Origin: Pseudomonadota bacterium
GTDB taxonomy: Bacteria > Pseudomonadota > Gammaproteobacteria > Burkholderiales > JAKAFK01
Reading direction: 5' to 3'
Assembly: GCA_021817985.1 (NCBI GenBank)
Contig: JAKAFK010000012.1
Location: 1 to 64,000 of the forward strand
DNA: 64,000 nt
Shown here: one piece after another, positions 1 through 64,000 of the stretch
How positions within the stretch are numbered: position 1 is the first letter of the stretch
How the letters are laid out: every line of letters starts with the position of its first letter
Position numbers and translations under genes: made by a program
Notes under the pieces: model-generated
Databases searched by the model: none
What the model saw: the letters and a program-made list of their open reading frames with translations, nothing else
Told to the model about the DNA's origin: nothing

Positions 1-876
1 ATTCAACAGAGCCTCAAGAAGCTTACCGATGCGGTTGGGCTGCCCCTCTTCGAGCAGGTGGGCAAGAAAATATATCTCACGGACGCTGGCCGCGAGCTGC
101 ATCAGGCTTGTCGCGGCATTTTCGAACACCTTGCCAATTTTGAGATGGCGGCGGCCGATATGAAAGGCCTCAAGAAGGGAAAACTCAGGCTGGCGGTGGT
201 TACGACCGCAAAGTATTTCGCGCCGCGGCTGCTGGGCATGTTTTGCCAAGTCTACCCGGGAGTGGACGTTTTCCTGAAGGTATCGAACCGAGAAAGGGTC
301 CTGGAGCGCATGGAAAATAACCAGGACGACCTATACATCTTGGGCCAGCCACCCGAAGAGGCGGACGTGTTTGCCCAAGCGTTCCTGGAAAATCCCCTGG
401 TCGTGTTGGCACCCACCCGGCATCCGCTGGTGCTGGAAAAAGACATCAGTCTCCAGCGTATTGCGAAAGAACCTCTGCTGTTGCGGGAGCCCGGCTCTGG
501 CACGCGCCTCGCTGTGGAGCGCTTGTTTTCCAGTCAAGGTCTACAGCTGAACGTACGGATGGAGCTAGGCAGCAATGAGGCCATCAAGCAGGCAATCGTC
601 GGTGGCCTTGGCATTTCCGTGTTGTCGCGGCACACGCTCGCGCTCGACGCGGCTACCGGCCAGTTGGCGGAGCTGGACGTCGTCGGTTTCCCGATCAAGC
701 GGCAATGGTTCTACGCCTATCCGGCGGGAAAGCAACTCTCGGTAATTGCCCGCACCTTCGTGGAGTATCTGCAGCGAGCGCCGGAGTCCCTTCAGGACCT
801 GTCGTGCCACTACGCCAATACCGGCGACTGTCCGCTGTTGAGAGAAGGCGAGAGCGTGAAACCCTCTGGGGCTTAA
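1..876 (+). CDS. cbbR: LysR-family transcriptional regulator, CbbR-like (5' end outside window)
   Basis: The frame is open from base 1, so the first codons of the gene, including most of the helix-turn-helix, lie upstream of the window. What is visible begins inside the LysR DNA-binding domain (a QQSLKKL...GLPLFEQ...LTDAGREL pattern) and continues through a complete LysR substrate-binding domain of about 200 residues. KYFAPRLLGMF, the YPGV-type segment, the NRERVLERM stretch and DDLYILGQPPE resemble CbbR proteins, which activate Calvin-cycle (RuBisCO) operons in autotrophs. That specific role is inferred from family resemblance; target genes would be expected just upstream, outside the window. 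Downstream there is only about 270 bp of non-coding DNA and then the IS607-type element. Confidence 0.8.
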   Translation: MQQSLKKLTDAVGLPLFEQVGKKIYLTDAGRELHQACRGIFEHLANFEMAAADMKGLKKGKLRLAVVTTAKYFAPRLLGMFCQVYPGVDVFLKVSNRERVLERMENNQDDLYILGQPPEEADVFAQAFLENPLVVLAPTRHPLVLEKDISLQRIAKEPLLLREPGSGTRLAVERLFSSQGLQLNVRMELGSNEAIKQAIVGGLGISVLSRHTLALDAATGQLAELDVVGFPIKRQWFYAYPAGKQLSVIARTFVEYLQRAPESLQDLSCHYANTGDCPLLREGESVKPSGA

Positions 877-1144
877 CGACCCGTCCAGGAGCAGCATGGT
901 CGGAGGCGGCGGCGGGCTTTCGCACGGGTGCATGGCGAGAAGGAAGAGAGGGCATCACTCGCCGCCATTCACGGCACGGGCGGCGTCGGCTGCCATGCCC
1001 CCGCCATGGGAAGGCGGGCGGCGACCCTGCGAATCATGCGTGATCGTCGGGTGGCGCTGATCCTGGATCACGTCCGATCCAACCAAACCGGAGCCGCCTC
1101 TCCTTGCGCCGTTCCTAATCTATCAGCGATAATCAGCCGATAGA

Positions 1145-3145
1145 TCACCAAGGAATATCTTCTCCGAGGTGGCAGCCCGAACAGTGCTGGCTGCTGACGT
1201 GCCGGGATTGCGCCGACAGTTCCCGGTGGGCGCCCGATGCAGGTGGCTCCGAAGTGTGCTGCTTGGACTCCAGAGGCCGCAAAGGCGCCGGAACCCCTTT
1301 CGGGAGCCCGGACCGGGAGCGCGCTACATGCGCCGCTTTCATCACCGAGCGGATCGAGGACCATTGTGTCCACACGTGCTTTGCCCGATTCCTCGCGGGT
1401 AGGGCAAAGGCGACATGGCCACCGTCGCGGCACGGCGCCAACGCCGGGCGCGCCTCGGGGGAGGCTTTGGCCTCCGATCCCTTCGGTGTTGAATTCTTTG
1501 TTTTCTTCTTTCGCGCGGGCGGCATCGTGAATACGCCCCGAAGGAAGTCCCCTTGGGGGATGCTCCCCGCGCTCTTATTCGTTTGCCGGGGCTTTTCGGA
1601 CAGGCCCAGGCCGCGGCGGGCGATGGCCATCGCGGCGCCCTGGTGCACGCTGATTCCGAGGGCTTGGGCGTGATTCACGGCCCCGATGACCGAGGTGTAG
1701 GCCGGATTGACTTCGATCGTTTCGACGCCGATCCGGTGGCATGCGGCATCCAGCATCGAGAGCGCCTTGCCGTAAGCGAAGCTGGACAGCATGCGGGCGT
1801 AGCGCGGACTGACGCCCTCGAGCGTCGTCTTGCGCTGGGCGAAGTCCAGTTCCTCGTGCACGAGCGGCACGCCGTGCACGAGGGCAATGCCCGCGATCTC
1901 CTTTGCGGCATCGCCCATCATCGCTTCCACCTGCTCGGACGGTTTGCCGTAGGTCGGCATGTCGAAGCGCAGGCTGTCGATCCAGTTGCCGAAGCGGTCG
2001 ATCCGGGTCACCGCCAGGTGATCGGCGTTGATGTCGACGCCCAGGGCGCCGACCAGCCGCGAGGTGCGAACCTTGGCAGCCTCCACCGCCAGGCTGGCGA
2101 ACACCCGCCAGCCCTTCGCATCGCGCAGGAAGCGGTAGCTGATCGCGGTACCGGTGCGCTTCACGCATGCGCTGCCCTTTTTCGTGACAGACCTGATCCG
2201 GCACGAAGAAGCCAGGGCGTCGACGATCTTCTCGTGCCCGTAGGCGAAGCGGACGCCCGGGATTTTGACATGGCTGCCGTGCCGGGCTGCCAGGGCTTCC
2301 GGAAGCCGCAGAGACAAGGTGAGGGAGCCATCCGCCGCGAGGTTTGCCACGCAGCCCTGGCAGCCGGCCGTCTCGTCGCGGCTCCCCAATACCAGGAACT
2401 GCGACGACCGCGCGGCGCGCCAGTCCTTCGCCCAGGCAGCGCGGCCCGCAGTCATGAGGGCGTCCTGCTCCTGCAGCCGTTCATCCTCGTCCGGGATGGC
2501 CTCGAGCGTGTTCCATTGCGTCTCGTCGATGTACCCGTTCGCCACCATATCGAACTGGGCGCGGAAGAGCCTCTTCGAGCCGAAGCACAGGCGGACGGTG
2601 CCCGCTTCGTGATCGTGCTTGAGATTCGCGAGACGATCCTCCATCGTATTCAGCCGACGCTTCTTCTGGTGCAGCTTGTTCGCCGCGGTGGAGACGGCGC
2701 GGGCGCGCTCAGGATCGCTCATCCCCCAAGGGGACTTCCTTCGGGGCGCCGTCCTGATCCAGCGGCCTTCTTTGAAGGCCTTGGCGGGGTCCTTCAGGTC
2801 CGCGAGGCGCTGCTTGATCTTGTCAACGGTCTTCTTGGCGCGGGCGATGCGCCCTTCGGCCTCGCGAATGAGCTCCGGCCGGCGCTCCCTGATCGAATCG
2901 ATCTTGCCGTCGAGCCCGATGCGGATGGCGTTGTACTGCCGTGCGGTGAGGCCGAATGCCTGGAGGAAGTCGCGCTTGAGGGTATTGGCGTCGCGCTGAT
3001 CAGCCTGCTTGGCGGCGAAGAGGCTGCGCTCGGCGCGTCCAAACAGGTCCGCATAGGCCGACAAGGCCGCCTCGAGCCCAGGCGCTGCCGCGAGGCGCGT
3101 CTGGTAGGTGAAGGTCTTCGGTTCAGGCATCACCGGTGATGGCAT
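1145..3145 (-). CDS. tnpB: TnpB-like protein of IS607 element, with two in-frame insertions
   Basis: 666 residues, long for TnpB (usually about 400). A coiled-coil-rich N-terminal half leads to a RuvC-like fold: RuvC-I is GVDINADHLAV (Asp near residue 371) and RuvC-II is LVHEELDF (Glu near 431-432). Where RuvC-III should show a zinc ribbon followed by D-x-N-A-A, this protein has NPAYTSVIGAVNHA...ISVHQGAAMAIARR with no Cys pairs and no Asp at the usual place. It therefore belongs to the zinc-ribbon-less TnpB-related group, and nuclease activity is uncertain. Two segments (about residues 130-155 and 525-570) look inserted relative to the family and each contains one copy of a 29-bp repeat. The start overlaps the end of tnpA by 23 bp, implying coupled translation. 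Confidence 0.85.
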   Translation of the reverse strand: MPSPVMPEPKTFTYQTRLAAAPGLEAALSAYADLFGRAERSLFAAKQADQRDANTLKRDFLQAFGLTARQYNAIRIGLDGKIDSIRERRPELIREAEGRIARAKKTVDKIKQRLADLKDPAKAFKEGRWIRTAPRRKSPWGMSDPERARAVSTAANKLHQKKRRLNTMEDRLANLKHDHEAGTVRLCFGSKRLFRAQFDMVANGYIDETQWNTLEAIPDEDERLQEQDALMTAGRAAWAKDWRAARSSQFLVLGSRDETAGCQGCVANLAADGSLTLSLRLPEALAARHGSHVKIPGVRFAYGHEKIVDALASSCRIRSVTKKGSACVKRTGTAISYRFLRDAKGWRVFASLAVEAAKVRTSRLVGALGVDINADHLAVTRIDRFGNWIDSLRFDMPTYGKPSEQVEAMMGDAAKEIAGIALVHGVPLVHEELDFAQRKTTLEGVSPRYARMLSSFAYGKALSMLDAACHRIGVETIEVNPAYTSVIGAVNHAQALGISVHQGAAMAIARRGLGLSEKPRQTNKSAGSIPQGDFLRGVFTMPPARKKKTKNSTPKGSEAKASPEARPALAPCRDGGHVAFALPARNRAKHVWTQWSSIRSVMKAAHVARSRSGLPKGVPAPLRPLESKQHTSEPPASGAHRELSAQSRHVSSQHCSGCHLGEDIPW
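1534..1562 (+). repeat. 29-bp repeat, copy A (inverted relative to copy B), inside tnpB
   Basis: A perfect 29-bp match, in opposite orientation, to the copy at 2720-2748. The sequence is itself partly palindromic (CCCCGAAGG...CCTTGGGG). In the tnpB frame this copy encodes PQGDFLRG. It sits in the C-terminal part of TnpB, in a segment that appears inserted between the RuvC core and the ALPARNRAKHVW tail. Confidence 0.9.
2720..2748 (-). repeat. 29-bp repeat, copy B, inside tnpB
   Basis: Exact reverse complement of 1534-1562. In the tnpB frame this orientation encodes RRKSPWGM. It lies between the N-terminal helices and the LHQKKRRL segment, again in what appears to be an insertion. Neither copy breaks the reading frame. 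This behaviour recalls REP-like or Rickettsia-palindromic-type elements that insert within coding sequences; family membership is not established. Confidence 0.9.
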
Positions 3146-3710
3146 CGACCGCTTTCCTGGCCTTGTTCCGAGCCGACCGTCGCCCGTACAAGCGGGCGCA
3201 GAAGGATGTGAGCACTTCGATCATGTCCTGCACGAGATCGTCCTTCACCTCATCGGGCTCGACGACCAGCAGCTGCCGCCCGGTGGCAGCCAGGGCTGAT
3301 TCGACATACTCGGCGCCGAAGCGCATCAGGCGGTCGCGATGCTCCACGACGATGGCGGACACCGCCGGGTCCGCGAGCAGCTTCATGAGCTTGGGGCGGT
3401 GGCCGTTGAGGCCTGAGCCCACTTCGGCGGCTGTGCGCACGACCACGAGACGTTGTGCCGCGGCATACGCCGCGAGCCGGCCGATCTGGGCGTCAAGGTC
3501 GGTCTTCTGGTCGGAAGAGGATACCCGTGCGTAAAGCGCCACGCCGCCCGCAGGCGACGCCTGATCGTCAAGCGTGACGAACACTGCACCAGTCGGCGTC
3601 TGGAACGCGGGAATAGGCAGATTGCCCTCATTCCACCACTTCCATGCCGTTTGGTAATGGATGCCCATCAGGGCTGCCCAGTCTTTCAGTTTCATCGGTT
3701 TGGTTGCCAT
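3123..3710 (-). CDS. tnpA: IS607-family serine recombinase (TnpA)
   Basis: 195 residues. An N-terminal MerR-type helix-turn-helix (KLKDWAALMGIHYQTAWKWW, about residues 7-26) recognises the element end. It is followed by a serine resolvase catalytic domain with the active-site serine in ALYARVSSSDQK (about residues 58-69) and the conserved EVGSGLNGHRPKLMKLL and VEHRDRLMRFG segments (about 95-128). The protein catalyses excision and integration of the element through a covalent phosphoserine intermediate. No frameshift or missing motif is seen, so it appears intact. Its 3' end overlaps the tnpB start. Upstream on the minus strand an AT-rich TATACT-like sequence near 3717 could serve as -10. Confidence 0.92.
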   Translation of the reverse strand: MATKPMKLKDWAALMGIHYQTAWKWWNEGNLPIPAFQTPTGAVFVTLDDQASPAGGVALYARVSSSDQKTDLDAQIGRLAAYAAAQRLVVVRTAAEVGSGLNGHRPKLMKLLADPAVSAIVVEHRDRLMRFGAEYVESALAATGRQLLVVEPDEVKDDLVQDMIEVLTSFCARLYGRRSARNKARKAVDAITGDA

Positions 3711-3810
3711 GGTGAGTATAGTATCGCCTATCGCAACTTATATAAACTGATTAGAATAAGATCTGATCGAACCCCACTGGCGGAGTCGGACCGTTGGCCT
3801 AGCGGGCAGT

Positions 3811-5628
<1,818 letters not shown>

Positions 5629-5929
5629 CTTTCATCGTTTCGCAGGATCGGCATCGCGGGCGCTGAGCATTTGGCATAGGTCCGAGGCGGCCTATGATAC
5701 GTCAGTTGACTCGGCGCCGGTACCGGAAGCCCTGTGACCCGCCGCTCAGGCGATCATGAAAAACGCCAGGAGCTGCCGATGTTGATCGGCTTGCGTGCGC
5801 ATAGCCTTAAAGATCCTCGCGTCGGGCAACCCGTCAAGGAGACCGGCCGGCATCTGACCGGCCCGGAAGCCTGTGCCTGGTGCCTGGGGACCGATGTCGA
5901 AAGTGTGTTGCCGGAGCGCCACGCGTCGT

Positions 5930-6076
5930 CGTTACCGAAGCCGCCAAGCCATTGAGCAGCAATTCCTGCTGCTGGAAACAACTGCAGACCGTTATGTGGC
6001 CTTGTACCGCCGCGAGCCCGCAGACGGTGCAGTGCATGTGCTGGCCTTCCGGCACCAGAAGGAGATGGGCGGCTGA
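5930..6076 (+). pseudogene. ParE-type toxin remnant with internal deletion
   Basis: The frame reads RQAIEQQFLLLETT directly followed by RYVALYRREPADGAVHVLAFRHQKEMGG. The second part matches the C-terminal beta-sheet of ParE/RelE plasmid-stabilisation toxins, whose canonical ending is VLAFRHQKEAGY. The first part matches the preceding helix. The roughly 20-25 residues that normally separate them are missing and there is no convincing N-terminus or antitoxin gene upstream. This is therefore a deletion remnant rather than a working toxin. Family recognition is from memory of the motif. Confidence 0.65.
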
Positions 6077-6149
6077 CGAAGAATTCTGACCTCACAAGGC
6101 CGCGTCGTGAAGAAGCATCCTCGATGCTTCGCCTTCGATACTGCCCGGA

Positions 6150-6344
6150 ATGCTGCGTCCCAAGGCGGAAGAAGCTGATACGGCGCTACGGGAGGCCAAT
6201 ACGCGCAAACTCAAGCCGACGCAGCGATGTCCCCGTAGCGGGAGGCTCGTTCCGAAGAGCCTCTCCCAGCGGACGCACCAATGCCCGGTCGGCGGCACAG
6301 CCTGTGGGCGCGACGAGAACGCAGCGCGGACGTTGCTCCCCTGA
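6150..6344 (+). pseudogene. TnpB C-terminal zinc-ribbon fragment
   Basis: The frame contains LRPKAEEAD...TQRCPRSGRLVPKSLSQRTHQCP...GRDENAARTLL, matching the last ~60 residues of IS200/IS605 TnpB, where a CPxCG...CPxCG zinc ribbon is followed by the RuvC-III D-x-N-A-A motif. Here both knuckles have lost their second cysteine (CPRSG, CPVGG), while RDENAA is kept. The rest of the protein is absent. It is unrelated to the TnpB at 1145-3145, which lacks a zinc ribbon, so it derives from a different element. Confidence 0.7.
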
Positions 6345-6452
6345 TCGAAGGAGAAACGTGGCCTGGAACAGGAGGCCGGACAGGCAAGGATCACGGCGTC
6401 TCGTCTTGCTTGTCAGAAACCGCCACGATAGCCGTGGCTGCGTGGCGATAGT

Positions 6453-7040
6453 TCATTTAACGATTGCCGCGGGATGTGCCCGCAGCAACCGCAGGTAGGT
6501 CGGCGACATCTTCTGCTTCGGGAAGAAGGCGGTCCAGACGGAGACGGGCAGCAGTTGATCCGGCGGCGGGGCAAAGATAACGTCTTGTGTATTCACCATC
6601 GCGTGACAGGCGATGCACGCCTGGACCTTGCCATAAGAGACGACCTTGCCGGTAGGCGCGTAGGCGGCCCAGACCCAGTTGCGGTCCGCCTTGTCGTAGC
6701 CATCGAGCTTGAGGGTGGCCGTGATGCCCGTCAGTTTCCGGTCCGCATCGAAGTTCTCTTTGACGAGCAGCGCGCCGTTGGGATAGCGCTGGACCGCGCC
6801 GATGCTGCCTGCCTTGCGAATCGTGTCGTTGGCCGCCGCGTTCGCAAGATCGACCGTATAGACGTCAACGGTGCGTGAGCCGGGCTGGTAGGCCTTGCTC
6901 CTCAGCATGAGGGCGTGGCCCTTCTGAAGGGCCTGTATATCGCGCCAAAGCTGAGACGGGCTGGGCGGTTGCACCGCGAGCGCGAGGGCGGGCATTGCAG
7001 AAAGTACAAGTGCTGCGGCGCCGATGGCGACGGTTCGCAT
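6453..7040 (-). CDS. Cytochrome P460-family periplasmic c-type haem protein
   Basis: 195 residues from the chosen ATG, which follows AAGGAG at good spacing; upstream in-frame codons have no ribosome binding site. A signal peptide (MRTVAIGAAALVLSAMPALALA) directs export. The mature part has the P460 fold hallmarks: SRTVDVYTVDLANAAA, a YPNGALLVKENF core and a single CxxCH haem c motif (CIACH). P460 proteins carry a cross-linked haem c and oxidise hydroxylamine or act in nitrogen-oxide chemistry, but many homologues have no known substrate. It starts 62 bp after the anti-sigma gene and is probably its cotranscribed downstream partner, so its expression may depend on the ECF factor encoded upstream. 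Confidence 0.85.
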   Translation of the reverse strand: MRTVAIGAAALVLSAMPALALAVQPPSPSQLWRDIQALQKGHALMLRSKAYQPGSRTVDVYTVDLANAAANDTIRKAGSIGAVQRYPNGALLVKENFDADRKLTGITATLKLDGYDKADRNWVWAAYAPTGKVVSYGKVQACIACHAMVNTQDVIFAPPPDQLLPVSVWTAFFPKQKMSPTYLRLLRAHPAAIVK

Positions 7041-7102
7041 GAGGATGCTCCTTGATGAGTGGGGCGGGTCTATTCGGCGCATATACGCCGACCGGAGATC
7101 TT

Positions 7103-7900
7103 TTATTCCGCGCCGGGACCTTGATGCCTAGCATAGCAACGGTACAGCGCGCGGGACACGTCGAGAAGCTGCTCACGCGGCAGGTTGCCGCTCAGGGCAT
7201 ACCCCCAATTGCGGTCGATCCAATACAAGGTGGTGACGTGCCTGCCGTCGACGATGCGGAATGCCGTGGGTGCGGTCGGCTTCGCCATGCCGCGCAGATA
7301 GACCGTCACCCGTCGTCCCTGCGGATCCTGGTACATGAGTTGCGCTGCGGGGTGGTCTGGCATGCCGGGTAGAAGTCGCCCGCCGATGAGCTCCAGGCCG
7401 TGCGGCAGTTCATCCGGCGCGGCGATTGGGCGTCCCATACGGCGGGTGAGCCAAGTCACGAGGGCGCTGCGCCGGCGCACTTCGACCGGCCGCCGCGGGT
7501 CGGGCGTGTAAACCGCATAGGCAAGTCGCGCCTGTTCCAGGAAACGGTTCGGCTGGTCGTGTCGGGCGATGAGTTCCGCGCGCGGGGCCAAGGTCCAGCG
7601 CGCGGTCATGCTGCCGACTGCGGCACCGAGGCCGACGGCCGCGGCCACCACGGCTGCCTGTGCCCACCGGTTTCTGCGGGGGCGGGCGCTGTGGAGCAAA
7701 CGCGTTGGCACGGGTTCGTCCAGGACAGGGGAGAAGGCCTCCCGCAGCCGGGCGGTTTGTTCGCGCCACGCCTCGACCCGGTGCGCCAGGGCCGGGCTCT
7801 CCTGCACCATGCGGTCGAGCTCTTGCCGACGCGCATCGTCGAGTTCGCCGTCGATGTAGGCCATCAACTCGTCGCTCGTGAGGTCGTCCACTGCCTTCAC
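7103..7900 (-). CDS. Transmembrane anti-sigma factor
   Basis: 265 residues. The N-terminal ~60 residues (TSDELMAYIDGELDDARRQE...) resemble the sigma-binding domain of zf-HC2-type anti-sigma factors but have no His/Cys zinc ligands. One membrane helix follows (about residues 78-100, QAAVVAAAVGLGAAVGSMTA) and then a ~160-residue periplasmic domain of FecR/RskA-like character with no assigned ligand. The gene overlaps the sigma-factor gene by 4 bp (ATGA), a typical translationally coupled sigma/anti-sigma pair. It would hold the ECF factor inactive at the membrane until an external signal arrives; the signal is unknown. Confidence 0.85.
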   Translation of the reverse strand: MKAVDDLTSDELMAYIDGELDDARRQELDRMVQESPALAHRVEAWREQTARLREAFSPVLDEPVPTRLLHSARPRRNRWAQAAVVAAAVGLGAAVGSMTARWTLAPRAELIARHDQPNRFLEQARLAYAVYTPDPRRPVEVRRRSALVTWLTRRMGRPIAAPDELPHGLELIGGRLLPGMPDHPAAQLMYQDPQGRRVTVYLRGMAKPTAPTAFRIVDGRHVTTLYWIDRNWGYALSGNLPREQLLDVSRALYRCYARHQGPGAE

Positions 7901-8424
7901 GGCGTCTTTCTCCCAACGACCTGCAGCGACGTTCGGCCCGCTGCAGTCTTGCCTTCTGTGCAGTGCAACAACTGCGCGCGGGCACGGGACAGCCGGGACA
8001 TGACCGTGCCCATTGGGATTCCCAGCGTCTGCGCTGCTTCGCGGTATCCAAGACCCTCAATGCAGACCAGAAGCAGCACTTCGCGCAGAGGCAGCGGCAG
8101 GTTCTGCACCGACTGAATCAATGAAATGGCCTCCAGCCGTGCCTCCTGTCCCGCGGCAACCTTGGGCTCCGCCATTTCGTCCAGGGATTGCTCCAGAGAC
8201 CCCGACACGGCCATGCGCTGGTCGACGAACAGGTTGTGCATGATGGAGAAAAGCCAAGGCCGCAGGCTGCGGTGCGACTGCCACAGGTGCCATTTGGCGC
8301 AGGCGCGCTCAAGGGTGTCCTGCACCAGATCGTCGGCTTCGTCGGCTCGCCCATAGCCCACCAGCACACGCGCATAGCGTCTGAGGTGCGGGATCTGCTC
8401 GATCAGCAGTTCGCGCGAGGCCAT
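7897..8424 (-). CDS. ECF-family RNA polymerase sigma factor
   Basis: 175 residues, typical of extracytoplasmic-function sigma factors. Region 2 (DEADDLVQDTLERACAKWHLW, about residues 27-47) binds core and the -10 element. Region 4 (LPLREVLLLVCIEGLGYREAAQTLG followed by MGTVMSRLSRARAQL, about 110-150) binds the -35. It lies 17 bp downstream of the NTF2-like gene and overlaps its anti-sigma factor, so the four genes from 8888 to 6453 look like one operon. An ECF-type promoter upstream of the operon suggests autoregulation. Confidence 0.93.
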   Translation of the reverse strand: MASRELLIEQIPHLRRYARVLVGYGRADEADDLVQDTLERACAKWHLWQSHRSLRPWLFSIMHNLFVDQRMAVSGSLEQSLDEMAEPKVAAGQEARLEAISLIQSVQNLPLPLREVLLLVCIEGLGYREAAQTLGIPMGTVMSRLSRARAQLLHCTEGKTAAGRTSLQVVGRKTP

Positions 8425-8441
8425 GGCGAGGGAATGGCTGC

Positions 8442-8888
8442 TCAGTAGCCTGCGGACCTGGCCATGTGCGGATCGATCTGCCAGATCTCGTTGACTAGCT
8501 TGCCGGAGCGGTAAGTGAGCACATAGCGAACCGGAATGGTCGCCTTGCCGGTGAAGCGCACGTCGGCCGTGACCGTCGCTCCGGCGGGGTTGGCCGCTGT
8601 CTGCACGTGGGTGACTTTGGCTTTAAGGGGTGCATTGGCCTTGGCGAACTTGGCCCAAACGCCGCGGATGGCATGAGTCCCGCGATAACGGCCGTTGAGA
8701 GGCCCGCCGACCCATTCGAGGACCGGCTCGGTTCCGTACTGGGCAACGAGCGCGTCGACCTTTCCCTGGGCAACGTCGCGAATATGCGCGCGTGCAAGTG
8801 CGGCCGGCGATGCCGCAAAGGCGGTTCCCACCCCACTGGCGAGGAATAGCGCAATTGCGGAGGCAGACAGTGTGCGAGGCATGTTCAT
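8442..8888 (-). CDS. Exported NTF2-like (SnoaL-fold) protein
   Basis: 148 residues from an ATG preceded by GGGAAA; the longer frame upstream has no ribosome binding site. A signal peptide (MNMPRTLSASAIALFLASGVGTAFA) precedes a single NTF2-like domain: the helical ALARAHIRDVAQGKVDALVAQ start, the EWVGGPLNGRYRGTHAI cone-entrance segment, and the GKLVNEIWQIDPHM end typical of SnoaL-like proteins. No catalytic residue can be named with confidence. First gene of the proposed sigma/anti-sigma/P460 operon, so it is probably a periplasmic partner under the same control. Confidence 0.78.
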   Translation of the reverse strand: MNMPRTLSASAIALFLASGVGTAFAASPAALARAHIRDVAQGKVDALVAQYGTEPVLEWVGGPLNGRYRGTHAIRGVWAKFAKANAPLKAKVTHVQTAANPAGATVTADVRFTGKATIPVRYVLTYRSGKLVNEIWQIDPHMARSAGY

Positions 8889-8928
8889 GACGGTTTCCCT
8901 TTTCGGATTGAAGTTGGACATGCCCGCA

Positions 8929-8956
8929 TGTACGCCTGCGCGTGTGCCATTATTCC
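8929..8956 (-). promoter_or_regulatory. Candidate ECF-sigma promoter for the NTF2-ECF-antisigma-P460 operon
   Basis: On the minus strand GGAATA is followed after 16 nt by CGTACA, close to the GGAAC-N16/17-CGT pattern of many ECF promoters, about 40 bp ahead of the first start codon. No better sigma-70 sequence was seen here. Autoregulation by the encoded ECF factor is inference. Confidence 0.4.
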
Positions 8957-9237
8957 GTCGGCGTGCGATAAAAATCCCCATGCGAACGAAACGGGGCTCA
9001 ACGGTGAGCGTGGCACATGCGCGGTGTCAAGGCTTCGCAAGAGCGCCGGAGGAACGTCGCAGCAACCCGACCACCGGCCCCCAAGCGGTCTGGGACTTGC
9101 GGACGCGGGACATGCGGGCAGTCTAGAAGATGCGTGGGTTCCTGCCAAGACCGAACAGCCCGCGCGATTGCGGGCAGGGCAGAAGGGGCACGTCTTCGGC
9201 ATGGGCATCACGAGCATGTCCTTGACCAGAGGCAGAT

Positions 9238-9533
9238 TGACCTGCCCCCTGCCAGCCGTACCAATTCTTCAGCCGCGCGTTCTCCTGCTCGAGCTCCCGC
9301 AGCTTCTTCACGTCGGCGCTGTCCATCGACCCGAAATGCCGCTGCCAGTTGTAGATTGCCTGTTCGCTGATCCCGTGTCGCTCGGCCACCTGGCCCACGG
9401 GCTCGCGGTCGGCCTCTCGCAGGATCGACACCATCTTCTCTTCGCTGAATCGGCTCTTCCTCACCACTCCCTCCTTGTCGGCGGGAGCCATCATCTCAAG
9501 TTTTGCTTGGTCCGAAAATCCCGGGGCAGGTCA
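9238..9533 (-). mobile_element. 296-bp deletion derivative of an IS3-family element (MITE-like)
   Basis: Bounded by TGACCTGCCCC at one end and its complement GGGGCAGGTCA at the other. The end at 9238-9262 (TGACCTGCCCCCTGCCAGCC...) is nearly identical to the terminal repeats of the complete IS3-family element at 25414-26663. Inside is only the 5' part of an orfA, fused directly to the terminal repeat, so everything from mid-orfA through orfB has been deleted. No target duplication is obvious. If the ends are still recognised it could be moved in trans by the complete element. Confidence 0.65.
9266..9464 (-). pseudogene. IS3-family transposase OrfA, 3'-truncated
   Basis: Encodes an HTH_Tnp_1-type N-terminus (RKSRFSEEKMVSILREAD, VAERHGISEQAIYNWQRHFG) and the start of the leucine-zipper region (LRELEQENARLK). 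Similarity stops abruptly at that lysine, where the frame runs into the element's terminal repeat. A GTG at 9464 behind AAGGAGG is the likely original start. It differs clearly from the orfA at 25484, so it came from another IS3 family member with similar ends. Confidence 0.75.
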
Positions 9534-9538
9534 GCTCG

Positions 9539-10330
9539 TCAGAGGCTGCTTTGCAGGACGATGTAGCTCGCGACGAGGATGAGAAAGATGCCGAAGCTGC
9601 GCTTCACGGTGTCTTGGGACAGACGATGGGAGAGCATCGTTCCAGCGAAACTTCCGGCGATCATGACGATGGTGAACATCGCCAGAAGCCGGTAGTCGAT
9701 CGGCACCGAATGCAGGTATCCCAAAAATCCTGAAATGCAGTTGAACGTGACAATGACGAGCGATGTGCCCACCGCTGTCTTCATGGGTGTGCCCGCGAGC
9801 AGTACCAGTGCGGGGATAATCAGAAATCCGCCCCCTGTGCCCACGAAGCCGGCCAGGCCCCCCACGGCGAGGCCGAGGAGGGCGATTGGCCAAAGCCGGC
9901 CAGCGAGGCCCGAGCCGAGCGCGTCGACTGCCGCTTCGGGACGTACCACGTCGGCCCCCACCGGTTTAAACACGGATCGCTGGACTTTAAGCATCCGATA
10001 AGCGGCGGCATACATGACGATTGCGAAGAGGGTCAACTGCACTGGCGCAGGCAGTGCGATGCCGAGCCGAGTGCCGAGGTAGGCCCCGCCTGCGCCGAAG
10101 ATCCCGAAGATCGCCGCCAGCTTGAGATCGACGTTGCCGCGGTGCCAGTGGTTGAGCGCGGAAATGGCCGCGCTGATGGCTACGATGCCGAGACTCATCG
10201 CGATCGCTTGCTTGGGCGGGACGCCCAAGAGGTAGATGAGCGTCGGAATCGTGATGATCGACCCCCCGCTGCCCAGGAGGCCCAGCAGGATTCCCGTGCC
10301 AATTCCCACCAACATTGCGATCGCATCCAT
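9539..10330 (-). CDS. TauE/SafE (TSUP) family membrane permease
   Basis: 263 residues with about eight hydrophobic helices arranged as two repeats, each carrying the family's glycine-rich signature (GLLGSGGSIITIPTLIYLLG near residues 17-36 and GFVGTGGGFLIIPALVLLAG near 160-180). TSUP proteins export sulfite, sulfoacetate or other sulfur anions across the inner membrane. The start ATG follows AGGGGGA. Directly upstream on the same strand is a sigma-70-like promoter with an overlapping inverted repeat, and beyond it the remnant of a persulfide-dioxygenase-like hydrolase. Together these point to sulfide or sulfite detoxification. Confidence 0.9.
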   Translation of the reverse strand: MDAIAMLVGIGTGILLGLLGSGGSIITIPTLIYLLGVPPKQAIAMSLGIVAISAAISALNHWHRGNVDLKLAAIFGIFGAGGAYLGTRLGIALPAPVQLTLFAIVMYAAAYRMLKVQRSVFKPVGADVVRPEAAVDALGSGLAGRLWPIALLGLAVGGLAGFVGTGGGFLIIPALVLLAGTPMKTAVGTSLVIVTFNCISGFLGYLHSVPIDYRLLAMFTIVMIAGSFAGTMLSHRLSQDTVKRSFGIFLILVASYIVLQSSL

Positions 10331-10370
10331 CAGTATCCCCCTGTGGCTCCATTATTTGACGGTGTGCTCA

Positions 10371-10424
10371 TATATTCAAACGAACACTAGAATATAGTAT
10401 GCAAAGCAATGCTGATGTTGTCAA
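10371..10424 (-). promoter_or_regulatory. Promoter and candidate operator of the TauE/SafE gene
   Basis: On the minus strand TTGACA (10419-10424) is followed by CATACT at 17 nt or TACTAT at 19 nt spacing, a strong sigma-70 pattern. Overlapping the -10 and start region is a perfect inverted repeat TATATTC-N12-GAATATA (10371-10396). ArsR-type sulfide sensors (BigR/SqrR) use ATTC/GAAT half-sites at similar genes, though with different spacing. Repressor identity is inference; no ArsR gene is in the window. Confidence 0.55.
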
Positions 10425-10499
10425 ATGAATCTGTAGATCGTGTGCTGAGCGGCGATTCTTCTCGGGATGGGCCGAAACCCGCGGACTTGGCACAAGGCG

Positions 10500-11040
10500 C
10501 TAAACGGGGCTTTGCAGCCGGGTGAGCGGCCCGGAAGGCGCCGGCCCGGGTACGAACGCGGGGCGCAGGTCGTGTGTCCACTGGGCAGTCGCTCCGAGCA
10601 CGATCATCCCCGCCGCGTATCCCGTGTCCCGCCAGTAGATGAATTCGGGTCCTTTGCGGTTGTGCAACGCGACATTGAAACGCTTCTCGAATCTGAAGGT
10701 GGAGGAGGGTTTGCCTGAAATTCCCGCGCCACGGACGCTGCCCGCCTGATGCCCAGGACAAATGTCGGTTTCAACGGGCAGCGACAGCAACTTGTGTTGC
10801 AGGCTGTCAAATAGAACCCCCGCCATGGGTTCCTCTTGGCCGGCGAGATCCGGGTGCCCGATGCTGCCCACGAAAAGGGTGTCGCCGGTGCGTACAAGCC
10901 AGGGTTTATCGGCACGGCGCTTGTCCGTGCCGAGCGGGCAGATGCCGTCCATGGTATGGCCCGGGTGTGGAGAATCTTGACCGGGACATTCCTGGCCTCG
11001 ACGACATCCACTGCCACCGCGGCCCGCGAGCTTCCGCTTG
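10500..11040 (-). pseudogene. Metallo-beta-lactamase-fold hydrolase (persulfide dioxygenase/Blh-like), frameshifted and N-truncated
   Basis: One minus-strand frame reads AVAVDVVEARNVPVKILHT, and the adjoining frame continues PGHTMDGICPLGTD, RTGDTLFVGSIGHPDLAGQE, GVLFDSLQHKLLSLP and CPGHQAGS...SGKPSSTFRFEKRFN, all characteristic of ETHE1/Blh-type hydrolases. The junction at about 10961-10966 needs one extra C in a run now CCC to restore the HTPGHT motif, so a 1-bp deletion caused the shift. The N-terminal HxHxDH metal site is absent. The gene is dead but lies beside a sulfur-anion permease, as intact relatives do. Confidence 0.75.
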
Positions 11041-11249
11041 TCGGAAGTCGAACGGATTGTAGCGTGCATGGCCGTTTCCGGCCCCGGGTCGACGCGCGCG
11101 TGGGAATGCACATATACTGAATTAAAGAACGGCATGTCCGTTATTGGTCTTCGGGCGATGAGCGATGCATCGGCCCCCGCGGGGTTCGTGCGTGATGCGC
11201 GTTTGCGGGAAGTAAAGGTTTTTTTGTGTGCTGGTGAAAGGAGGACCGG

Positions 11250-12842
11250 ATGATTAATGGAACGGTTGTCGCTCTGTCGCGGTGGCAGTTCGCCATGACA
11301 GCGCTTTACCATTTCCTGTTCGTGCCGCTGACTTTGGGCATGACTTTCCTGTTGGCCGCCATGGAGACGGTCTACGTCACGACGGGCAAGCAAATCTATC
11401 GGGACATGGCCCAATTCTGGGGCAAGCTCTTCCTCATCAACTTTGCCCTCGGCGTGTCGACCGGACTGACCATGGAGTTCGAATTCGGCACCAATTGGTC
11501 GTTCTATTCCGGCTTCGTCGGAGATATTTTCGGCGCGCCGTTGGCGATCGAAGGGCTCATGGCGTTCTTCATGGAATCCACGTTCGTCGGCCTTATGGCG
11601 TTTGGCTGGCAGCGCCTCACCAAGGTGCAGCACCTGATCGTGACCTATCTCGTGGCCTTGGGCTCGAATCTCTCGGCGCTGTGGATTCTGGTGGCCAACG
11701 GCTTCATGCAAGACCCGCAGGGCGCCAAGTTCAATCCGCTGACCATGCGCATGGAGCTTCACGATTTTCCCGCGCTGCTGTTCAGCCCAGACGCGCAGGA
11801 CAAGTTTGTCCATACCAGTATCGCCGGCTACGTGACGGCATCGGTCTTCGTGCTGGGCGTGAGTGCGTATTACATGTTGCACCAGCGCCATATGGCTCTT
11901 GCCAAGCGATCCTTCCGCATGGCGGCATTGTTCGGCGTGCTGGCGACGGCCGGCGTCATTACGCTGGGCGATGCGCTGGGATTTGTGGGCGGGCACGCGC
12001 AGCCGTCCAAGCTCGCGGCCATGGAAGCCATGTGGCACACGGAGGCGCCACCGGCCTCGTTTAACGTGGCGGCGATTCCTTCGCAACGGGAGCAGCGCAA
12101 CCTGTGGACGTTGCAGATCCCTTGCGTGCTCACACCGCTCATCACCCATACCATGACGCAGACGGTCCCTGGGGTGGACACCCTCGAAGCACAAGCCGTG
12201 CAGCGGATCAAGAATGGCATCCCTGCTGTCGAGGCGCTCAAGGAACTGAGCGGAAACCCCAATGATGCTCAGGCGATGGCGCAGTTTGACGCCCATCAGG
12301 CTGACCTCGGCTATGGCTTCCTGGTCCAACGCTATGCACCCAATCAGGATGTCGCCCTGGCGACGAGTGGGGACATCGCGAAGGCGGCCAGAGACGTCAT
12401 CCCGCAAGTGGCGCCGATCTTCTGGAGCTTCCGCGTCATGGTGGCGATGGGGCTGCTCATGCTGGCGTTCTTCATCGCGGCGGTCATCTTTACCTTGCGC
12501 AACGACGCAGAAAAACACCGCTGGCTGCTGAAGCTCGCGCTCTGGATGATCCCTGTGCCGTTTGTGGCCTGCGAGATGGGCTGGCTGGTCGCGGAGCTTG
12601 GGCGCCAACCGTGGACGGTCTATCAGATGTTGCCGACATGGATGGCGGCCTCTTCGCACAGCGTTGGCTATATGGTGTTCTCGCTCGCCGGCTTCCTGCT
12701 GCTTTATTCCATCTTCATCGCCGTCGAGATGTACCTGATGGTGAAGTTCATCCGCCTCGGTCCGAGCGCGCACGGCAGCGAGTCGCCGACGCGGGGTGGC
12801 GGATCTGCCGGGACGTATGCGCCGGCTGCCATGCTGAAATGA
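11250..12842 (+). CDS. cydA: Cytochrome bd ubiquinol oxidase subunit I
   Basis: 530 residues, multi-pass inner-membrane protein. The N-terminal segment SRWQFAMTALYHFLFVPLTLG carries the histidine ligand region of the high-spin haems. FALGVSTGLTMEFEFGTNW, MESTFVGLM and the GRQPW signature (in AELGRQPWTVYQMLP, haem-binding and quinol region) are all present. A long Q-loop between helices matches the E. coli-type (L) subfamily. With CydB it oxidises quinol and reduces oxygen to water with high affinity, without proton pumping. The start ATG follows AAAGGAGG. cydB starts 13 bp downstream. No FNR/ArcA-type box could be recognised upstream. Confidence 0.97.
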   Translation: MINGTVVALSRWQFAMTALYHFLFVPLTLGMTFLLAAMETVYVTTGKQIYRDMAQFWGKLFLINFALGVSTGLTMEFEFGTNWSFYSGFVGDIFGAPLAIEGLMAFFMESTFVGLMAFGWQRLTKVQHLIVTYLVALGSNLSALWILVANGFMQDPQGAKFNPLTMRMELHDFPALLFSPDAQDKFVHTSIAGYVTASVFVLGVSAYYMLHQRHMALAKRSFRMAALFGVLATAGVITLGDALGFVGGHAQPSKLAAMEAMWHTEAPPASFNVAAIPSQREQRNLWTLQIPCVLTPLITHTMTQTVPGVDTLEAQAVQRIKNGIPAVEALKELSGNPNDAQAMAQFDAHQADLGYGFLVQRYAPNQDVALATSGDIAKAARDVIPQVAPIFWSFRVMVAMGLLMLAFFIAAVIFTLRNDAEKHRWLLKLALWMIPVPFVACEMGWLVAELGRQPWTVYQMLPTWMAASSHSVGYMVFSLAGFLLLYSIFIAVEMYLMVKFIRLGPSAHGSESPTRGGGSAGTYAPAAMLK

Positions 12843-12855
12843 GAGGAGATGAGCG

Positions 12856-13989
12856 ATGGAAGCGTATGTGATTCTGAAGAGCTTGTGGTGGCTCCTCCTC
12901 GGTGTGCTGCTGATGGGGCTTGCCATCATGGTGGGCATGGACATGGGGGTCGGAACGCTCCTGCGCTTCGTGGGGCGCACCGACACGGAACGCCGGGTGG
13001 CGCTCAATACCATCGGGCCTCATTGGGATGGCAATCAGGTGTGGTTTATTCTAGGCGGTGGCGCCATCTTTGCCGCCTTCCCGCTGATTTATGCGACGGC
13101 TTTCTCCGGGCTTTATGTCGTGATGCTGCTGTTGCTCTGGACCATGATCGTGCGTCCATTGGGCTTCGAATATCGCAGCAAGCTGCCCGGCACAGGTTGG
13201 CGCAACGCGTGGGACTGGATGCTGTTCCTCAGCGGTTTCCTGCCGATGGTCATCTATGGGGCCGCGATCGGCAACATGCTCGATGGTGTTCCATTTCATT
13301 TCGACTGGGACATGAATTCCCATTACACCGGCAGTTTCATCACGCTGTTCAATCCGTTCGCCGTCGTCACCGGACTCGTGTCGCTGTCGCTTTCGATCTA
13401 TATGGGCGGTGCCATGCTGATGGGGCGGACCGAAGGGGCGGTTTACCAGCGGGCGCGCAAGGCGGTCATCGGCGGAGGCCTCATTGGCGCCGCGCTGTTT
13501 GCCCTGGCCGGCATCTGGGTGTCCTTCCTGCCGGGCTATCAACTGGTTGCGGCCCCGGATCCGGGCGCGGCCCAGACCCCGCTACAGCAAACCGTGACGG
13601 TCGCGAGCGGGGCGTGGCTTCACAACTTCGGTGCCCACCCGGCCTTGTGGCTCGTGCCGGTGCTTGGGTTCGCGGGGATGTTGCTCGGCACGCTCGCGGC
13701 GGGCAATCACAAGCCGATCCTGACGTGGTGGCTGGGCGCCCTCGCGTGGATCGGCGTCATCGGTACGGCAGGGGCCGCCATGTTCCCCTTCATGATGCCC
13801 TCCAGCAGCGATCCTTCGCAGAGCCTCACGGTGTGGAACTCGGTTTCGAGCGAACACACCCTGGCGTGGATGACAGGATGGACCGCCGTGTTTGTACCCC
13901 TGGTTCTGTGGTACACCAGCTGGGCGTTCTACGTCATGCGGGGCAAGGTCAAGAGCGAGACAATCGAAGCCGACGAGCACGCCTATTGA
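12856..13989 (+). CDS. cydB: Cytochrome bd ubiquinol oxidase subunit II
   Basis: 377 residues, eight to nine hydrophobic helices, the normal CydB length. Recognisable family segments are the N-terminal LWWLLLGVLLMGLAIMVGMDMGVG, NTIGPHWDGNQVWFILGGGA, RPLGFEYRSKLPGTGWRNAWDW and a C-terminal ...LWYTSWAFYVMRGKV. Its start at 12856 lies behind GAGGAG and is translationally close to cydA. It forms the heterodimeric bd oxidase with CydA. The 64-residue membrane protein 127 bp downstream may be an accessory subunit. Confidence 0.97.
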   Translation: MEAYVILKSLWWLLLGVLLMGLAIMVGMDMGVGTLLRFVGRTDTERRVALNTIGPHWDGNQVWFILGGGAIFAAFPLIYATAFSGLYVVMLLLLWTMIVRPLGFEYRSKLPGTGWRNAWDWMLFLSGFLPMVIYGAAIGNMLDGVPFHFDWDMNSHYTGSFITLFNPFAVVTGLVSLSLSIYMGGAMLMGRTEGAVYQRARKAVIGGGLIGAALFALAGIWVSFLPGYQLVAAPDPGAAQTPLQQTVTVASGAWLHNFGAHPALWLVPVLGFAGMLLGTLAAGNHKPILTWWLGALAWIGVIGTAGAAMFPFMMPSSSDPSQSLTVWNSVSSEHTLAWMTGWTAVFVPLVLWYTSWAFYVMRGKVKSETIEADEHAY

Positions 13990-14116
13990 CACGCGAAGGC
14001 CCCGCCCGTTCGGAACGCGGCCGAAGCCTTCGGTCCATGAGATCGCGAGGGAGGCTGCGCGCGGTCCGTGATCCGCGCGGCCGCATAAGGTGCAGGCTTT
14101 TCTGTGCGGAGACGCT

Positions 14117-14311
14117 ATGAAGACATTCTGGCTTTTCTTGGTTTATCTGCTGATCGCCCTTTTGGTGATCGTGCTCGGGATCATCCTCGGCGATATCGGA
14201 CCTTGGTATTTCGCATGGCTGGTGGGCACCGTCATGATCGTGCTCATCTCGGCGGCTGGGGGGGCATTGCTCGACACGCAAGAAGACGAAAAGCAAAGTC
14301 CTCGCGCGTAA
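14117..14311 (+). CDS. Small two-helix membrane protein downstream of cydAB
   Basis: 64 residues from an ATG behind GGAGAC; a short in-frame extension upstream lacks a ribosome binding site. Two hydrophobic helices (about residues 4-27, LFLVYLLIALLVIVLGIILG, and 32-55, YFAWLVGTVMIVLISAAGGA) with a short charged tail (DTQEDEKQSPRA). It is on the same strand as cydB, 127 bp later, before the opposing cydC. Small membrane subunits (CydX, CydH, CydS) stabilise bd oxidases and lie at this position, but this protein is longer than CydX and does not match its sequence as I remember it. A role with the oxidase is inference. Confidence 0.65.
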   Translation: MKTFWLFLVYLLIALLVIVLGIILGDIGPWYFAWLVGTVMIVLISAAGGALLDTQEDEKQSPRA

Positions 14312-14363
14312 GCGGCGGGCGAGTGCCCGATGGATGTCCGGAGAGTATACGGGAGCCTCGGGG

Positions 14364-16133
14364 CTACCCGTCGGCTAAGTCATCCTGCAGCCGCTGGTAC
14401 GCGCCCCGGCTCGAGGCGAGCGCCTGGACGGTGCCGCGCTCGACGATGCGGCCTGCTTCGAGCACCACCACTTCGTCGACGAGGGTGGCCAGCACGTCCA
14501 GGTGGTGGGTGATCAGAAGCACGCTGCGGCGCTGCATCAGGGCATCGATCGCATCGAGCAGCGCGCGTGCCGTGGGAGGGTCCAGGCCCTCGGTGGGTTC
14601 GTCGAGGATCAGGATGGGCGCGTCTCGGAGCAGCGCGCGCGCGATGGCAATCCGCCGGGCTTGGCCGCCTGATAGCCGCGTGCCGGCCTCTCCCAGTTCC
14701 GTGTCATAGCCGGCGGGCAGGCTCGCCACGAAGTCGTGGACTTGCGCCGTTCGGCAGGCGGCAATGAGCTGCGCCTCGCTCGCATCGGGACGCGCGATGA
14801 GGAGATTTTCCCGGACGGTTGCATTGAACAGGTAAGCGTCCTGCGAGACCACCGCGATGTGCGTGCGCAGATCTTCCGGCTGAAAGGCGCGCAGGTCATG
14901 CCCGCCCAGCTGGATGTCGCCCGCAGGATATTCCCAGAACCGCAAAAGCAGCTGAACCAGCGTACTCTTGCCGGCCCCGGTGGATCCGACGAGCGCCAAG
15001 CGCCTGCCCGGAGCGAGCTCAAGATCGATTCCCTCGAGGATCCAGGCGCTTTCATCGTCGTAACGGAATCGCAACCCCTGGATTGACAGGCGCGGCTCGG
15101 CGAGCGGCGGCGAGGGAAGCGTCGGCGGAACGATCGCCGGCTCGGCATCGATGATTTCGAATAGGCGCCGCGCCGCGCTCAGCGACTCGCCCAACGATTG
15201 GAAGGCCTGGGGCAGAGGTGCGACCGCTTCGAAGCTTGCAAGCACGAAGAGGGCGAGCAGGGCGAGATCGGGGGCCGCAAGCGTCCCGGCGTAGACGTGT
15301 GGAATGGCCAAGACCACGGCCATCCAGAGCGCGAGATTTGCGCACAGGCCGAGTGCCCCCTGGGAGAACCCGGTGAGCCGGCTCAGCTCGCCCTGAGCCT
15401 CGATGTGATCGTCGGACAGGCGGCGCAGACTCGCGCTGTGCCTCTCGACGGCGCCATAGACGCATAGTTCCGCCAGTCCCTGGATGCCGTCCACGGCGAT
15501 GGCACGCAACGCGGCGCGGGTTTGCACCACCTTCCCGCCCGGGCCGGTGCCTCGGCGGCGCAGGTAGGCGGGCAAAGCGATGCCCGCTATGGCCAGAAAC
15601 AAGGCGGAGGTGGCCGCCACGGCCGGACTGAGGTCCGCCATGACGGCCAGGATGATGAGCGTGCCCAGGGCGGCTACCCCGATGGGGACGATCACGCGCA
15701 GATAGACGTGGTTCAGGCTGTCGATGTCCGATTGGATGCGGCTGGCCATGTCGGCGCTCCGATATTTCCGCAAGCGTGCGGGCGCGAGCGGCTCCAAACG
15801 GGTATAGAACCAGACGCGCAACTCCGACAGCAGGCGGAAAGTGGCCTCATGGGTGACCAATCGTTCCAGATAGCGGCCACCTGTACGCACAATGGCGAAT
15901 AGGCGGATCAAAGCGGCCGGTGTGAAGTAGTTCATGGTGGCCCCGGCAAGGCCGGCGAGTGCCATGGCGGTGATGAACCAGCCGGATGCCGCCATCAGCC
16001 CGACATTGGCCAAAACAGTGGCCAGCGCAAGGGCGCCTCCTGCGGCCATCCATGCCCGATAAGGGCGGAAGAGGCGAATCAGGCGCCACAAATCTCGAGC
16101 GGGGGAAGGTGTGTCTGTGGAGGGTTTCGTCAT
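14364..16133 (-). CDS. cydC: Thiol reductant ABC exporter subunit CydC
   Basis: 589 residues: a six-helix ABC exporter membrane domain (about 1-320) and a nucleotide-binding domain with Walker A (GSTGAGKST), signature (LSGGQARRIAIARALL), Walker B (ILILDEPTEGLD) and the switch His (LLITHHLD). CydDC exports glutathione and cysteine to the periplasm and is required for assembly of cytochrome bd and c-type cytochromes. The start overlaps the cydD stop as ATGA, indicating coupling. It is convergent with cydAB and the small protein, so the oxidase and its assembly exporter are adjacent but separately transcribed. Confidence 0.95.
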   Translation of the reverse strand: MTKPSTDTPSPARDLWRLIRLFRPYRAWMAAGGALALATVLANVGLMAASGWFITAMALAGLAGATMNYFTPAALIRLFAIVRTGGRYLERLVTHEATFRLLSELRVWFYTRLEPLAPARLRKYRSADMASRIQSDIDSLNHVYLRVIVPIGVAALGTLIILAVMADLSPAVAATSALFLAIAGIALPAYLRRRGTGPGGKVVQTRAALRAIAVDGIQGLAELCVYGAVERHSASLRRLSDDHIEAQGELSRLTGFSQGALGLCANLALWMAVVLAIPHVYAGTLAAPDLALLALFVLASFEAVAPLPQAFQSLGESLSAARRLFEIIDAEPAIVPPTLPSPPLAEPRLSIQGLRFRYDDESAWILEGIDLELAPGRRLALVGSTGAGKSTLVQLLLRFWEYPAGDIQLGGHDLRAFQPEDLRTHIAVVSQDAYLFNATVRENLLIARPDASEAQLIAACRTAQVHDFVASLPAGYDTELGEAGTRLSGGQARRIAIARALLRDAPILILDEPTEGLDPPTARALLDAIDALMQRRSVLLITHHLDVLATLVDEVVVLEAGRIVERGTVQALASSRGAYQRLQDDLADG

Positions 16134-17881
16134 AGGGCCACCGGAGTGGGTTGCAAGGCGGCCAGACGCGCAAGGGCGCCATCGGCGGCCAAGAGGCGGG
16201 TCGGCGCGCCTATCTCGCTCACGCGCCCGGCTTCCAAGACGACTGCGGTTTGGGCGACCGAAAGCGTGGCGATGCGGTGGGTGATCATGAGCAGCGTGCG
16301 CCCGCGCGCGAGTTCGGTGATCGCGGCGAGTACCTGAGCCTGGGTTGCGCCGTCCAAGTGAGCGGTTGGCTCGTCCAGGAGCACGACCGGCGCACGTTTC
16401 AGGAAGGCTCGCGCCAGGGCGAGACGCTGGATTTGTCCGCCTGACAGCCCGAATCCGCGTTCGCCCACCACCGTGTCGAAGCCCTGGGGAAGGCTGCAGA
16501 TGAAATCATAGGCGCGCGCCGCACGCGTGGCGGCCTCGATTTCGTCCTGGCTGGCCTCGTGCCGAGCGATGCGCACATTGTCGAGCACAGACCCTGCAAA
16601 GAGATGGGGGCGTTGGGGAACCCACGCGATCTGCCCGAGCCAGGACTCGGGCTTCAGGCCGCTCAGGTCCACGCCGTTCACCAGGATGCGGCCGTTCGTT
16701 GGGCAGCCGAATCCCAGCAGCAGATTCACCAGACTGCTTTTGCCGGCGCCGCTCGGCCCGACCACTGCGGTGACTTGGCCGGCTTCCAGGGTAAAGCTGG
16801 CGCCGGACAGGGCTTGCCGATCCGGGCTGTAGGAAAAGTCGACCTCCACGAACTCGATCCGGTAGGGCGCGGGCGGGAGAGGGGCTGTCGCGACCGGGTG
16901 CGGCGCCTCGGGCAACGGGGCTTCGAAGACCTCGAGCAGGCCTTCGGCGGCACCGATGGCTTCCATGCGCGCGTGATAATGGGCGCCCAGAGAGCGCAAA
17001 GGAAAGTAATACTCCGGTGCCAGAAACAGCACGAAGAATCCCGGCAGGAAGGGCAGGTCGTGCCAGAGCAGGCGAAAGCCGATCAGCACCGCGACCACGG
17101 CGATGCTGACGGTGGAGAGGAACTCGAGAACCACCGAGGAGAGAAAGGCGATCCGCAGCACTTTCATGGTGCTCAGACGGTACGTCTCCGAAATCTGGGC
17201 GACGACCTGTGCCTCTCGCCGGCTTGCGTTGAACAGCTTGAGCGTGGTGAGTCCCTGCAGGGTGTCCAGGAAGCGTGCGCTCATGCGGGCAAGCACGCGC
17301 CATTGGCGCTGGTTGAGTTCCTCGGCACTTTTTCCGATGAGCATCATGAAGAGCGGAATCAGGGGGGCCGTGAAAACCAGCACCAGGCCGGAGATCCAGT
17401 CAGCCGGAAAGACTGCGACCAGGATCGCCAGCGGGATGAGGGCGCTTAAGGCGCGGTGGGGGAGCCAGCGCGCATAGTAGCCCTCCAACGCATCGATGCC
17501 GGCACCCAGCCGGTTGGCCAGATCGCCGCTCGCGCGGCCGGCCAACCACAGCGGGCCCAAGGCTTGCAAGCGCTGAAAGAGCTGCTCGCGCAATTCGCCC
17601 TCCACGCGGGCGGCGGCGGCGAACGCTGCACGTTCCTGAGCCTGTACGAGGCCGAAGCGCACCAAAAATAGGAGCGGCATGGGCAGAAGGTCGGGAAGGG
17701 CGGCATGGAAGGGCTTATGCAGCAGGGCGACCGCATTGATGGCTCGCGCGAGCAGCCAGGCCTGGGCGATGAGCATGATGCCGTTCGCCATGCCGAGCGC
17801 AATGGCTCGGTTGAGGGTCGTGCGGATCCCCGTTCGTTGACGCAAAAGCCACGCTTCGGAAGGTGTCACCGTGTCGCTCAT
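16130..17881 (-). CDS. cydD: Thiol reductant ABC exporter subunit CydD
   Basis: 583 residues with a transmembrane exporter domain (about 20-320; FTAPLIPLFMMLIGKSAEELN and SSVVLEFLSTVSIAVVAV are typical CydD segments) and an ABC ATPase domain: Walker A GPSGAGKSS, signature LSGGQIQRLALARAFL, Walker B VVLLDEPTAHLD, switch LMITHR. It pairs with CydC to export reduced thiols. First gene of the minus-strand cydDC operon. The upstream 120 bp holds an AT-rich inverted repeat that could bind a regulator. Confidence 0.95.
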   Translation of the reverse strand: MSDTVTPSEAWLLRQRTGIRTTLNRAIALGMANGIMLIAQAWLLARAINAVALLHKPFHAALPDLLPMPLLFLVRFGLVQAQERAAFAAAARVEGELREQLFQRLQALGPLWLAGRASGDLANRLGAGIDALEGYYARWLPHRALSALIPLAILVAVFPADWISGLVLVFTAPLIPLFMMLIGKSAEELNQRQWRVLARMSARFLDTLQGLTTLKLFNASRREAQVVAQISETYRLSTMKVLRIAFLSSVVLEFLSTVSIAVVAVLIGFRLLWHDLPFLPGFFVLFLAPEYYFPLRSLGAHYHARMEAIGAAEGLLEVFEAPLPEAPHPVATAPLPPAPYRIEFVEVDFSYSPDRQALSGASFTLEAGQVTAVVGPSGAGKSSLVNLLLGFGCPTNGRILVNGVDLSGLKPESWLGQIAWVPQRPHLFAGSVLDNVRIARHEASQDEIEAATRAARAYDFICSLPQGFDTVVGERGFGLSGGQIQRLALARAFLKRAPVVLLDEPTAHLDGATQAQVLAAITELARGRTLLMITHRIATLSVAQTAVVLEAGRVSEIGAPTRLLAADGALARLAALQPTPVAL

Positions 17882-18322
17882 TCTGTCAGGACGTTACCCA
17901 GCCCCAAGGGCCAGTCGGGGCCGAGGTCGGCCGGCGAGCACGCATGATGCCAGAGCGGAGCCACTGGCGTCGAGCGTCCGTGTGCTGCGATGCGCTATTG
18001 TAATATTAGGAAGCAAGAATATTGTACGGAGGCTCAAGCGCGACCGATGATTGGGGTGCACGGTCGTTACTGGTTGCCTTGACAGTCTGTGAGATATGGA
18101 CTATCTGTCAATGAGGGAGTTCGAGAAGCGCCAAAAAGGCCTGCTTGGCGGGAAATTCGCCAGATAAAGAACGCGCGGCCAGCGAGCCGGACGTGCGTGC
18201 TGTGCACTCTTGCTCCATTTGCTTGATGCGCTTCTCGGTCGGCACGATGACATGCTTCGGGGACGGTGATGGGGCGTTATGCCGTCGTTTCGGCGTTGGT
18301 GCAATAGTCGTTGGGGGTATCC
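17882..18322. other. Intergenic stretch between cydD and the HMA gene
   Basis: No convincing gene. Apart from the AT-rich repeat, the minus strand has a 45-codon frame (18108-18245, ending AKQAFLALLELPH) with coding-like composition but only a GTG start and no ribosome binding site. It may be the tail of a lost gene. Nothing else is recognisable. Confidence 0.5.
18002..18023 (-). promoter_or_regulatory. AT-rich inverted repeat upstream of cydD
   Basis: AATATT-N10-AATATT stands out in otherwise GC-rich DNA, about 120 bp upstream of the cydD start. Because AATATT is itself palindromic, the repeats can be read as direct or inverted. A regulator site or promoter element is plausible but no known box matches well. 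Confidence 0.3.
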
Positions 18323-18541
18323 ATGGTTCATCTGAAAATTGGCGGCATGACGCGCGAATCGTGCGCGTTGCAGGTCAAGCATGCCCTTGAAAGGCTCCCC
18401 GGCGTTCGTTCCGCCGTTGTGTCCTATCCGAGCGGCCGCGCGCAGATTGTGGCGGATGTCGACATGCCCAGAGAGACCGTCACCGAAGCGGTGAGCGAAC
18501 TGGGTTACCGTGCGATGTTTGCCGATTCGCGCCACCCGTAG
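18323..18541 (+). CDS. Solo heavy-metal-associated (HMA) domain protein with one metal cysteine lost
   Basis: 72 residues forming one complete beta-alpha-beta-beta-alpha-beta HMA fold: MVHLKIGGMT, SCALQVKHALERLPGVRSAVVSYPSG and a LGYRAMFAD ending, closest to the N-terminal domain of mercuric reductases. The metal loop reads GMTRESC, so the first cysteine of the CxxC pair is replaced by arginine. Only one thiol remains, which should abolish normal Cu(I) or Hg(II) binding. Start chosen at ATG 18323 behind GGGGG. It stands alone with no mer gene nearby, so it may be a relic or a protein with altered function. Confidence 0.7.
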   Translation: MVHLKIGGMTRESCALQVKHALERLPGVRSAVVSYPSGRAQIVADVDMPRETVTEAVSELGYRAMFADSRHP

Positions 18542-18630
18542 GCGGAAGCGGCCGCGTTCACGCCCCGCAGCGCGCGGGGCACGGTCGATCCGGTCGTGGC
18601 GGGCGACGGCCTTTCCCGGTGGGCACCCGC

Positions 18631-21069
18631 TTAGCCACGGGTCGATCGCCGGATCTCATGCGCCGGGGCGGGGCGCCCGTAGAGATAGCCCTGAATATAG
18701 TCGCAGCCATGGGCGCGCAGGAACGCGAGCTGTTCCTCGGTCTCTACCCCTTCCGCGATGACTTTGAGCCGCATGCTATGGGCCAGTGCGATGACGGCCT
18801 TGGCGATGAGCGCATCGTCGGGGTTGCGGGCGATATCCCGCACGAAGGACTGATCGATCTTGAGCGTGTCGATCGGGAATCGCTTCAGATAACTCAAGCT
18901 CGAATAGCCAGTTCCAAAATCGTCGATCGCGAGGTGCATTCCGCTGCCCTTCAGGGCCAGCAGAAGCTCCGTTGCCTTGTCCGCATCGTGCATGAGCACG
19001 CTCTCAGTCACTTCAATCTCAAGCCATTCAGGGCGGCAATTCGTATCGCGCAGCGCTTGGGCTACGATCTCTCCGATATTCGCCTGCTGCCACTGGCGTC
19101 CGGAAAAATTGACCGCAACGCGAATGGGCATTCCGGCATGCGCCCAGGCCGACGCCTGTTGGCAGGCGTTTTTCAGGACCCACTCTCCGATCGATAGAAT
19201 CAGCCCGGTTTCTTCCGCCAGGGGCAGAAACTGGTCGGGAGTGAGCAAGGCGCCTCCTTTGGGCTGCCAGCGCAGCAAGGCTTCGACCGCGATAACCGTG
19301 CCTGTCGCCGCATCGACTTGCGGCTGGTAATGAAGAACGAACTCATGTCGGTCGAGCGCGCGGTGCAAGTCGTTCTCGAGGGTGAGTCGGGCGAGTGCCT
19401 CGGCGTTCATTTCCGCCGCATAGAACTGGAAGGAGTTCTTGCCCGTCGCCTTTGCGCGGTACAGGGCCGCGTCGGCATTCTTGAGCAAGGATTGGGGGTC
19501 GAGGCCATCCCTGGGATAAAGACTGATGCCGATGCTCGCCGAAAGAGTGAGCTCCCGCCCGTCGATCGTCATTGGGCGGGAGACCACCGAGAGGACCTGT
19601 TCGGCGGAGAAGGTCGCATCTTCGGGCCGTTTGAGTCCGCCCAACACGAGGACGAATTCGTCGCCGCCCAAACGCGCGACGGTGTCTCCGGTTCGAACGC
19701 AGCTCGCGAGACGATTCGCGATGGCGAGCAGGAAGCGATCTCCCGTATCGTGCCCAAGGCTGTCGTTGATGTTCTTGAACCGGTCGAGGTCCAGGAACAA
19801 GACGGCCACCGAGGCGCCGGTGCGTGAGGCGAACGCGAAGTTCTGCGCGAGCCGGTCCTGAAGCAGCGTGCGGTTGGCAAGGCCCGTCAGGGCATCATGG
19901 TTGGCGAGGTACACGAGTTGCGCCTCGGCGTCCTTGCGCCGGGTAATGTCCTCGGTGACGGTGATGAAGTATTTGGGTGTGCCGCACGGTTCACGCACCA
20001 GGGACATGGTGAGGTTGACCCAGATCACGCGGCCATCCTTGCGGATGCACCGTTTCTCCATGGAAAAATAGGGAAGTTCGCCGGCCACCAGTCGCCGCCG
20101 AGAGTCGAGATCCTGCTGGCGATGTTCCGGATGGGTGAGTTCGACGAAGGTGCGCCGCAGCAACTCGGCTTCCGGATAGCCGAGAATATCGCATAGCTTG
20201 TGATTGACCCGTACCCAGCGTCCGTCCAGCGCCATCTGCGCAATGCCGACTGCCGCCTGGTCGAAGGTGGCATGAAAGCGTTGCTCGCTTTCGCGCAGAC
20301 CCTCAAGCGCCTGCTCGCGCTCGGTGATGTCCTGGCCTGTGGCGATGAAGCGCATGATTCGCCCGTAGGGGTCCTTCAGCGGCGAGATGGTCAGGTTTTC
20401 GTGATAGAGATCACCATTCTTTTTTTTGTTGACCACCACGTCGTGAAACACGTCGCCCGCGAGGATGGTTTGCCACATGTTCTGATAGAAGACGGCGGGC
20501 AGGGCGCCGGACTTGAGGATGCTGGGCGTTTTTCCAATGAGTTCCGCGGCGGCATAGCCCGTCAGTCGCTCGAATGCGGGATTGACGTACTCGATGACGC
20601 CTTCGAGATCGGTGATGAAGATGGTGTCGGCCGCCTGCTCCACCGCCTGGGAGAGCTTGATCAGCGTCTCCTGCGCAAGCTTCTGTGCCCGGCGCACTTC
20701 GGCGTCCTTGAGCTCTCTTGCGACGGCGGGCGCCAATCGCTGCAGATGCCCCTTCAGGATATAGTCCTGTGCGCCGGCCTTCATGGCCGCGACGGCAATT
20801 TCCTCCCCGATGGCGCCGGACACGATGATGAAGGGCAGATCGAGCGCCGACTCGCGCAACACGGCCAGGGCGGCGAGGGAATCGAACGCAGGCAACTGAT
20901 GATCGGAAAGCACGACATCCCAGGTCTGCTCGCGCAGGGCGCGACGCATCTGCTCAGCGGTCTCGACGCGGGCATGAGTGACCTCGAAGGCGGACCGCAA
21001 GGCGCGTAACGTCAAGAGGGCGTCGGCTTCCGAATCCTCGACGATCAGGACACGCAAGGGCCGGGTCAT
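18631..21069 (-). CDS. REC-PAS-PAS-GGDEF-EAL c-di-GMP signalling protein
   Basis: 812 residues. An N-terminal receiver (about 1-125; acceptor Asp in VVLSDHQLP), two PAS domains (about 140-260 and 265-385), GGDEF (about 390-550; intact RLGGDEF) and EAL (about 560-810; EALLRW, NFSGRQW, EVTES, DDFGTGYSSL, KIDQSFV, AEGVETEEQ all present). Both the diguanylate cyclase and the phosphodiesterase site therefore look functional, with output direction set by phosphorylation and PAS signals. It overlaps the upstream response-regulator gene by 4 bp (ATGA) and ends the histidine kinase / response regulator / effector operon. Acts in the cytosol; no membrane segments. Confidence 0.93.
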   Translation of the reverse strand: MTRPLRVLIVEDSEADALLTLRALRSAFEVTHARVETAEQMRRALREQTWDVVLSDHQLPAFDSLAALAVLRESALDLPFIIVSGAIGEEIAVAAMKAGAQDYILKGHLQRLAPAVARELKDAEVRRAQKLAQETLIKLSQAVEQAADTIFITDLEGVIEYVNPAFERLTGYAAAELIGKTPSILKSGALPAVFYQNMWQTILAGDVFHDVVVNKKKNGDLYHENLTISPLKDPYGRIMRFIATGQDITEREQALEGLRESEQRFHATFDQAAVGIAQMALDGRWVRVNHKLCDILGYPEAELLRRTFVELTHPEHRQQDLDSRRRLVAGELPYFSMEKRCIRKDGRVIWVNLTMSLVREPCGTPKYFITVTEDITRRKDAEAQLVYLANHDALTGLANRTLLQDRLAQNFAFASRTGASVAVLFLDLDRFKNINDSLGHDTGDRFLLAIANRLASCVRTGDTVARLGGDEFVLVLGGLKRPEDATFSAEQVLSVVSRPMTIDGRELTLSASIGISLYPRDGLDPQSLLKNADAALYRAKATGKNSFQFYAAEMNAEALARLTLENDLHRALDRHEFVLHYQPQVDAATGTVIAVEALLRWQPKGGALLTPDQFLPLAEETGLILSIGEWVLKNACQQASAWAHAGMPIRVAVNFSGRQWQQANIGEIVAQALRDTNCRPEWLEIEVTESVLMHDADKATELLLALKGSGMHLAIDDFGTGYSSLSYLKRFPIDTLKIDQSFVRDIARNPDDALIAKAVIALAHSMRLKVIAEGVETEEQLAFLRAHGCDYIQGYLYGRPAPAHEIRRSTRG

Positions 21070-21530
21070 GAATGAGTCTCGTAGGGGGGAGGTTCGTTGA
21101 GAAACAGCCAGTACATGCCCAACTGCCGCACGGCGTCGACGAATTGCACGAAGTCGACAGGCTTGCGGATGTAGCTGTTCGCATGCAGGCGGTAGCCCTG
21201 GATCAGATCCTGTTCCTCTTTGGAGGATGTGAGGATGATGACGGGCAGCAATTCGGTGCGCGGATCGGCCCGCACCCGTTCCAGCACCTCCAGCCCCCCC
21301 ATCCTGGGCATCTTGAGGTCGAGCAGGAGGAAGGCCGGCAGGACGTTTGCCCCGGTTCCGGCATCCTCGCCCGCGCCGAACAAGTAGTCGATCACCTCCA
21401 CGCCGTCGTGAGCCACGATGACGTCGTTGACGATGTGGTTCTGTCTGAGGGCCCGGCGGGTCAGCACCTCGTCGTCAGGGTTGTCTTCCGCGAGCAGGAT
21501 GGGTCTTTTCTGGAAATCGCAATGTTGCAC
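21066..21530 (-). CDS. Stand-alone response regulator (Rcp1-like receiver)
   Basis: 154 residues, a single receiver domain with acidic pocket (LLAEDNPDDE), phospho-acceptor Asp in LLLDLKMP, Thr/Ser switch (VIILTSSKEEQD) and the conserved Lys in YIRKPVDF. The extended length and GYRLHANSYIRKPVDFVQFVDAV match the Rcp1 class that pairs with phytochrome-type kinases. It has no output domain and so relays phosphate or acts by protein contact. It lies 30 bp downstream of the histidine kinase and overlaps the GGDEF-EAL gene, implying that it links the two. Confidence 0.93.
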   Translation of the reverse strand: MQHCDFQKRPILLAEDNPDDEVLTRRALRQNHIVNDVIVAHDGVEVIDYLFGAGEDAGTGANVLPAFLLLDLKMPRMGGLEVLERVRADPRTELLPVIILTSSKEEQDLIQGYRLHANSYIRKPVDFVQFVDAVRQLGMYWLFLNEPPPYETHS

Positions 21531-21560
21531 GGAGATCTCCTCGCCGGTCGTGACTTTTAT

Positions 21561-23303
21561 TTAGCCAATGGTGAAATAAAACGTCGCGCCGGCGCCAGGC
21601 CCGGCGTGTGCCCATACGCGCCCATGGTGGCGGGCGACAATGCGCTTGACGGTGGCGAGGCCGATGCCCGTGCCTGGAAAGTCCGATGCCGAATGGAGCC
21701 GCTGGAAGGCATCGAAGAGCTTGCCGGCGTAGGCCATGTCGAAGCCCGCGCCGTTGTCCCGCACATAGTACGCCGGCGTGCCGTCGCTTTCGCAATGGCC
21801 GAATTCGACCCGGGGATGGGCGACCTTCGCCGTGAATTTCCAGGCGTTGGCGAGCAGGTTTTCGAAGGCGATGCGCAGGAGGCGGGGGTCGCCTTGGCAG
21901 CTTAGCCCTTGCTCGGCGACAAAATCGACCGGAGGCGCGCCTGCGGTCTTGCTGAGCTCGCCGGCAATATCGGATGCGAGTCGGGACAAGTCGACTGGTT
22001 CGCAGGAGAGCTCCGTCCGCGTGATTCGAGAAAGCTCAAGGAGGGCGTCGATCAGCTCTCCCATGCGCTGCGTGTTGGCCCGCAGGCGATCCAGATAGAC
22101 CTTGCCCTCGCCTGCGAGTGCATCGCCGTAATCCTCGAGCAACGCCAGGCCAAATCCGTCGATGCTGCGCAGGGGCGCTCGAAGATCGTGGGAAACGGAG
22201 TAAGCGAAGGCCTCCAGTTCCTTGTTGCTGGCTTCCAAGTCTGCGGTTCGCTCTTGCACCCTTTGTTCCAGGTCGGCCACGGTGCCTTTCAATTCCTCGA
22301 ACAGCGAGGCATTCTCGACCGCCACGCTCACCTGGTTTGCAAACACGGTCAACAGCTCCAGGTCGCGGTGCAGGAAGCTCCCGCCGCCTTGTTTGCCCAA
22401 GCCGCCCAGACCGCCGACAATTGCGCCCTTGCTGAAAAGCGGGACGAGAAGCGCGGACGGATGGCCCTGTTCCCATGGCGTGGGCTCTCCATCATCCGGG
22501 ATCCAGGGGCTATCCGCGCCATACAAAAGTGCCTTGCCGTGGCGCAACACCCAGCCGCACATCCCGGTCTGAATGGAAAAACAGGTCCCCATGATCTCGC
22601 CCGCATGGGCGCCGTCCGCCGCCACATACTGGTAGCTGTCGCGGCGCTCATTGAGAATCGGCACCAGGATCGTATCGGCGGCAATCAGCCTGCGGGCCTT
22701 TTCGGCGACCAGCCGCAGCAGTTTGCCGAGATCGAGCTCGGAGACGACGGCATCGCTGGTCTCCCGCAGCATCTCGAGCTCGCGCGTACGGGCTCGGACC
22801 GCCTCCTCCAGGTGTTCGCGATACCTGGCTTGATAGTCTTCGGACTGCTTGCGCGGGGAGATGTCCGTCTGGGCTCCGGCGATCCGCAAAGGGCCGCCCG
22901 CTTCGCGCATGCACCGGCCACGTGTCCGTACCCACACATAGGTTCCCTCTTTGCGTCGGATACGGTATTCGATGTGCAGCTCGGCTGCGCGCCCCTCCTT
23001 GCAGGCGAGCCAGGCGGTGAGGAAGGCCTCCGTGTCGTCGGGATGGATGAGCTGTTGCCAGGTTCCAAGCGTCTTGAACGAATCGGTGGTCCCGCAGCCC
23101 AGCATCTCTTTCCAACGCGGCGATACCCACAGGGTATCCTGCTCGGCATCCCACTCCCATAGACCTTCCTCGATGACACGCAAGGCGCGCATCACCTGCG
23201 CCGGATCGACGATTTCTTGAGGGTCGTCGTGTCTGGCTCTCTCATGCGCGCGTCCGGCCCTATGTGCAGCCTGAAGTTGTCGTTTTGCGGGAGGTACGGG
23301 CAT
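21561..23303 (-). CDS. PAS-GAF sensor histidine kinase
   Basis: 580 residues without membrane helices. A PAS/PAC sensor (about 40-160; GLWEWDAEQDTLWVSPRWKEMLG), a GAF domain (about 185-350), a coiled coil, a HisKA dimerisation domain with phospho-acceptor in SVSHDLRAPL and a HATPase domain with N box (ENLLANAWKFT), G1 (DNGAGFDM) and G2 (GTGIGLATV). The kinase core is of the phytochrome-like class that works with Rcp1-type receivers, but the GAF domain shows no bilin-attachment cysteine context that I recognise, so light sensing is not supported. First gene of the three-gene signalling operon. Confidence 0.92.
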   Translation of the reverse strand: MPVPPAKRQLQAAHRAGRAHERARHDDPQEIVDPAQVMRALRVIEEGLWEWDAEQDTLWVSPRWKEMLGCGTTDSFKTLGTWQQLIHPDDTEAFLTAWLACKEGRAAELHIEYRIRRKEGTYVWVRTRGRCMREAGGPLRIAGAQTDISPRKQSEDYQARYREHLEEAVRARTRELEMLRETSDAVVSELDLGKLLRLVAEKARRLIAADTILVPILNERRDSYQYVAADGAHAGEIMGTCFSIQTGMCGWVLRHGKALLYGADSPWIPDDGEPTPWEQGHPSALLVPLFSKGAIVGGLGGLGKQGGGSFLHRDLELLTVFANQVSVAVENASLFEELKGTVADLEQRVQERTADLEASNKELEAFAYSVSHDLRAPLRSIDGFGLALLEDYGDALAGEGKVYLDRLRANTQRMGELIDALLELSRITRTELSCEPVDLSRLASDIAGELSKTAGAPPVDFVAEQGLSCQGDPRLLRIAFENLLANAWKFTAKVAHPRVEFGHCESDGTPAYYVRDNGAGFDMAYAGKLFDAFQRLHSASDFPGTGIGLATVKRIVARHHGRVWAHAGPGAGATFYFTIG

Positions 23304-24481
23304 CGCTCAATAATCCATGGGAGATTGGCCGGACGTGACGTTCCTTCGGCGTGTCATCGCGCTTCCCGCGTCCACCTGGTGGGCAAAAAGCCCGAAGGCG
23401 GGAGCCGCGATTGGCGCATGCCAACCGGTGCGGATTCGCGCCACACCGCGGCCGGCATGTTCTGCGGGATACAACGCTGCTTCCTTGCTGCCGTGCCGAC
23501 CCTGCAGGCGACGGCGCACGAAGGGTTCCCGCGGGGAGATCGGGGCCCGAATGGGGACATACGCTCCAGGTGGGGCGTGGCCCGTTCGCACGACAGCGTC
23601 AAGGGCGCGAAGGAAGACGTTCTCTCGCCGCAAGGAAAGGTCGTTTCGCGTTCGGAAAGCGACACGCTGTCTGCCGCCGCGACATCGATCCCCCGCGAGC
23701 GCGTGGGGGGCCCGGACCTGCTGGGCGTGCCCGTCTTCGCAGTTCGCGGACAAAGCGGTGGCGTGCCTAGCATGATCCGTTCTGCACACCTCCCTCGGAG
23801 AACTGTCTGTGCGCACGGCGCCGGAACGAGGCCCGCCTGCCTGCGGGACCTCAAGAGCCATGGGGGCGCGTGCCAAGAGTCGCAAATCACCCTCCTGGAC
23901 GTCGGATCGGCTTCCGAGATTTGCGAGATCTTCACCGGCGATGGTGTTCGGCGTCTCCGGAGAGACGGCCGGTGACATCCGGTGGCTCAATCCGGCGAGG
24001 CTCGGTTCTTGCTTCGGCGTTGACGTCTTCCTTAAGTATATGCGAACGGCCGAAATGCCCGCCGGATCGTGCTCTCGGCGAAGGCGCCATCGGGGAGATT
24101 GCCTTTGCACGCCGATGGGGCGCATGGTGCGAACGAAGTCTTTCGAATTCAAGAAAATGCTACCCGGAACGAGGCGTATGTCCTGATCTTCGACCTGCTC
24201 GGGGAAACGATGGTTCATTGAGGTACGCCGATTGCTGGCGGTCCTCAGTGGGCGCAAGCGCAAAGATGTTCGTGTCTCGGGCGATAGGACGACAACAATT
24301 CGAACAAGCATTGGTTTTTGCAAGAGGGCGCTCTTCGAAGATCGGCGCCGGTGCGGCAGGGCAAGGCGCTTGCAGGGCACACGCGAGATGGAGAAACCGT
24401 ATCGGCACGGCGAGGGGGAGCGGCGACAGCGCGGAAGGGGACTGGCGGAGCAACGGCGGGGTCGTGCGCCTTCGCGGTCGC
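23304..24481. other. 1.18-kb stretch with no supported gene
   Basis: Long open frames exist on both strands but none has a recognisable domain, a credible ribosome binding site or coding-like composition, and several contradict each other. Base composition is slightly less GC-rich than the neighbours. There may be an old degraded gene or an untranslated RNA; I cannot identify either. Confidence 0.5.
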
Positions 24482-24670
24482 CTATTCCGAGGCGTTGTCG
24501 CGGACGCGGTTATGCGGAATCATCGGATCGTCATCATCCATCAGGATCCGCTGCGCAGGGCCTTCCATATCTTCGAATTGACCATTCTTGATCGCCCACA
24601 GGATCCGGAACAGAAGAATAATGATCCATACGGCGCTGATGGAAAACAGGAATGCAAGAATTTGCGTCAT
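24482..24670 (-). CDS. ccoS: cbb3-type cytochrome oxidase assembly protein CcoS (stand-alone)
   Basis: 62 residues: one N-terminal membrane helix (FLFSISAVWIIILLFRILWAI) followed by the CcoS hallmark NGQFEDMEGPAQRILMDDDDP, a close match to the GQFDDLEGPAxRILxDDD motif. CcoS is needed for cofactor insertion into cbb3 oxidase. The ATG follows GTAGGAC. It normally sits at the end of ccoGHIS; here it is isolated between non-coding stretches, with no ccoI or ccoNOP in the window. The longer acidic tail (DDDDPMIPHNRVRDNASE) is somewhat extended. Confidence 0.85.
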   Translation of the reverse strand: MTQILAFLFSISAVWIIILLFRILWAIKNGQFEDMEGPAQRILMDDDDPMIPHNRVRDNASE

Positions 24671-25223
24671 GCGACGTCCTACTCAATTGGCCTTGGGATC
24701 TGGCCATCACCTGATTGCGGGCCAGTCGACACGGGACCTGCAACTGCACCCTCTGTGATTCCTGGGCTTGGTTCCCAGATCGCGCGCTGAGTTGAAAGGG
24801 CAATGCGGCGGCTACAGGCGGGATGGTTCGGATAGCTGCAGTATACGCCATCTGGCGGCGCGCGCAAAACAGAAGGGGCCGAGGCGAACGGCACGCGTGG
24901 AGCCGTGTCCACACCGGTCCGCCCACGGCGCGGAGAGTGGACAACAAGTCGGCACATGGGCGAAAATTGCGATCCGGGACGGCGTGTCTGAGCGGCGCAG
25001 CGAAGCGAGGCTGGGGGTCGACCACTGGGTGGACATGGCGCGCACCGCCATCTGCGGAAGATTTGTCTGGCAGGCTGTAGACACGAGGCTGGCCTACCCG
25101 CCGAGCGTTGGACCGGCGCCCCCTGGCGGTGCCGCCAAGAGGCTCTCCACGCCAACGAATCTCTCGCCCCCGCATTGCCGGACTTCTTTGAAGGCTTCGC
25201 TGGCAGGCAATGATCTGAATTTA
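24671..25223. other. 553-bp stretch upstream of tRNA-Leu with no supported gene
   Basis: No frame has a recognisable domain or ribosome binding site. It should hold the promoters of ccoS (minus strand) and of the tRNA (plus strand), but no clear -35/-10 pair was found. Confidence 0.45.
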
Positions 25224-25310
25224 GCCCCGATGGCGGAATAGGTAGACGCTACGGACTTAAAATCCGTTGCCAGCAATGGCGTGCCGGTTCGACTCCGGCT
25301 CGGGGCACCA
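25224..25310 (+). tRNA. tRNA-Leu (anticodon TAA)
   Basis: Eighty-seven nucleotides including an encoded CCA. The acceptor stem GCCCCGA pairs with TCGGGGC. The anticodon stem ACGGA/TCCGT encloses CTTAAAA, giving anticodon TAA (reads UUA/UUG). A long class-II variable arm (TGCCA...TGGCG) and a T-arm with GGTTCGACTCC complete the leucine tRNA. The 3' side is followed within 105 bp by an IS3-family element and a toxin remnant, typical of a tRNA used as an integration site, although no integrase is present. Confidence 0.96.
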
Positions 25311-25483
25311 AAAAAATCAATGTGTTATCATAACTCCACTCCACCCTAGCCGCCTGGATTTATCCGCATTTTCCGCTCGTGCTGTGGGATAATTGTGGGA
25401 TGGAAACGTATGGTGACCTGCCCCCCGCCAGCCGTACCGAGATGAAGTGGAGAAGTCCGTCAAATCCAAGGAGAATGACGGAC

Positions 25484-25750
25484 ATGAAGAAAAGCAGATT
25501 TACGGAAGAACAAATCATCGGTTTCCTCAAGCAGGCGGATGCAGGGATGCCGATCAAGGAGTTGTGCCGCAATGGGGGCTTCAGCGATGCCACCTTCTAC
25601 AAGTGGCGGGCCAAGTTCGGCGGCATGGACGTATCTGACGCCAAGCGCCTGCGGGAGTTGGAAGCCGAGAACGCCAAGCTTAAGAAGCTGCTGACGGAAG
25701 CGCACCTGGACATCGATGCGCTCAAGAGCGTCTTCGGGGTAAAGCGCTAG
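25484..25750 (+). CDS. IS3-family transposase OrfA
   Basis: 88 residues. HTH_Tnp_1 domain (KKSRFTEEQIIGFLKQADAGMPIKELCRNGGFSDATFYKWRAKFGG) followed by a leucine zipper (LRELEAENAKLKKLLTEAHLDIDALK) that mediates dimerisation. Start chosen at the ATG behind AAGGAG with a 10-nt spacer; an earlier in-frame ATG is too close to the ribosome site. The closing VFGVKR is typical of the group. OrfB is in the -1 phase, so the full transposase would be made by frameshifting near the end of this gene. Confidence 0.93.
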   Translation: MKKSRFTEEQIIGFLKQADAGMPIKELCRNGGFSDATFYKWRAKFGGMDVSDAKRLRELEAENAKLKKLLTEAHLDIDALKSVFGVKR

Positions 25751-25782
25751 CCCCACAGGTCAAGCGCGAGGCCATCGGGCAG

Positions 25783-26637
25783 ATGATCGGTCGTTTCGAT
25801 ATGCCCGAGCGCCATGCATGCCGTCTTGTGGGGCTATCCCGAGACAGTTACCGCCATCCGCCGGTGCTGGATTCCCAGACTGCGGCCCTGCGTGCCGCGA
25901 TCATCGACCTGGCCCAAGCCAGGAGGCGTTTTGGCTATCGGCGCATCCACGACCTGTTGCGCCCCAGATTTCCCCAGGTGAATCACAAGCGCGTGTACCG
26001 GCTCTACAGCGCCGCCAACCTGGCAGTCCGGAAACGCAAGAAGGCGAAGCGCCCGGCCAGTGAGCGGGTTCCGCTCCAGATCGCCCAGAGTGTCAATGAA
26101 GTGTGGAGCATGGATTTCGTCAGCGACAGCCTGGCCAACAGCCGGCGCATCAAATGCTTGACGGTGGCCGACGACTCCAGTCATGAGTGCGTGGACATTG
26201 GCGTGGACTATGGCATCTCAGGCCAGTATGCGACTCGGCTTTTAGATCGGGCGGCAGCGTTTCGTGGTTATCCCCGAGCGGTGCGAACCGACAACGGCCC
26301 GGAATTCACCAGCAGAGCCTTCATGGCCTGGGCACTGAGTCACGGTATCCACCACATTCTGATTGAGCCGGGCCGGCCGATGCAGAACGGCTATATCGAG
26401 AGCTTTAACGGCAAGTTCCGCGACGAATGCCTGAACGAGCATTGGTTCGAAACCTTGGCACAGGCCAGAGCGGCCATCGCTGCCTGGCGGCAGGACTACA
26501 ACGAAGTTCGGCCCCATAGCAGCTGCCGTCGGATGCCGCCAGCTCGGTTTGCGGCGCTGCATCGGCAACATGATGTCGATGCAACCCTCCCAACAGAGGA
26601 ATCCTTTAACATTACAACCGGGCTTCCTGCCGAGTGA
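25783..26637 (+). CDS. IS3-family transposase OrfB (DDE integrase)
   Basis: 284 residues from the first ATG; the frame is open further upstream through ALAPQVKREAIGQ, which directly follows the end of orfA in the -1 phase and is probably translated as an OrfAB fusion. HTH_21 region (ARRRFGYRRIHDLLR), then the rve catalytic core with D (VWSMDFVSD), D (VRTDNGPEF) and E (NGYIESFNGKFRDECLN), all three catalytic residues present. No stop or frameshift within the core, so it appears functional. Confidence 0.93.
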   Translation: MIGRFDMPERHACRLVGLSRDSYRHPPVLDSQTAALRAAIIDLAQARRRFGYRRIHDLLRPRFPQVNHKRVYRLYSAANLAVRKRKKAKRPASERVPLQIAQSVNEVWSMDFVSDSLANSRRIKCLTVADDSSHECVDIGVDYGISGQYATRLLDRAAAFRGYPRAVRTDNGPEFTSRAFMAWALSHGIHHILIEPGRPMQNGYIESFNGKFRDECLNEHWFETLAQARAAIAAWRQDYNEVRPHSSCRRMPPARFAALHRQHDVDATLPTEESFNITTGLPAE

Positions 26638-26663
26638 TTGGTACGGCTACAGGGGGCAGGTCA

Positions 26664-26840
26664 CTCTACCCGTTTTGTGAGCCGACCCATGGATGCGTAG
26701 CTCGATCACCCCCCTCGCCGACCGGTTCGCTGTCGCCACAGTTGCCGGCTTGTGCTTCGCGCAGTCGCACGCGAATGCGAGCCTGGGCCACCGTGTCGCA
26801 CACCGCGCCAAGCCATTCCGTGTAGGCGCTGACCATGGGC
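26664..26840 (-). pseudogene. HigB/RelE-like toxin remnant, frameshifted and cut at the IS3 end
   Basis: Reads MVSAYTEWLGAVCDTVAQARIRVRL...AGNCGDSEPVGEG, then shifts frame to GVIELRIHGSA. This matches phage-derived Gp49-like/HigB toxins (WLDGLRD...ARARIxxRIxRLxxGNPGDxKPVGEGVSELRIxxG). One extra G in the run at about 26705-26710 explains the shift. The C-terminus stops at the terminal repeat of the IS. No antitoxin gene remains. The surrounding 26664-27068 has nothing else recognisable. Confidence 0.6.
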
Positions 26841-27068
26841 ATCGAAGGTGAGCGGATCGAATGTTGCTGCGCCAAGGTGAAAGAGTGTCTGGCGTTGCTG
26901 TGAGCCGGGGCCGTCTCGCGCAAAGAACCGCCTGGGAAGCTGCGATCGGTGGAGGAGGGCGAACCAGTTGCTGGCGAACAATGCATTGTTGTGCGAGACA
27001 GGTACTTGTTGCCATTTGGCGTACGACCGTTCACTATCGTCGTTCGTCGCATCTTGCGAGCCGAGGCA

Positions 27069-27281
27069 ATGAGCCCTGAAGATTTACAACGCTTGGTCAC
27101 GCTGGGCATGCCTTACGGCAAGTACAAGGGCCACCTGATTGCAGACTTGCCTGGGTCATACCTCAATTGGTTTGCCCGCAAGGGGTTCCCTCCAGGGGAA
27201 ATCGGCCGATTGCTGGCGTTGATGCAAGAATTGGATCACAACGGTCTGTCCTTTTTGCTTGACCCCTTGCGAAAGCGATAA
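27069..27281 (+). CDS. DUF3820 family protein
   Basis: 70 residues: MPYGKYKGHLIADLPGSYLNWFARKGFPPGEIGRLLALM is the signature of the DUF3820 family, small cytosolic proteins of unknown role (some phage relatives are exonuclease-associated). A longer frame upstream lacks a ribosome binding site; the ATG at 27069 has GAGG at suitable distance. The nitroreductase gene starts 80 bp downstream on the same strand and may be cotranscribed. Confidence 0.85.
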   Translation: MSPEDLQRLVTLGMPYGKYKGHLIADLPGSYLNWFARKGFPPGEIGRLLALMQELDHNGLSFLLDPLRKR

Positions 27282-27360
27282 GCCGTTCCGCGCGTTTGGT
27301 GCACGACGGGCTTGCCAGATCTATGGTACTGATGGGTCCACGTCGTTTCGGGAGAAAAAG

Positions 27361-28023
27361 ATGATTTCGCATCGGGATATTGTTGACGCCTTCCATTTTC
27401 GCCATGCCTGCAAGGCATTCGACCCTGCGCGCCGTATCGGCGACAGCGATTTCGAAGTTGTCCTGGAAGCCGCGCGGCTTTCGCCGAGCTCCTTCGGCTA
27501 CGAGCCGTGGCGCGCCGTAGTCATCCAGAACCCGGGCTTGCGGGAACGCCTGTTGCCCATGACCTGGGGCGCCCAGAAGCAATTGCCGACAGCCAGCCAC
27601 TATGTCGCCATGCTTGCCCGCCGTGACGGTCTCTTGCCGGACGGCGCGTACGTGCAACACATGCTGCAGGACGTGTTGAAATTCCCGCCCGAACGCATCG
27701 CGCTACGCAGCAAGACATACCAGAAGTTCATTGAGCACGATTTCCGCCTGCTCGACAGCGACCGTGCCCTGTTCGACTGGGCGAGCCGCCAAGCATACAT
27801 CGCCCTCGGCAACATGATGACCGTTGCCGCCCTAATGGGCATCGACTCCTGCCCGATCGAAGGGTTCGAGCAGGAACGCGCCGAGGCCGTACTCGTCGAA
27901 GCGGGCATCATGAACCGGGTCAATTGGGGGCTGGCGGTGATGGTTGCCTTCGGTTATCGCGTCCAGCCGCAGCCGGAAAAATTGCGCCGCCCGATGGCAG
28001 AAGTAGTGCAGTGGGTGGAGTAG
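27361..28023 (+). CDS. Nitroreductase-family NAD(P)H-dependent FMN oxidoreductase
   Basis: 220 residues. The N-terminal FHFRHACKAFDPARRIGDSDFEVVLEAARLSPSSFGYEPWRAVVI is the FMN-phosphate-binding region of the nitroreductase fold. ASRQAYIALGNMMTVAALMGIDSCPIEGFEQE is the second FMN segment, and a C-terminal VAFGYR...R closes the fold. Such enzymes reduce quinones, nitro compounds or flavins as dimers in the cytosol; the substrate is not predictable. Start ATG behind GGGAG. Upstream in-frame codons overlap the end of the DUF3820 gene. Confidence 0.93.
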   Translation: MISHRDIVDAFHFRHACKAFDPARRIGDSDFEVVLEAARLSPSSFGYEPWRAVVIQNPGLRERLLPMTWGAQKQLPTASHYVAMLARRDGLLPDGAYVQHMLQDVLKFPPERIALRSKTYQKFIEHDFRLLDSDRALFDWASRQAYIALGNMMTVAALMGIDSCPIEGFEQERAEAVLVEAGIMNRVNWGLAVMVAFGYRVQPQPEKLRRPMAEVVQWVE

Positions 28024-28263
28024 CGGCCAAGCGGGAAACCACTTGATTTTCCGCTGCGCCGTGGCCTCGGATGGGGGCGTCCGCCGAGTTGTTCGTGTAT
28101 AACCCGATTGGCAGGCTTCGGGTTGGCAAACCCATTTTTTGAAGCGGGGCAGGCGACACCCCGAAGCGATCTATCGTGTGCAATTTCGCATAGTTCGTCA
28201 CAGACGCCTTGGGATACTCTTCAAGAGAATCTTCTCCTGTTTCCCAAAGGTTCTCCAAAAACA

Positions 28264-29184
28264 ATGACCAAACCGCAGGCCCGCCCAAGCATTCATGGCG
28301 CCGCAAGCGACTTCGAGTCGGTGCTGCAGATCGTGAAGGATCTGGATGGAGCCATCATCAACCACCTCGTCTGGGCGAAGAAACTGCATCATGCGCTCGT
28401 CTGCGAGGAGCCGCCCGAGCCCAACGACTTGGATGAGGATGCTCATACCCGGTGCAAGTTGGGGCGCTGGTACCACGCCGAACATAAATACCCGGAACTG
28501 GAAGAATTTCCGGGTTTCAAGAAAATCGGGACGCTCCATAAGTCTATGCATGACGCGGCCCGCTCGCTACTGGATAAGAAGAGGCATGGGCGGCCGATTG
28601 CTCCTCACGACTACGACCATTTCATGGATCGGACGATTGCTCTGAAGGCGCAGATCCGCTATTTGCAGAACAGCCTGATGCGGGACGTATGCTCGGTGGA
28701 TCAGTTGACAGGCGCGTGGAATCGACTGTGGATGAATTCAAAGCTGGAGCGCGAATACGAGCGCATGGTCCGGACCGGCGACTCCTGCTACCTGTGCATG
28801 GCCGATATCGACCACTTCAAGTCGATCAACGATGCGTATGGGCATAACGCAGGCGATGAAGTGCTCAGAACCACGGTTCGCCTTTTTGCCGCGCAGCTGC
28901 GTAAATACGACACCATTTTTCGGTATGGGGGCGAAGAATTTCTGATCTGCATGCCCCATTCCCAAGCCGATCGTGTGGAATCTGTTCTGAATCGCCTCAG
29001 GGTGAAGCTGGAGGAAACGCGGGTTGCCTTGCCGGGCGGCGATAAGGTGTCGGTCACGGCTTCCTTTGGCGTCGCGCCGCTGCGCCGGGAAATGACCATC
29101 CTGGATGCCGTTGAGTCTGCGGATCAGGCTCTGTTTGTCGCGAAGGCGAGCGGACGCAATCGGGTCTACATGTTTGGCGCGTGA
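28264..29184 (+). CDS. Zinc-sensing diguanylate cyclase (CZB-GGDEF, DgcZ-like)
   Basis: 306 residues. An N-terminal CZB (chemoreceptor zinc-binding) domain (about 15-135) with ligand candidates H34 (INHLVWAKKLHH), C64 (CKLGRWYH) and H92/H96 (HKSMH), then GGDEF (about 145-303) with signature RYGGEEF and an RKYD product-inhibition I-site five residues before it. This is the architecture of E. coli DgcZ (YdeH), in which zinc binding inhibits c-di-GMP synthesis. The protein is cytosolic. Start at ATG 28264; the upstream extension has no ribosome binding site. Monocistronic, not linked to pga biofilm genes here. Confidence 0.92.
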   Translation: MTKPQARPSIHGAASDFESVLQIVKDLDGAIINHLVWAKKLHHALVCEEPPEPNDLDEDAHTRCKLGRWYHAEHKYPELEEFPGFKKIGTLHKSMHDAARSLLDKKRHGRPIAPHDYDHFMDRTIALKAQIRYLQNSLMRDVCSVDQLTGAWNRLWMNSKLEREYERMVRTGDSCYLCMADIDHFKSINDAYGHNAGDEVLRTTVRLFAAQLRKYDTIFRYGGEEFLICMPHSQADRVESVLNRLRVKLEETRVALPGGDKVSVTASFGVAPLRREMTILDAVESADQALFVAKASGRNRVYMFGA

Positions 29185-29308
29185 GCAGCGACAGGGCGGT
29201 TGGATGCAGGCACGGCCAATCCTGCTTGTGGCCGATCCTTTCCCGCTATTCGGCTTGCTTGCCACCACGAATGCCGCCCGGGGATTGTGAGGGGGCGAGC
29301 AAGAAGGC

Positions 29309-29953
29309 TTACCGCACGGCCGTCAGTTGTGCCGCGAAGTTTGGCATCCAGGGGTTGTCGCGGAATCCGGGCGCATCGCGAAGCTTTTGGAGCGCCGCCC
29401 CGGCAGCGGATTTCCGCCCTGCGGGCAGCCACGTCGTTGCCTCATGCTCGAAACGAAGGATTGCACCGTGCGAGCGTCTTCGCGCCCACCAGCGAAAAAA
29501 CTCCGCGAACACTCCCCTCCGATGGTGTCCGCTCGCCTTCAGCATCAGATCGTAGGTACGACGATCACGCAGGCCCGCAATGGCCCCCATGAGTAGCCAG
29601 GAACGTCCAGTCGAATCGAGTCGCTCCAGCCATTGGGGCGCGGCGGCGACGCACTGCACTCGCCGGCCCGCGATCGCTGTCAGGAAGGGGGCGCCGGGAA
29701 GGTGGGCCACCTTGTCGATCGCAAACGGTGGATCGATGTAGATAGGCGCATTGACGCCGGACCATGTGCGGGCGCGTGCCACGGCGTGCAGATCGGAAGA
29801 AGAGGGCCGGAGCGCGCGTTGTCGGAGAAAAACGCACGCCCGTGCGGATTCGCGAATAATGTCCGCGTGCACGGGCATCCATAGGACGAGCGGCAAACAC
29901 ACCAAAGCGCACTGAAACCGAATCGGGCACCGAGGCATCTCGCATTTATCCAT
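29309..29953 (-). CDS. Hypothetical exported protein
   Basis: About 214 residues from ATG 29953 (or 209 from 29938). A signal peptide-like start (FQCALVCLPLVLWMPVHA) precedes a soluble domain ending in ...NPWMPNFAAQLTAVR. Distinct segments are SGVNAPIYIDPPFAIDKVAHLPG, STGRSWLLMGAIAGLRDRRTYDLML and FFRWWARRRSHGAILRFEHEATTWLP. I recognise no family. The consistent hydrophobic/charged patterning and signal peptide support a real gene; start and function are unsure. It is convergent with the CZB cyclase. Confidence 0.55.
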   Translation of the reverse strand: MDKCEMPRCPIRFQCALVCLPLVLWMPVHADIIRESARACVFLRQRALRPSSSDLHAVARARTWSGVNAPIYIDPPFAIDKVAHLPGAPFLTAIAGRRVQCVAAAPQWLERLDSTGRSWLLMGAIAGLRDRRTYDLMLKASGHHRRGVFAEFFRWWARRRSHGAILRFEHEATTWLPAGRKSAAGAALQKLRDAPGFRDNPWMPNFAAQLTAVR

Positions 29954-30258
29954 CCGAGTTCTGTCGATTGGCCAAGGCGTGCGCGCTCGGACTGCCCGAT
30001 ACGCGCAGGCGCACAACGTGGTGCGTCGGTTTCGCACGTGCGGGTATTGTCATGATAGGCGGCGCGTGACCTTTTCTCCACATGGACCAGCGACTGTCCC
30101 GGAACGGGATCGGCGTTGTGAACGCGCACAGCGGCGGGCGGAAGGCAAGGCCGAGTTTCTTCGGGCGTGCCGCGCGGTGAAGCAGCGAACAGCGAAGAGC
30201 AAAGTGTCACGGGCCCGTTCGCGAGGGCGGGGTCCGTTTCGAAGACGCCAGGGTCAGG

Positions 30259-30423
30259 TCAAGGATGTGCGGCGGACAGAAGCCAGCTGGAGAAGGCCGA
30301 TACGATCCAGGAGGCAAGCCCGAGCACGATGATGAGGAGTAGAAGGGCGGCGATGCTGTACAGAAAGAGCTTTCCGCCTTTCGCTTGATCGACGGATCGC
30401 AGAATGGTGCCGATGACGCTCAT
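30259..30423 (-). CDS. Small single-helix membrane protein
   Basis: 54 residues from an ATG preceded by a strong GGAGG. A short amphipathic start (SVIGTILRSVDQAKGGK) leads into one long hydrophobic helix (LFLYSIAALLLLIIVLGLASWIVSAF) and a short tail. No family recognised. It is divergent from the chemoreceptor gene and may share the intergenic control region. Confidence 0.6.
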   Translation of the reverse strand: MSVIGTILRSVDQAKGGKLFLYSIAALLLLIIVLGLASWIVSAFSSWLLSAAHP

Positions 30424-30661
30424 CTCGATGCCTCCGGAAAAATTCCGATGATTATACGAAATCCCACACACGGGGCCAAAATGCCGGCTTCGCGCCCGTG
30501 TGCCCCCCGCCTCCTTGCATTGTCGGGGCTCGCGCGCATTTTCCACGGAGGAAACGGGTGTTCCGCGATGCATGTGGGAAGAACAATACCCTGATCGCGG
30601 CTTCCGGACTGCATCGGCGCGGTTGGCTTGGCTTTTGGGATTCTTCGGCGATTCCTAAAAT

Positions 30662-30688
30662 TCAAGTAATCGAGCGAAGATCCGATAA
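30662..30688 (+). promoter_or_regulatory. Sigma-28 (FliA)-type promoter of the chemoreceptor gene
   Basis: TCAA-N15-TCCGATAA lies about 70 bp upstream of the receptor start codon and matches the flagellar sigma-28 consensus TAAA-N15-GCCGATAA at 10 of 12 positions. This places the receptor in the late flagellar/chemotaxis regulon. The flanking 30424-30755 holds no gene. Confidence 0.6.
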
Positions 30689-30755
30689 ATATGAAGACAC
30701 CGTGACATCCGAATTACGGAGATGAAAATATCCACTCTGAGGAACGAGGCAAGCG

Positions 30756-32378
30756 ATGATCGCAAACTTGCGCAGTGTAAGACATAAACTCATGCTCGCG
30801 ACCGGCAGCGCGACCGTGCTCGTCGGTTTGGCGCTGTTGGTGTCCTTGCATACCATGGATACGTTGGGGGCGCGCTACACGCGATTTCTCGACCACGATC
30901 TGGCGAAGGTCCAGGCTTTCAATCAGATGTATCGCAGTAGCCTGGAGTATGGACAGGCCGTGAGGGGCATGGTGCTGGCGCCAGCCGACACGACTGCGGT
31001 TGCCGATGCACATGCAGGTCAGGATGCGTTTTCAAAGGCGATCGACCATGCTCAGGCGCTTGTCGCTGACAATCCGGACCAAGCCCAGCAGGTTGCAGGT
31101 ATCGGCAAGTTGTGGCAGCAATCGCAGGCCACCGCAGCGCAGGCGATGAACATTGCGGCGACCAATCAGACGCAGGCCATGGCGGTCCTCGATCAGCAGG
31201 ACACGCCGGTGCGCCGCCAAATGAACGGTATGCTCAGCGAGCTGGTGAAGAGCCAGCTCAAGGCCGCTCACGCGGAAGAGGGCGCCATTCCGCGGATCGT
31301 GCACCGCTCGGTGGTCTTGTCTTCGGCGCTCGCCGTCGTCGCCATCGTGGTGGGCGGAGTACTCGTTCTTTGGGTGCTCCAACGAATCACCGATCGGCTG
31401 CTGCGCCTGTACAACTCCATGCGCGAACTGGCGGCGGGGCAGGGTGACCTTGGAAAGCGGATCCGGGTCGAGACCGATGATGAAGTGGGACAGACGGCAG
31501 AGGCGTTTAACCGGTTCGTGGAAGGCCTTCAACTCGTTGTGAAGGAGGTCCACCAGTATGCGGACGAACTCGCGAGCGCGGCGACCCAACTGTCAGCGAC
31601 CTCGTTGAATCTTGCGGACGGGTCGCACAGTCAATCCGAGGCCGCTTCCTCGACGGCATCCGCGGTCGAGGAAATTACGGTGGCCATTGCCTCGGTAGCC
31701 GATTCCGCCGAGCAGGTCCGCACGCTTGCCAACAATAGCCTCGAAGAAACGCGAGAGGGCAACGAAAGCCTGTCCGAGTTGGTAGGGCAGATCGGCCAGG
31801 TCGAGGGCGCGGTGCAGGAGATCGCGCAGCGGGTCAACGAATTCGTGCAAAATACGCACTCGATTACGTCTATGACCCGTCAGGTCAAGGCGATCGCCGA
31901 ACAGACCAACCTTCTCGCCCTGAACGCGGCAATCGAAGCGGCACGCGCGGGCGAGCAGGGTAGGGGGTTCGCGGTGGTGGCGGACGAGGTTCGCAAGCTG
32001 GCGGAGAAATCGGCGGAGTCCGCGAGCGGGATCGATACCGTTACCCAAAACCTCGAACAGCAGTCCGTGCTGGTCGAAAAATCGATTCAGAGCGGTTTGC
32101 AAGCCTTGGAATCGAGCAATTCGACGCTGGAAGAGGTTGCAGGGAAGCTGGCTGAAGCCAATCACGCGGTGGGACGCGCAACGCAGGGCGTCGACGATAT
32201 CACCAATTCGGTGCAGGAGCAGCGATTGGCCAGCAACGAGATTGCCAAGCATATCGAAGGCATCGCGCAAATGACCGAGCAAAACAGCGCGGCCGTGCAG
32301 GAGAGCTCCAACGCGGTCAAGCGGCTGGCAGAGCTTGCACAGGCACTGGAAAGCACGATCAGCAAATTCAGGGCCTAA
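30756..32378 (+). CDS. Methyl-accepting chemotaxis protein
   Basis: 540 residues: an N-terminal helix (about 12-32), a periplasmic four-helix-bundle ligand domain (about 35-185; [22 protein letters not shown]...RGMVLAP), a second helix (about 187-212), HAMP, and a signalling domain with the invariant hairpin [38 protein letters not shown]. Signals through CheA/CheW to the flagellar motor; the ligand is unknown. The C-terminus lacks the NWETF-like CheR-docking pentapeptide. Start ATG behind GAGG, downstream of a sigma-28-like promoter. No che genes are in the window. Confidence 0.95.
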
Positions 32379-33170
32379 CAGGTTCCAGCACCGAAACACG
32401 GTACCGGTCCACGCGTCAGGGCGGCTGTGAATCCATTTGCGCCGCCGTCAGTGTGCAGGTGCTGAGCGATGCGAGCCCCGTACCGCGTCATCGGCCGTGG
32501 AGGAGTTTGTCTGACGCTTCTCGCCGCTCCGCAGCCGCGTTCTTTCCCTCACCCTTGCCGCATGGGCCGCGCGGTTCCCTTGGCCCTGGTTTCGTCCGTC
32601 ATGGCCGGCGGCTCTGACGCTGCCGCCTGAGCGGGGTAGGCGGGCCGCCGGTTCGGCATGTCGCGTCCCGACCTCTTGGCCCATGCGCACCCTTTATTTT
32701 CCAGGCATTCACCGCCAGTCGCGGCGAAGCGTCTTCCTGTCCCTCGGGCCGGGATCGCTTTGCCGGTCCGTTCGCCGAAGTGCTACCGCAAGCCTCTGTC
32801 CTGCCGCCGGGACGATGATGTTTCCGGCGGCGGCGCCACGCGGGAAAGGGGCGCGCATACGTCCAGGCTCAGGAAAAAAATGGGGTTTGGCGGAAAACCC
32901 GGGACAACATCAAGACCGTCCGCTCAGCGCGCGCCCGACGGGCGTGTCTCATGAGTATGTAGAGTTGCCCGCACGAGAGGGGGGACGATGGATTCGGCAG
33001 ACGGACCCGCCTGTCTGGAAGTTTGCCGCGCTTGCGCGACTCGCCGGATCGTCACCATCGTGATGCAATCAAGGCGGGGCGCCCTGAACGAGGCGCCAGG
33101 CGCCTTCTTGGTGCAACGTCGCCGCACATTGTCCATATAATAATAAAATAGGATCCGTTGGAGATTGCTG
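32379..33170. other. 792-bp stretch with no supported gene
   Basis: Open frames on either strand are short, arginine-rich and unconserved in appearance. An AT-rich run near 33133-33150 (TATAATAATAAAATA) is probably the -10 region of the next gene. No tRNA, repeat or remnant was recognised. Confidence 0.5.
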
Positions 33171-33428
33171 ATGGAGTCGCTCGCAAAAATCGCACAGTAT
33201 GTCCAGGCACACCCCCAGGGGCACTCGGCGCAGACCTTGCGTGCTCTGGTTACAGCGCTCAGTGAGGAATCCAACTTCTGGTTGCCTTCACTGTACGATT
33301 TGAACTACGAGCACTTCGAGCTGGCGGTCGCGCTTCTCAAGGAGTGGCGCCTGGCCCATTACACGGTCACGGCGAATGAGGCATTGCGGCAGACCATGAA
33401 GGCGATCTCCATGCCCCGCTGCGAGTAA
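33171..33428 (+). CDS. Hypothetical 85-residue cytosolic protein
   Basis: Starts at ATG behind TTGGAG, a few bases after a TATAAT-like sequence that stands out in this GC-rich DNA. The protein (MESLAKIAQYVQAHPQGHSA...SLYDLNYEHFELAVALLKEWRLAHYTVTANEALRQTMKAI) is helical with no signal peptide. Composition and spacing look like a real small gene, but no family is recognised. Neighbours on both sides are non-coding. Confidence 0.6.
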   Translation: MESLAKIAQYVQAHPQGHSAQTLRALVTALSEESNFWLPSLYDLNYEHFELAVALLKEWRLAHYTVTANEALRQTMKAISMPRCE

Positions 33429-33754
33429 TTATCCCCCCTGTGCGTCGCTCCGGCGCATGTCGCGTCACGCCATGTCTGGACTGTCCCTCAAGCACGTGCT
33501 CGATCAGTCATGATCAACGTCAGGGGGCGCGGACCTTCCACGCGTCCGGTGCGGCTTGGCGAAACGCATCAGGACGGCAATGCGCGCGCCATCGAGGACG
33601 AGGGGCGACACCGGACGCCGATCTTCAGTTCGGCGCTCGCACCTGATCGGGCCGCCGATCTCACGCGGGCGAGATTGCGGGAGTGGGTTTGCCCGCGTGT
33701 ATAATCATGGCACGAGGAGCACCATAGCGACTATAAAGGGATTGAAGCGGGACA
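33429..33754. other. 326-bp stretch with no supported gene
   Basis: No coding signal. It should contain the DUF1178 gene promoter; GTATAATCATGG near 33699-33710 offers a TATAAT-type -10 about 50 bp upstream of that gene. Confidence 0.45.
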
Positions 33755-34192
33755 ATGATTGTGTATGACCTTGTCTGCGATGCGGGCCACCGATTCGAAG
33801 GGTGGTTTCATTCCGCAGAGGATTTTGATGCGCAGACTCAGGCGAATGGTCTGAGGTGTGCGGTCTGCGGGAGCGCGGCGGTGCGGAAGGTGCCCGGAGG
33901 CACCTATCTTCCGCACGGCGCCGGCTGCCCGGATCCGTTGCCTGCGCCTGCCGCCGGACAAGCGGGGAGCGCGGAGGCGGCTTCGCTCATGGAGAGGGTC
34001 GTGCGCTATCTTGTCGCCAACAGCGAGGATGTGGGGCGGCAGTTTCCCGAGGAGGCACGGCGGATTTACTATGAGGATGTCGAAGCCCGGGCGATCCGGG
34101 GGACGGCGAGCCGCGCCGAGATCGAAGCCCTGAAAGACGAGGGAATCGAGGTTCTGGCCTTGCCCACGGAGACGCCCCGCACGACGCATTGA
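33755..34192 (+). CDS. DUF1178 family protein
   Basis: 145 residues. The opening MIVYDLVCDAGHRFEGWFHSAEDFDAQ and the zinc-knuckle pair LRCAVCGSAAVRKVP are the hallmarks of DUF1178, conserved across Proteobacteria and of unknown function. A C-terminal helical part (LMERVVRYLVANSEDVGRQFPEEARRIYYEDVEARAIRGTAS...LPTE) is the family's second conserved block. Cytosolic, probably zinc-binding through C8, C35 and C38 with a histidine. Often found near carbon-nitrogen hydrolases; not here. Confidence 0.93.
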   Translation: MIVYDLVCDAGHRFEGWFHSAEDFDAQTQANGLRCAVCGSAAVRKVPGGTYLPHGAGCPDPLPAPAAGQAGSAEAASLMERVVRYLVANSEDVGRQFPEEARRIYYEDVEARAIRGTASRAEIEALKDEGIEVLALPTETPRTTH

Positions 34193-34406
34193 ACCCCGGT
34201 ATGAGGCCTTGCAATGCGGGGAGTGGCTCCTATACTGGAAATATTGAATGGTGTGCGACCGCAGGCCCTTCCGGAAAGGCTCGCCGATCCACCGCGGGGC
34301 CGTTGTCAACATGAGCTGAAGGACCGCAGGGTCGGAGGTGCGTCTGCGGGTGGACGTCGTGCGCGAGCACTTTTTTCACTGTTGCCGAAGCAGAGGCCGG
34401 TGATCG

Positions 34407-34847
34407 ATGCAACCCTTTGCACGGATTCTGGTGGCGACGGATTTTTCGGCGTGCGCGGATAAGGCGGCCGAGCGGGCCGTGGATTTGGCGGATCGCTATG
34501 GCGCCGAGCTCATCTTCCTGCACGTGGTGACGTATTTCCCTGAAGACGAGCCGGTCAAGACCATCGCCCCGGAGAATGTGGATCCGGCGGAATTTTTCAG
34601 CGAGCGCGGACGGACTCAGCTCCGGATGCTTACGGATCGACTCGGGCATCCGGGCGCGGAACAGCGAGTCAGCATTAGTACAGGCGCGGCGAGGCACGAG
34701 ATCGTTCGCGTGGCGCGGGAGCGGCAGGCAGACCTGATCGTCATGGGGATGTCCGGCAAGGGCCTTGCCGGCATGCTGGGATCGACGGCCTGTGGCCTGA
34801 TGCACTTGATGGCATGCAGCGTGCTCGCCGTTCCTCCAAATGCCTGA
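34407..34847 (+). CDS. Universal stress protein (UspA family)
   Basis: 146 residues, one Usp domain. RILVATDFSACADKAAERAVDLADRYGAELIFLHVV forms the first Rossmann-like half, and MGMSGKGLAGMLGSTACGL supplies the G-x2-G-x9-G-S/T-type ATP-binding loop, so it is likely an ATP-binding Usp. Function is stress survival in general terms. Monocistronic; 214 bp separate it from DUF1178. Confidence 0.93.
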   Translation: MQPFARILVATDFSACADKAAERAVDLADRYGAELIFLHVVTYFPEDEPVKTIAPENVDPAEFFSERGRTQLRMLTDRLGHPGAEQRVSISTGAARHEIVRVARERQADLIVMGMSGKGLAGMLGSTACGLMHLMACSVLAVPPNA

Positions 34848-35159
34848 GGCGTAGCAGTGTGCCTCGGCGCCCCTGCGCGTGTCTGCGGGAAGAGCGCATG
34901 CTATATTTCACTACGAAGGCGGGCTAACCTCGTCTGGGCAGATCGTGGCGGACCGACTGAGGCGTGCGAGTCGCGGAGCGTCTTCCTCCGGCCGATGCTC
35001 GGCATGAACCTACTGCTGGACGGCGGGGAAAATACGCGTGTTTTTCATGCTCGCTCGCATCCTTTCGTTCGCGCACGTATGTCTTACTCAGGCTCGTGCG
35101 CGAGGTCGAGAGTCGATACGGCGCATAGATGCAGGACATCCAACCGAGTGGGGGGGATC
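34848..35159. other. 312-bp stretch upstream of the EncFtn gene with no supported gene
   Basis: No coding signal on either strand. It must contain the promoter of the EncFtn-like gene, but no clear -35/-10 or Fur-type AT-rich palindrome was recognised. Confidence 0.4.
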
Positions 35160-35468
35160 ATGGTCGGATCGAGTGCGGGACTGCATGAGGACGCCGGACG
35201 GCTATCCGGTGAGGTGCTGGATCTCCACCGGGCGCTGACCTCGTTGCAAGAGGAGCTAGAGGCAGTCGACTGGTACCAGCAACGGGCGCAAGGCGCGAGC
35301 AATAGTCAGCTCAAGGACGTGCTGATGCACAATATGGCCGAAGAAATGGAGCACGCCTGCATGCTCCTAGAGTGGATTCGGCGCCACAGCCCCGTGTTCG
35401 CCCAACAGATGGAACATTACCTCTTTACGCAAGGTGCGATCACCGGCAAGGAATTGCCGCCCCCATGA
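35160..35468 (+). CDS. EncFtn-type (encapsulated) ferritin-like protein without cargo tail
   Basis: 102 residues, two helices with a short link. LHRALTSLQEELEAVDWYQQRA and HNMAEEMEHACMLLEWIRR, followed by the YLFT motif, match the EncFtn family. Residue numbers coincide with the Rhodospirillum rubrum protein as I recall it: E31, E32, E34, W38, Y39, E62 and H65, i.e. the dimer-interface ferroxidase centre and entry site are complete. EncFtn oxidises Fe(II) inside encapsulin shells. Here the chain ends at GAITGKELPPP without the usual C-terminal targeting peptide, and no encapsulin gene is within the window. Start ATG behind GGGGGGA. Confidence 0.85.
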   Translation: MVGSSAGLHEDAGRLSGEVLDLHRALTSLQEELEAVDWYQQRAQGASNSQLKDVLMHNMAEEMEHACMLLEWIRRHSPVFAQQMEHYLFTQGAITGKELPPP

Positions 35469-35752
35469 TCTTCGGACGCAAAGCCTTGCGCTGAACTGTG
35501 CGGCGCCGTGCGTCTTTGCACTCGATTCCTATCTGTTTTTGTCGCCTCCCCACCTCGCCCGGCACCGCGGCCGGAGGCCGCTGAACGGGATGTTGACCGC
35601 GATGGACAAGATTTGGCGATTACGGTAGCATGCTAATAGATAGCATGGCGAAGAAATCGGAAATCGCGTCTCACGCTGGTCAAAGACAGGAGCCCCGGTG
35701 TAGTCGCATGCCCGGGCGCGTCGCGGAAGAACGTACTCAATAACGACATCGC

Positions 35753-37327
35753 ATGACCCTTGGGAACTTCATGAGCGGGCTGGCCCGCAGGACAGGTGTT
35801 GTGCCCTCGGCGAGCGGAGCCTCGCGGCGCACGGTTGCGATGGCTGTGCTTGTCGCCTGCTCGCTGGCGGCATGCAGCATTGGACCGACTTACCACAAGC
35901 CGGGTGCGCCTACTGTCGGCCGCTATACCGCGCATGCGGTCCCGGGCCGCACGATCGGTACGCCCGGCCCGGGCGGAACGTCTCAGCACCTGCATTATGG
36001 GGCGGCCGTCCCGGGGGCGTGGTGGGAGCTGTTCCGTGCACCGGCGCTGAACGACCTCGTGGCCCACGCCTTGGTGGCCAATCCCAGCGTGCAAAGTGCG
36101 ACTGCACACCTCAGGGCGGCCGAGCAAGCGTATCTTGCCCAGAAGGGGATTCTCTATCCGCAAGTGAATGCTGGGGCATCCGTCACCCGCGAACGCCCGG
36201 CGCCGATTTTCCCGGGAGAGAAACCGTTCCAGTTTACCGTCTATTCGGGCTCCTTGAATGTCACCTATTACCCGGACTTCTTCGGGGCCAACCGTGCGCT
36301 GCTGGCAGGGGCCAAGGCCCAGATCGATTACCAGAGGTTTGAGCGGGAGGCGAGCGATCTCACGTTGATTGGCAATGTGGCCTCCACGGCCGTGCGCATC
36401 GCCACTTTGCGCAAGGAGCTCAAGGCGGCGGAAGCGGTGGTCGCGAGTGACGAGGACCTGCTGCGCCTGACGACGGACCGCTATCGCCGGGGCGCTGAGG
36501 CCTATGATAGCGTGTTGACGCAGCAGGCGGCCTTGGCGGCCGCCCGGACCTCCCTGTCCCCCCTCAAGCTGCAGATGGCCCAGATGGTGCATGCGCTCGC
36601 CTTGCTGGAGGGCGAAGCTCCCGGTCAATTCAACATGCCGACGCTGACGCTGTCCGACATCTCGTTGCCGGTTGCGCTGCCGGTGAGCCTCCCTTCCACG
36701 CTGGCCGAACAGCGGCCTGACATCCGCGCCGCAGAAGCGCAGTTGAGGGCGGCCAATGCGTCGGTCAAGGTGGCGGCCGCCGAACGTTTTCCGCTTCTGA
36801 CGCTCTCCGCGTCGCTTGGCCGCTCCAGCCTGGATGCGAGCCAACTCTTCAGCCCGCAAAGCGCGATTTGGAATGTGGCAGGCGATCTTGTGGCCCCCAT
36901 CTTCCATGGGGGGACTTTGATTGCCAACGAGCGTGCGGCGAAGGCGCAGTATGCCGCGACGGATGCCGACTATCGCACTGTCGTGCTGGGTGCCCTGGGC
37001 CAGGTTGCCGATGCGCTTCGGGCTGTTGATCTGGATGCCCAGACGCTCAATGCCCAGTATCGCGCATGGCGCGCCTCGGGCAAGGCGCTCAAGCTCGCCC
37101 GCGCGGCCTACGAGCAGGGCGCGACCGACTATCTCTCCCTTCTGGCGGCAGAAATCAATTACCAGAACGCGGCGATTCCCTATGCTCAGGCGCAGGGGCA
37201 GCGTTATCTGGATACGATCAGCCTGTTTGTGGCCCTAGGCGGCGGTTGGTGGCAGGATCTCGGCAAGCCGCCGGCACCGGCATCGGTTCCCGTGGCGGCG
37301 GCAACGGATGCCGGAGGGCACCGGTGA
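35753..37327 (+). CDS. RND efflux outer-membrane lipoprotein (NodT/OprM family)
   Basis: 524 residues. A lipoprotein signal (VAMAVLVACSLAACSIGP; lipobox LAAC) is followed by YHKPGAP and two outer-membrane efflux repeats of the TolC fold (WWELFRAPALNDLVAHALVANPSVQSA..., TLAEQRPDIRAAEAQLRAANASVKVAAAERFP). It forms the outer-membrane channel of the tripartite pump encoded with the next two genes. The start is uncertain: 35753 is the first ATG, 35771 an alternative, and neither has a strong ribosome site. First gene of the operon. Confidence 0.93.
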   Translation: MTLGNFMSGLARRTGVVPSASGASRRTVAMAVLVACSLAACSIGPTYHKPGAPTVGRYTAHAVPGRTIGTPGPGGTSQHLHYGAAVPGAWWELFRAPALNDLVAHALVANPSVQSATAHLRAAEQAYLAQKGILYPQVNAGASVTRERPAPIFPGEKPFQFTVYSGSLNVTYYPDFFGANRALLAGAKAQIDYQRFEREASDLTLIGNVASTAVRIATLRKELKAAEAVVASDEDLLRLTTDRYRRGAEAYDSVLTQQAALAAARTSLSPLKLQMAQMVHALALLEGEAPGQFNMPTLTLSDISLPVALPVSLPSTLAEQRPDIRAAEAQLRAANASVKVAAAERFPLLTLSASLGRSSLDASQLFSPQSAIWNVAGDLVAPIFHGGTLIANERAAKAQYAATDADYRTVVLGALGQVADALRAVDLDAQTLNAQYRAWRASGKALKLARAAYEQGATDYLSLLAAEINYQNAAIPYAQAQGQRYLDTISLFVALGGGWWQDLGKPPAPASVPVAAATDAGGHR

Positions 37328-37439
37328 GGGTGTCGCGATGGCGGGAAAGACGGTGCGAGGGCACCGTGGTGGCACGGAGGGAAAAGTTGGCGCTCATTTT
37401 TGACTACCCGGAAGTCGGGTGCATTCTGCGAGGTCCTCG

Positions 37440-38528
37440 GTGAAAGTCCGCATGATCCTGATGATAGTGATCGTCGTCCTGGTGTTCGGCGGCATCTTCG
37501 CGTGGCGCGCCTATGAAGGGCGTCGCGCGATGCTTATGATGCGTTCGCACCCGATGCCCCCTGCGCCGGTGACGGTGAGCCGCGTACGCGAGGAGCAGTG
37601 GTCGCCGCACCTGTCTGCGGTCGGTAGCCTGAAGGCGGTTCAGGGCGTGAACGTCACCGCTCAGTCGGGCGGCCTCATCGTGGGCATCCAGTTCCGTTCC
37701 GGCATGCCGGTCCGGCAAGGGGCCGTTCTCGTCCGTCTGAACGACAACACGCAGCGTGCCCAGCTGGCCGTCGATCGGGCGCAGGCCGCGCTGGCGCGCG
37801 TGAACCTTTCGCGGGATGAGGGCTTGTACCGCCTCCACGAGGTCAGTCGCGCACAACTGGACACCGACCGGGCAAATGAGAAGAGTGCCGCGGCGAAGGT
37901 GGCCCAAGACCAAGCGGTGCTGGCCAATCTCAACGTCGTGGCGCCGTTTGGCGGACGACTGGGTATCCGTCAGGTCGATATGGGCCAATACATTGCGCCC
38001 GGCACCGAGATCGTCACGCTACAGACCGACAATCCCTTGTATGTCGAGTTTTCCTTGCCACAAAATGAACTGGGCAGCCTGCGGGTGGGCGATCGGATCC
38101 ACGTGAGCGTCGATGCCTTCAAGAACAGCATCTTCTCCGGAAAGATCGACGCCATCAGCTCTGCCGTGGACCCGCAGACCCGCAACATCGCCGTCCAGGG
38201 CATTGTTGCCAATCCGGGCCATAAGCTGACGCCCGGCATGTTTGGCGATGTGGAAGTGGTCCTGCCTCAGCGGCGCAAGGTACTGGCCATCCCCGCTCTG
38301 GCCATTTCGTACAACACTTATGGCGATTACGTGTTCGTGGTCGAAAAGAAAACGGTGCACGGGCATGCCGTCTTGACGGTAGTGGAGCGGTCGGTCGAAG
38401 TCGGGACGCAGCAGGGCCCTGACGTGGAAGTGCTGCGAGGCCTCAAGGCAGGCGAGGAGGTGGTCACCTCCGGACAGCTCAACGTTCATCCGGGCATGCC
38501 GATCACCGTGGTGCGTGCCGCCGCATAG
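37440..38528 (+). CDS. RND efflux periplasmic adaptor (membrane fusion protein)
   Basis: 362 residues from GTG 37440, which follows GAGG; an earlier in-frame GTG lacks a site. One N-terminal anchor helix (MILMIVIVVLVFGGIFAW), then the usual adaptor order: beta-barrel/lipoyl half-motif (VGSLKAVQGVNVTAQSGGLI), coiled-coil hairpin (about 95-145), second lipoyl half (NVVAPFGGRLGIRQVDMGQYI), beta-barrel and membrane-proximal domain (QRRKVLAIPALAI). It bridges the inner-membrane pump and the channel. 19 bp ahead of the pump gene. Confidence 0.93.
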   Translation: MKVRMILMIVIVVLVFGGIFAWRAYEGRRAMLMMRSHPMPPAPVTVSRVREEQWSPHLSAVGSLKAVQGVNVTAQSGGLIVGIQFRSGMPVRQGAVLVRLNDNTQRAQLAVDRAQAALARVNLSRDEGLYRLHEVSRAQLDTDRANEKSAAAKVAQDQAVLANLNVVAPFGGRLGIRQVDMGQYIAPGTEIVTLQTDNPLYVEFSLPQNELGSLRVGDRIHVSVDAFKNSIFSGKIDAISSAVDPQTRNIAVQGIVANPGHKLTPGMFGDVEVVLPQRRKVLAIPALAISYNTYGDYVFVVEKKTVHGHAVLTVVERSVEVGTQQGPDVEVLRGLKAGEEVVTSGQLNVHPGMPITVVRAAA

Positions 38529-38547
38529 GCAAAGGCAAAGGGGCCCC

Positions 38548-41500
38548 ATGCGTTTCGCCGATTTCTTCATCCGCCGCCCTGCGCTGGCGACGGCGCTCAA
38601 TCTCGCCATTCTGTTGGTGGGCCTGCGGGCCGTGGGGCTGATGAGCATCAGCCAATTCCCGCACACCAACAATACCCTCGTTACCGTGACCACCGCCTAT
38701 CCCGGTGCGGATCCGGCGACGGTCAAGGGATTCATCACCACGCCGTTGGAGAAGGCCGTAGGCTCGGCGCCCGACATCGATTACATGACGGCGACCAGCG
38801 CGGAAGGTAACTCGACCATTTCCGTCTACATGCGGCTCAATGCCGATCCCAATGCGGCGGTGGCGCAGATTCAGTCCAAGGTCAATCAGGTACTCAACCA
38901 ATTGCCCGCGGGCAGTCAACTCCCGGTGATCCAAGAGACGGTGGGGCAGAGCACTGCGCTCATGTATCTCGCGTTCAATAGCAAGACCTTGTCGAATCAG
39001 CAGATCATCGACTATCTGACGCGCGTGGCCGTTCCCCAGCTTCAATCCGTCCCGGGCGTGGGGGAGGCGGAAGTGCTCCCGGCGGGCACCTCCGGTACCG
39101 GAAACGAGTTCGCGCTGCGCGTCTGGCTCGATCCGCACCGCCTCGCGGCGTATGGCCTCACGCCGGCGCAGGTGAGCACGGCGCTTGCTGCCAACAACTT
39201 TGTGGCGGCGATCGGACAGGTCCGTGGCCCCTACATTCAGTACAACATCACGAGCAATACCGGGCTCCACAGCGTCGCCGAATTCAAGGATCTCGTTGTC
39301 GCGGTGATCCATGGCACGCCCATCCATCTCGCAGACCTTGGGCAGGTCAAGCTGGGCGCGGAAAACTACGACACTTCGTTCTGGATGAACGGCAAGGTGG
39401 CGGCCGCAGTCGGTATTTTTCCGACGCCGCAGGCTAATGCCCTGGATGTGGCCAACGGCGTCAAGAAGGCCCTCGCCCAGCTGAAGACCGAACTGCCGCC
39501 GGGAATCCACGCGGAAGTCGCCTTCAATGCGGCCGACTTCATCCAAGCCTCGATCTCGGACGTGACCCGTACCATGCTGATTACGCTCGGCGTCGTGGTT
39601 CTGGTCATTTTCATGTTCCTGGGCTCCTTGCGCACCATGATCATTCCCGGGGTCGCGATTCCGCTGTCGCTGACGGGTGCGGCCTTCCTCGCCTATATGC
39701 TGGGGTACAACATCAATCTGCTGACCCTGCTCGCGCTGGTGCTCGCCATTGGACTCGTGGTGGACGACGCGATTGTGGTCGTCGAGAACGTCCATCGCCA
39801 CCTGGAAGCCGGGATGAGTCCCCTGGATTCGGCGCTTGCCACCGGGCGGGAGCTCGCCGGACCGATCGTCGTGATGTCGACCACGCTGGTGGCCGTGTTC
39901 GCGCCGGTGGGGTTCATGGGGGGCCTCACGGGGGCGCTCTTCACGCCGTTTGCCTTTACCCTCGCGGCGAGCGTGCTGGTCTCCATGGTGGTGGCGTTGA
40001 CCTTTTCTCCCATGTTGTGCTCGATCACGTTGAAAGGCGGGCGCCAAGGGCGCCTTGCCACCTGGCTGGAGGAGGGGTATACCTGGCTGCGCAAGGGTTA
40101 TGAGCGCGTCTTGCACCGTGTGCTCGATTATCGCCCGATCCTGTTGGTGTTCGCGTTCATGATCATCGTCGTGAGTTTTTTCCTGTTTCAGGGCACCAAG
40201 AAGGAGCTGGCGCCGACCGAGGACCAGGGGATTTTGTTCGTGCAGGCCACGGCGCCTCCGACGGCCACCCTCCAGTATGTGGAAAAATATGCGCACCAAC
40301 TCATCAAGGTGTTCAACTCCTTCCCGGAGACGGCGGGTACGTTTATCGCCAATGGCCTGTCTTTTGGGGGTGCCGGATCGCATAACGGGCTGATTGGCGG
40401 CATGCACCTGACCCTCTGGAGCCAGCGCAAGCTGACGCAAATGCAGCTCCTGCCGATGGTGCAAGCGCGCGTGAGGTCCATCACGGGATTCCAGACCGCG
40501 ATTTTCCCGCTGCCGTCTCTGCCCGGTGCGACCGGGGGTCCGCCAGTCCAATTTGTCATTGCGTCGGCAAACGGGAACTATGCGCAGATCAACCATGTTG
40601 CTGACGAGGTGATTCAGCGGGCGCAGGCGAGCGGCATGTTCCTTTTTGCCACCAAGGATCTGAAGTACGACGATCCCCAGGTCGTCGTCCAGATTCATCG
40701 GAACATGGCCGCCACGCTCGGGCTCACCATGCAGGATGTCGCCCGGGACCTGGAGCCCTTGCTGGGCGGAAATTATATCAACTGGTTCAGCATGGGCGGG
40801 CGCAGCTACCAAGTGATCCCCCAGGTGCCGGACGCCTACCGCGCGACCCCTGACTGGCTGAAGCAGTACTATATTCAGACCGCGCAGGGGAAGCTGGTTC
40901 CCCTCTCGACCGTCGTGAGCCTGAAGCGGGAGGTTCAACCCGAATTTCTGCCCGAATTCCAGCAGCTCGCATCGGCCACGATTCAGGCCATTCCGGCACC
41001 GGGAGTCACGCTGGGGCAGGCGCTGGACACCATGCGTACCGAGGCGAAGGCGGTGATGCCTTCGGGGTTCAAGATCGACTACGCCAGTGAATCTCGCCAA
41101 TACATGCAGCAAGGCAGTACGATCGCGGTCACTTTCGCGCTGGCGGTCATCCTGATCTACCTTCTGCTGGTGGCCCAATTCGAAAGTTTCCGGGATCCTC
41201 TGGTGGTGATGTTCACCGTTCCGATGTCGGTGTGCGGGGCGCTTATCTTCCTGTTCCTCGGGTTTGCGACGCTCAACATCTATACCGAGATGGGGCTGGT
41301 GACGCTGCTTGGGCTCATCACCAAGCAGGGCATTTTGGTGGTGCAGTTCGCCAATGAACTGCAGCGCACCGAGGGGCTGTCGCCGCGGGAAGCCGTGGAG
41401 AAGGCCGCGGGCATCCGGTTGCGTCCGATCCTGATGACCACCGCGGCCATGGTGGTGGGCGTGATCCCGATGGTGCTGGCGAGTGGGGCCGGGGCCGTGA

Positions 41501-41634
41501 GCCGCCACGACATGGGGCTCGTCATCGCCACCGGCCTGGCCCTGGGTTCCTTCTTCTCCCTCTTCGTCGTGCCCGCCATGTATCTCTACCTCGGGAAAAC
41601 GCGCAACGCGACGGCAAAGGAGCAGACGGCCTGA
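38548..41634 (+). CDS. RND multidrug efflux permease (AcrB/HAE-1 type)
   Basis: 1028 residues from ATG 38548 behind AAAGGGG. Twelve predicted helices and two large periplasmic loops. FIRRPALATALNLAILLVGLRA opens helix 1; helix 4 carries the proton-relay Asp pair (GLVVDDAIVVVEN); GMSPLDSALATGRELAGPIVVMSTTLVAVFAPVGFMGG is the following conserved cytoplasmic/TM segment. The protein exports small molecules using the proton gradient; hydrophobic-substrate HAE-1 type is favoured over heavy-metal HME type because the metal-site signatures are absent. Substrate unknown. Last gene of the operon. Confidence 0.95.
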   Translation: MRFADFFIRRPALATALNLAILLVGLRAVGLMSISQFPHTNNTLVTVTTAYPGADPATVKGFITTPLEKAVGSAPDIDYMTATSAEGNSTISVYMRLNADPNAAVAQIQSKVNQVLNQLPAGSQLPVIQETVGQSTALMYLAFNSKTLSNQQIIDYLTRVAVPQLQSVPGVGEAEVLPAGTSGTGNEFALRVWLDPHRLAAYGLTPAQVSTALAANNFVAAIGQVRGPYIQYNITSNTGLHSVAEFKDLVVAVIHGTPIHLADLGQVKLGAENYDTSFWMNGKVAAAVGIFPTPQANALDVANGVKKALAQLKTELPPGIHAEVAFNAADFIQASISDVTRTMLITLGVVVLVIFMFLGSLRTMIIPGVAIPLSLTGAAFLAYMLGYNINLLTLLALVLAIGLVVDDAIVVVENVHRHLEAGMSPLDSALATGRELAGPIVVMSTTLVAVFAPVGFMGGLTGALFTPFAFTLAASVLVSMVVALTFSPMLCSITLKGGRQGRLATWLEEGYTWLRKGYERVLHRVLDYRPILLVFAFMIIVVSFFLFQGTKKELAPTEDQGILFVQATAPPTATLQYVEKYAHQLIKVFNSFPETAGTFIANGLSFGGAGSHNGLIGGMHLTLWSQRKLTQMQLLPMVQARVRSITGFQTAIFPLPSLPGATGGPPVQFVIASANGNYAQINHVADEVIQRAQASGMFLFATKDLKYDDPQVVVQIHRNMAATLGLTMQDVARDLEPLLGGNYINWFSMGGRSYQVIPQVPDAYRATPDWLKQYYIQTAQGKLVPLSTVVSLKREVQPEFLPEFQQLASATIQAIPAPGVTLGQALDTMRTEAKAVMPSGFKIDYASESRQYMQQGSTIAVTFALAVILIYLLLVAQFESFRDPLVVMFTVPMSVCGALIFLFLGFATLNIYTEMGLVTLLGLITKQGILVVQFANELQRTEGLSPREAVEKAAGIRLRPILMTTAAMVVGVIPMVLASGAGAVSRHDMGLVIATGLALGSFFSLFVVPAMYLYLGKTRNATAKEQTA

Positions 41635-41953
41635 CCGTGAGCGCAACTCCCTTGCAGGAGTCAAGCCATTGTTTCTGCGGACGGTCCGCTTCCGGCTACC
41701 GTTCTTGTGCAGGGAAGTGCCAAATTCGGGCAAAAGATTTTCGCCACCGCTCCGATAGTTCATCAATGGGTGCCTACCCGCCGCCTACCGGCCCTGCAAA
41801 CGCCGCAGGATCCTTTGAATCCGCTCCAACCGCCGCGTGCATGGCGCTCGGGTGTTTGCGGATCGGGCGCCTCGGTGGCGACTCGCGGCGCATGAGGGCG
41901 AGGCGCCATGGCATGGTGCGGCCCGCATCGCCAAGCCTCTTCGCGCAAACGAG
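41635..41953. other. 319-bp stretch between RND operon and REC-HD-GYP gene
   Basis: No supported gene; the frame that opens here is only the non-conserved upstream extension of the next gene. No terminator hairpin or promoter pair was confidently seen. Confidence 0.4.
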
Positions 41954-43912
41954 ATGATAATGAAACTTGCCGCCGCAAAATCTCCCACCCGCATCCTTCT
42001 GCTGGAGGATGCGCCGGCCGATGCGGCACTCGTCGAGCGCGAGTTGCGCCGCGCGGACTTCGACTATGTCCTCAAGCGCGTGGAAACGCGCGAGGCCTTC
42101 CAGGCGGCACTGGCGGAGTTCCGCCCGGACATCGTGCTTTCCGACTACCGCTTGCCGAGTTTCGACGGATTATCCGCGCTGGAGATCGTTCGACGGGAGC
42201 ATCCGAACCTGCCTGTGATCATGGTGACCGGCGATCTGCCCGACATCAAGGCCGTCGACCTTCTCTACGCGGGTGCTCGCGACTATGTGCTCAAGGACCG
42301 TTTGGCGCGGCTGGTGCCGGCCATCCACCGGGTGCTGTCCGGGGAGGAGGGGGAGGATGCGCGAAAGGCGACCGAGGAACGGTTGCGTGACGCGCTGACC
42401 CAGCTCAATCTTTTTCGGGCCCTGATCGACCATTCCAACGACGGCATCGCGGTGCTGGACCGTGCGACCCTGCGTTTCTTGGACGCCAATGATCGCTTTT
42501 GCAGCAACCTGGGCTACAGCTGCGAGGAATTGCGGGCGCTCGACGTGCGTGCCATCAATCCTCAGTCGACGGCGGAATTTCGGGCGGCGATCATGCAGGA
42601 CTTGCTGACGTCGGGCAGTGCGCGTTTCGAGACTTTCCACCGCCGCAAGGACGGCTCCGAGTTTCCGGTCGACGTCAGCTCGCGGCTGGTGGAGCTCGAT
42701 CGCTCCTACATCGTGAGCATCGTGCGTGATGCGACGGAGCGCAAGCGGGCAGAAGCGCAGTTGTTCGAGCTCAATCGCGGCCTTCGCATGCTGAGCAACG
42801 GCAATCGCACCGTGCTGCACGCACAGACTGAAGAGGCGCTGATGCAGGACATGTGCCAAGTCGTCGTGACGCACGGGGGCTATCCTTTGTGCTGGCTGGG
42901 GCTTGTGCAGGACGAGAATAGACGGGTGAAACCGGTCGCCATCGCAGGGGACGCCAAGGACTACGTCGGGTCCCTCGACGCGACGTGGGATGACGAACTG
43001 CACGGCCGTGGCCCGGCAGGGCTTGCCATACGCAGCGGCGAAACACAGATCGTCGGCGACATCCAGACGGACCTTCGTATGTTGCCCTGGCGCGAACGCG
43101 CAGGGCAACATGGATTTGCTTCCATGATTTCTCTGCCGCTGCGGGAGCACGGCAGGACCATTGGCGTGTTGCTGATCTATTCGGCGCAGGCCCATGCGTT
43201 TGCGGCCGAATCTGTCGCCCTCCTGGAGGAGATGGCCGCCGATCTTGCCTTCGGGCTCGTCAACCTGCATACCCGTCATGAACGCGACGAGGCCGTCAAA
43301 GAGAGCAGCCGTTATGCCGAGAAGCTGCGCCAGAGCATGGAATGCACGCTGCAGGCCATCTCCGCGACGGTGGAGATGCGCGACCCCTACACGGCGGGGC
43401 ATCAACGGCGGGTAGCGAGACTCGCCGCTGCGATCGGGCGCGAACTGGGTTGGGATGCCGAGCGGATCCATGGGTTGTTCCTGGCCGGCATCGTGCATGA
43501 TCTGGGCAAGATCTATGTTCCGGCCGAAATTCTCAGCAAGCCGGGACGCCTGACCGACCTGGAGTATGGACTGATCAAGATCCACCCGCAGACCGGCCAC
43601 GAGATACTGAAGGACATCGAATTTCCATGGCCCATTGCGGCGGTGCTTCTGCAGCACCACGAGCGCCTAGACGGCAGTGGCTATCCGAATGGCCTGAAGG
43701 GCAATGAAATTCTTCCGGAAGCAAAGATCCTCGCAGTCGCTGACACGGTGGAAGCCATGTGGTCGCATCGCCCATACCGGCCCGGGCTAGGGCTGGAGGC
43801 GGGCCTCGACGAAATCGTCCGACAACGGGGTGTCAAATTCGACTCCGATGCGGTGGATGCGTGCGTCAGGCTATTCCGTGAGCGTGGATACGTGATTGCG
43901 GAACCGGCCTGA
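41954..43912 (+). CDS. REC-PAS-GAF-HD-GYP c-di-GMP phosphodiesterase-type response regulator
   Basis: 652 residues from ATG 41954. Receiver (about 10-130; RILLLEDAPADAALVE, acceptor in IVLSDYRLP, K in YVLKDRL), PAS (about 150-265; ALIDHSNDGIAVLDR), GAF (about 290-445) and HD-GYP (about 460-650) with HDLGK and HHERLDGSGYPNGLKGNEI, so the GYP motif and metal-binding His/Asp residues are intact. HD-GYP domains degrade c-di-GMP to GMP or pGpG. The upstream extension of the frame lacks a ribosome site. A sensor kinase follows on the same strand and is its likely phosphodonor. Confidence 0.94.
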   Translation: MIMKLAAAKSPTRILLLEDAPADAALVERELRRADFDYVLKRVETREAFQAALAEFRPDIVLSDYRLPSFDGLSALEIVRREHPNLPVIMVTGDLPDIKAVDLLYAGARDYVLKDRLARLVPAIHRVLSGEEGEDARKATEERLRDALTQLNLFRALIDHSNDGIAVLDRATLRFLDANDRFCSNLGYSCEELRALDVRAINPQSTAEFRAAIMQDLLTSGSARFETFHRRKDGSEFPVDVSSRLVELDRSYIVSIVRDATERKRAEAQLFELNRGLRMLSNGNRTVLHAQTEEALMQDMCQVVVTHGGYPLCWLGLVQDENRRVKPVAIAGDAKDYVGSLDATWDDELHGRGPAGLAIRSGETQIVGDIQTDLRMLPWRERAGQHGFASMISLPLREHGRTIGVLLIYSAQAHAFAAESVALLEEMAADLAFGLVNLHTRHERDEAVKESSRYAEKLRQSMECTLQAISATVEMRDPYTAGHQRRVARLAAAIGRELGWDAERIHGLFLAGIVHDLGKIYVPAEILSKPGRLTDLEYGLIKIHPQTGHEILKDIEFPWPIAAVLLQHHERLDGSGYPNGLKGNEILPEAKILAVADTVEAMWSHRPYRPGLGLEAGLDEIVRQRGVKFDSDAVDACVRLFRERGYVIAEPA

Positions 43913-43996
43913 TCGGGCGCGGCTTCCGCATCCTCCTGCGATTCTCTGACACAGACTGTCTACACTTCAAGATAGGGAATCGTACGTCGGCGCCAA

Positions 43997-45895
43997 GTGC
44001 TGTTCGGTTCAAGCGTCGGCGTCATCCTCCGAGGCACCCGGCGCGAGTCCTTTTGCTCTGAGAGGCACAGGGGCGCCGTGGCCCGGTCTGCCGCTCATGT
44101 GCGCCATGATGGCGTGTCCTGTTTCAATCAAGGAGATCGCCACACGAACTTCTCCGTCTCATTCGCGTCGAGAAAGGCGGGAACGCCCCTAGGCTTGGCC
44201 TTCCGCTGGTGGCTCGCTTTGCTTCTCCTGTTCGTGGTGGCCTATGCGGCGAGCGCATGGGTGGCGGTCAAGAAGCACGAAGAAGACCAGCTGCTGCGGC
44301 TCAGTGAATATGCAGCGAATGTCGCCGAAAGTTTTTTCGCCCGCTATGCCAGCAGCGAGTACCTTCTTGGACGGCAACTGCAGGATGCGGGTGGACTGGC
44401 CGATCCCTTGCGCGCGTTGCGTCTCGTCGAGCGATTCAAGCAGGCCAACGGTGATGTCGAATCGATCAACATCATCGCCCCGAACGGCCAGATTCTGCTG
44501 TCGTCCCTGAAGGCCCCCGGCGCGCACCTGCCCTCTTTGCGCTCCAATCCTTTCGTGTGGAGCGAGTTCCAGCAGACGTTGCGGTCCACCGATCTGCGCA
44601 TCCTCAGGCCGCACCTGGGCCTCATTTCCGGACACTGGATCGTGCCGTTGCAGTATCCGCTGCGCGATGCCCATGGTCGCCTGCTGTTTGTCGTGTCGGT
44701 TGCGATCAGTGTCGAGAACGAGCAGGTGCTGTGGCGATACCTTCCGCGCCCGCCCGGGGCTGCCATCGGCCTGATGCGAAATGACGGCTACCTGATCAGC
44801 CGCTGGCCTGCCGCGTATAGACCGCAGGTCACGTACGGGGTGGCGCGCCAAGGGATCGTCGCACGGACGCTGCGGGCGCAACCGGGGGCGGTGAGCGGAT
44901 TGCTGGAGGGGCGGACCGATCTGCCCGACGACATACGGCTCGGCGCCTTCCATCGCCTTCGATATCCGCTGGTGGCATTCGTCGTGATGCCTCTTCGGGT
45001 GTTATGGAGCGCATGGCTGAGCCGTATCGAGGTGGCCTTCGTCCTCGTGGTGGCGATGGCGACGGCGGGTTTTGGGGTCTATCGGGCATCGGCCCGCTGG
45101 CAGGAGGAAGCCGAACGCGAACGGCAACGGGCGAACGATGAAATCCGGAGCCTCAACAAGGCGCTCGAGGAGCGCGTGGCTCAGCGCACGAGCGCACTGC
45201 AGGCCGCCAACGACGAGTTGGAGAGTTTCAGCTACAGCGTTTCCCACGACCTGCGGGCGCCGCTCCACATCATCAGCGGCTTCGGCCAGATCCTGGTGGA
45301 GGATTACGCCGATTCGCTCGGGCCGGAAGGGCGTGAGCATCTGAACAATATCATCGCCGCATCCAACCGGATGGGAGAGCTCATCGACGACCTGCTGCAG
45401 CTGTCTCGTCTCTCTCGCGCCGGCTTATCTCGCACCCGCGTCTCCTTGAGCGAACTGGCCCAGCGTGTGGCCACGGGACTCGCAGACAGCGAGCCCCAAC
45501 GGGAGGTGGAATGGGTCATCGCAGCCGATATCCAAGCCGAGGGGGACCCTCACCTTCTTCAGATCGCGCTGGAGAATTTGCTGCGTAACGCCTGGAAGTT
45601 TACTGGGAAGCGCGCCCATGCGCGCATCGAGTTTGGCCGGTTGGAACAAGACGGCGAGAACGTCTATTTCGTGCGCGACAATGGGGCAGGCTTCGACATG
45701 GCCTATGCGGACAAACTGTTCAAGCCCTTCCAGCGCCTTCACTCGGCCAGTGAGTTCGAGGGAATGGGGATCGGGCTTGCGACGGTCGCGCGCATTATGC
45801 GCCGTCACGGGGGGCGGGTGTGGGCGGAAGGCGCGCCGGACGCAGGGGCGACATTCTACTTCACGCTGGGCTCCCCGTCGTCCGGGGAGTCTTGA
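43997..45895 (+). CDS. Membrane sensor histidine kinase with periplasmic dCache-like domain
   Basis: 632 residues from the first GTG; the true start is unclear and may be GTG 44114 or a codon nearer the first helix, since the N-terminal ~65 residues look non-coding. First helix WWLALLLLFVVAYAASAWVAV, a ~240-residue extracytoplasmic sensor (ESINIIAPNGQILLSS...; dCache type), second helix (VAFVLVVAMATAGFGVY), coiled coil, HisKA (SVSHDLRAPLH), HATPase (ENLLRNAWKFT, DNGAGFDM, GMGIGLATV). Its kinase core is very like that of the kinase at 21561-23303. It follows the REC-HD-GYP gene by 84 bp. Confidence 0.9.
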   Translation: MLFGSSVGVILRGTRRESFCSERHRGAVARSAAHVRHDGVSCFNQGDRHTNFSVSFASRKAGTPLGLAFRWWLALLLLFVVAYAASAWVAVKKHEEDQLLRLSEYAANVAESFFARYASSEYLLGRQLQDAGGLADPLRALRLVERFKQANGDVESINIIAPNGQILLSSLKAPGAHLPSLRSNPFVWSEFQQTLRSTDLRILRPHLGLISGHWIVPLQYPLRDAHGRLLFVVSVAISVENEQVLWRYLPRPPGAAIGLMRNDGYLISRWPAAYRPQVTYGVARQGIVARTLRAQPGAVSGLLEGRTDLPDDIRLGAFHRLRYPLVAFVVMPLRVLWSAWLSRIEVAFVLVVAMATAGFGVYRASARWQEEAERERQRANDEIRSLNKALEERVAQRTSALQAANDELESFSYSVSHDLRAPLHIISGFGQILVEDYADSLGPEGREHLNNIIAASNRMGELIDDLLQLSRLSRAGLSRTRVSLSELAQRVATGLADSEPQREVEWVIAADIQAEGDPHLLQIALENLLRNAWKFTGKRAHARIEFGRLEQDGENVYFVRDNGAGFDMAYADKLFKPFQRLHSASEFEGMGIGLATVARIMRRHGGRVWAEGAPDAGATFYFTLGSPSSGES

Positions 45896-45900
45896 ACGCG

Positions 45901-46182
45901 TCAGGCGTTGGACGGGCGCTGGCGCTCGGGCAGCATGATGTTGAGCTCCAGGAGCTCGTAGTCGCCATGCTTCTCGAGATTCACGGCGATCTGTTCGCGA
46001 TCGACCGCGACATACTTGGCGATCACGCGCAACAGCTCTTCCTTCATCTGCGGCAGGTAGTCCGGCGCGCCACGGCCGACGCGCTCATGGGCAAGGATGA
46101 TCTGGAGCCTTTCCTTCGCAAGGACCGCGCTTTTCTTTTGGTCGTTGCGGAAATAGTCGACCAGCGAACGGAGCATCGACAT
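45901..46182 (-). CDS. minE: Cell division topological specificity factor MinE
   Basis: 93 residues. The N-terminal anti-MinCD region (SMLRSLVDYFRNDQKKSAVLAKERLQIILAHERVGRG) and the C-terminal dimerisation part (DYLPQMKEELLRVIAKYVAVDREQIAVNLEKHGDYELLELNI) are both complete. MinE drives MinD oscillation and confines septum formation to midcell. The start ATG immediately follows the minD stop. Last gene of minCDE. Confidence 0.97.
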   Translation of the reverse strand: MSMLRSLVDYFRNDQKKSAVLAKERLQIILAHERVGRGAPDYLPQMKEELLRVIAKYVAVDREQIAVNLEKHGDYELLELNIMLPERQRPSNA

Positions 46183-46995
46183 TTACCGACCTCCCAGCAG
46201 GCGCCTGAAGAAGCCCACTTTTTCCGGTTCGGTGAATCGCAGGGGAATCGACTCCCCCAGGAAGCGGCCGACGATGTCCTTATAAGCCTCGGCAACATCG
46301 GCGCCATTCATGTGGATAGCCGGTACCCCCGAGTTTGAGGCCTGCAAGACCGTTTCCGACTCGGGGACGACGCCGATCAATGGGATCCGCAGGATTTCCT
46401 CGATGTCGCCGACCGACAGCATTTCGCCGGACTGCGCGCGACGCGGGGCATAGCGCGTGACCAGCAGATGCTCGCGCACGGGATCCTGGCCTTCGACGGC
46501 GCGTTTGGATTTGGCGGCGAGGATGCCGAGAATGCGGTCCGAATCACGTACCGACGAGACTTCCGGGTTGGTGACGACGAGCGCGTCGTCGGCGAAATAC
46601 AGGGCCATGAAGGCCCCTTTCTCGATGCCGGCGGGAGAGTCGCAGACGATGTAATCGAAGTCCTCCTTGAGCTGATCGAGGACCCGCTCGACGCCGTCCA
46701 TGGTCAAGGCGTCCTTGTCGCGCGTCTGGGACGCCGGAAGCACGAACAGGTTCTCGCAGTGCTTGTCCTTGATGAGCGTCTGTTTGAGGGTGGCCTCTTC
46801 GGCGATCACGTTGATCAGGTCGTACACGACGCGACGCTCGCAACCCATGATGAGGTCCAGGTTTCTGAGGCCCACGTCGAAATCGATGACGGCGGTTTTG
46901 TGGCCTCGAAGGGCCAAGCCAGAAGCGAAGCTGGCGCTGGTGGTGGTCTTCCCTACGCCGCCTTTGCCCGATGTGACGACAATGATCCGTGCCAT
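46183..46995 (-). CDS. minD: Septum site-determining ATPase MinD
   Basis: 270 residues from ATG 46995. Deviant Walker A (SGKGGVGKTT, residues 9-18), switch (DFDVGLRNLD), Walker B/IVCDSPAGIEKG, and a C-terminal amphipathic membrane-targeting helix (EKVGFFRRLLGG). ATP-bound MinD dimerises on the membrane and recruits MinC, and MinE triggers hydrolysis. 29 bp after minC and adjacent to minE. Confidence 0.98.
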   Translation of the reverse strand: MARIIVVTSGKGGVGKTTTSASFASGLALRGHKTAVIDFDVGLRNLDLIMGCERRVVYDLINVIAEEATLKQTLIKDKHCENLFVLPASQTRDKDALTMDGVERVLDQLKEDFDYIVCDSPAGIEKGAFMALYFADDALVVTNPEVSSVRDSDRILGILAAKSKRAVEGQDPVREHLLVTRYAPRRAQSGEMLSVGDIEEILRIPLIGVVPESETVLQASNSGVPAIHMNGADVAEAYKDIVGRFLGESIPLRFTEPEKVGFFRRLLGGR

Positions 46996-47024
46996 GATGG
47001 TGATGCGTCTCCGAGAGGGTTTTT

Positions 47025-47774
47025 TTAAGAGGTCAGGGGTTCGATCAGGAGCTGGGTGCCCCGGAGGAGAACCTGCGCGGGCTTGCCGCAAAGGGAATCG
47101 GGCAACTTGTCCTCCATGAGCCGGTAGCAGCCGGCGATGGCCAAGAGTTCGGCTTCCATGCACTGCGCGAAGATCCTTGCCTGGGTGTCTCCCTTGACCC
47201 CGGCCAAGGCCCGGCCGCGCAAAGGGGCATAAGCATGAATGTTGCCGTCGGCGATGACTTCGGCACCCGGGCTCACGAGCGCTGTCAAAATAAGATCAGA
47301 GCCCTCGGCATAGATCTGCTGGCCGGTCCGCACGGGTTTGTCGATGATTTTGGTCTTGCGGGGAGGAGGCGCAACGGGCGCCTCGCTTGGCGCGGCCTGA
47401 GGCTGGCCGGGCTTCGAGGGTTTCGAGGGCGCAGGAAAGACGCCGAAGCCGGCTTGGTGCGCCGCTGAAAGCTGTGCGCCCGATCCGCCGGATACCCCGG
47501 CGACGAAGAGATTGTGGGCGCGCGTCATCGCCGCGAGCGCAGGGAAGTCGGGTACGGCGTCGAGGGCAGCGATGCCCTGCAAGTCGAACACGACGGCATC
47601 GTTGGAAAAGAATCCGGGTGTGCGGGCCAGTTGGGCATCGAGCTGACGCGCCAGTATCGAGACGTCAGGATGATGGAGGCGCAACACGATCAGAGTGAAG
47701 GAAGCGCTTCGGATCTCGAGGTCCGGTTCGCCGGCCTCTTGCCGTTCGGGCCGCGCGACGTCTGGTGCCTGCAT
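47025..47774 (-). CDS. minC: Septum site-determining protein MinC
   Basis: 249 residues from ATG 47774. The N-terminal FtsZ-inhibitory domain (SASFTLIVLRLHHPDVSILARQLDAQLARTPGFF) is joined by a Pro/Ala-rich linker (SKPSKPGQPQAAPSEAPVAPPP) to the C-terminal beta-helix that binds MinD (IYAEGSDLILTALVSPGAEVIADGNIHAYAPLRGRALAGV, with the conserved RGRALAG). The upstream part of the frame is not conserved. First gene of the minCDE operon. Confidence 0.97.
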   Translation of the reverse strand: MQAPDVARPERQEAGEPDLEIRSASFTLIVLRLHHPDVSILARQLDAQLARTPGFFSNDAVVFDLQGIAALDAVPDFPALAAMTRAHNLFVAGVSGGSGAQLSAAHQAGFGVFPAPSKPSKPGQPQAAPSEAPVAPPPRKTKIIDKPVRTGQQIYAEGSDLILTALVSPGAEVIADGNIHAYAPLRGRALAGVKGDTQARIFAQCMEAELLAIAGCYRLMEDKLPDSLCGKPAQVLLRGTQLLIEPLTS

Positions 47775-47990
47775 GGGCGAAGAGCGAGTCCTTTGATCTC
47801 GGGGGAGAAACCCGCACGCATGCCAAGGTGCGGCCGGTGAAGGCGAAAAGTTCGCCAGAGTATAGCAACGCCCCCCCCAAGTTTCAAGGCAAGACAAGCG
47901 GCCGGCGGCGACGGCACGGTCGACCGATCGGCGCCGGGCGGCGGCGCGCATGGGCAGTCCAGACGGATTGCCTGGGCCGAAATCCTGGCC

Positions 47991-50579
47991 CTAAGGAGAG
48001 ACCAAGGCCAGGATGCCCTCGATGTCGGCGGCGTTTAACGGATCGTAGAAGCGGGAGGTCTGGGCGAAGCGGAAGCCCAGCTTTCTCAGCGCAGCAATGT
48101 CCTGTGCGCCGTCGGCTCCCTCGGCGAAGGCGTCGATGTGGAGGCTCTCCGCCAGACGCAGCGCGGTTCGGGCGACCATGGCGCTCAGGGGATCCGTTCG
48201 AAGGCCATGCACCAGGGCCGGACAGATTTTCAGCGCATCGATGGCACAGCGGTGCAAGTCGGTGAGGGAGGAGTATCCTTCGCCGAAACGACACAGGCAG
48301 ATCTGGACGCCGAGATCCTGGAGCGCCACGAGCGCGGCCCGGACATGGTCGCTGCGCTTCATGAGGGCATCCTCCGTAATTTCCAGGCGCAGGTGGCGTC
48401 CCGGGATGGCGTGGCGCTCGATGATGCTCCTGACCTGGCCCGGCAGATCGCCATGGACAATCTGTGCCGCAGAAATCTTGACAGCCATGACGAAATGCGG
48501 CGGCAGTCGCCCATTGTCGCGCCAGCGGGCGAGATCGCGCCCCGCGGTTTCGAGCAGGAAATCGCCGAAGGTCAGGATGAGCCCGCTGTTTTCTGCCAAG
48601 GGGACGAATTCGCTCGGCGGAATGTCCCCATAGTCCGGGTGCTGCCAGTGTGCGATCGCCTCGCAACCGACGATGGCGCGCTCGGAAAGTGAAACAAGCG
48701 GCTGGTAACGGACGCCGAGTTGATCCCTTTCGATGGCCCCGCGGAGGGCGACCTCGAGTCTGCGGCGCGATTGGGCTTCTTCTTGCATCGTCTCGTCGAA
48801 CACGGCGTAGCAGTTTTTTCCGCTCTGTTTCGCCTTGTAGAGCGCCAAGTCTGCGTTGCGCAACAGGGCAGCCGCACGCTCGCCGGTGCGCTGTCCGATG
48901 GCGATGCCGATGCTGACTCCCGTATACACCTCATGATTGTCCAGGCGAAAGGACTGGTTGGTGACTTCGCGGATGCGCTGCGCGATCTGGGTCGCCGACT
49001 GCAGGGCATCCAGTTCCTCCAGAAGCACGACGAATTCATCGCCACCGAGCCGTGCGAGGGTATCGGGCGGACGCAGACAATTGTGCACGCGTCGCGCAAA
49101 TTGGATCAGCAATTCGTCGCCGATGCCATGCCCCAGGCTGTCGTTGACCATCTTGAAGTTGTCCAGGTCGAGGAGCATGACCGCGTACGGTCCGGTGCCC
49201 ACGCGTGTGACGCGCGCGATTGCATGCTCCAAGCGGTCCATGAAAAGCGCACGGTTTGGCAGGCCCGTCAGGGTGTCATGGAAGGCGTCGTGATAGAGCT
49301 GTTCTTCAAGTTGCCGCCGCTTCGTGATGTCACGGGCGATGATCGACAGGCCCGTGACGGCTTCTTGAGACACAATCGGGGACAAGGTGAGGGAGACATG
49401 CACGGGTTCGCCGTTTTTACGCAGTTGCACGGCGTCGTATGGCGGGACGATTTCTTTGCGGAGCACCCGCTCGCGCATCTCGCTATCGGCCTTCGCGTGC
49501 TCAGGCCGGCTGAGCAGGGTGATCGGTTGACCGATCACTTCGTCTGCGGTGTAGCCATAAAGTCTCTGGGCGGCACCGTTCCAGCAGGCGATGAGACCTT
49601 CGCGCGTGGTGCCGATGATGGCATCGACGGAATGCTCGACCAATGCCGCGAGATGCGCCTGTCGAGCCGTTCCTTCGTCGATTCCGAGGGAGGCGCAGGG
49701 CTTTTCTTCGCCCGCGGGGTGTTCCGTTGCGAGGTTCGGGCGCGAGGCAGGTGCGGCCACTGTCAGGACGGTGTAGCCGCCCGGGGAGCGGTAGACGAAG
49801 TGTGTCAGCCGCCGGCCTAGCGAAGGAACATCATGCTCGAAGCAGACGCCGGGATGTTCGTCGTCGCGGGCGATGAACAACGGTGCAACCATCTCTCGCG
49901 CCTTGATGGGAAGGAACTCCCAAATGAGGCGCCCGATCATCCGGGCGCGCGCGTGGCCGACAATGCGGGCAGCCTCGTCATTTGCCTCGGTGACTCGCCA
50001 CTGTGCGTCGAGGCTCCATACCGCCGCGTGGATCGCCGACACGGCCGATTCGAATGAGAACCTGGGCGCGGAAGCACCATCTGCTGCGCCGCTGGGCGCA
50101 CCCGGATGGGGCCGGCGTTGCGGAAGAGCGTTGCTCGCCGTGAGATCGAGAACGCCGTTGCGCCCGAGGCGCTTGGTGTCTTGGTCCTCAGCCAAGTGAT
50201 GGATCAGATACGCAAGACGCCCGTCGGCCCCGAAAAGCGGTGTGTTCACGCAACGCCAGATGCGTGTCCGATGGCGCGCGTTGCGCTTCGTGTGCCCCGG
50301 CGGCAGCATGCGGATGACGTCCGGACGCGCCTGTTTGATGGCGCGATTGAGCGATTCTCGCAGATTTGCCAGACAATCGGCGTCTATCCGATGAGCGCCC
50401 GAGAAAATGTCTTCGAGCGTCTTGCCAATCAGTTCTTCCCGGCGCTTGGCAGCCGCCTCAAGATAGCCGTCGCTGGCAGCGACGATGCGTAGATCGGGCT
50501 GCAACACGAGATAAGCACTCGTCCGTGGCGGCCGCGAAGCGACAGGTCTCGGATCGTCCGTCCGACGGTCGCTGATCAC
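47991..50579 (-). CDS. PAS-GGDEF protein with a degenerate EAL domain
   Basis: About 862 residues from GTG 50579, chosen because GGGGAG precedes it by 7 nt. Three PAS-like segments (about 20-420), GGDEF (about 430-590; intact RLGGDEF) and EAL-like (about 600-860). The EAL part has lost key residues: EALLRW is EAIAHW, the NxSxxQ Asn is Lys (VKISAAQ), the DDFGTGYSS pair is CRFGEGYSS, and KID is KIC; only the first Glu, EITED and AEG remain. Phosphodiesterase activity is therefore unlikely and the domain may instead bind ligand or protein. The cyclase appears active. Cytosolic; monocistronic upstream of minC. Confidence 0.9.
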   Translation of the reverse strand: MISDRRTDDPRPVASRPPRTSAYLVLQPDLRIVAASDGYLEAAAKRREELIGKTLEDIFSGAHRIDADCLANLRESLNRAIKQARPDVIRMLPPGHTKRNARHRTRIWRCVNTPLFGADGRLAYLIHHLAEDQDTKRLGRNGVLDLTASNALPQRRPHPGAPSGAADGASAPRFSFESAVSAIHAAVWSLDAQWRVTEANDEAARIVGHARARMIGRLIWEFLPIKAREMVAPLFIARDDEHPGVCFEHDVPSLGRRLTHFVYRSPGGYTVLTVAAPASRPNLATEHPAGEEKPCASLGIDEGTARQAHLAALVEHSVDAIIGTTREGLIACWNGAAQRLYGYTADEVIGQPITLLSRPEHAKADSEMRERVLRKEIVPPYDAVQLRKNGEPVHVSLTLSPIVSQEAVTGLSIIARDITKRRQLEEQLYHDAFHDTLTGLPNRALFMDRLEHAIARVTRVGTGPYAVMLLDLDNFKMVNDSLGHGIGDELLIQFARRVHNCLRPPDTLARLGGDEFVVLLEELDALQSATQIAQRIREVTNQSFRLDNHEVYTGVSIGIAIGQRTGERAAALLRNADLALYKAKQSGKNCYAVFDETMQEEAQSRRRLEVALRGAIERDQLGVRYQPLVSLSERAIVGCEAIAHWQHPDYGDIPPSEFVPLAENSGLILTFGDFLLETAGRDLARWRDNGRLPPHFVMAVKISAAQIVHGDLPGQVRSIIERHAIPGRHLRLEITEDALMKRSDHVRAALVALQDLGVQICLCRFGEGYSSLTDLHRCAIDALKICPALVHGLRTDPLSAMVARTALRLAESLHIDAFAEGADGAQDIAALRKLGFRFAQTSRFYDPLNAADIEGILALVSP

Positions 50580-50909
50580 AAATGAGCTCCCCGTGGGTGT
50601 TTCGGCCACATTAGGGCATTGGTCGGCTTGGCGTTTCCTTTCGGGGACGCCGGAGCACGCGTAATTGTTCTTCGAGGTACTAGTCTAGACAAAATTTTGC
50701 GTTTTTTTTTAGGGCGATAAGCGCATCCGCTCGGGGTGCGCATGCTTGTTGCGTCGGGGCGTCCGGATCGCGGCCGGTGGTCTTGGCGCACAGGCCGGCT
50801 GCACAAAGGGGCCGGGGCGGCTCGTATGGGTTACAATTGCCTCATTTCATCGGGATCCGGCACAGTGGCTGGCCCATACGAATGACTGATCACACCAGGC
50901 GAGGACCAA
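50580..50909. other. 330-bp divergent intergenic region
   Basis: Lies between the divergent GGDEF-EAL-like and thioredoxin genes, so it holds both promoters. A run of ten T around 50700-50710 after TTGCG and the CTAGTCTAG palindrome at about 50680-50688 stand out, but no defined -35/-10 pair could be assigned. No small gene is supported. Confidence 0.4.
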
Positions 50910-51266
50910 TTGAAAGGAAACACCGATCTGCCCATCATCTATTCCGTCGACGAACCGGACTTTGACGAACGCGTGCTGGCCGCCTCCCATCACAGGCTGG
51001 TCATGGTTGATTTCTGGGCCGAGTGGTGTCCCCCCTGTCGTATGCTGACCCCGGTGCTGGAGGGGTTGGTGCAGGGGTATGCCGGGAAGATCGGGTTGGC
51101 GGAAATCGAGGTCGATGAAGGTGAGAATATGCGGGTGGCGGGCCGTTATGGCCTGCGCGGATTTCCTACGGTCCTGCTTTTCCGCGCAGGCCAAGAGGTT
51201 GATCGCTTCAGCGGCGCGCGGTCGGCCGGTTGGGTGCAGAGCCTGATCGAACGCCATTTGGCCTGA
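50910..51266 (+). CDS. Thioredoxin-fold protein with CPPC active site
   Basis: 118 residues, one thioredoxin domain: VMVDFWAEWCPPCRMLTPVLEGL, cis-proline in GFPTVLLFRAG. The active site is CPPC instead of the thioredoxin CGPC, which usually makes the disulfide less reducing and is seen in TlpA-like and some cytosolic thioredoxins. No signal peptide. Best start is TTG 50910, preceded by GCGAGG. It lies convergent to the superoxide reductase gene (28 bp between the stops), so a functional pairing is possible but unproven. Confidence 0.88.
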   Translation: MKGNTDLPIIYSVDEPDFDERVLAASHHRLVMVDFWAEWCPPCRMLTPVLEGLVQGYAGKIGLAEIEVDEGENMRVAGRYGLRGFPTVLLFRAGQEVDRFSGARSAGWVQSLIERHLA

Positions 51267-51293
51267 GGGCGCATCCGGCGCCGGCCCGGGCTA

Positions 51294-51710
51294 AACCGAA
51301 ATTTCCTTGAACCAGAAATCGTGCAGGTTGCAGGTGCTCGTGACGTACACCTTGCCGGCATACCCAGCCGGCAAACGGTGCTCGGAAATGGGCTTGTCGT
51401 GCCAGTTGAAGGTCTTTCGGCTCAGGAATTTTCCGCCTTCCAGGACGACCGTGTGGCTCACGATATAATGCGGTTCGGTCATGGGGTGCGGGGTCGTGAT
51501 GGTGAGTACGCCCTGCCGGATCTTCGTCAGCGGCACATGGAGGCTCTTCACCGCCTTCCAATGGCCAGGATCCTGCGCGGTGAACACCAGATTCTTCATG
51601 GCTGCCGCAGCCTGTTCGGGGCCGGGGAAAGCATCATCGGCGCGCGCGATGCCGGGCAGCGCGATGATGCCCGCGGTTCCACTGAGTGCAATGAACTGAC
51701 GTCGATCCAT
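51294..51710 (-). CDS. Tat-exported superoxide reductase (neelaredoxin/desulfoferrodoxin type)
   Basis: 138 residues from ATG 51710 behind GAGGAG. The N-terminus DRRQFIALSGTAGIIALPGIARA is a twin-arginine signal. The mature domain shows the square-pyramidal iron site of superoxide reductases: H58 (LHVPL), H75 (HPM), H81 (HYI), C127 and H130 (CNLH). The Glu that usually precedes the first His (EKHxP) is replaced (SLHVP). The protein lacks the N-terminal rubredoxin-like centre, so it is a 1Fe enzyme. It would reduce superoxide to peroxide in the periplasm; export of this enzyme is uncommon. Confidence 0.82.
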
Positions 51711-52288
51711 CGGTATGGGCTCCTCGTGTTGGCAGCGCCGTCCCTCGTGCCGATCGCCAGAAGGCAATCCCTTCGAGAGTTGCGCTGATCCTCGTTAAGT
51801 GCAGATTAGCACACGTCACGAAAAGCGCGTGGCGATGTCCGCCTGCCCAGGCGGTGACGGATTTTCTTGGCTAGTCGCCGGCGGAAGGCTTTCGATGGAC
51901 AGAGGAGAGGGCGTCTCGGTCTGCCCTCCGGTGAGCAGCGATCGAAGCGAATGGCACTCACCGGGCTCCAACGCATGATCTCGCGATCTCTGCGCAGTCG
52001 GCCGTTGGGTGCATCAATTCCCCACGAAAGGCGTCGACGGGGATTGCCTTGTCCATGCCGGGTCCGACCGTGCGTGCGGCCTCGCGCAACGCGGTGTGCA
52101 AAGGGCGGCCACGGTCATGACTCGAACCGGAGCCCTTTTCATTGCAGGGTCAGTTGCTGCAACGGCCAGAGCGAGAGCAGCGAGCCGGTGCGGTCCTTGC
52201 GGAAACCCGTTGTCGGTTGCCGCTGTCTAATTTCACGTTCCTTACCTTGGAAATTCTCCCGGTGGACCCAAGTATTGCATCGCGCACC
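51711..52288. other. 578-bp stretch with no supported gene
   Basis: Between the divergent superoxide reductase and membrane GGDEF genes. No conserved frame. I looked for the GGCAAACC/GCGCAAAGCC core of a c-di-GMP riboswitch ahead of the GGDEF gene and did not find it. Confidence 0.45.
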
Positions 52289-53452
52289 ATGCGAGCCCTC
52301 CGGTCCGTGATCGACGGCGTGCGCCGGTCGCCGTCCCCCCCAATACCGCGGCTGCGCGTGTCCACGCGTCTCGTTCTGATCGTTTTGGTCCTTCTGGCGG
52401 GCGCCGTGCTCAACGGGATCACGGTCTATACCGTGGAACGCGAGACGGCGAGCGACACGCGCACCATCGACGTGATCGGCGTCATTCGAGGTTCGGTTCA
52501 GCGCATCGTCAAGCTCGAGACCAATGGGGTGCGCAGTCCCACTGCGATTGCACAACTGGACGGGCTGATCAATAGCTTTCCCTTCCAGCGCAACAGGCTT
52601 TACTTTTCCGGCGATGAGAAGAATTTCAGGGCGGCTTTTGCGCGTTTCACAAGATCGTGGACCGCGATCAAGGGCCTCATTGTCCGATATCGCTCGACGG
52701 GCGGGGAACTCACGCGTCGGCGCCTGCTCTCGGAGAGCGAAACGGCTTGGCAGGATCTCGACGCCATCATGACGTTTGCGCAGCGGGCGGCCGATCAGCG
52801 GCTAGGCGCATTTTTCCGGTATCTTCTCGGCATCACCGTCGCCGACAGCGTGATCTTTTTGCTCCTCTTGCAGATGATTCGCACCTATATCCGCGACGAG
52901 TTGGAACGGCTGGCCCAGCGCGATACGCTCACGGGGCTATGGAACCGCCGCTCCTTCGATGTGATCGGCCAGACGCTGCACGCTGCCTTCCAGCGCAATG
53001 GGCGTCCGTTTGCGGTCATCTTCTTCGATCTCGACCATTTCAAGCAGATCAATGACCGATACGGCCACCCGGCAGGCGATGCCGTCCTCAGGGAAGTGGC
53101 CGGGCGTGTCGCCCAGCGCTTGCGACATGGGGATGCGATCTGCCGGATCGGCGGCGAGGAATTTTCCGTGCTGCTCCCGGATACGGGGCTCGGCAAGGGC
53201 GTCGAAGTTGCGGAGAGCTTGCGCCAGGCGATTGCTGCAGTGCCGTTTTCCCCCGGTTGCGCCGCAACGGCGAGCTTTGGCGTCGCCGAAAGTCGGCGGG
53301 CAGAAACCCTCACGGAGCTTATCGCGCGTACCGATCGGCTGCTGTATCAGGCCAAAGCGGCCGGGCGCAATCGGGTGCAGGTCGACGACGGTGTGCCCGA
53401 AAAGACGGTTATCCTAGCGGAGGTGTCCGCGCGTCGCCGATCCTGGACGTAA
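52289..53452 (+). CDS. Membrane diguanylate cyclase with periplasmic sensor
   Basis: 387 residues from ATG 52289 (weak ribosome site; GTG 52262 is an alternative). First helix LVLIVLVLLAGAVLNGITVY, a ~120-residue extracytoplasmic helical region resembling PilJ/NarX-type sensors, second helix (FRYLLGITVADSVIFLLLLQM), then GGDEF (about 225-385) with RIGGEEF and an RHGD I-site five residues before. Synthesises c-di-GMP, with product inhibition. The upstream continuation of the frame looks non-coding. Confidence 0.9.
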   Translation: MRALRSVIDGVRRSPSPPIPRLRVSTRLVLIVLVLLAGAVLNGITVYTVERETASDTRTIDVIGVIRGSVQRIVKLETNGVRSPTAIAQLDGLINSFPFQRNRLYFSGDEKNFRAAFARFTRSWTAIKGLIVRYRSTGGELTRRRLLSESETAWQDLDAIMTFAQRAADQRLGAFFRYLLGITVADSVIFLLLLQMIRTYIRDELERLAQRDTLTGLWNRRSFDVIGQTLHAAFQRNGRPFAVIFFDLDHFKQINDRYGHPAGDAVLREVAGRVAQRLRHGDAICRIGGEEFSVLLPDTGLGKGVEVAESLRQAIAAVPFSPGCAATASFGVAESRRAETLTELIARTDRLLYQAKAAGRNRVQVDDGVPEKTVILAEVSARRRSWT

Positions 53453-53868
53453 CTCCCTCAGCGGCATGCCGGGCACCTTTGAGGCTTGACCGGGTCCCGG
53501 GCATTGCCTTGCCGAAGGCCACCCCGACAGGGCCGCAATGAGGCCCCAGCGTTATGCGTTTCTCGCCGACAAGGCACTGAAAACAAGCGGTCGCAGGCGC
53601 GGCGATGGCCTATTGTGGCGTCCCCGCAGGGCGAGCGCCTGACGATATTATCTGGACGTTTGCCTCAGCGACATCGGGGCGGGCCGGTGGTTTGCGCATG
53701 CCGCGGCGTAAAGGACGACGCCTTGCGCCACGCGAGCCGCAATCGGGAGCGGATGCGGTGGACTCGTTGGGCCGTTTGCGGCAGGCCGGATTTAGTCTGG
53801 CTCCTGCATCCTCGAGCGGGAACGCCCATTGGCGGCGGACCGCGGCGAGTACGGGGCGGAGGCGAGTC
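53453..53868. other. 416-bp stretch with no supported gene
   Basis: Downstream of the cyclase and of the convergent AF1514-like gene. No coding or RNA feature was recognised; terminators would be expected but no clean hairpin plus T-run was seen. Confidence 0.4.
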
Positions 53869-54201
53869 TTACCCGATGGGCAAATAGAAGAAGACGAAGC
53901 GCCCTTGTTCGATGTCGATCATGAGGCGGGCGCCGTGGTTAAGGCCATAGTCGACATACCCTGGAACCGCGCTTGCGGCATGGCACTCGCTGGAATGTTG
54001 CGGGGACTCAAAATCACGGTCCCGGTCATACCACGACAGCAGCATGGTTTCGCCCACGCGAGCGGTGGCTTCGGCGTCTGCCACGCGCATGGCTTCGCGA
54101 TAATCCTTCGGGGATGGCGATGGGGAGAGGGGGATAATGGTCACCCGGGAAAAATCGGGCGGGGTGTGCACTCCGCAGCTGGGGTTCTCGTCCATGGGCA
54201 T
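53869..54201 (-). CDS. Small protein resembling the AF1514 family
   Basis: 110 residues at most. The segment DYREAMRVADAEATARVGETMLLSWYDRDRDFESPQHSSECHAASAVPGYVDYGLNHGARLMIDIEQGRFVFFY has the pattern I recall for AF1514-type proteins (MLLAWYD..., PGYxxY, DIxxGxFVFFY), small cytosolic proteins of unknown function found in sulfate-reducing and other anaerobes. The start is uncertain: 54201 or 54195, neither with a ribosome site. Gene orientation matches the DUF2892 and Crp/Fnr genes upstream, which may form a loose cluster. Confidence 0.55.
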   Translation of the reverse strand: MPMDENPSCGVHTPPDFSRVTIIPLSPSPSPKDYREAMRVADAEATARVGETMLLSWYDRDRDFESPQHSSECHAASAVPGYVDYGLNHGARLMIDIEQGRFVFFYLPIG

Positions 54202-54467
54202 CTACTGGGGCGATTTCATCTGGCTGTCCATTCTGTCCTGTTCGCCCAGGCGTGTCCTGGCCCAGAATCGGGGACGTGGCGGGAGATGTGTTCGAGGCGC
54301 GCCTGAGGGGCGTGCCGCGTCGTTCGTGGTCGCAACAATGGAAGCAAGCATCAGCAGGTGCGCGGCGGATGTCGGCAAAGGCGTAGCAATGGGCCGCCTG
54401 CCCACGCATCGACGGAATGCGCGCGCCGGTTCTTCCCTTCAAGCCGGCGCGCGGTGCTACCGTGCGC

Positions 54468-54659
54468 TCATGCCTTGCGAGCAGGGGTGGTCCGGATCCT
54501 GAAAAGGCTGTACGCCGGGCACCAGCCGATGATCCCTGTCACCAACGGGAGGAGGCCGATCCATCCCCACGGCGTCTTGGGGCCTACAAACACAAGCGCG
54601 AGCAGAACAATGCCAATGATCACGCGGATGACGCGATCCGCAACGCCTTCGTTCAGCAT
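54468..54659 (-). CDS. DUF2892 inner-membrane protein
   Basis: 63 residues. Short amphipathic start (NEGVADRVIRVIIG), two hydrophobic helices and the GWCPAYSLFRIRT ending identify the DUF2892/YgaP-TM family. Relatives are often fused to or encoded with rhodanese sulfurtransferases. The ATG follows AAAAGGAG. It starts 71 bp after the Crp/Fnr gene on the same strand and is probably its target or partner; this pairing is common in sulfur-metabolising bacteria. Confidence 0.88.
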   Translation of the reverse strand: MLNEGVADRVIRVIIGIVLLALVFVGPKTPWGWIGLLPLVTGIIGWCPAYSLFRIRTTPARKA

Positions 54660-54730
54660 GACACACTCCTTTTCCTGGAGAAATACCCATTACAGCTTAC
54701 AAGGTCTGCAGGGCAGGCTCAGTGACTTGG

Positions 54731-55393
54731 TCACACGCCGTCGGACGCCAGTGTTTCCAGCGCATGCGTGTCGAGTATTTCGATGTGGGCGAGTTGGCGG
54801 CGGATCCATCCGCGCTGCTCAAGATCCCTCAGGGCTCGGCTGATGACTTCGCGCGCGGACCCAAGTTCAAGGGCCAGCGCTTGGTGTGTGATGGGAATCG
54901 GGGCTTGGCCTGTGGAGAGCGACAAGAGCTTGCGTGCCAAGCGGACGTCGAGGCGAGTGAACACGATTGCTTCGATGGCGGCCAGAATGTCAAGCAGCCG
55001 TTGGCCATAGGAATGGAATACAAAGGCACGAAAGGGACCCGAAGCGGCAATCGCCTCGTGAAAGTCCTTCTGCGGGAAGGCGAGCGCCTTCACGTCGGTG
55101 TCGGCGACACCCATGGCGGGATAGGGGCGTTCGCTGAACAGGCAGGCCGTGGTCAGGATGCAGGATTCTCCTGGCCCGATGCGGTAGAGAATGACTTCCC
55201 GCCCCTGAGGCGAGACTTGCTGAACCCGGACGCTGCCTTGCGCCACCAGCAGATAGTGCTGACACACGTCGCCAGGATGGAAAACGATCGCACCCTTGGC
55301 GAGGTGGACCCATCGGCCTTGCCCCAGAAAATCTCGTTCAGCCGGGCCGGTCATTCCCCGTAAGGCTGGAAAGGCGGTTTCCCAATCAATCAT
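54731..55393 (-). CDS. Crp/Fnr-family transcriptional regulator
   Basis: 220 residues from ATG 55393; a TTG 51 nt upstream is also in frame. The cNMP-binding fold is complete (LAKGAIVFHPGDVCQHYLLVAQGSVRVQQVSPQGREVILYRIGPGESC) and a C-terminal winged HTH_Crp (THQALALELGSAREVISRALRDLEQRGWI) follows. There is no N-terminal Fnr-type cysteine cluster, so an Fe-S oxygen sensor is unlikely. Cysteines in GESCILTTACLF sit in the domain core and could sense redox or sulfur species; similar CILTTxCLF proteins accompany DUF2892 genes. Confidence 0.9.
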   Translation of the reverse strand: MIDWETAFPALRGMTGPAERDFLGQGRWVHLAKGAIVFHPGDVCQHYLLVAQGSVRVQQVSPQGREVILYRIGPGESCILTTACLFSERPYPAMGVADTDVKALAFPQKDFHEAIAASGPFRAFVFHSYGQRLLDILAAIEAIVFTRLDVRLARKLLSLSTGQAPIPITHQALALELGSAREVISRALRDLEQRGWIRRQLAHIEILDTHALETLASDGV

Positions 55394-55481
55394 CAGACGA
55401 CAGGCGCTCGTATCGGACAGAAAGTTATTTGCGCAACGGCGCAACGCATTCTAGGCCGTGCGCGCAATCCTTGCCAAGCGG

Positions 55482-56753
55482 TTACTCGCCGGCCGTCACC
55501 GCAAAATCGCGAAAGAGGCGCACATAGAGGAGCAAGTAGGCCGCTTGGAAGGCTGCGGCCACAAAGAACGGGGTTTCGAACATGCCCGCCTGGAGCAACA
55601 GGCCGGAGAGCAGGGGGCCGATGGCCCGCGGGATCTGGATGGAAACGTTATGTACGCTGGCGGCAAGCCCTCGCCGGTCGCTCGTCAGCGCCATGACGAG
55701 GGCCTGGCGTACCCCCGCGGTTCCGCCCGTGGCGCCCCTGCGAAGCGCATATAACCCCGCGGAAAGGCCAAATTCAGGCACCAAGGGAACGGCGATGAGC
55801 AGGATAAGGCCGAGAATCCGCATGATGACGACGGGTCGGATCAGTCCCGCCCGCGTCGACAGGCGCCCGACGACGAGGGATCCTAACCCCCCCAGCAGGA
55901 AGCTGCCGGCGAGCGCGGGTCCGATGGCGCCCGGGCCATGATGGAAGCGCAAGGCGAACCAGTAGGCAATGAGCGGGGCGACCATGCCGATGCCCAGCCC
56001 GTTCAAGATGTTGATGAGCACGAGACGGGCAAGCGTACGGTTTTCGTCTCGCCGGGCCGCGTGTTCGCCGGGTGGCCTCGGGGCGCGCACGAAACGGGGC
56101 TCAGGCAGCCGAGCGATCAGGATGAACGCGACAAGCGAGCCGGCCAACGGCAGGAGGAACAACGGTCGATAGGCCAGCACCGGGCCCAAGGGGGCCTCGA
56201 GGAAATGAACGGTACCGGCGGCCAACGCGCCGAGGGCCATGCCGACGAACCCCACGGCGGCGTTGAGGCTGAAGACGAGGCCCCGCTTGGGTGCGGGAAC
56301 CGCATGGGCGAGCCAGGCCTGCTCAAGGGGCGCGAAGGGTCCGGCGCCGCCGTTGGCGCCGCGCCCGAAGCCGCCGAGCAGCGCCGCGGTGACGAGGGCC
56401 GGCGGCGAATTGCTGGCCAGCGCCAACAGCGCGCTCCCCGCCTGAATGGCTTCATACGCGAGCAAGAAATGGCGGCGGCCATGGCGGTCGCTTGAGGGGC
56501 CTACGGCGAGTGTGGCCAGGGCCCCGAGCAGGAGTGCGGCTGTCAACGTCGCGCCGATGGCGGATGCCGACCAGTGCAGCGCATGCAGGTAGAGCGTGAA
56601 GGCGGCGACCAAGGCACCCTGTCCCAAACTACGCGCCGCGCGCGCCATCATCAGGTGGCGAACGGCGCGGGGTAGGGGATCGCGGGAGGATGCGGGCACG
56701 GTATTCGTCGTCAGAGCCGTCCCTCCTGGACTGGCATCCAGGCATTGCGGCAA
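55482..56753 (-). CDS. MFS transporter
   Basis: 423 residues with twelve predicted helices in two bundles. The DRHGRR motif between helices 2 and 3 (VGPSSDRHGRRHFLL) and a counterpart (GRLSTRAGLIRPVVI) in the second half mark the major facilitator superfamily. N-terminal ~30 residues are hydrophilic and may include extra sequence before the true start. Substrate not predictable. It is 69 bp downstream of the glycogen debranching gene on the same strand. Confidence 0.9.
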   Translation of the reverse strand: MPQCLDASPGGTALTTNTVPASSRDPLPRAVRHLMMARAARSLGQGALVAAFTLYLHALHWSASAIGATLTAALLLGALATLAVGPSSDRHGRRHFLLAYEAIQAGSALLALASNSPPALVTAALLGGFGRGANGGAGPFAPLEQAWLAHAVPAPKRGLVFSLNAAVGFVGMALGALAAGTVHFLEAPLGPVLAYRPLFLLPLAGSLVAFILIARLPEPRFVRAPRPPGEHAARRDENRTLARLVLINILNGLGIGMVAPLIAYWFALRFHHGPGAIGPALAGSFLLGGLGSLVVGRLSTRAGLIRPVVIMRILGLILLIAVPLVPEFGLSAGLYALRRGATGGTAGVRQALVMALTSDRRGLAASVHNVSIQIPRAIGPLLSGLLLQAGMFETPFFVAAAFQAAYLLLYVRLFRDFAVTAGE

Positions 56754-56822
56754 AGGGCCTATTATCCGTGCTCACGCGCATCGGTGGCAAGGCGCTCCCG
56801 CCTCCCCGAGACCCGGCGCCGC

Positions 56823-58958
56823 TCAGCAGTGGGGGAGCCTCGGGTGCGCTTCGCGGGAGGCATGGCCTTTCCGCCGTCGTTTCGCCCGCTCGAGGACGGA
56901 CCAGGCCATGAGCGTGCAGGCCACTGACCAAGCTTGTGCCGGGGCGCCGCGCGGCGTATGCGGAGGATCGCCGTCGAAAAGCTCGCTGACGGTCCCGAGC
57001 CCGGCATCCGCGAGGTGGTCGCCAATCGGCGCGAGCAGCGATTGGGCGTAGTCGGGGTCATCGGTGGCGCGGAAGGTCGCCAGGGCATAATGTCCGAGCA
57101 GCCATGCCCAGGCTGGCCCTTGGTGGTAGGCCGCGTCGCGAGCGGCGGGGTCGCCGTCATAGCGGGCATGGTAGCGCGGGTGTGCCGGATCCAGCGTGCG
57201 CAGTCCGTAAGAGACGAGAAGCCTGGTTCCGACGATGTCGACGACCCGGAACTGGTCGTGCGGATCAAGCGGCGAGTGGACCAGAGAGACCGCGAGAATT
57301 TGATTCGGCCGAAGGCTGTCATCATGACCCTGCGGCCCGTCGAGCACGTCATAGAGTCCCATGCCGTCCGGTCGGATGAACCGTTGGAAACCCTTTCGTG
57401 CATGGACTGCCATCGCCGCAAAAGGCGTGGGATCTTCCCCGAGCAGCCCGGCAAACTCGGCTAGGCTTTTCAGCGCATTGAACCATAGTGCGTTGATTTC
57501 GACGGGCTTTCCGGCACGGGGCGTGACCGCGCGCCCGGCCACCCGGGCATCCATCCATGTGGCCTGCGTGTCGTTGCCGCCCGCCCGAAGCAAGCCGTCG
57601 CCAGGGTCCATCGCAAGACCGAGGCGCGTGCCTTCCTCATAAGCGCGGATGATCCCTACAAGCTTGGGGTAATGGGCGGCAAGCGTCGGGAGATCATGGT
57701 TGGCCTCGATATAGGCGCGCCAGGCCTCGAGATACCAGAGGGCGGCGTCTGCCGCGTTGTATTCGGGGGGCCTGCCGCTTTCCGGAAAATAATTGGGCAG
57801 CAGGCCATGATCGATGAACTCGGCCCAGCTTTGCAGAATTTCGCGGGCTTCATGGTGGCGGTGGGAGACCAGGACGAGCCCCGGCAGCGCGATGAAAGTG
57901 TCGCGTCCCCAATCGCCGAACCAGGGGTAGCCCGCGATCACCGAGCTGCCGGACTTGCCGCCGGAGATGGGGCGCTGGATGAGGAAGCTGTCGGCCGCGA
58001 GCACGAGCTGCTCGATCCACGGCGGGGCGTTCTCAAGAGAGGCGCTCAACAATTTCGCTTGACGAAGCAGACCGACATCATGAAGATGGCGACGGCGCAG
58101 CGCTTCGGTGAGATAGGGCGAGGGATCGTCCTCCAGGGATGCCAGAAATCCCACGTATTCGCCGGAATACAGGGGCAGGTTGACCTCGCCCACGCACAGA
58201 TGATTGTCTTCGTCCGGCAGCCCTCGCCCCCTTTCCGCCGTCAGATCGAATCGCTCGACCCACGTCTTGTCGACGGTGAAGCGGCCGCACCGGGTACGAA
58301 ATCGCAGCACGACGTCTCCCGGGAGATGGATGCGCAGTTCGCTGCCTTGCTGTTCGATGACAGCGTCGAAGCCGCCCGCCCGGGTCTGGGCATGATAGTC
58401 CCGCGCATCGACCAGGAGGCGCATTGCCAGCCGCGGGCCCTCGGCTTCTGGGTGAGGCGACAGGAGTTGCCACGCCACGTAGGTCGTATTGGCTCCGTGC
58501 TCCATCCAGATGCGTGCCTCGAGCCTGACGTCGGAAATCGCGTAGCGAAAGACCGGAGTGCGTCCGTCGAGCCGAAAGGATTCAAGATGCAGGTGCCCCC
58601 GAGGGTCCAACGCGCCGCTTCGCCAGCGGTTGGTGTACAGGGGGTAGCGCGTTTCGCCCATGATGAGCGTCGCATCCGCCTTGACGAAAAGGAGATTGCG
58701 TCCGAGCGGCGGTTTGAGCGGCGCCAGCAGCAGGCCGTGATAGCGCCGTGTCAGCGTTCCCGCCACCGTGCCGGCCGCGAAGCCGCCGAGCCCATTGGCG
58801 AGCCACCATTCCCGGCGTTCGGCTTGCTCGAGATCGTTGCAGATCTCGCGCCCGAAGTGGATGAGTTGGGGGAGTTCCTGTTCCACTGCGCGGGGCTCCG
58901 CTTGCTGTTGGGACTTCAGCTTCGGGCTGCGGCGGACGTTTTGCGCGCCGATGCGCAC
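56823..58958 (-). CDS. Amylo-alpha-1,6-glucosidase (glycogen debranching enzyme)
   Basis: 711 residues from a GTG; a start nearer LIHFGREICNDLEQAERREWW, where family conservation begins, is possible. An N-terminal GDE_N domain (EWWLANGLGGFAAGTVAGTLTRRYHGLLLAPL) and C-terminal GH133 catalytic (alpha/alpha)6 barrel with AGYPWFGDWGRDTFIALPGLVL, RPPEYNAADAALWYLEA and MDPGDGLLRAGGNDTQATWMDARVAGRAVTPRAGKPVEINALW are complete. It hydrolyses alpha-1,6 branches in glycogen in the cytosol. No other glycogen gene is in the window. Confidence 0.94.
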   Translation of the reverse strand: MRIGAQNVRRSPKLKSQQQAEPRAVEQELPQLIHFGREICNDLEQAERREWWLANGLGGFAAGTVAGTLTRRYHGLLLAPLKPPLGRNLLFVKADATLIMGETRYPLYTNRWRSGALDPRGHLHLESFRLDGRTPVFRYAISDVRLEARIWMEHGANTTYVAWQLLSPHPEAEGPRLAMRLLVDARDYHAQTRAGGFDAVIEQQGSELRIHLPGDVVLRFRTRCGRFTVDKTWVERFDLTAERGRGLPDEDNHLCVGEVNLPLYSGEYVGFLASLEDDPSPYLTEALRRRHLHDVGLLRQAKLLSASLENAPPWIEQLVLAADSFLIQRPISGGKSGSSVIAGYPWFGDWGRDTFIALPGLVLVSHRHHEAREILQSWAEFIDHGLLPNYFPESGRPPEYNAADAALWYLEAWRAYIEANHDLPTLAAHYPKLVGIIRAYEEGTRLGLAMDPGDGLLRAGGNDTQATWMDARVAGRAVTPRAGKPVEINALWFNALKSLAEFAGLLGEDPTPFAAMAVHARKGFQRFIRPDGMGLYDVLDGPQGHDDSLRPNQILAVSLVHSPLDPHDQFRVVDIVGTRLLVSYGLRTLDPAHPRYHARYDGDPAARDAAYHQGPAWAWLLGHYALATFRATDDPDYAQSLLAPIGDHLADAGLGTVSELFDGDPPHTPRGAPAQAWSVACTLMAWSVLERAKRRRKGHASREAHPRLPHC

Positions 58959-59296
58959 AGGCCGTCACGTGGCGCTCGGACCTTCAATTCTTCATGAAAC
59001 ATCGGCCCCACGCGAAAGTCAAGGGTGCCGATGCGCTGCCCGGCAGTCCTCGTAAGCCATGGGGATGGTGGCCAGCCCCGGACCGCACGCGAGGAGAGGT
59101 CTTCTGTCACCCGAGCGGGCCGCGGTGATACACTGAAGGCGCACTCGCCAGGCGGATGCCGAGGAGGGCTGCTGTCCGGCAAGAGCGCATCACGCGCTCC
59201 GGCGGGAGACGCGCGGCGCGGTGGCGGGGTCGACCGCGGGGGCTGCCGGGCGCGGGCTGCCCCGAGGGAACGACTGGCCGCGTCGGGACGACAAGC

Positions 59297-59330
59297 TTGA
59301 CGGTCCCGAAGGAGGCCCCCATATTGGGGG
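59297..59330 (+). promoter_or_regulatory. Promoter and candidate operator of copA
   Basis: TTGACG (59297-59302) is followed after 17 nt by CATATT (59320-59325), a good sigma-70 pattern 35-60 bp upstream of copA. A perfect dyad CCCCCATATTGGGGG (59316-59330) covers the -10, resembling the GC-rich palindromes bound by CsoR-type copper repressors rather than a CueR site in a stretched spacer. Regulator identity is inferred. The rest of 58959-59359 holds no supported gene. Confidence 0.5.
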
Positions 59331-59359
59331 TAGATTTTGATGGCGGAGAGTCCTAGAGC

Positions 59360-62128
59360 ATGGGTGATGCGATGCGGCGCGTGGAAATCGGCATCGAAGG
59401 GATGACCTGCGCTTCATGCAGCGCACGCGTGGAACAAGGGTTGCAGGCGCTGCCCGGCGTTGCCGATGCAACCGTGAACCTGGGCACGGAGCGTGCGAGC
59501 GTGCAGTTCGACCGCGAGAAGACGGGCGCGCAGGCCTTGAGCGAGGCGATTGCCGCCACAGGGTATATTCCCGTCGTCGCCGAAAACACTCTCGCCATCG
59601 AGGGGATGACTTGCGCCTCGTGCGTCCGGCATGTGGAGGACGCGCTCAACAGCGTGCCCGGCGTCCTGGAGGCCACGGTCAACCTGGCGACCGAGCGGGC
59701 CTCGGTGCGCTATTTCCCGGCGAGCGTCGAGATCGGGGACATGGTCGCGGCGGTTGTCGCGGCGGGCTATGGTGCCCGGCCACTTGCGGGTCCGGGGGAC
59801 GATGAAGCCGGTCGCAAGCGTCAAGCACTGGCGGCGATGCGCCGCGATGTGATCGTTGCGGTGTCGGCATCGCTTCCGGTGCTGGTCCTGTCCATGGGCG
59901 GTGCCTTTATCCCGGGGTTGCGCGCGGCGATGGACGTGTTCGCGCCCTTTGCGTCCTTCTGGGACTGGGTGCAGGCGTTGTTCGCCTCGGTCGTGCTTTT
60001 TGGGCCCGGGCGGCGCTTTTTTCGCCCGGGTCTCATCGCCTACCGCCACCTTTCGCCTGACATGAATTCGCTGGTGGCAACCGGCACAGGGGCGGCGTGG
60101 GCATACAGCATGCTGGTTCTGCTCATCCCCGGGGCGTTCCCGGCGGCGGCCCGTGAGGTCTACTTCGACTCCGCCGCCGTCGTGGTGGCGGCGGTTTTGT
60201 TCGGGAAGTACCTGGAAGAACTCGCGAAGGGAAGGACCTCGGCGGCGATCAGGAAGCTTCTTGGTTTGCAGGCCAAGGAGGCCCATGTGCTGCGCGAAGG
60301 GGCGGAAGAGACGATTCCCATCGGTGCGGTGGTGAAAGGGGATCTCGTGATCGTGCGTCCCGGCGAGCGCCTGCCGATCGACGGTCGCGTGCGCGACGGC
60401 GCGTCGCATGTCGACGCCTCCATGCTGACAGGCGAGCCGCTGCCGGTCGCCAAGCGAGCAGGCGACGAGGTGGTGGGCGGAACGGTCAACCAGGAAGGGC
60501 GCCTTCTGGTTGAGGCGACCTCCGTCGGGCGCGACACCGTGCTCGCTCAGATCATCTTGCTGGTGGAGCGGGCGCAGACCGGCAAGCTGCCCATCCAGGG
60601 GTTGGCCGATCGCGTGGTTCGGGTATTCACGCCGGTTGTCATTCTCATCGCGCTTGCGAGCTTCGCCGTCTGGCTGGCGCTCGCGCCGGCGCCTGCCATC
60701 ACCACGGCCCTCATGTCGGCGGTGGCGGTGCTTGTGGTTGCGTGCCCGTGCGCCATGGGGCTCGCCACGCCCGCGGCGATCATGGTGGGCACGGGACGCG
60801 CTGCCGAACTGGGCGTTCTGTTCCGCAAGGGCGATGCCCTCGAAACCCTGGCGAGCGTCGATACGGTTCTCCTGGACAAGACGGGCACCTTGACCAAGGG
60901 AAAGCCCGCCCTGACCGCTTGCCTGGCCGATGACCGGCAAGCGGTGTTGCGCCTGAGCGCGGCGATCGAGGCGGCGTCCGAGCACCCGTTGGCGCACGCG
61001 GTCCTGGAGGCGGCCAGACGAGACGGCATTGCCTGGCCTGCGGTGACCGATTTTGCGGCGATTCCTGGGTTTGGGATCGAGGGGCGAGTGGACGGTCGGC
61101 TTGTGCGCATCGGCTCCCGCCGCTTCCTTGAACGTGAGAATATCGCGGCAGGCCCATGGTTGTCGTCGGCACAGTCACTGGAGGCGGACGGCAAGACGGC
61201 GATCTTCGTTGCGGCCGACGGGCAAGTCCTGGGGGTGCTCGCCATTGCCGATCCGGTCAAACCGGAAGCGCCTTCCTTGGTCAGTGCGCTACGGGCGCAG
61301 GGATTGACCGTCGGCATGGTCAGCGGCGATGCACGGCGCACGGCCGAGGCGGTGGGAAGCACCTTGGGTTTGACGGAAATCCACGCGGAGATCCTGCCCC
61401 AGGGCAAGGCCGCCGTCGTCGAGGCGTTGCAGGCGCGCGGCCGGAAGGTCGCCTTCGTGGGCGACGGCATCAATGATGCCCCGGCGCTGGCCCAAGCCGA
61501 CGTCGGGATCGCGCTTGCCTCGGGGACCGACATCGCCATCGAGGCGGGCGAGGTGACCCTGGCCCGGGGCGAGCTTTCGGGCGTCATGACGGCGATTCGT
61601 GCGGCACGCAACACCATGCGCACGATACGTGGCAACCTCTTTTGGGCGTTTTTTTACAACATCTTGCTGATCCCCGTGGCGGCAGGGGTTCTCCTGCCCT
61701 TTGGGCTGCGTCTCAATCCGATGCTGGCGGGCGTGGCCATGGGGCTGTCATCCCTTTTTGTGCTCACGAACAGCCTTCGCCTCAAGGGGCTCAAGCCATG
61801 GACGGCAAGCGTCGGCGAGGCGAGCCCCTTTCAGCATTCGGGCCCCTCGGCCCACCCTGCAAGGCCCGACCCCGCGGGCGCGCGCCTTGACTATTTTGTA
61901 CCCCGTGAAGGAGAAGAAAACATGAGCGATACCACGCTACAGATTACCGGAATGACCTGCGGTCATTGCGCGATGTCCGTCACCAAGGCGCTGCAGCAGG
62001 TTCCCGGCGTGCAGAGCGCCGAGGTCGATCTCGCCCAAGGTACGGCAGTGATACACGGTGCGGCGGCAGCGGAGAATTTGATTGCCGCCGTCAAGAAGGC
62101 CGGCTATCAGGCGGCCCTCAAGGCCTGA
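59360..62128 (+). CDS. copA: Copper-translocating P1B-type ATPase CopA, in frame with copper chaperone CopZ
   Basis: Two N-terminal HMA domains (GMTCASC near residues 15 and 83), eight membrane helices, the actuator TGEPLP, metal-site CPC in ACPCAMG, phosphorylation site [18 protein letters not shown] and hinge [14 protein letters not shown]. It exports Cu(I) from the cytosol. The ATPase normally ends around [13 protein letters not shown] (residue ~810), but the frame continues without a stop through ~40 linker-like residues into a third HMA domain from residue 855. That third domain has its own start and Shine-Dalgarno (see copZ). So the gene may give a 922-residue fusion plus free chaperone. 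Start 59360; ATG 59372 is an alternative. Confidence 0.93.
61908..61913 (+). promoter_or_regulatory. Internal Shine-Dalgarno for copZ
   Basis: AAGGAG followed 8 nt later by ATG 61922, inside the copA frame. The surrounding 40 bp is AT-rich (CCTTGACTATTTTGTACCC) relative to copA. It is the best ribosome site in the region and supports independent initiation of the chaperone. Confidence 0.8.
61922..62128 (+). CDS. copZ: Copper chaperone CopZ (internal, in frame with copA)
   Basis: 68 residues, a complete HMA fold beginning [20 protein letters not shown] with CxxC metal site (CGHC) and ending [13 protein letters not shown]. CopZ carries Cu(I) to CopA. The perfect internal ribosome site suggests it is made as a separate protein; the open copA frame also allows it as the C-terminal domain of a fusion. 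The linker upstream ([19 protein letters not shown]) reads like translated intergenic DNA, implying that the copA stop codon was lost. Confidence 0.85.
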
Positions 62129-62375
62129 AGGCATGGCGCGCGATGAGCGGACCATGCCGGACACGCACGCCCCTTCCATCGCCGCTTCAGCACCTGCGTC
62201 CCCAGGACTGCCGCCTCACCGACATTAAGGTACTCGATTAACAGGGTTCCGTAATCCATTGTTGCGTAAGAATAGGCTATGCGGTATTTTCCCGAAATAA
62301 CGCTGCTGGCCACCTGCTGCGGCCAATACGCCCGGAACGATCAGGCCGCCGCAAGGGGCATGCGCGCGCCGCAGT

Positions 62376-63752
62376 TCAAGCAACGCCTCCGCCGGGGAGC
62401 AGATTCGACTTGCATCCGGGGAGGAGGTGATGGAGCGTGCTTGCGTGGGAGGGGTAGACGGGGATCATCTCGGTGAGCCGTGCGCAGGTGATTCCATAGC
62501 GGATGGCCATTGCGAAGATATGGATGGTCTCGTCGGCGCCTTGTCCAAAGAGGTGTGCGCCAAGGATGCGCCCGCTGCGCCTGTCGCTGATCACCTTTCC
62601 GAAGGCGGGACCGGCCGCCGCGATGGAAGGCACGACCCAATGGGACATCTCCTCCGCAACGACATCCACGTCGGACCCCCGTTCGCGCGCCATGGCCTCG
62701 CTCTCGCCCACCATGGCCAGCGGCGGCACCGTGAAGATGGCCTGGGGTACCGCGTCGAGGCGCGCGGGCGCCTGCTCCCGCGATAGGAAGTTGTGCGCCG
62801 CCAGACGGCCTTCGTAGGTCGCCGTCGGCGACAGCATGGGTTGGCCGCGCGCATCGCCTGCGGCGAAGATGTTGGGGTTGCCGGGACTTCGCAGATGCTC
62901 GTTGACGACGACCCCTTCAGGGCCCGCCGCAACCCCTGCGGCATCAAGCCCGAGGGCGGCGACTTGGGGGATCCGGCCTGCCGCGTTGAGCATGACCTCG
63001 CCCTTCAGTCTCTCGCCGGTGTCGAGCACGGCCGCATGACCGTCGGCCTCGTGCTCGATGGCCGTGACCTCTCGCCCACGGTGAAACACGATCCCCAGGT
63101 GCATGGAATGCTCCACGAGATGCGAGACCATTTCTTCGTCGCAGTGGGGGAGCAGGCGTTGGCTATGCGCGATCACGTGGACTTCGGATCCAAGCCGGGC
63201 AAACACATGAGCGAATTCGAAAGCGACGGCGCCGCTGCCGACGATCACGAGGGTGCGCGGAACGCGTCGCAATTCAAGGAGCGCATCGCTCGTCAGCAGG
63301 TGCTGGGCGCCGGGAAACCGCAGCGGCCTCGGGGCCGATCCGGTGGCCACGAGTGCACCCTCGAACGCATACCTCTCGCCGCCTGCCTCGATCTGGTCAG
63401 GCGCCACGAAGCGAGGGGCCGCGCGGAGGTAGTGGACGCCTGCCGCGGCAAGGGACCGCTCCGTGGCCTCGGTGACCCCGTCTGTGAATCCGTGTTTGCG
63501 ATCGATCACGGCGTTCCAGTCGATCCGCACGTTGTCGACGTGGATGCCGTGGACGGTGGCGTTGCGGATTTCCTGCAGCATCTCCGTTGCGCGCACCAGA
63601 ACCTTCTTCGGGGTGCAGCCGCGAAGGGAACACACTCCGCCAATCGGCGTGGGATCGACCAGCATCACCGTGCGGCCGGCGGCAGCCACCTGGGTGCTTG
63701 CTGCAAGCCCGGCATTTCCTCCGCCGAGTACGACGAAATCATACCGTTGCAT
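62376..63752 (-). CDS. FAD-dependent pyridine nucleotide-disulfide oxidoreductase (class I)
   Basis: 458 residues. FAD-binding GGGNAGLAAS, redox disulfide GGVCSLRGCTPKK (CxxxxC), the NAD(P) Rossmann VIVGSGAVAFEFAHVFARLG, second FAD motif NIFAAGDARG, and a C-terminal dimerisation domain. This is the glutathione reductase / lipoamide dehydrogenase / MerA fold. The C-terminal His-Glu active pair, usually HPTxxE, is not present as such (VYPSHASTLHHLL). No MerA C-terminal Cys pair exists. Substrate is uncertain; convergence with copZ suggests metal or thiol homeostasis. Confidence 0.88.
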   Translation of the reverse strand: MQRYDFVVLGGGNAGLAASTQVAAAGRTVMLVDPTPIGGVCSLRGCTPKKVLVRATEMLQEIRNATVHGIHVDNVRIDWNAVIDRKHGFTDGVTEATERSLAAAGVHYLRAAPRFVAPDQIEAGGERYAFEGALVATGSAPRPLRFPGAQHLLTSDALLELRRVPRTLVIVGSGAVAFEFAHVFARLGSEVHVIAHSQRLLPHCDEEMVSHLVEHSMHLGIVFHRGREVTAIEHEADGHAAVLDTGERLKGEVMLNAAGRIPQVAALGLDAAGVAAGPEGVVVNEHLRSPGNPNIFAAGDARGQPMLSPTATYEGRLAAHNFLSREQAPARLDAVPQAIFTVPPLAMVGESEAMARERGSDVDVVAEEMSHWVVPSIAAAGPAFGKVISDRRSGRILGAHLFGQGADETIHIFAMAIRYGITCARLTEMIPVYPSHASTLHHLLPGCKSNLLPGGGVA

Positions 63753-64000
63753 CCTTCGTCCTCGTGGGGCGGGTCCGCTGCGGCACCGGGAAGAAAGGCG
63801 CGCCGCGTGCCCATCCCCAAAGCATAGACCCGATCAGCACGCAGCCATAGCCATAATTATTTGGGGCGATAGGCGGGCTGCACACGTTGGGAAGAGGGCG
63901 CGCGTGCCCGCTGTCCGGGCGCGGTTCGGCGGCGGGGGGGGGGTGTGCAGATGCGGCGCGCGATGAAACGGCGTCTAGGGAGTACCCAGCAGGGCGCGCA

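Follow-up and report, generated by a model that had tools for sequence, protein, structure and literature searches.

Does a single gene at this locus supply both a copper pump that carries its own chaperone and a free copy of that chaperone? The question is raised by the far end of the window—the whole 64,000-nucleotide stretch analysed here, from contig JAKAFK010000012.1 of a Burkholderiales genome—where the reading frame of the Cu+-ATPase CopA runs on, without interruption, into that of the copper chaperone CopZ.

One reading frame for pump and chaperone

The frame at 59360–62128 on the forward strand, to which all of the following features belong, spans 922 codons from an ATG to a TGA (62126–62128) and is open throughout. 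It contains three HMA domains, of which two are N-terminal and carry MTCASC (59393–59566, PF00403, 60.5 bits; and 59588–59770, PF00403, 64.9 bits), and the third lies past the last transmembrane segment, at residues 859–917. The Cu+-ATPase core (residues 146–814, 59795–61801) scored 578 bits with TIGR01511, the model for copper-translocating P-type ATPases (cut-off 397), and has the CPC transmembrane motif of P1B-1 copper ATPases, as expected of a CopA; its last residues, KPW, mark the usual CopA end at residue 814 (position 61801). From there the frame crosses a Pro/Ala-rich linker of 40 residues (residues 815–854, 61802–61921) and enters a 68-residue CopZ with an ATG of its own (61922–62128), recognised by the NCBIfam model CopZ_AFE_1862 at 97.4 bits (cut-off 85) and by PF00403 at 72.4 bits, and bearing the MxCxxC motif within GMTCGHC. 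A Shine-Dalgarno (SD) sequence, AAGGAG, stands before this ATG within the fused frame (61908–61913), with an 8-nt spacer. The predicted masses are 95.5 kDa for the fusion and 6.8 kDa for free CopZ. These particulars agree with the first-pass annotation of the locus, which had described an ATPase frame passing its usual end without a stop, about 40 low-complexity residues, a complete CopZ whose ATG follows AAGGAG at 8 nt, and products near 95 and 7 kDa.

The window's genome is a draft assembly of 184 contigs, and a stop codon at the junction might have been hidden by an assembly or sequencing error; an error of this kind near 61800–61910 had been named at first pass as the finding that would overturn the reading. 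It is ruled out by the one other species of the genus that was compared, a separately assembled MAG (G001, contig JAJYKK010000043.1), in which the same stop-less frame is uninterrupted, although its linker differs from that of the window by 24 substitutions in 120 positions (80% identity) and by no indel, leaving the explanation a practically negligible probability. An open spacer alone is unremarkable—shuffling a spacer of this base composition leaves it open in about 56% of cases, and the linker would come through 24 neutral substitutions without a stop in 63%—and we therefore take the persistence of the open frame in two species as modest evidence for the fusion. The absence of frame-breaking indels from the linker adds a little to it; the flanking intergenic stretches differ between the two species by 8 indels in the 401 bp upstream of copA and by 4 in the 247 bp downstream of copZ.

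Two features flanking the gene were also noted. Upstream, a consensus scan alone predicted a sigma-70-like promoter on the forward strand (TTGACG-17-CATATT, 59297–59325, a 9/12 match), and its -10-like element is overlapped by a near-perfect palindrome, CCCCCATATTGGGGG, at 59315–59331 (the congener has CCCAATATTGG nearby); the palindrome is a possible operator of a metal regulator. Downstream, convergent with copZ, lies a gene for a pyridine-nucleotide disulfide oxidoreductase (62376–63752, reverse strand) that by eye resembles mercuric or dihydrolipoyl reductases.

Loss of the copA stop codon and selection on the fused parts

The first-pass annotation had proposed comparing the copA-copZ junction among relatives, and the comparison proved informative. 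Whereas the congener lacks a stop, some 77 other relatives fetched by similarity to the fused protein have one between 3 and 34 codons past the end of the core (except for a single CopA that reaches the edge of its contig), and in these copZ either follows downstream as a gene of its own or is missing. The fusion in the window's genus is therefore derived, by loss of the stop codon, and the linker is a former intergenic spacer. The nearest CopA proteins (L039, L040, and L044, the last two from Acidithiobacillus) are of the unfused type. The Acidithiobacillus-type copA-copZ operon (CopZ_AFE_1862 family) has the same proteins in the same order, but there CopA ends 12–23 codons past the core, and copZ, where present, is a gene apart.

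Compared with the congener, Ka/Ks was 0.10 for the ATPase core, 0.14 for the N-terminal domains, and 0.17 for CopZ; as judged from these substitution patterns, purifying selection is shown on both the ATPase and the CopZ parts. We sought protein-level constraint on the linker by the same measure and found none, Ka/Ks being above 1 (1.1–1.4), with changes that were evenly spread and distributed 9:9:6 over the codon positions. This is the pattern of unconstrained sequence, which either a flexible tether or a recent spacer would be expected to show, and the linker is presumably disordered.

An exposed, Pro/Ala-rich, and unconstrained linker would also suit another reading, namely that the fusion is cut within it or is rarely completed, such that ordinary CopA and CopZ do the work and the stop loss was near neutral. 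Read-through fusions do occur sporadically elsewhere—the Chromatiaceae genome G632, for example, has one whose linker is about 48 residues long—as would be expected if stop loss were often harmless. However, the fusion has outlasted speciation in the window's genus as well as in the Chromatiaceae genus g351, where 21 of 22 species have it, and no indel has broken the linker frame; we consider this reading improbable.

A probable start for CopZ inside the fused gene

The reading that we favor, and regard as reasonably probable, is that stop loss made one gene that would yield both a CopZ-tethered CopA and, via an internal start, free CopZ. An ancestral copA-copZ operon lost the stop codon of copA in the window's genus, and ribosomes starting at 59360 would since then read the former spacer to produce a 922-residue Cu+-ATPase with CopZ at its C-terminus on a flexible 40-residue linker. 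Other ribosomes would initiate at the former copZ site (AAGGAG, ATG at 61922), in the same frame, and release a free 68-residue CopZ, which could carry Cu(I) to other partners too. We infer that both proteins are made in the window's genus and that the tethered domain is functional; plausibly, the tether concentrates Cu-loaded CopZ locally around the pump's entry site, and the free form serves other partners.

Several properties of the internal site bear on this reading. Pairing of AAGGAG with the 16S tail was calculated at -8.8 kcal/mol for the CopZ site versus -6.6 for copA's own, and anti-SD pairing that strong was found at only 2 of 211 internal in-frame ATGs, CopZ's included, across the 32 long open reading frames of the window. 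RNA folding placed little structure over the CopZ ribosome site, which is only weakly structured, and neither folding nor Rfam identified a notable RNA structure or element at the junction. No other free cytoplasmic CopZ was found among the HMA matches in the window's genome, the rest of which, identified by reading their sequences, were MerP and MerA, a degenerate HMA protein (MTRESC), and ATPases; free CopZ could thus come only from the start at 61922, and the ribosome site at 61908–61913 is its only apparent source in the genome. An annotation giving the long frame alone would miss the sole free CopZ detected there. The AAGGAG is identical in the congener and the ATG is likewise retained, but with two species only, at 80% identity, 11 identical bases in a row have a chance of about 0.09, and the conservation of the SD within the genus is weak evidence for dual output. 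We regard dual output, of fusion and free CopZ, as likely in the window's genus.

Other sequences in these genomes resemble parts of the system. A small HMA-like frame at 18311–18541 (forward strand) of the window has its metal motif degraded to MTRESC in place of MTCxxC, and an HMA match of similar size in the congener, in a 78-aa frame (G001:C103:2510-2713), may be its counterpart. The genome with the fusion also encodes a second CopA-like ATPase (L180, G000:C106:10000-19422, frame 4334–6598), which has a YTCPMHSEI...CPICGMAL metal-binding stretch at its N-terminus instead of HMA domains; a protein match to this ATPase was reported as spanning two TGA codons.

Initiation inside an already translated frame may be weak, and because only two species of the window's genus were compared, the ribosome site there could be a leftover of the former operon. 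The product would then be the fusion alone, a CopA with a C-terminal HMA domain, and the old ribosome site and ATG would yield little or no free CopZ. A linker Ka/Ks of about 1 would suit a young fusion in which such relics had not yet decayed, and the C-terminal HMA domain on the CopA of Archaeoglobus fulgidus (PDB 3fry, discussed below) also favors this alternative. Nevertheless, the site is intact and strong in both species and no other free CopZ was found; with the Chromatiaceae evidence also considered, we judge it rather unlikely that the site is a mere leftover.

How, then, does the arrangement that we favor relate to known systems? In E. coli, copA gives rise to the Cu+-ATPase and, by frameshifting, to a free CopZ-like chaperone from the first N-terminal metal-binding domain (PMC7558416, PMC6747150). 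The likeness to CopA/CopA(Z) is that one copA gene would make both pump and free chaperone, the second product being proposed in the case of the window; the difference is that E. coli truncates the protein at an N-terminal HMA domain by programmed frameshift, whereas the window would provide a C-terminal CopZ by in-frame internal initiation. A single copA gene would here supply pump and free chaperone by a second mechanism, independent of the E. coli frameshift. The first-pass annotation had drawn the same contrast with E. coli, and both the contrast and the gene layout on which it was based hold; its emphasis on the novelty of a C-terminal tether is weakened a little. The CopA of Archaeoglobus fulgidus is likewise a Cu+-ATPase with HMA domains at both ends, its C-terminal metal-binding domain being PDB 3fry (Agarwal 2010, as cited in PMC8475189), and the window's CopA resembles it in having a C-terminal HMA domain with CxxC on the same polypeptide. 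In the window, by contrast, the C-terminal domain can be recognised as a CopZ that has a start of its own, and the fusion is a recent stop loss. No paper describing a bacterial CopA-CopZ fusion was found in the literature searched, which consisted mostly of papers readable without a subscription; although CopA with an HMA domain at its C-terminus has precedent, a CopZ fused there with its own start retained seems undescribed in that literature.

Fusions and conserved starts in the Chromatiaceae

A class-wide search with the copA-copZ junction recovered G496, a genome encoding a 990-residue CopA-CopZ fusion with AAGGAGG and a TTG directly before CopZ, which was the starting point for a set of fusions in family f191. 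We take this family to be the Chromatiaceae because one member, G657, is identical over the compared stretch to a Thiorhodococcus drewsii genome; the Chromatiaceae are purple sulfur bacteria. An in-frame CopZ extends the CopA C-terminus in 21 of the 22 species of G496's genus (g351), in all five readable species of g368, in two of three species of g403, and, separately, in G632 (L285, G632:C40), where the linker of about 48 aa resembles that of the window and a weak SD, GAGAG, precedes the CopZ ATG. As in the window, the SD and start of CopZ are mostly retained in these fusions. Unlike the window's, the linkers in g351, g368, and g403 are only about 10–12 residues long, the CopZ starts in g351 and g368 are TTG or GTG, and the SD has been lost in five species. 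In neighboring genera, a stop codon (TAA, TAG, or TGA) often lies inside the copZ ribosome site or immediately in front of it, and where the stop is so placed, a single base change in it can join the two genes while leaving the site intact. The sole unfused species of g351 (G540; L196, L259) has a TAG overlapping the SD (TAGGAGG) of a copZ that starts with TTG; this species may have reverted or may have kept the ancestral state.

Other candidates proved to be unfused. G511 and G419, put forward by their match spans, have only N-terminal metal-binding domains, and copZ is separate in G1040 and G1009, as well as in Thiorhodococcus drewsii and in three more candidates whose reported frame was long or whose copZ lay close; of that batch, G632 alone was fused. 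A phylum-wide sample of 398 genomes contained no further uninterrupted spanning match among the matches listed, and no clear fusion was seen among the best matches listed from a plasmid collection, which were mostly in multiple pieces.

When a tree was built from the ATPase core, 100/100 branches separated the window's genus from the Chromatiaceae fusions; the latter arose independently of the former. Within the family, g351 and g368 formed one clade (96/98), and forcing all of the family's fused genes into a single clade was disfavored (p-AU 0.02, in a tree without G632). The CopA-CopZ fusion has at least two origins, with three to five being more likely.

The larger number of fused Chromatiaceae genes allowed the internal start to be examined codon by codon. 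The GAG of the ribosome site is invariant among 20 site-keeping fused genes, and the codon before it, which may stand for K, R, Q, M, E, or L, always ends in G. The third base is invariant in only 2 of 192 amino-acid-variable columns, and just once in 623 codon columns, at the ribosome site, does an invariant codon come directly after a column of this kind, in a test chosen after the site had been seen. Similarly, in the 16 site-keeping fused genes of g351, TTG is universal at one of 45 conserved Leu columns, the CopZ start, and one of eight conserved Glu columns is invariant in codon, that of the SD. Since codon columns share one phylogeny, comparing columns controls for relatedness. We read this pattern as selection for free CopZ initiation within the fused gene; given that the xxG-GAG invariance occurs once in 623 columns, free CopZ is probably still made in the site-keeping fused Chromatiaceae. 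Such conservation of the start at the nucleotide level lends indirect support to dual output in the window's genus, and the retention of the site against synonymous change in 20 species speaks against its being a relic. The opposite case is also represented, and indicates that the fusion by itself can be enough: five fused species (L203–L207), forming one clade (support 96/92), have deleted the CopZ ribosome site and kept the fusion, from which it follows that dual output is not obligatory.

On balance, we lean slightly towards the view that one-gene, two-product copper export has arisen repeatedly through stop-loss fusion of CopZ to the CopA C-terminus: the stop often overlaps the copZ ribosome site, a point mutation fuses the genes, and selection keeps the internal start until some lineages discard it, with the window's genus as one case. 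The Chromatiaceae series—separate genes, fusions with the site, and fusions without it—would constitute a natural experiment on the respective jobs of tethered and free CopZ.
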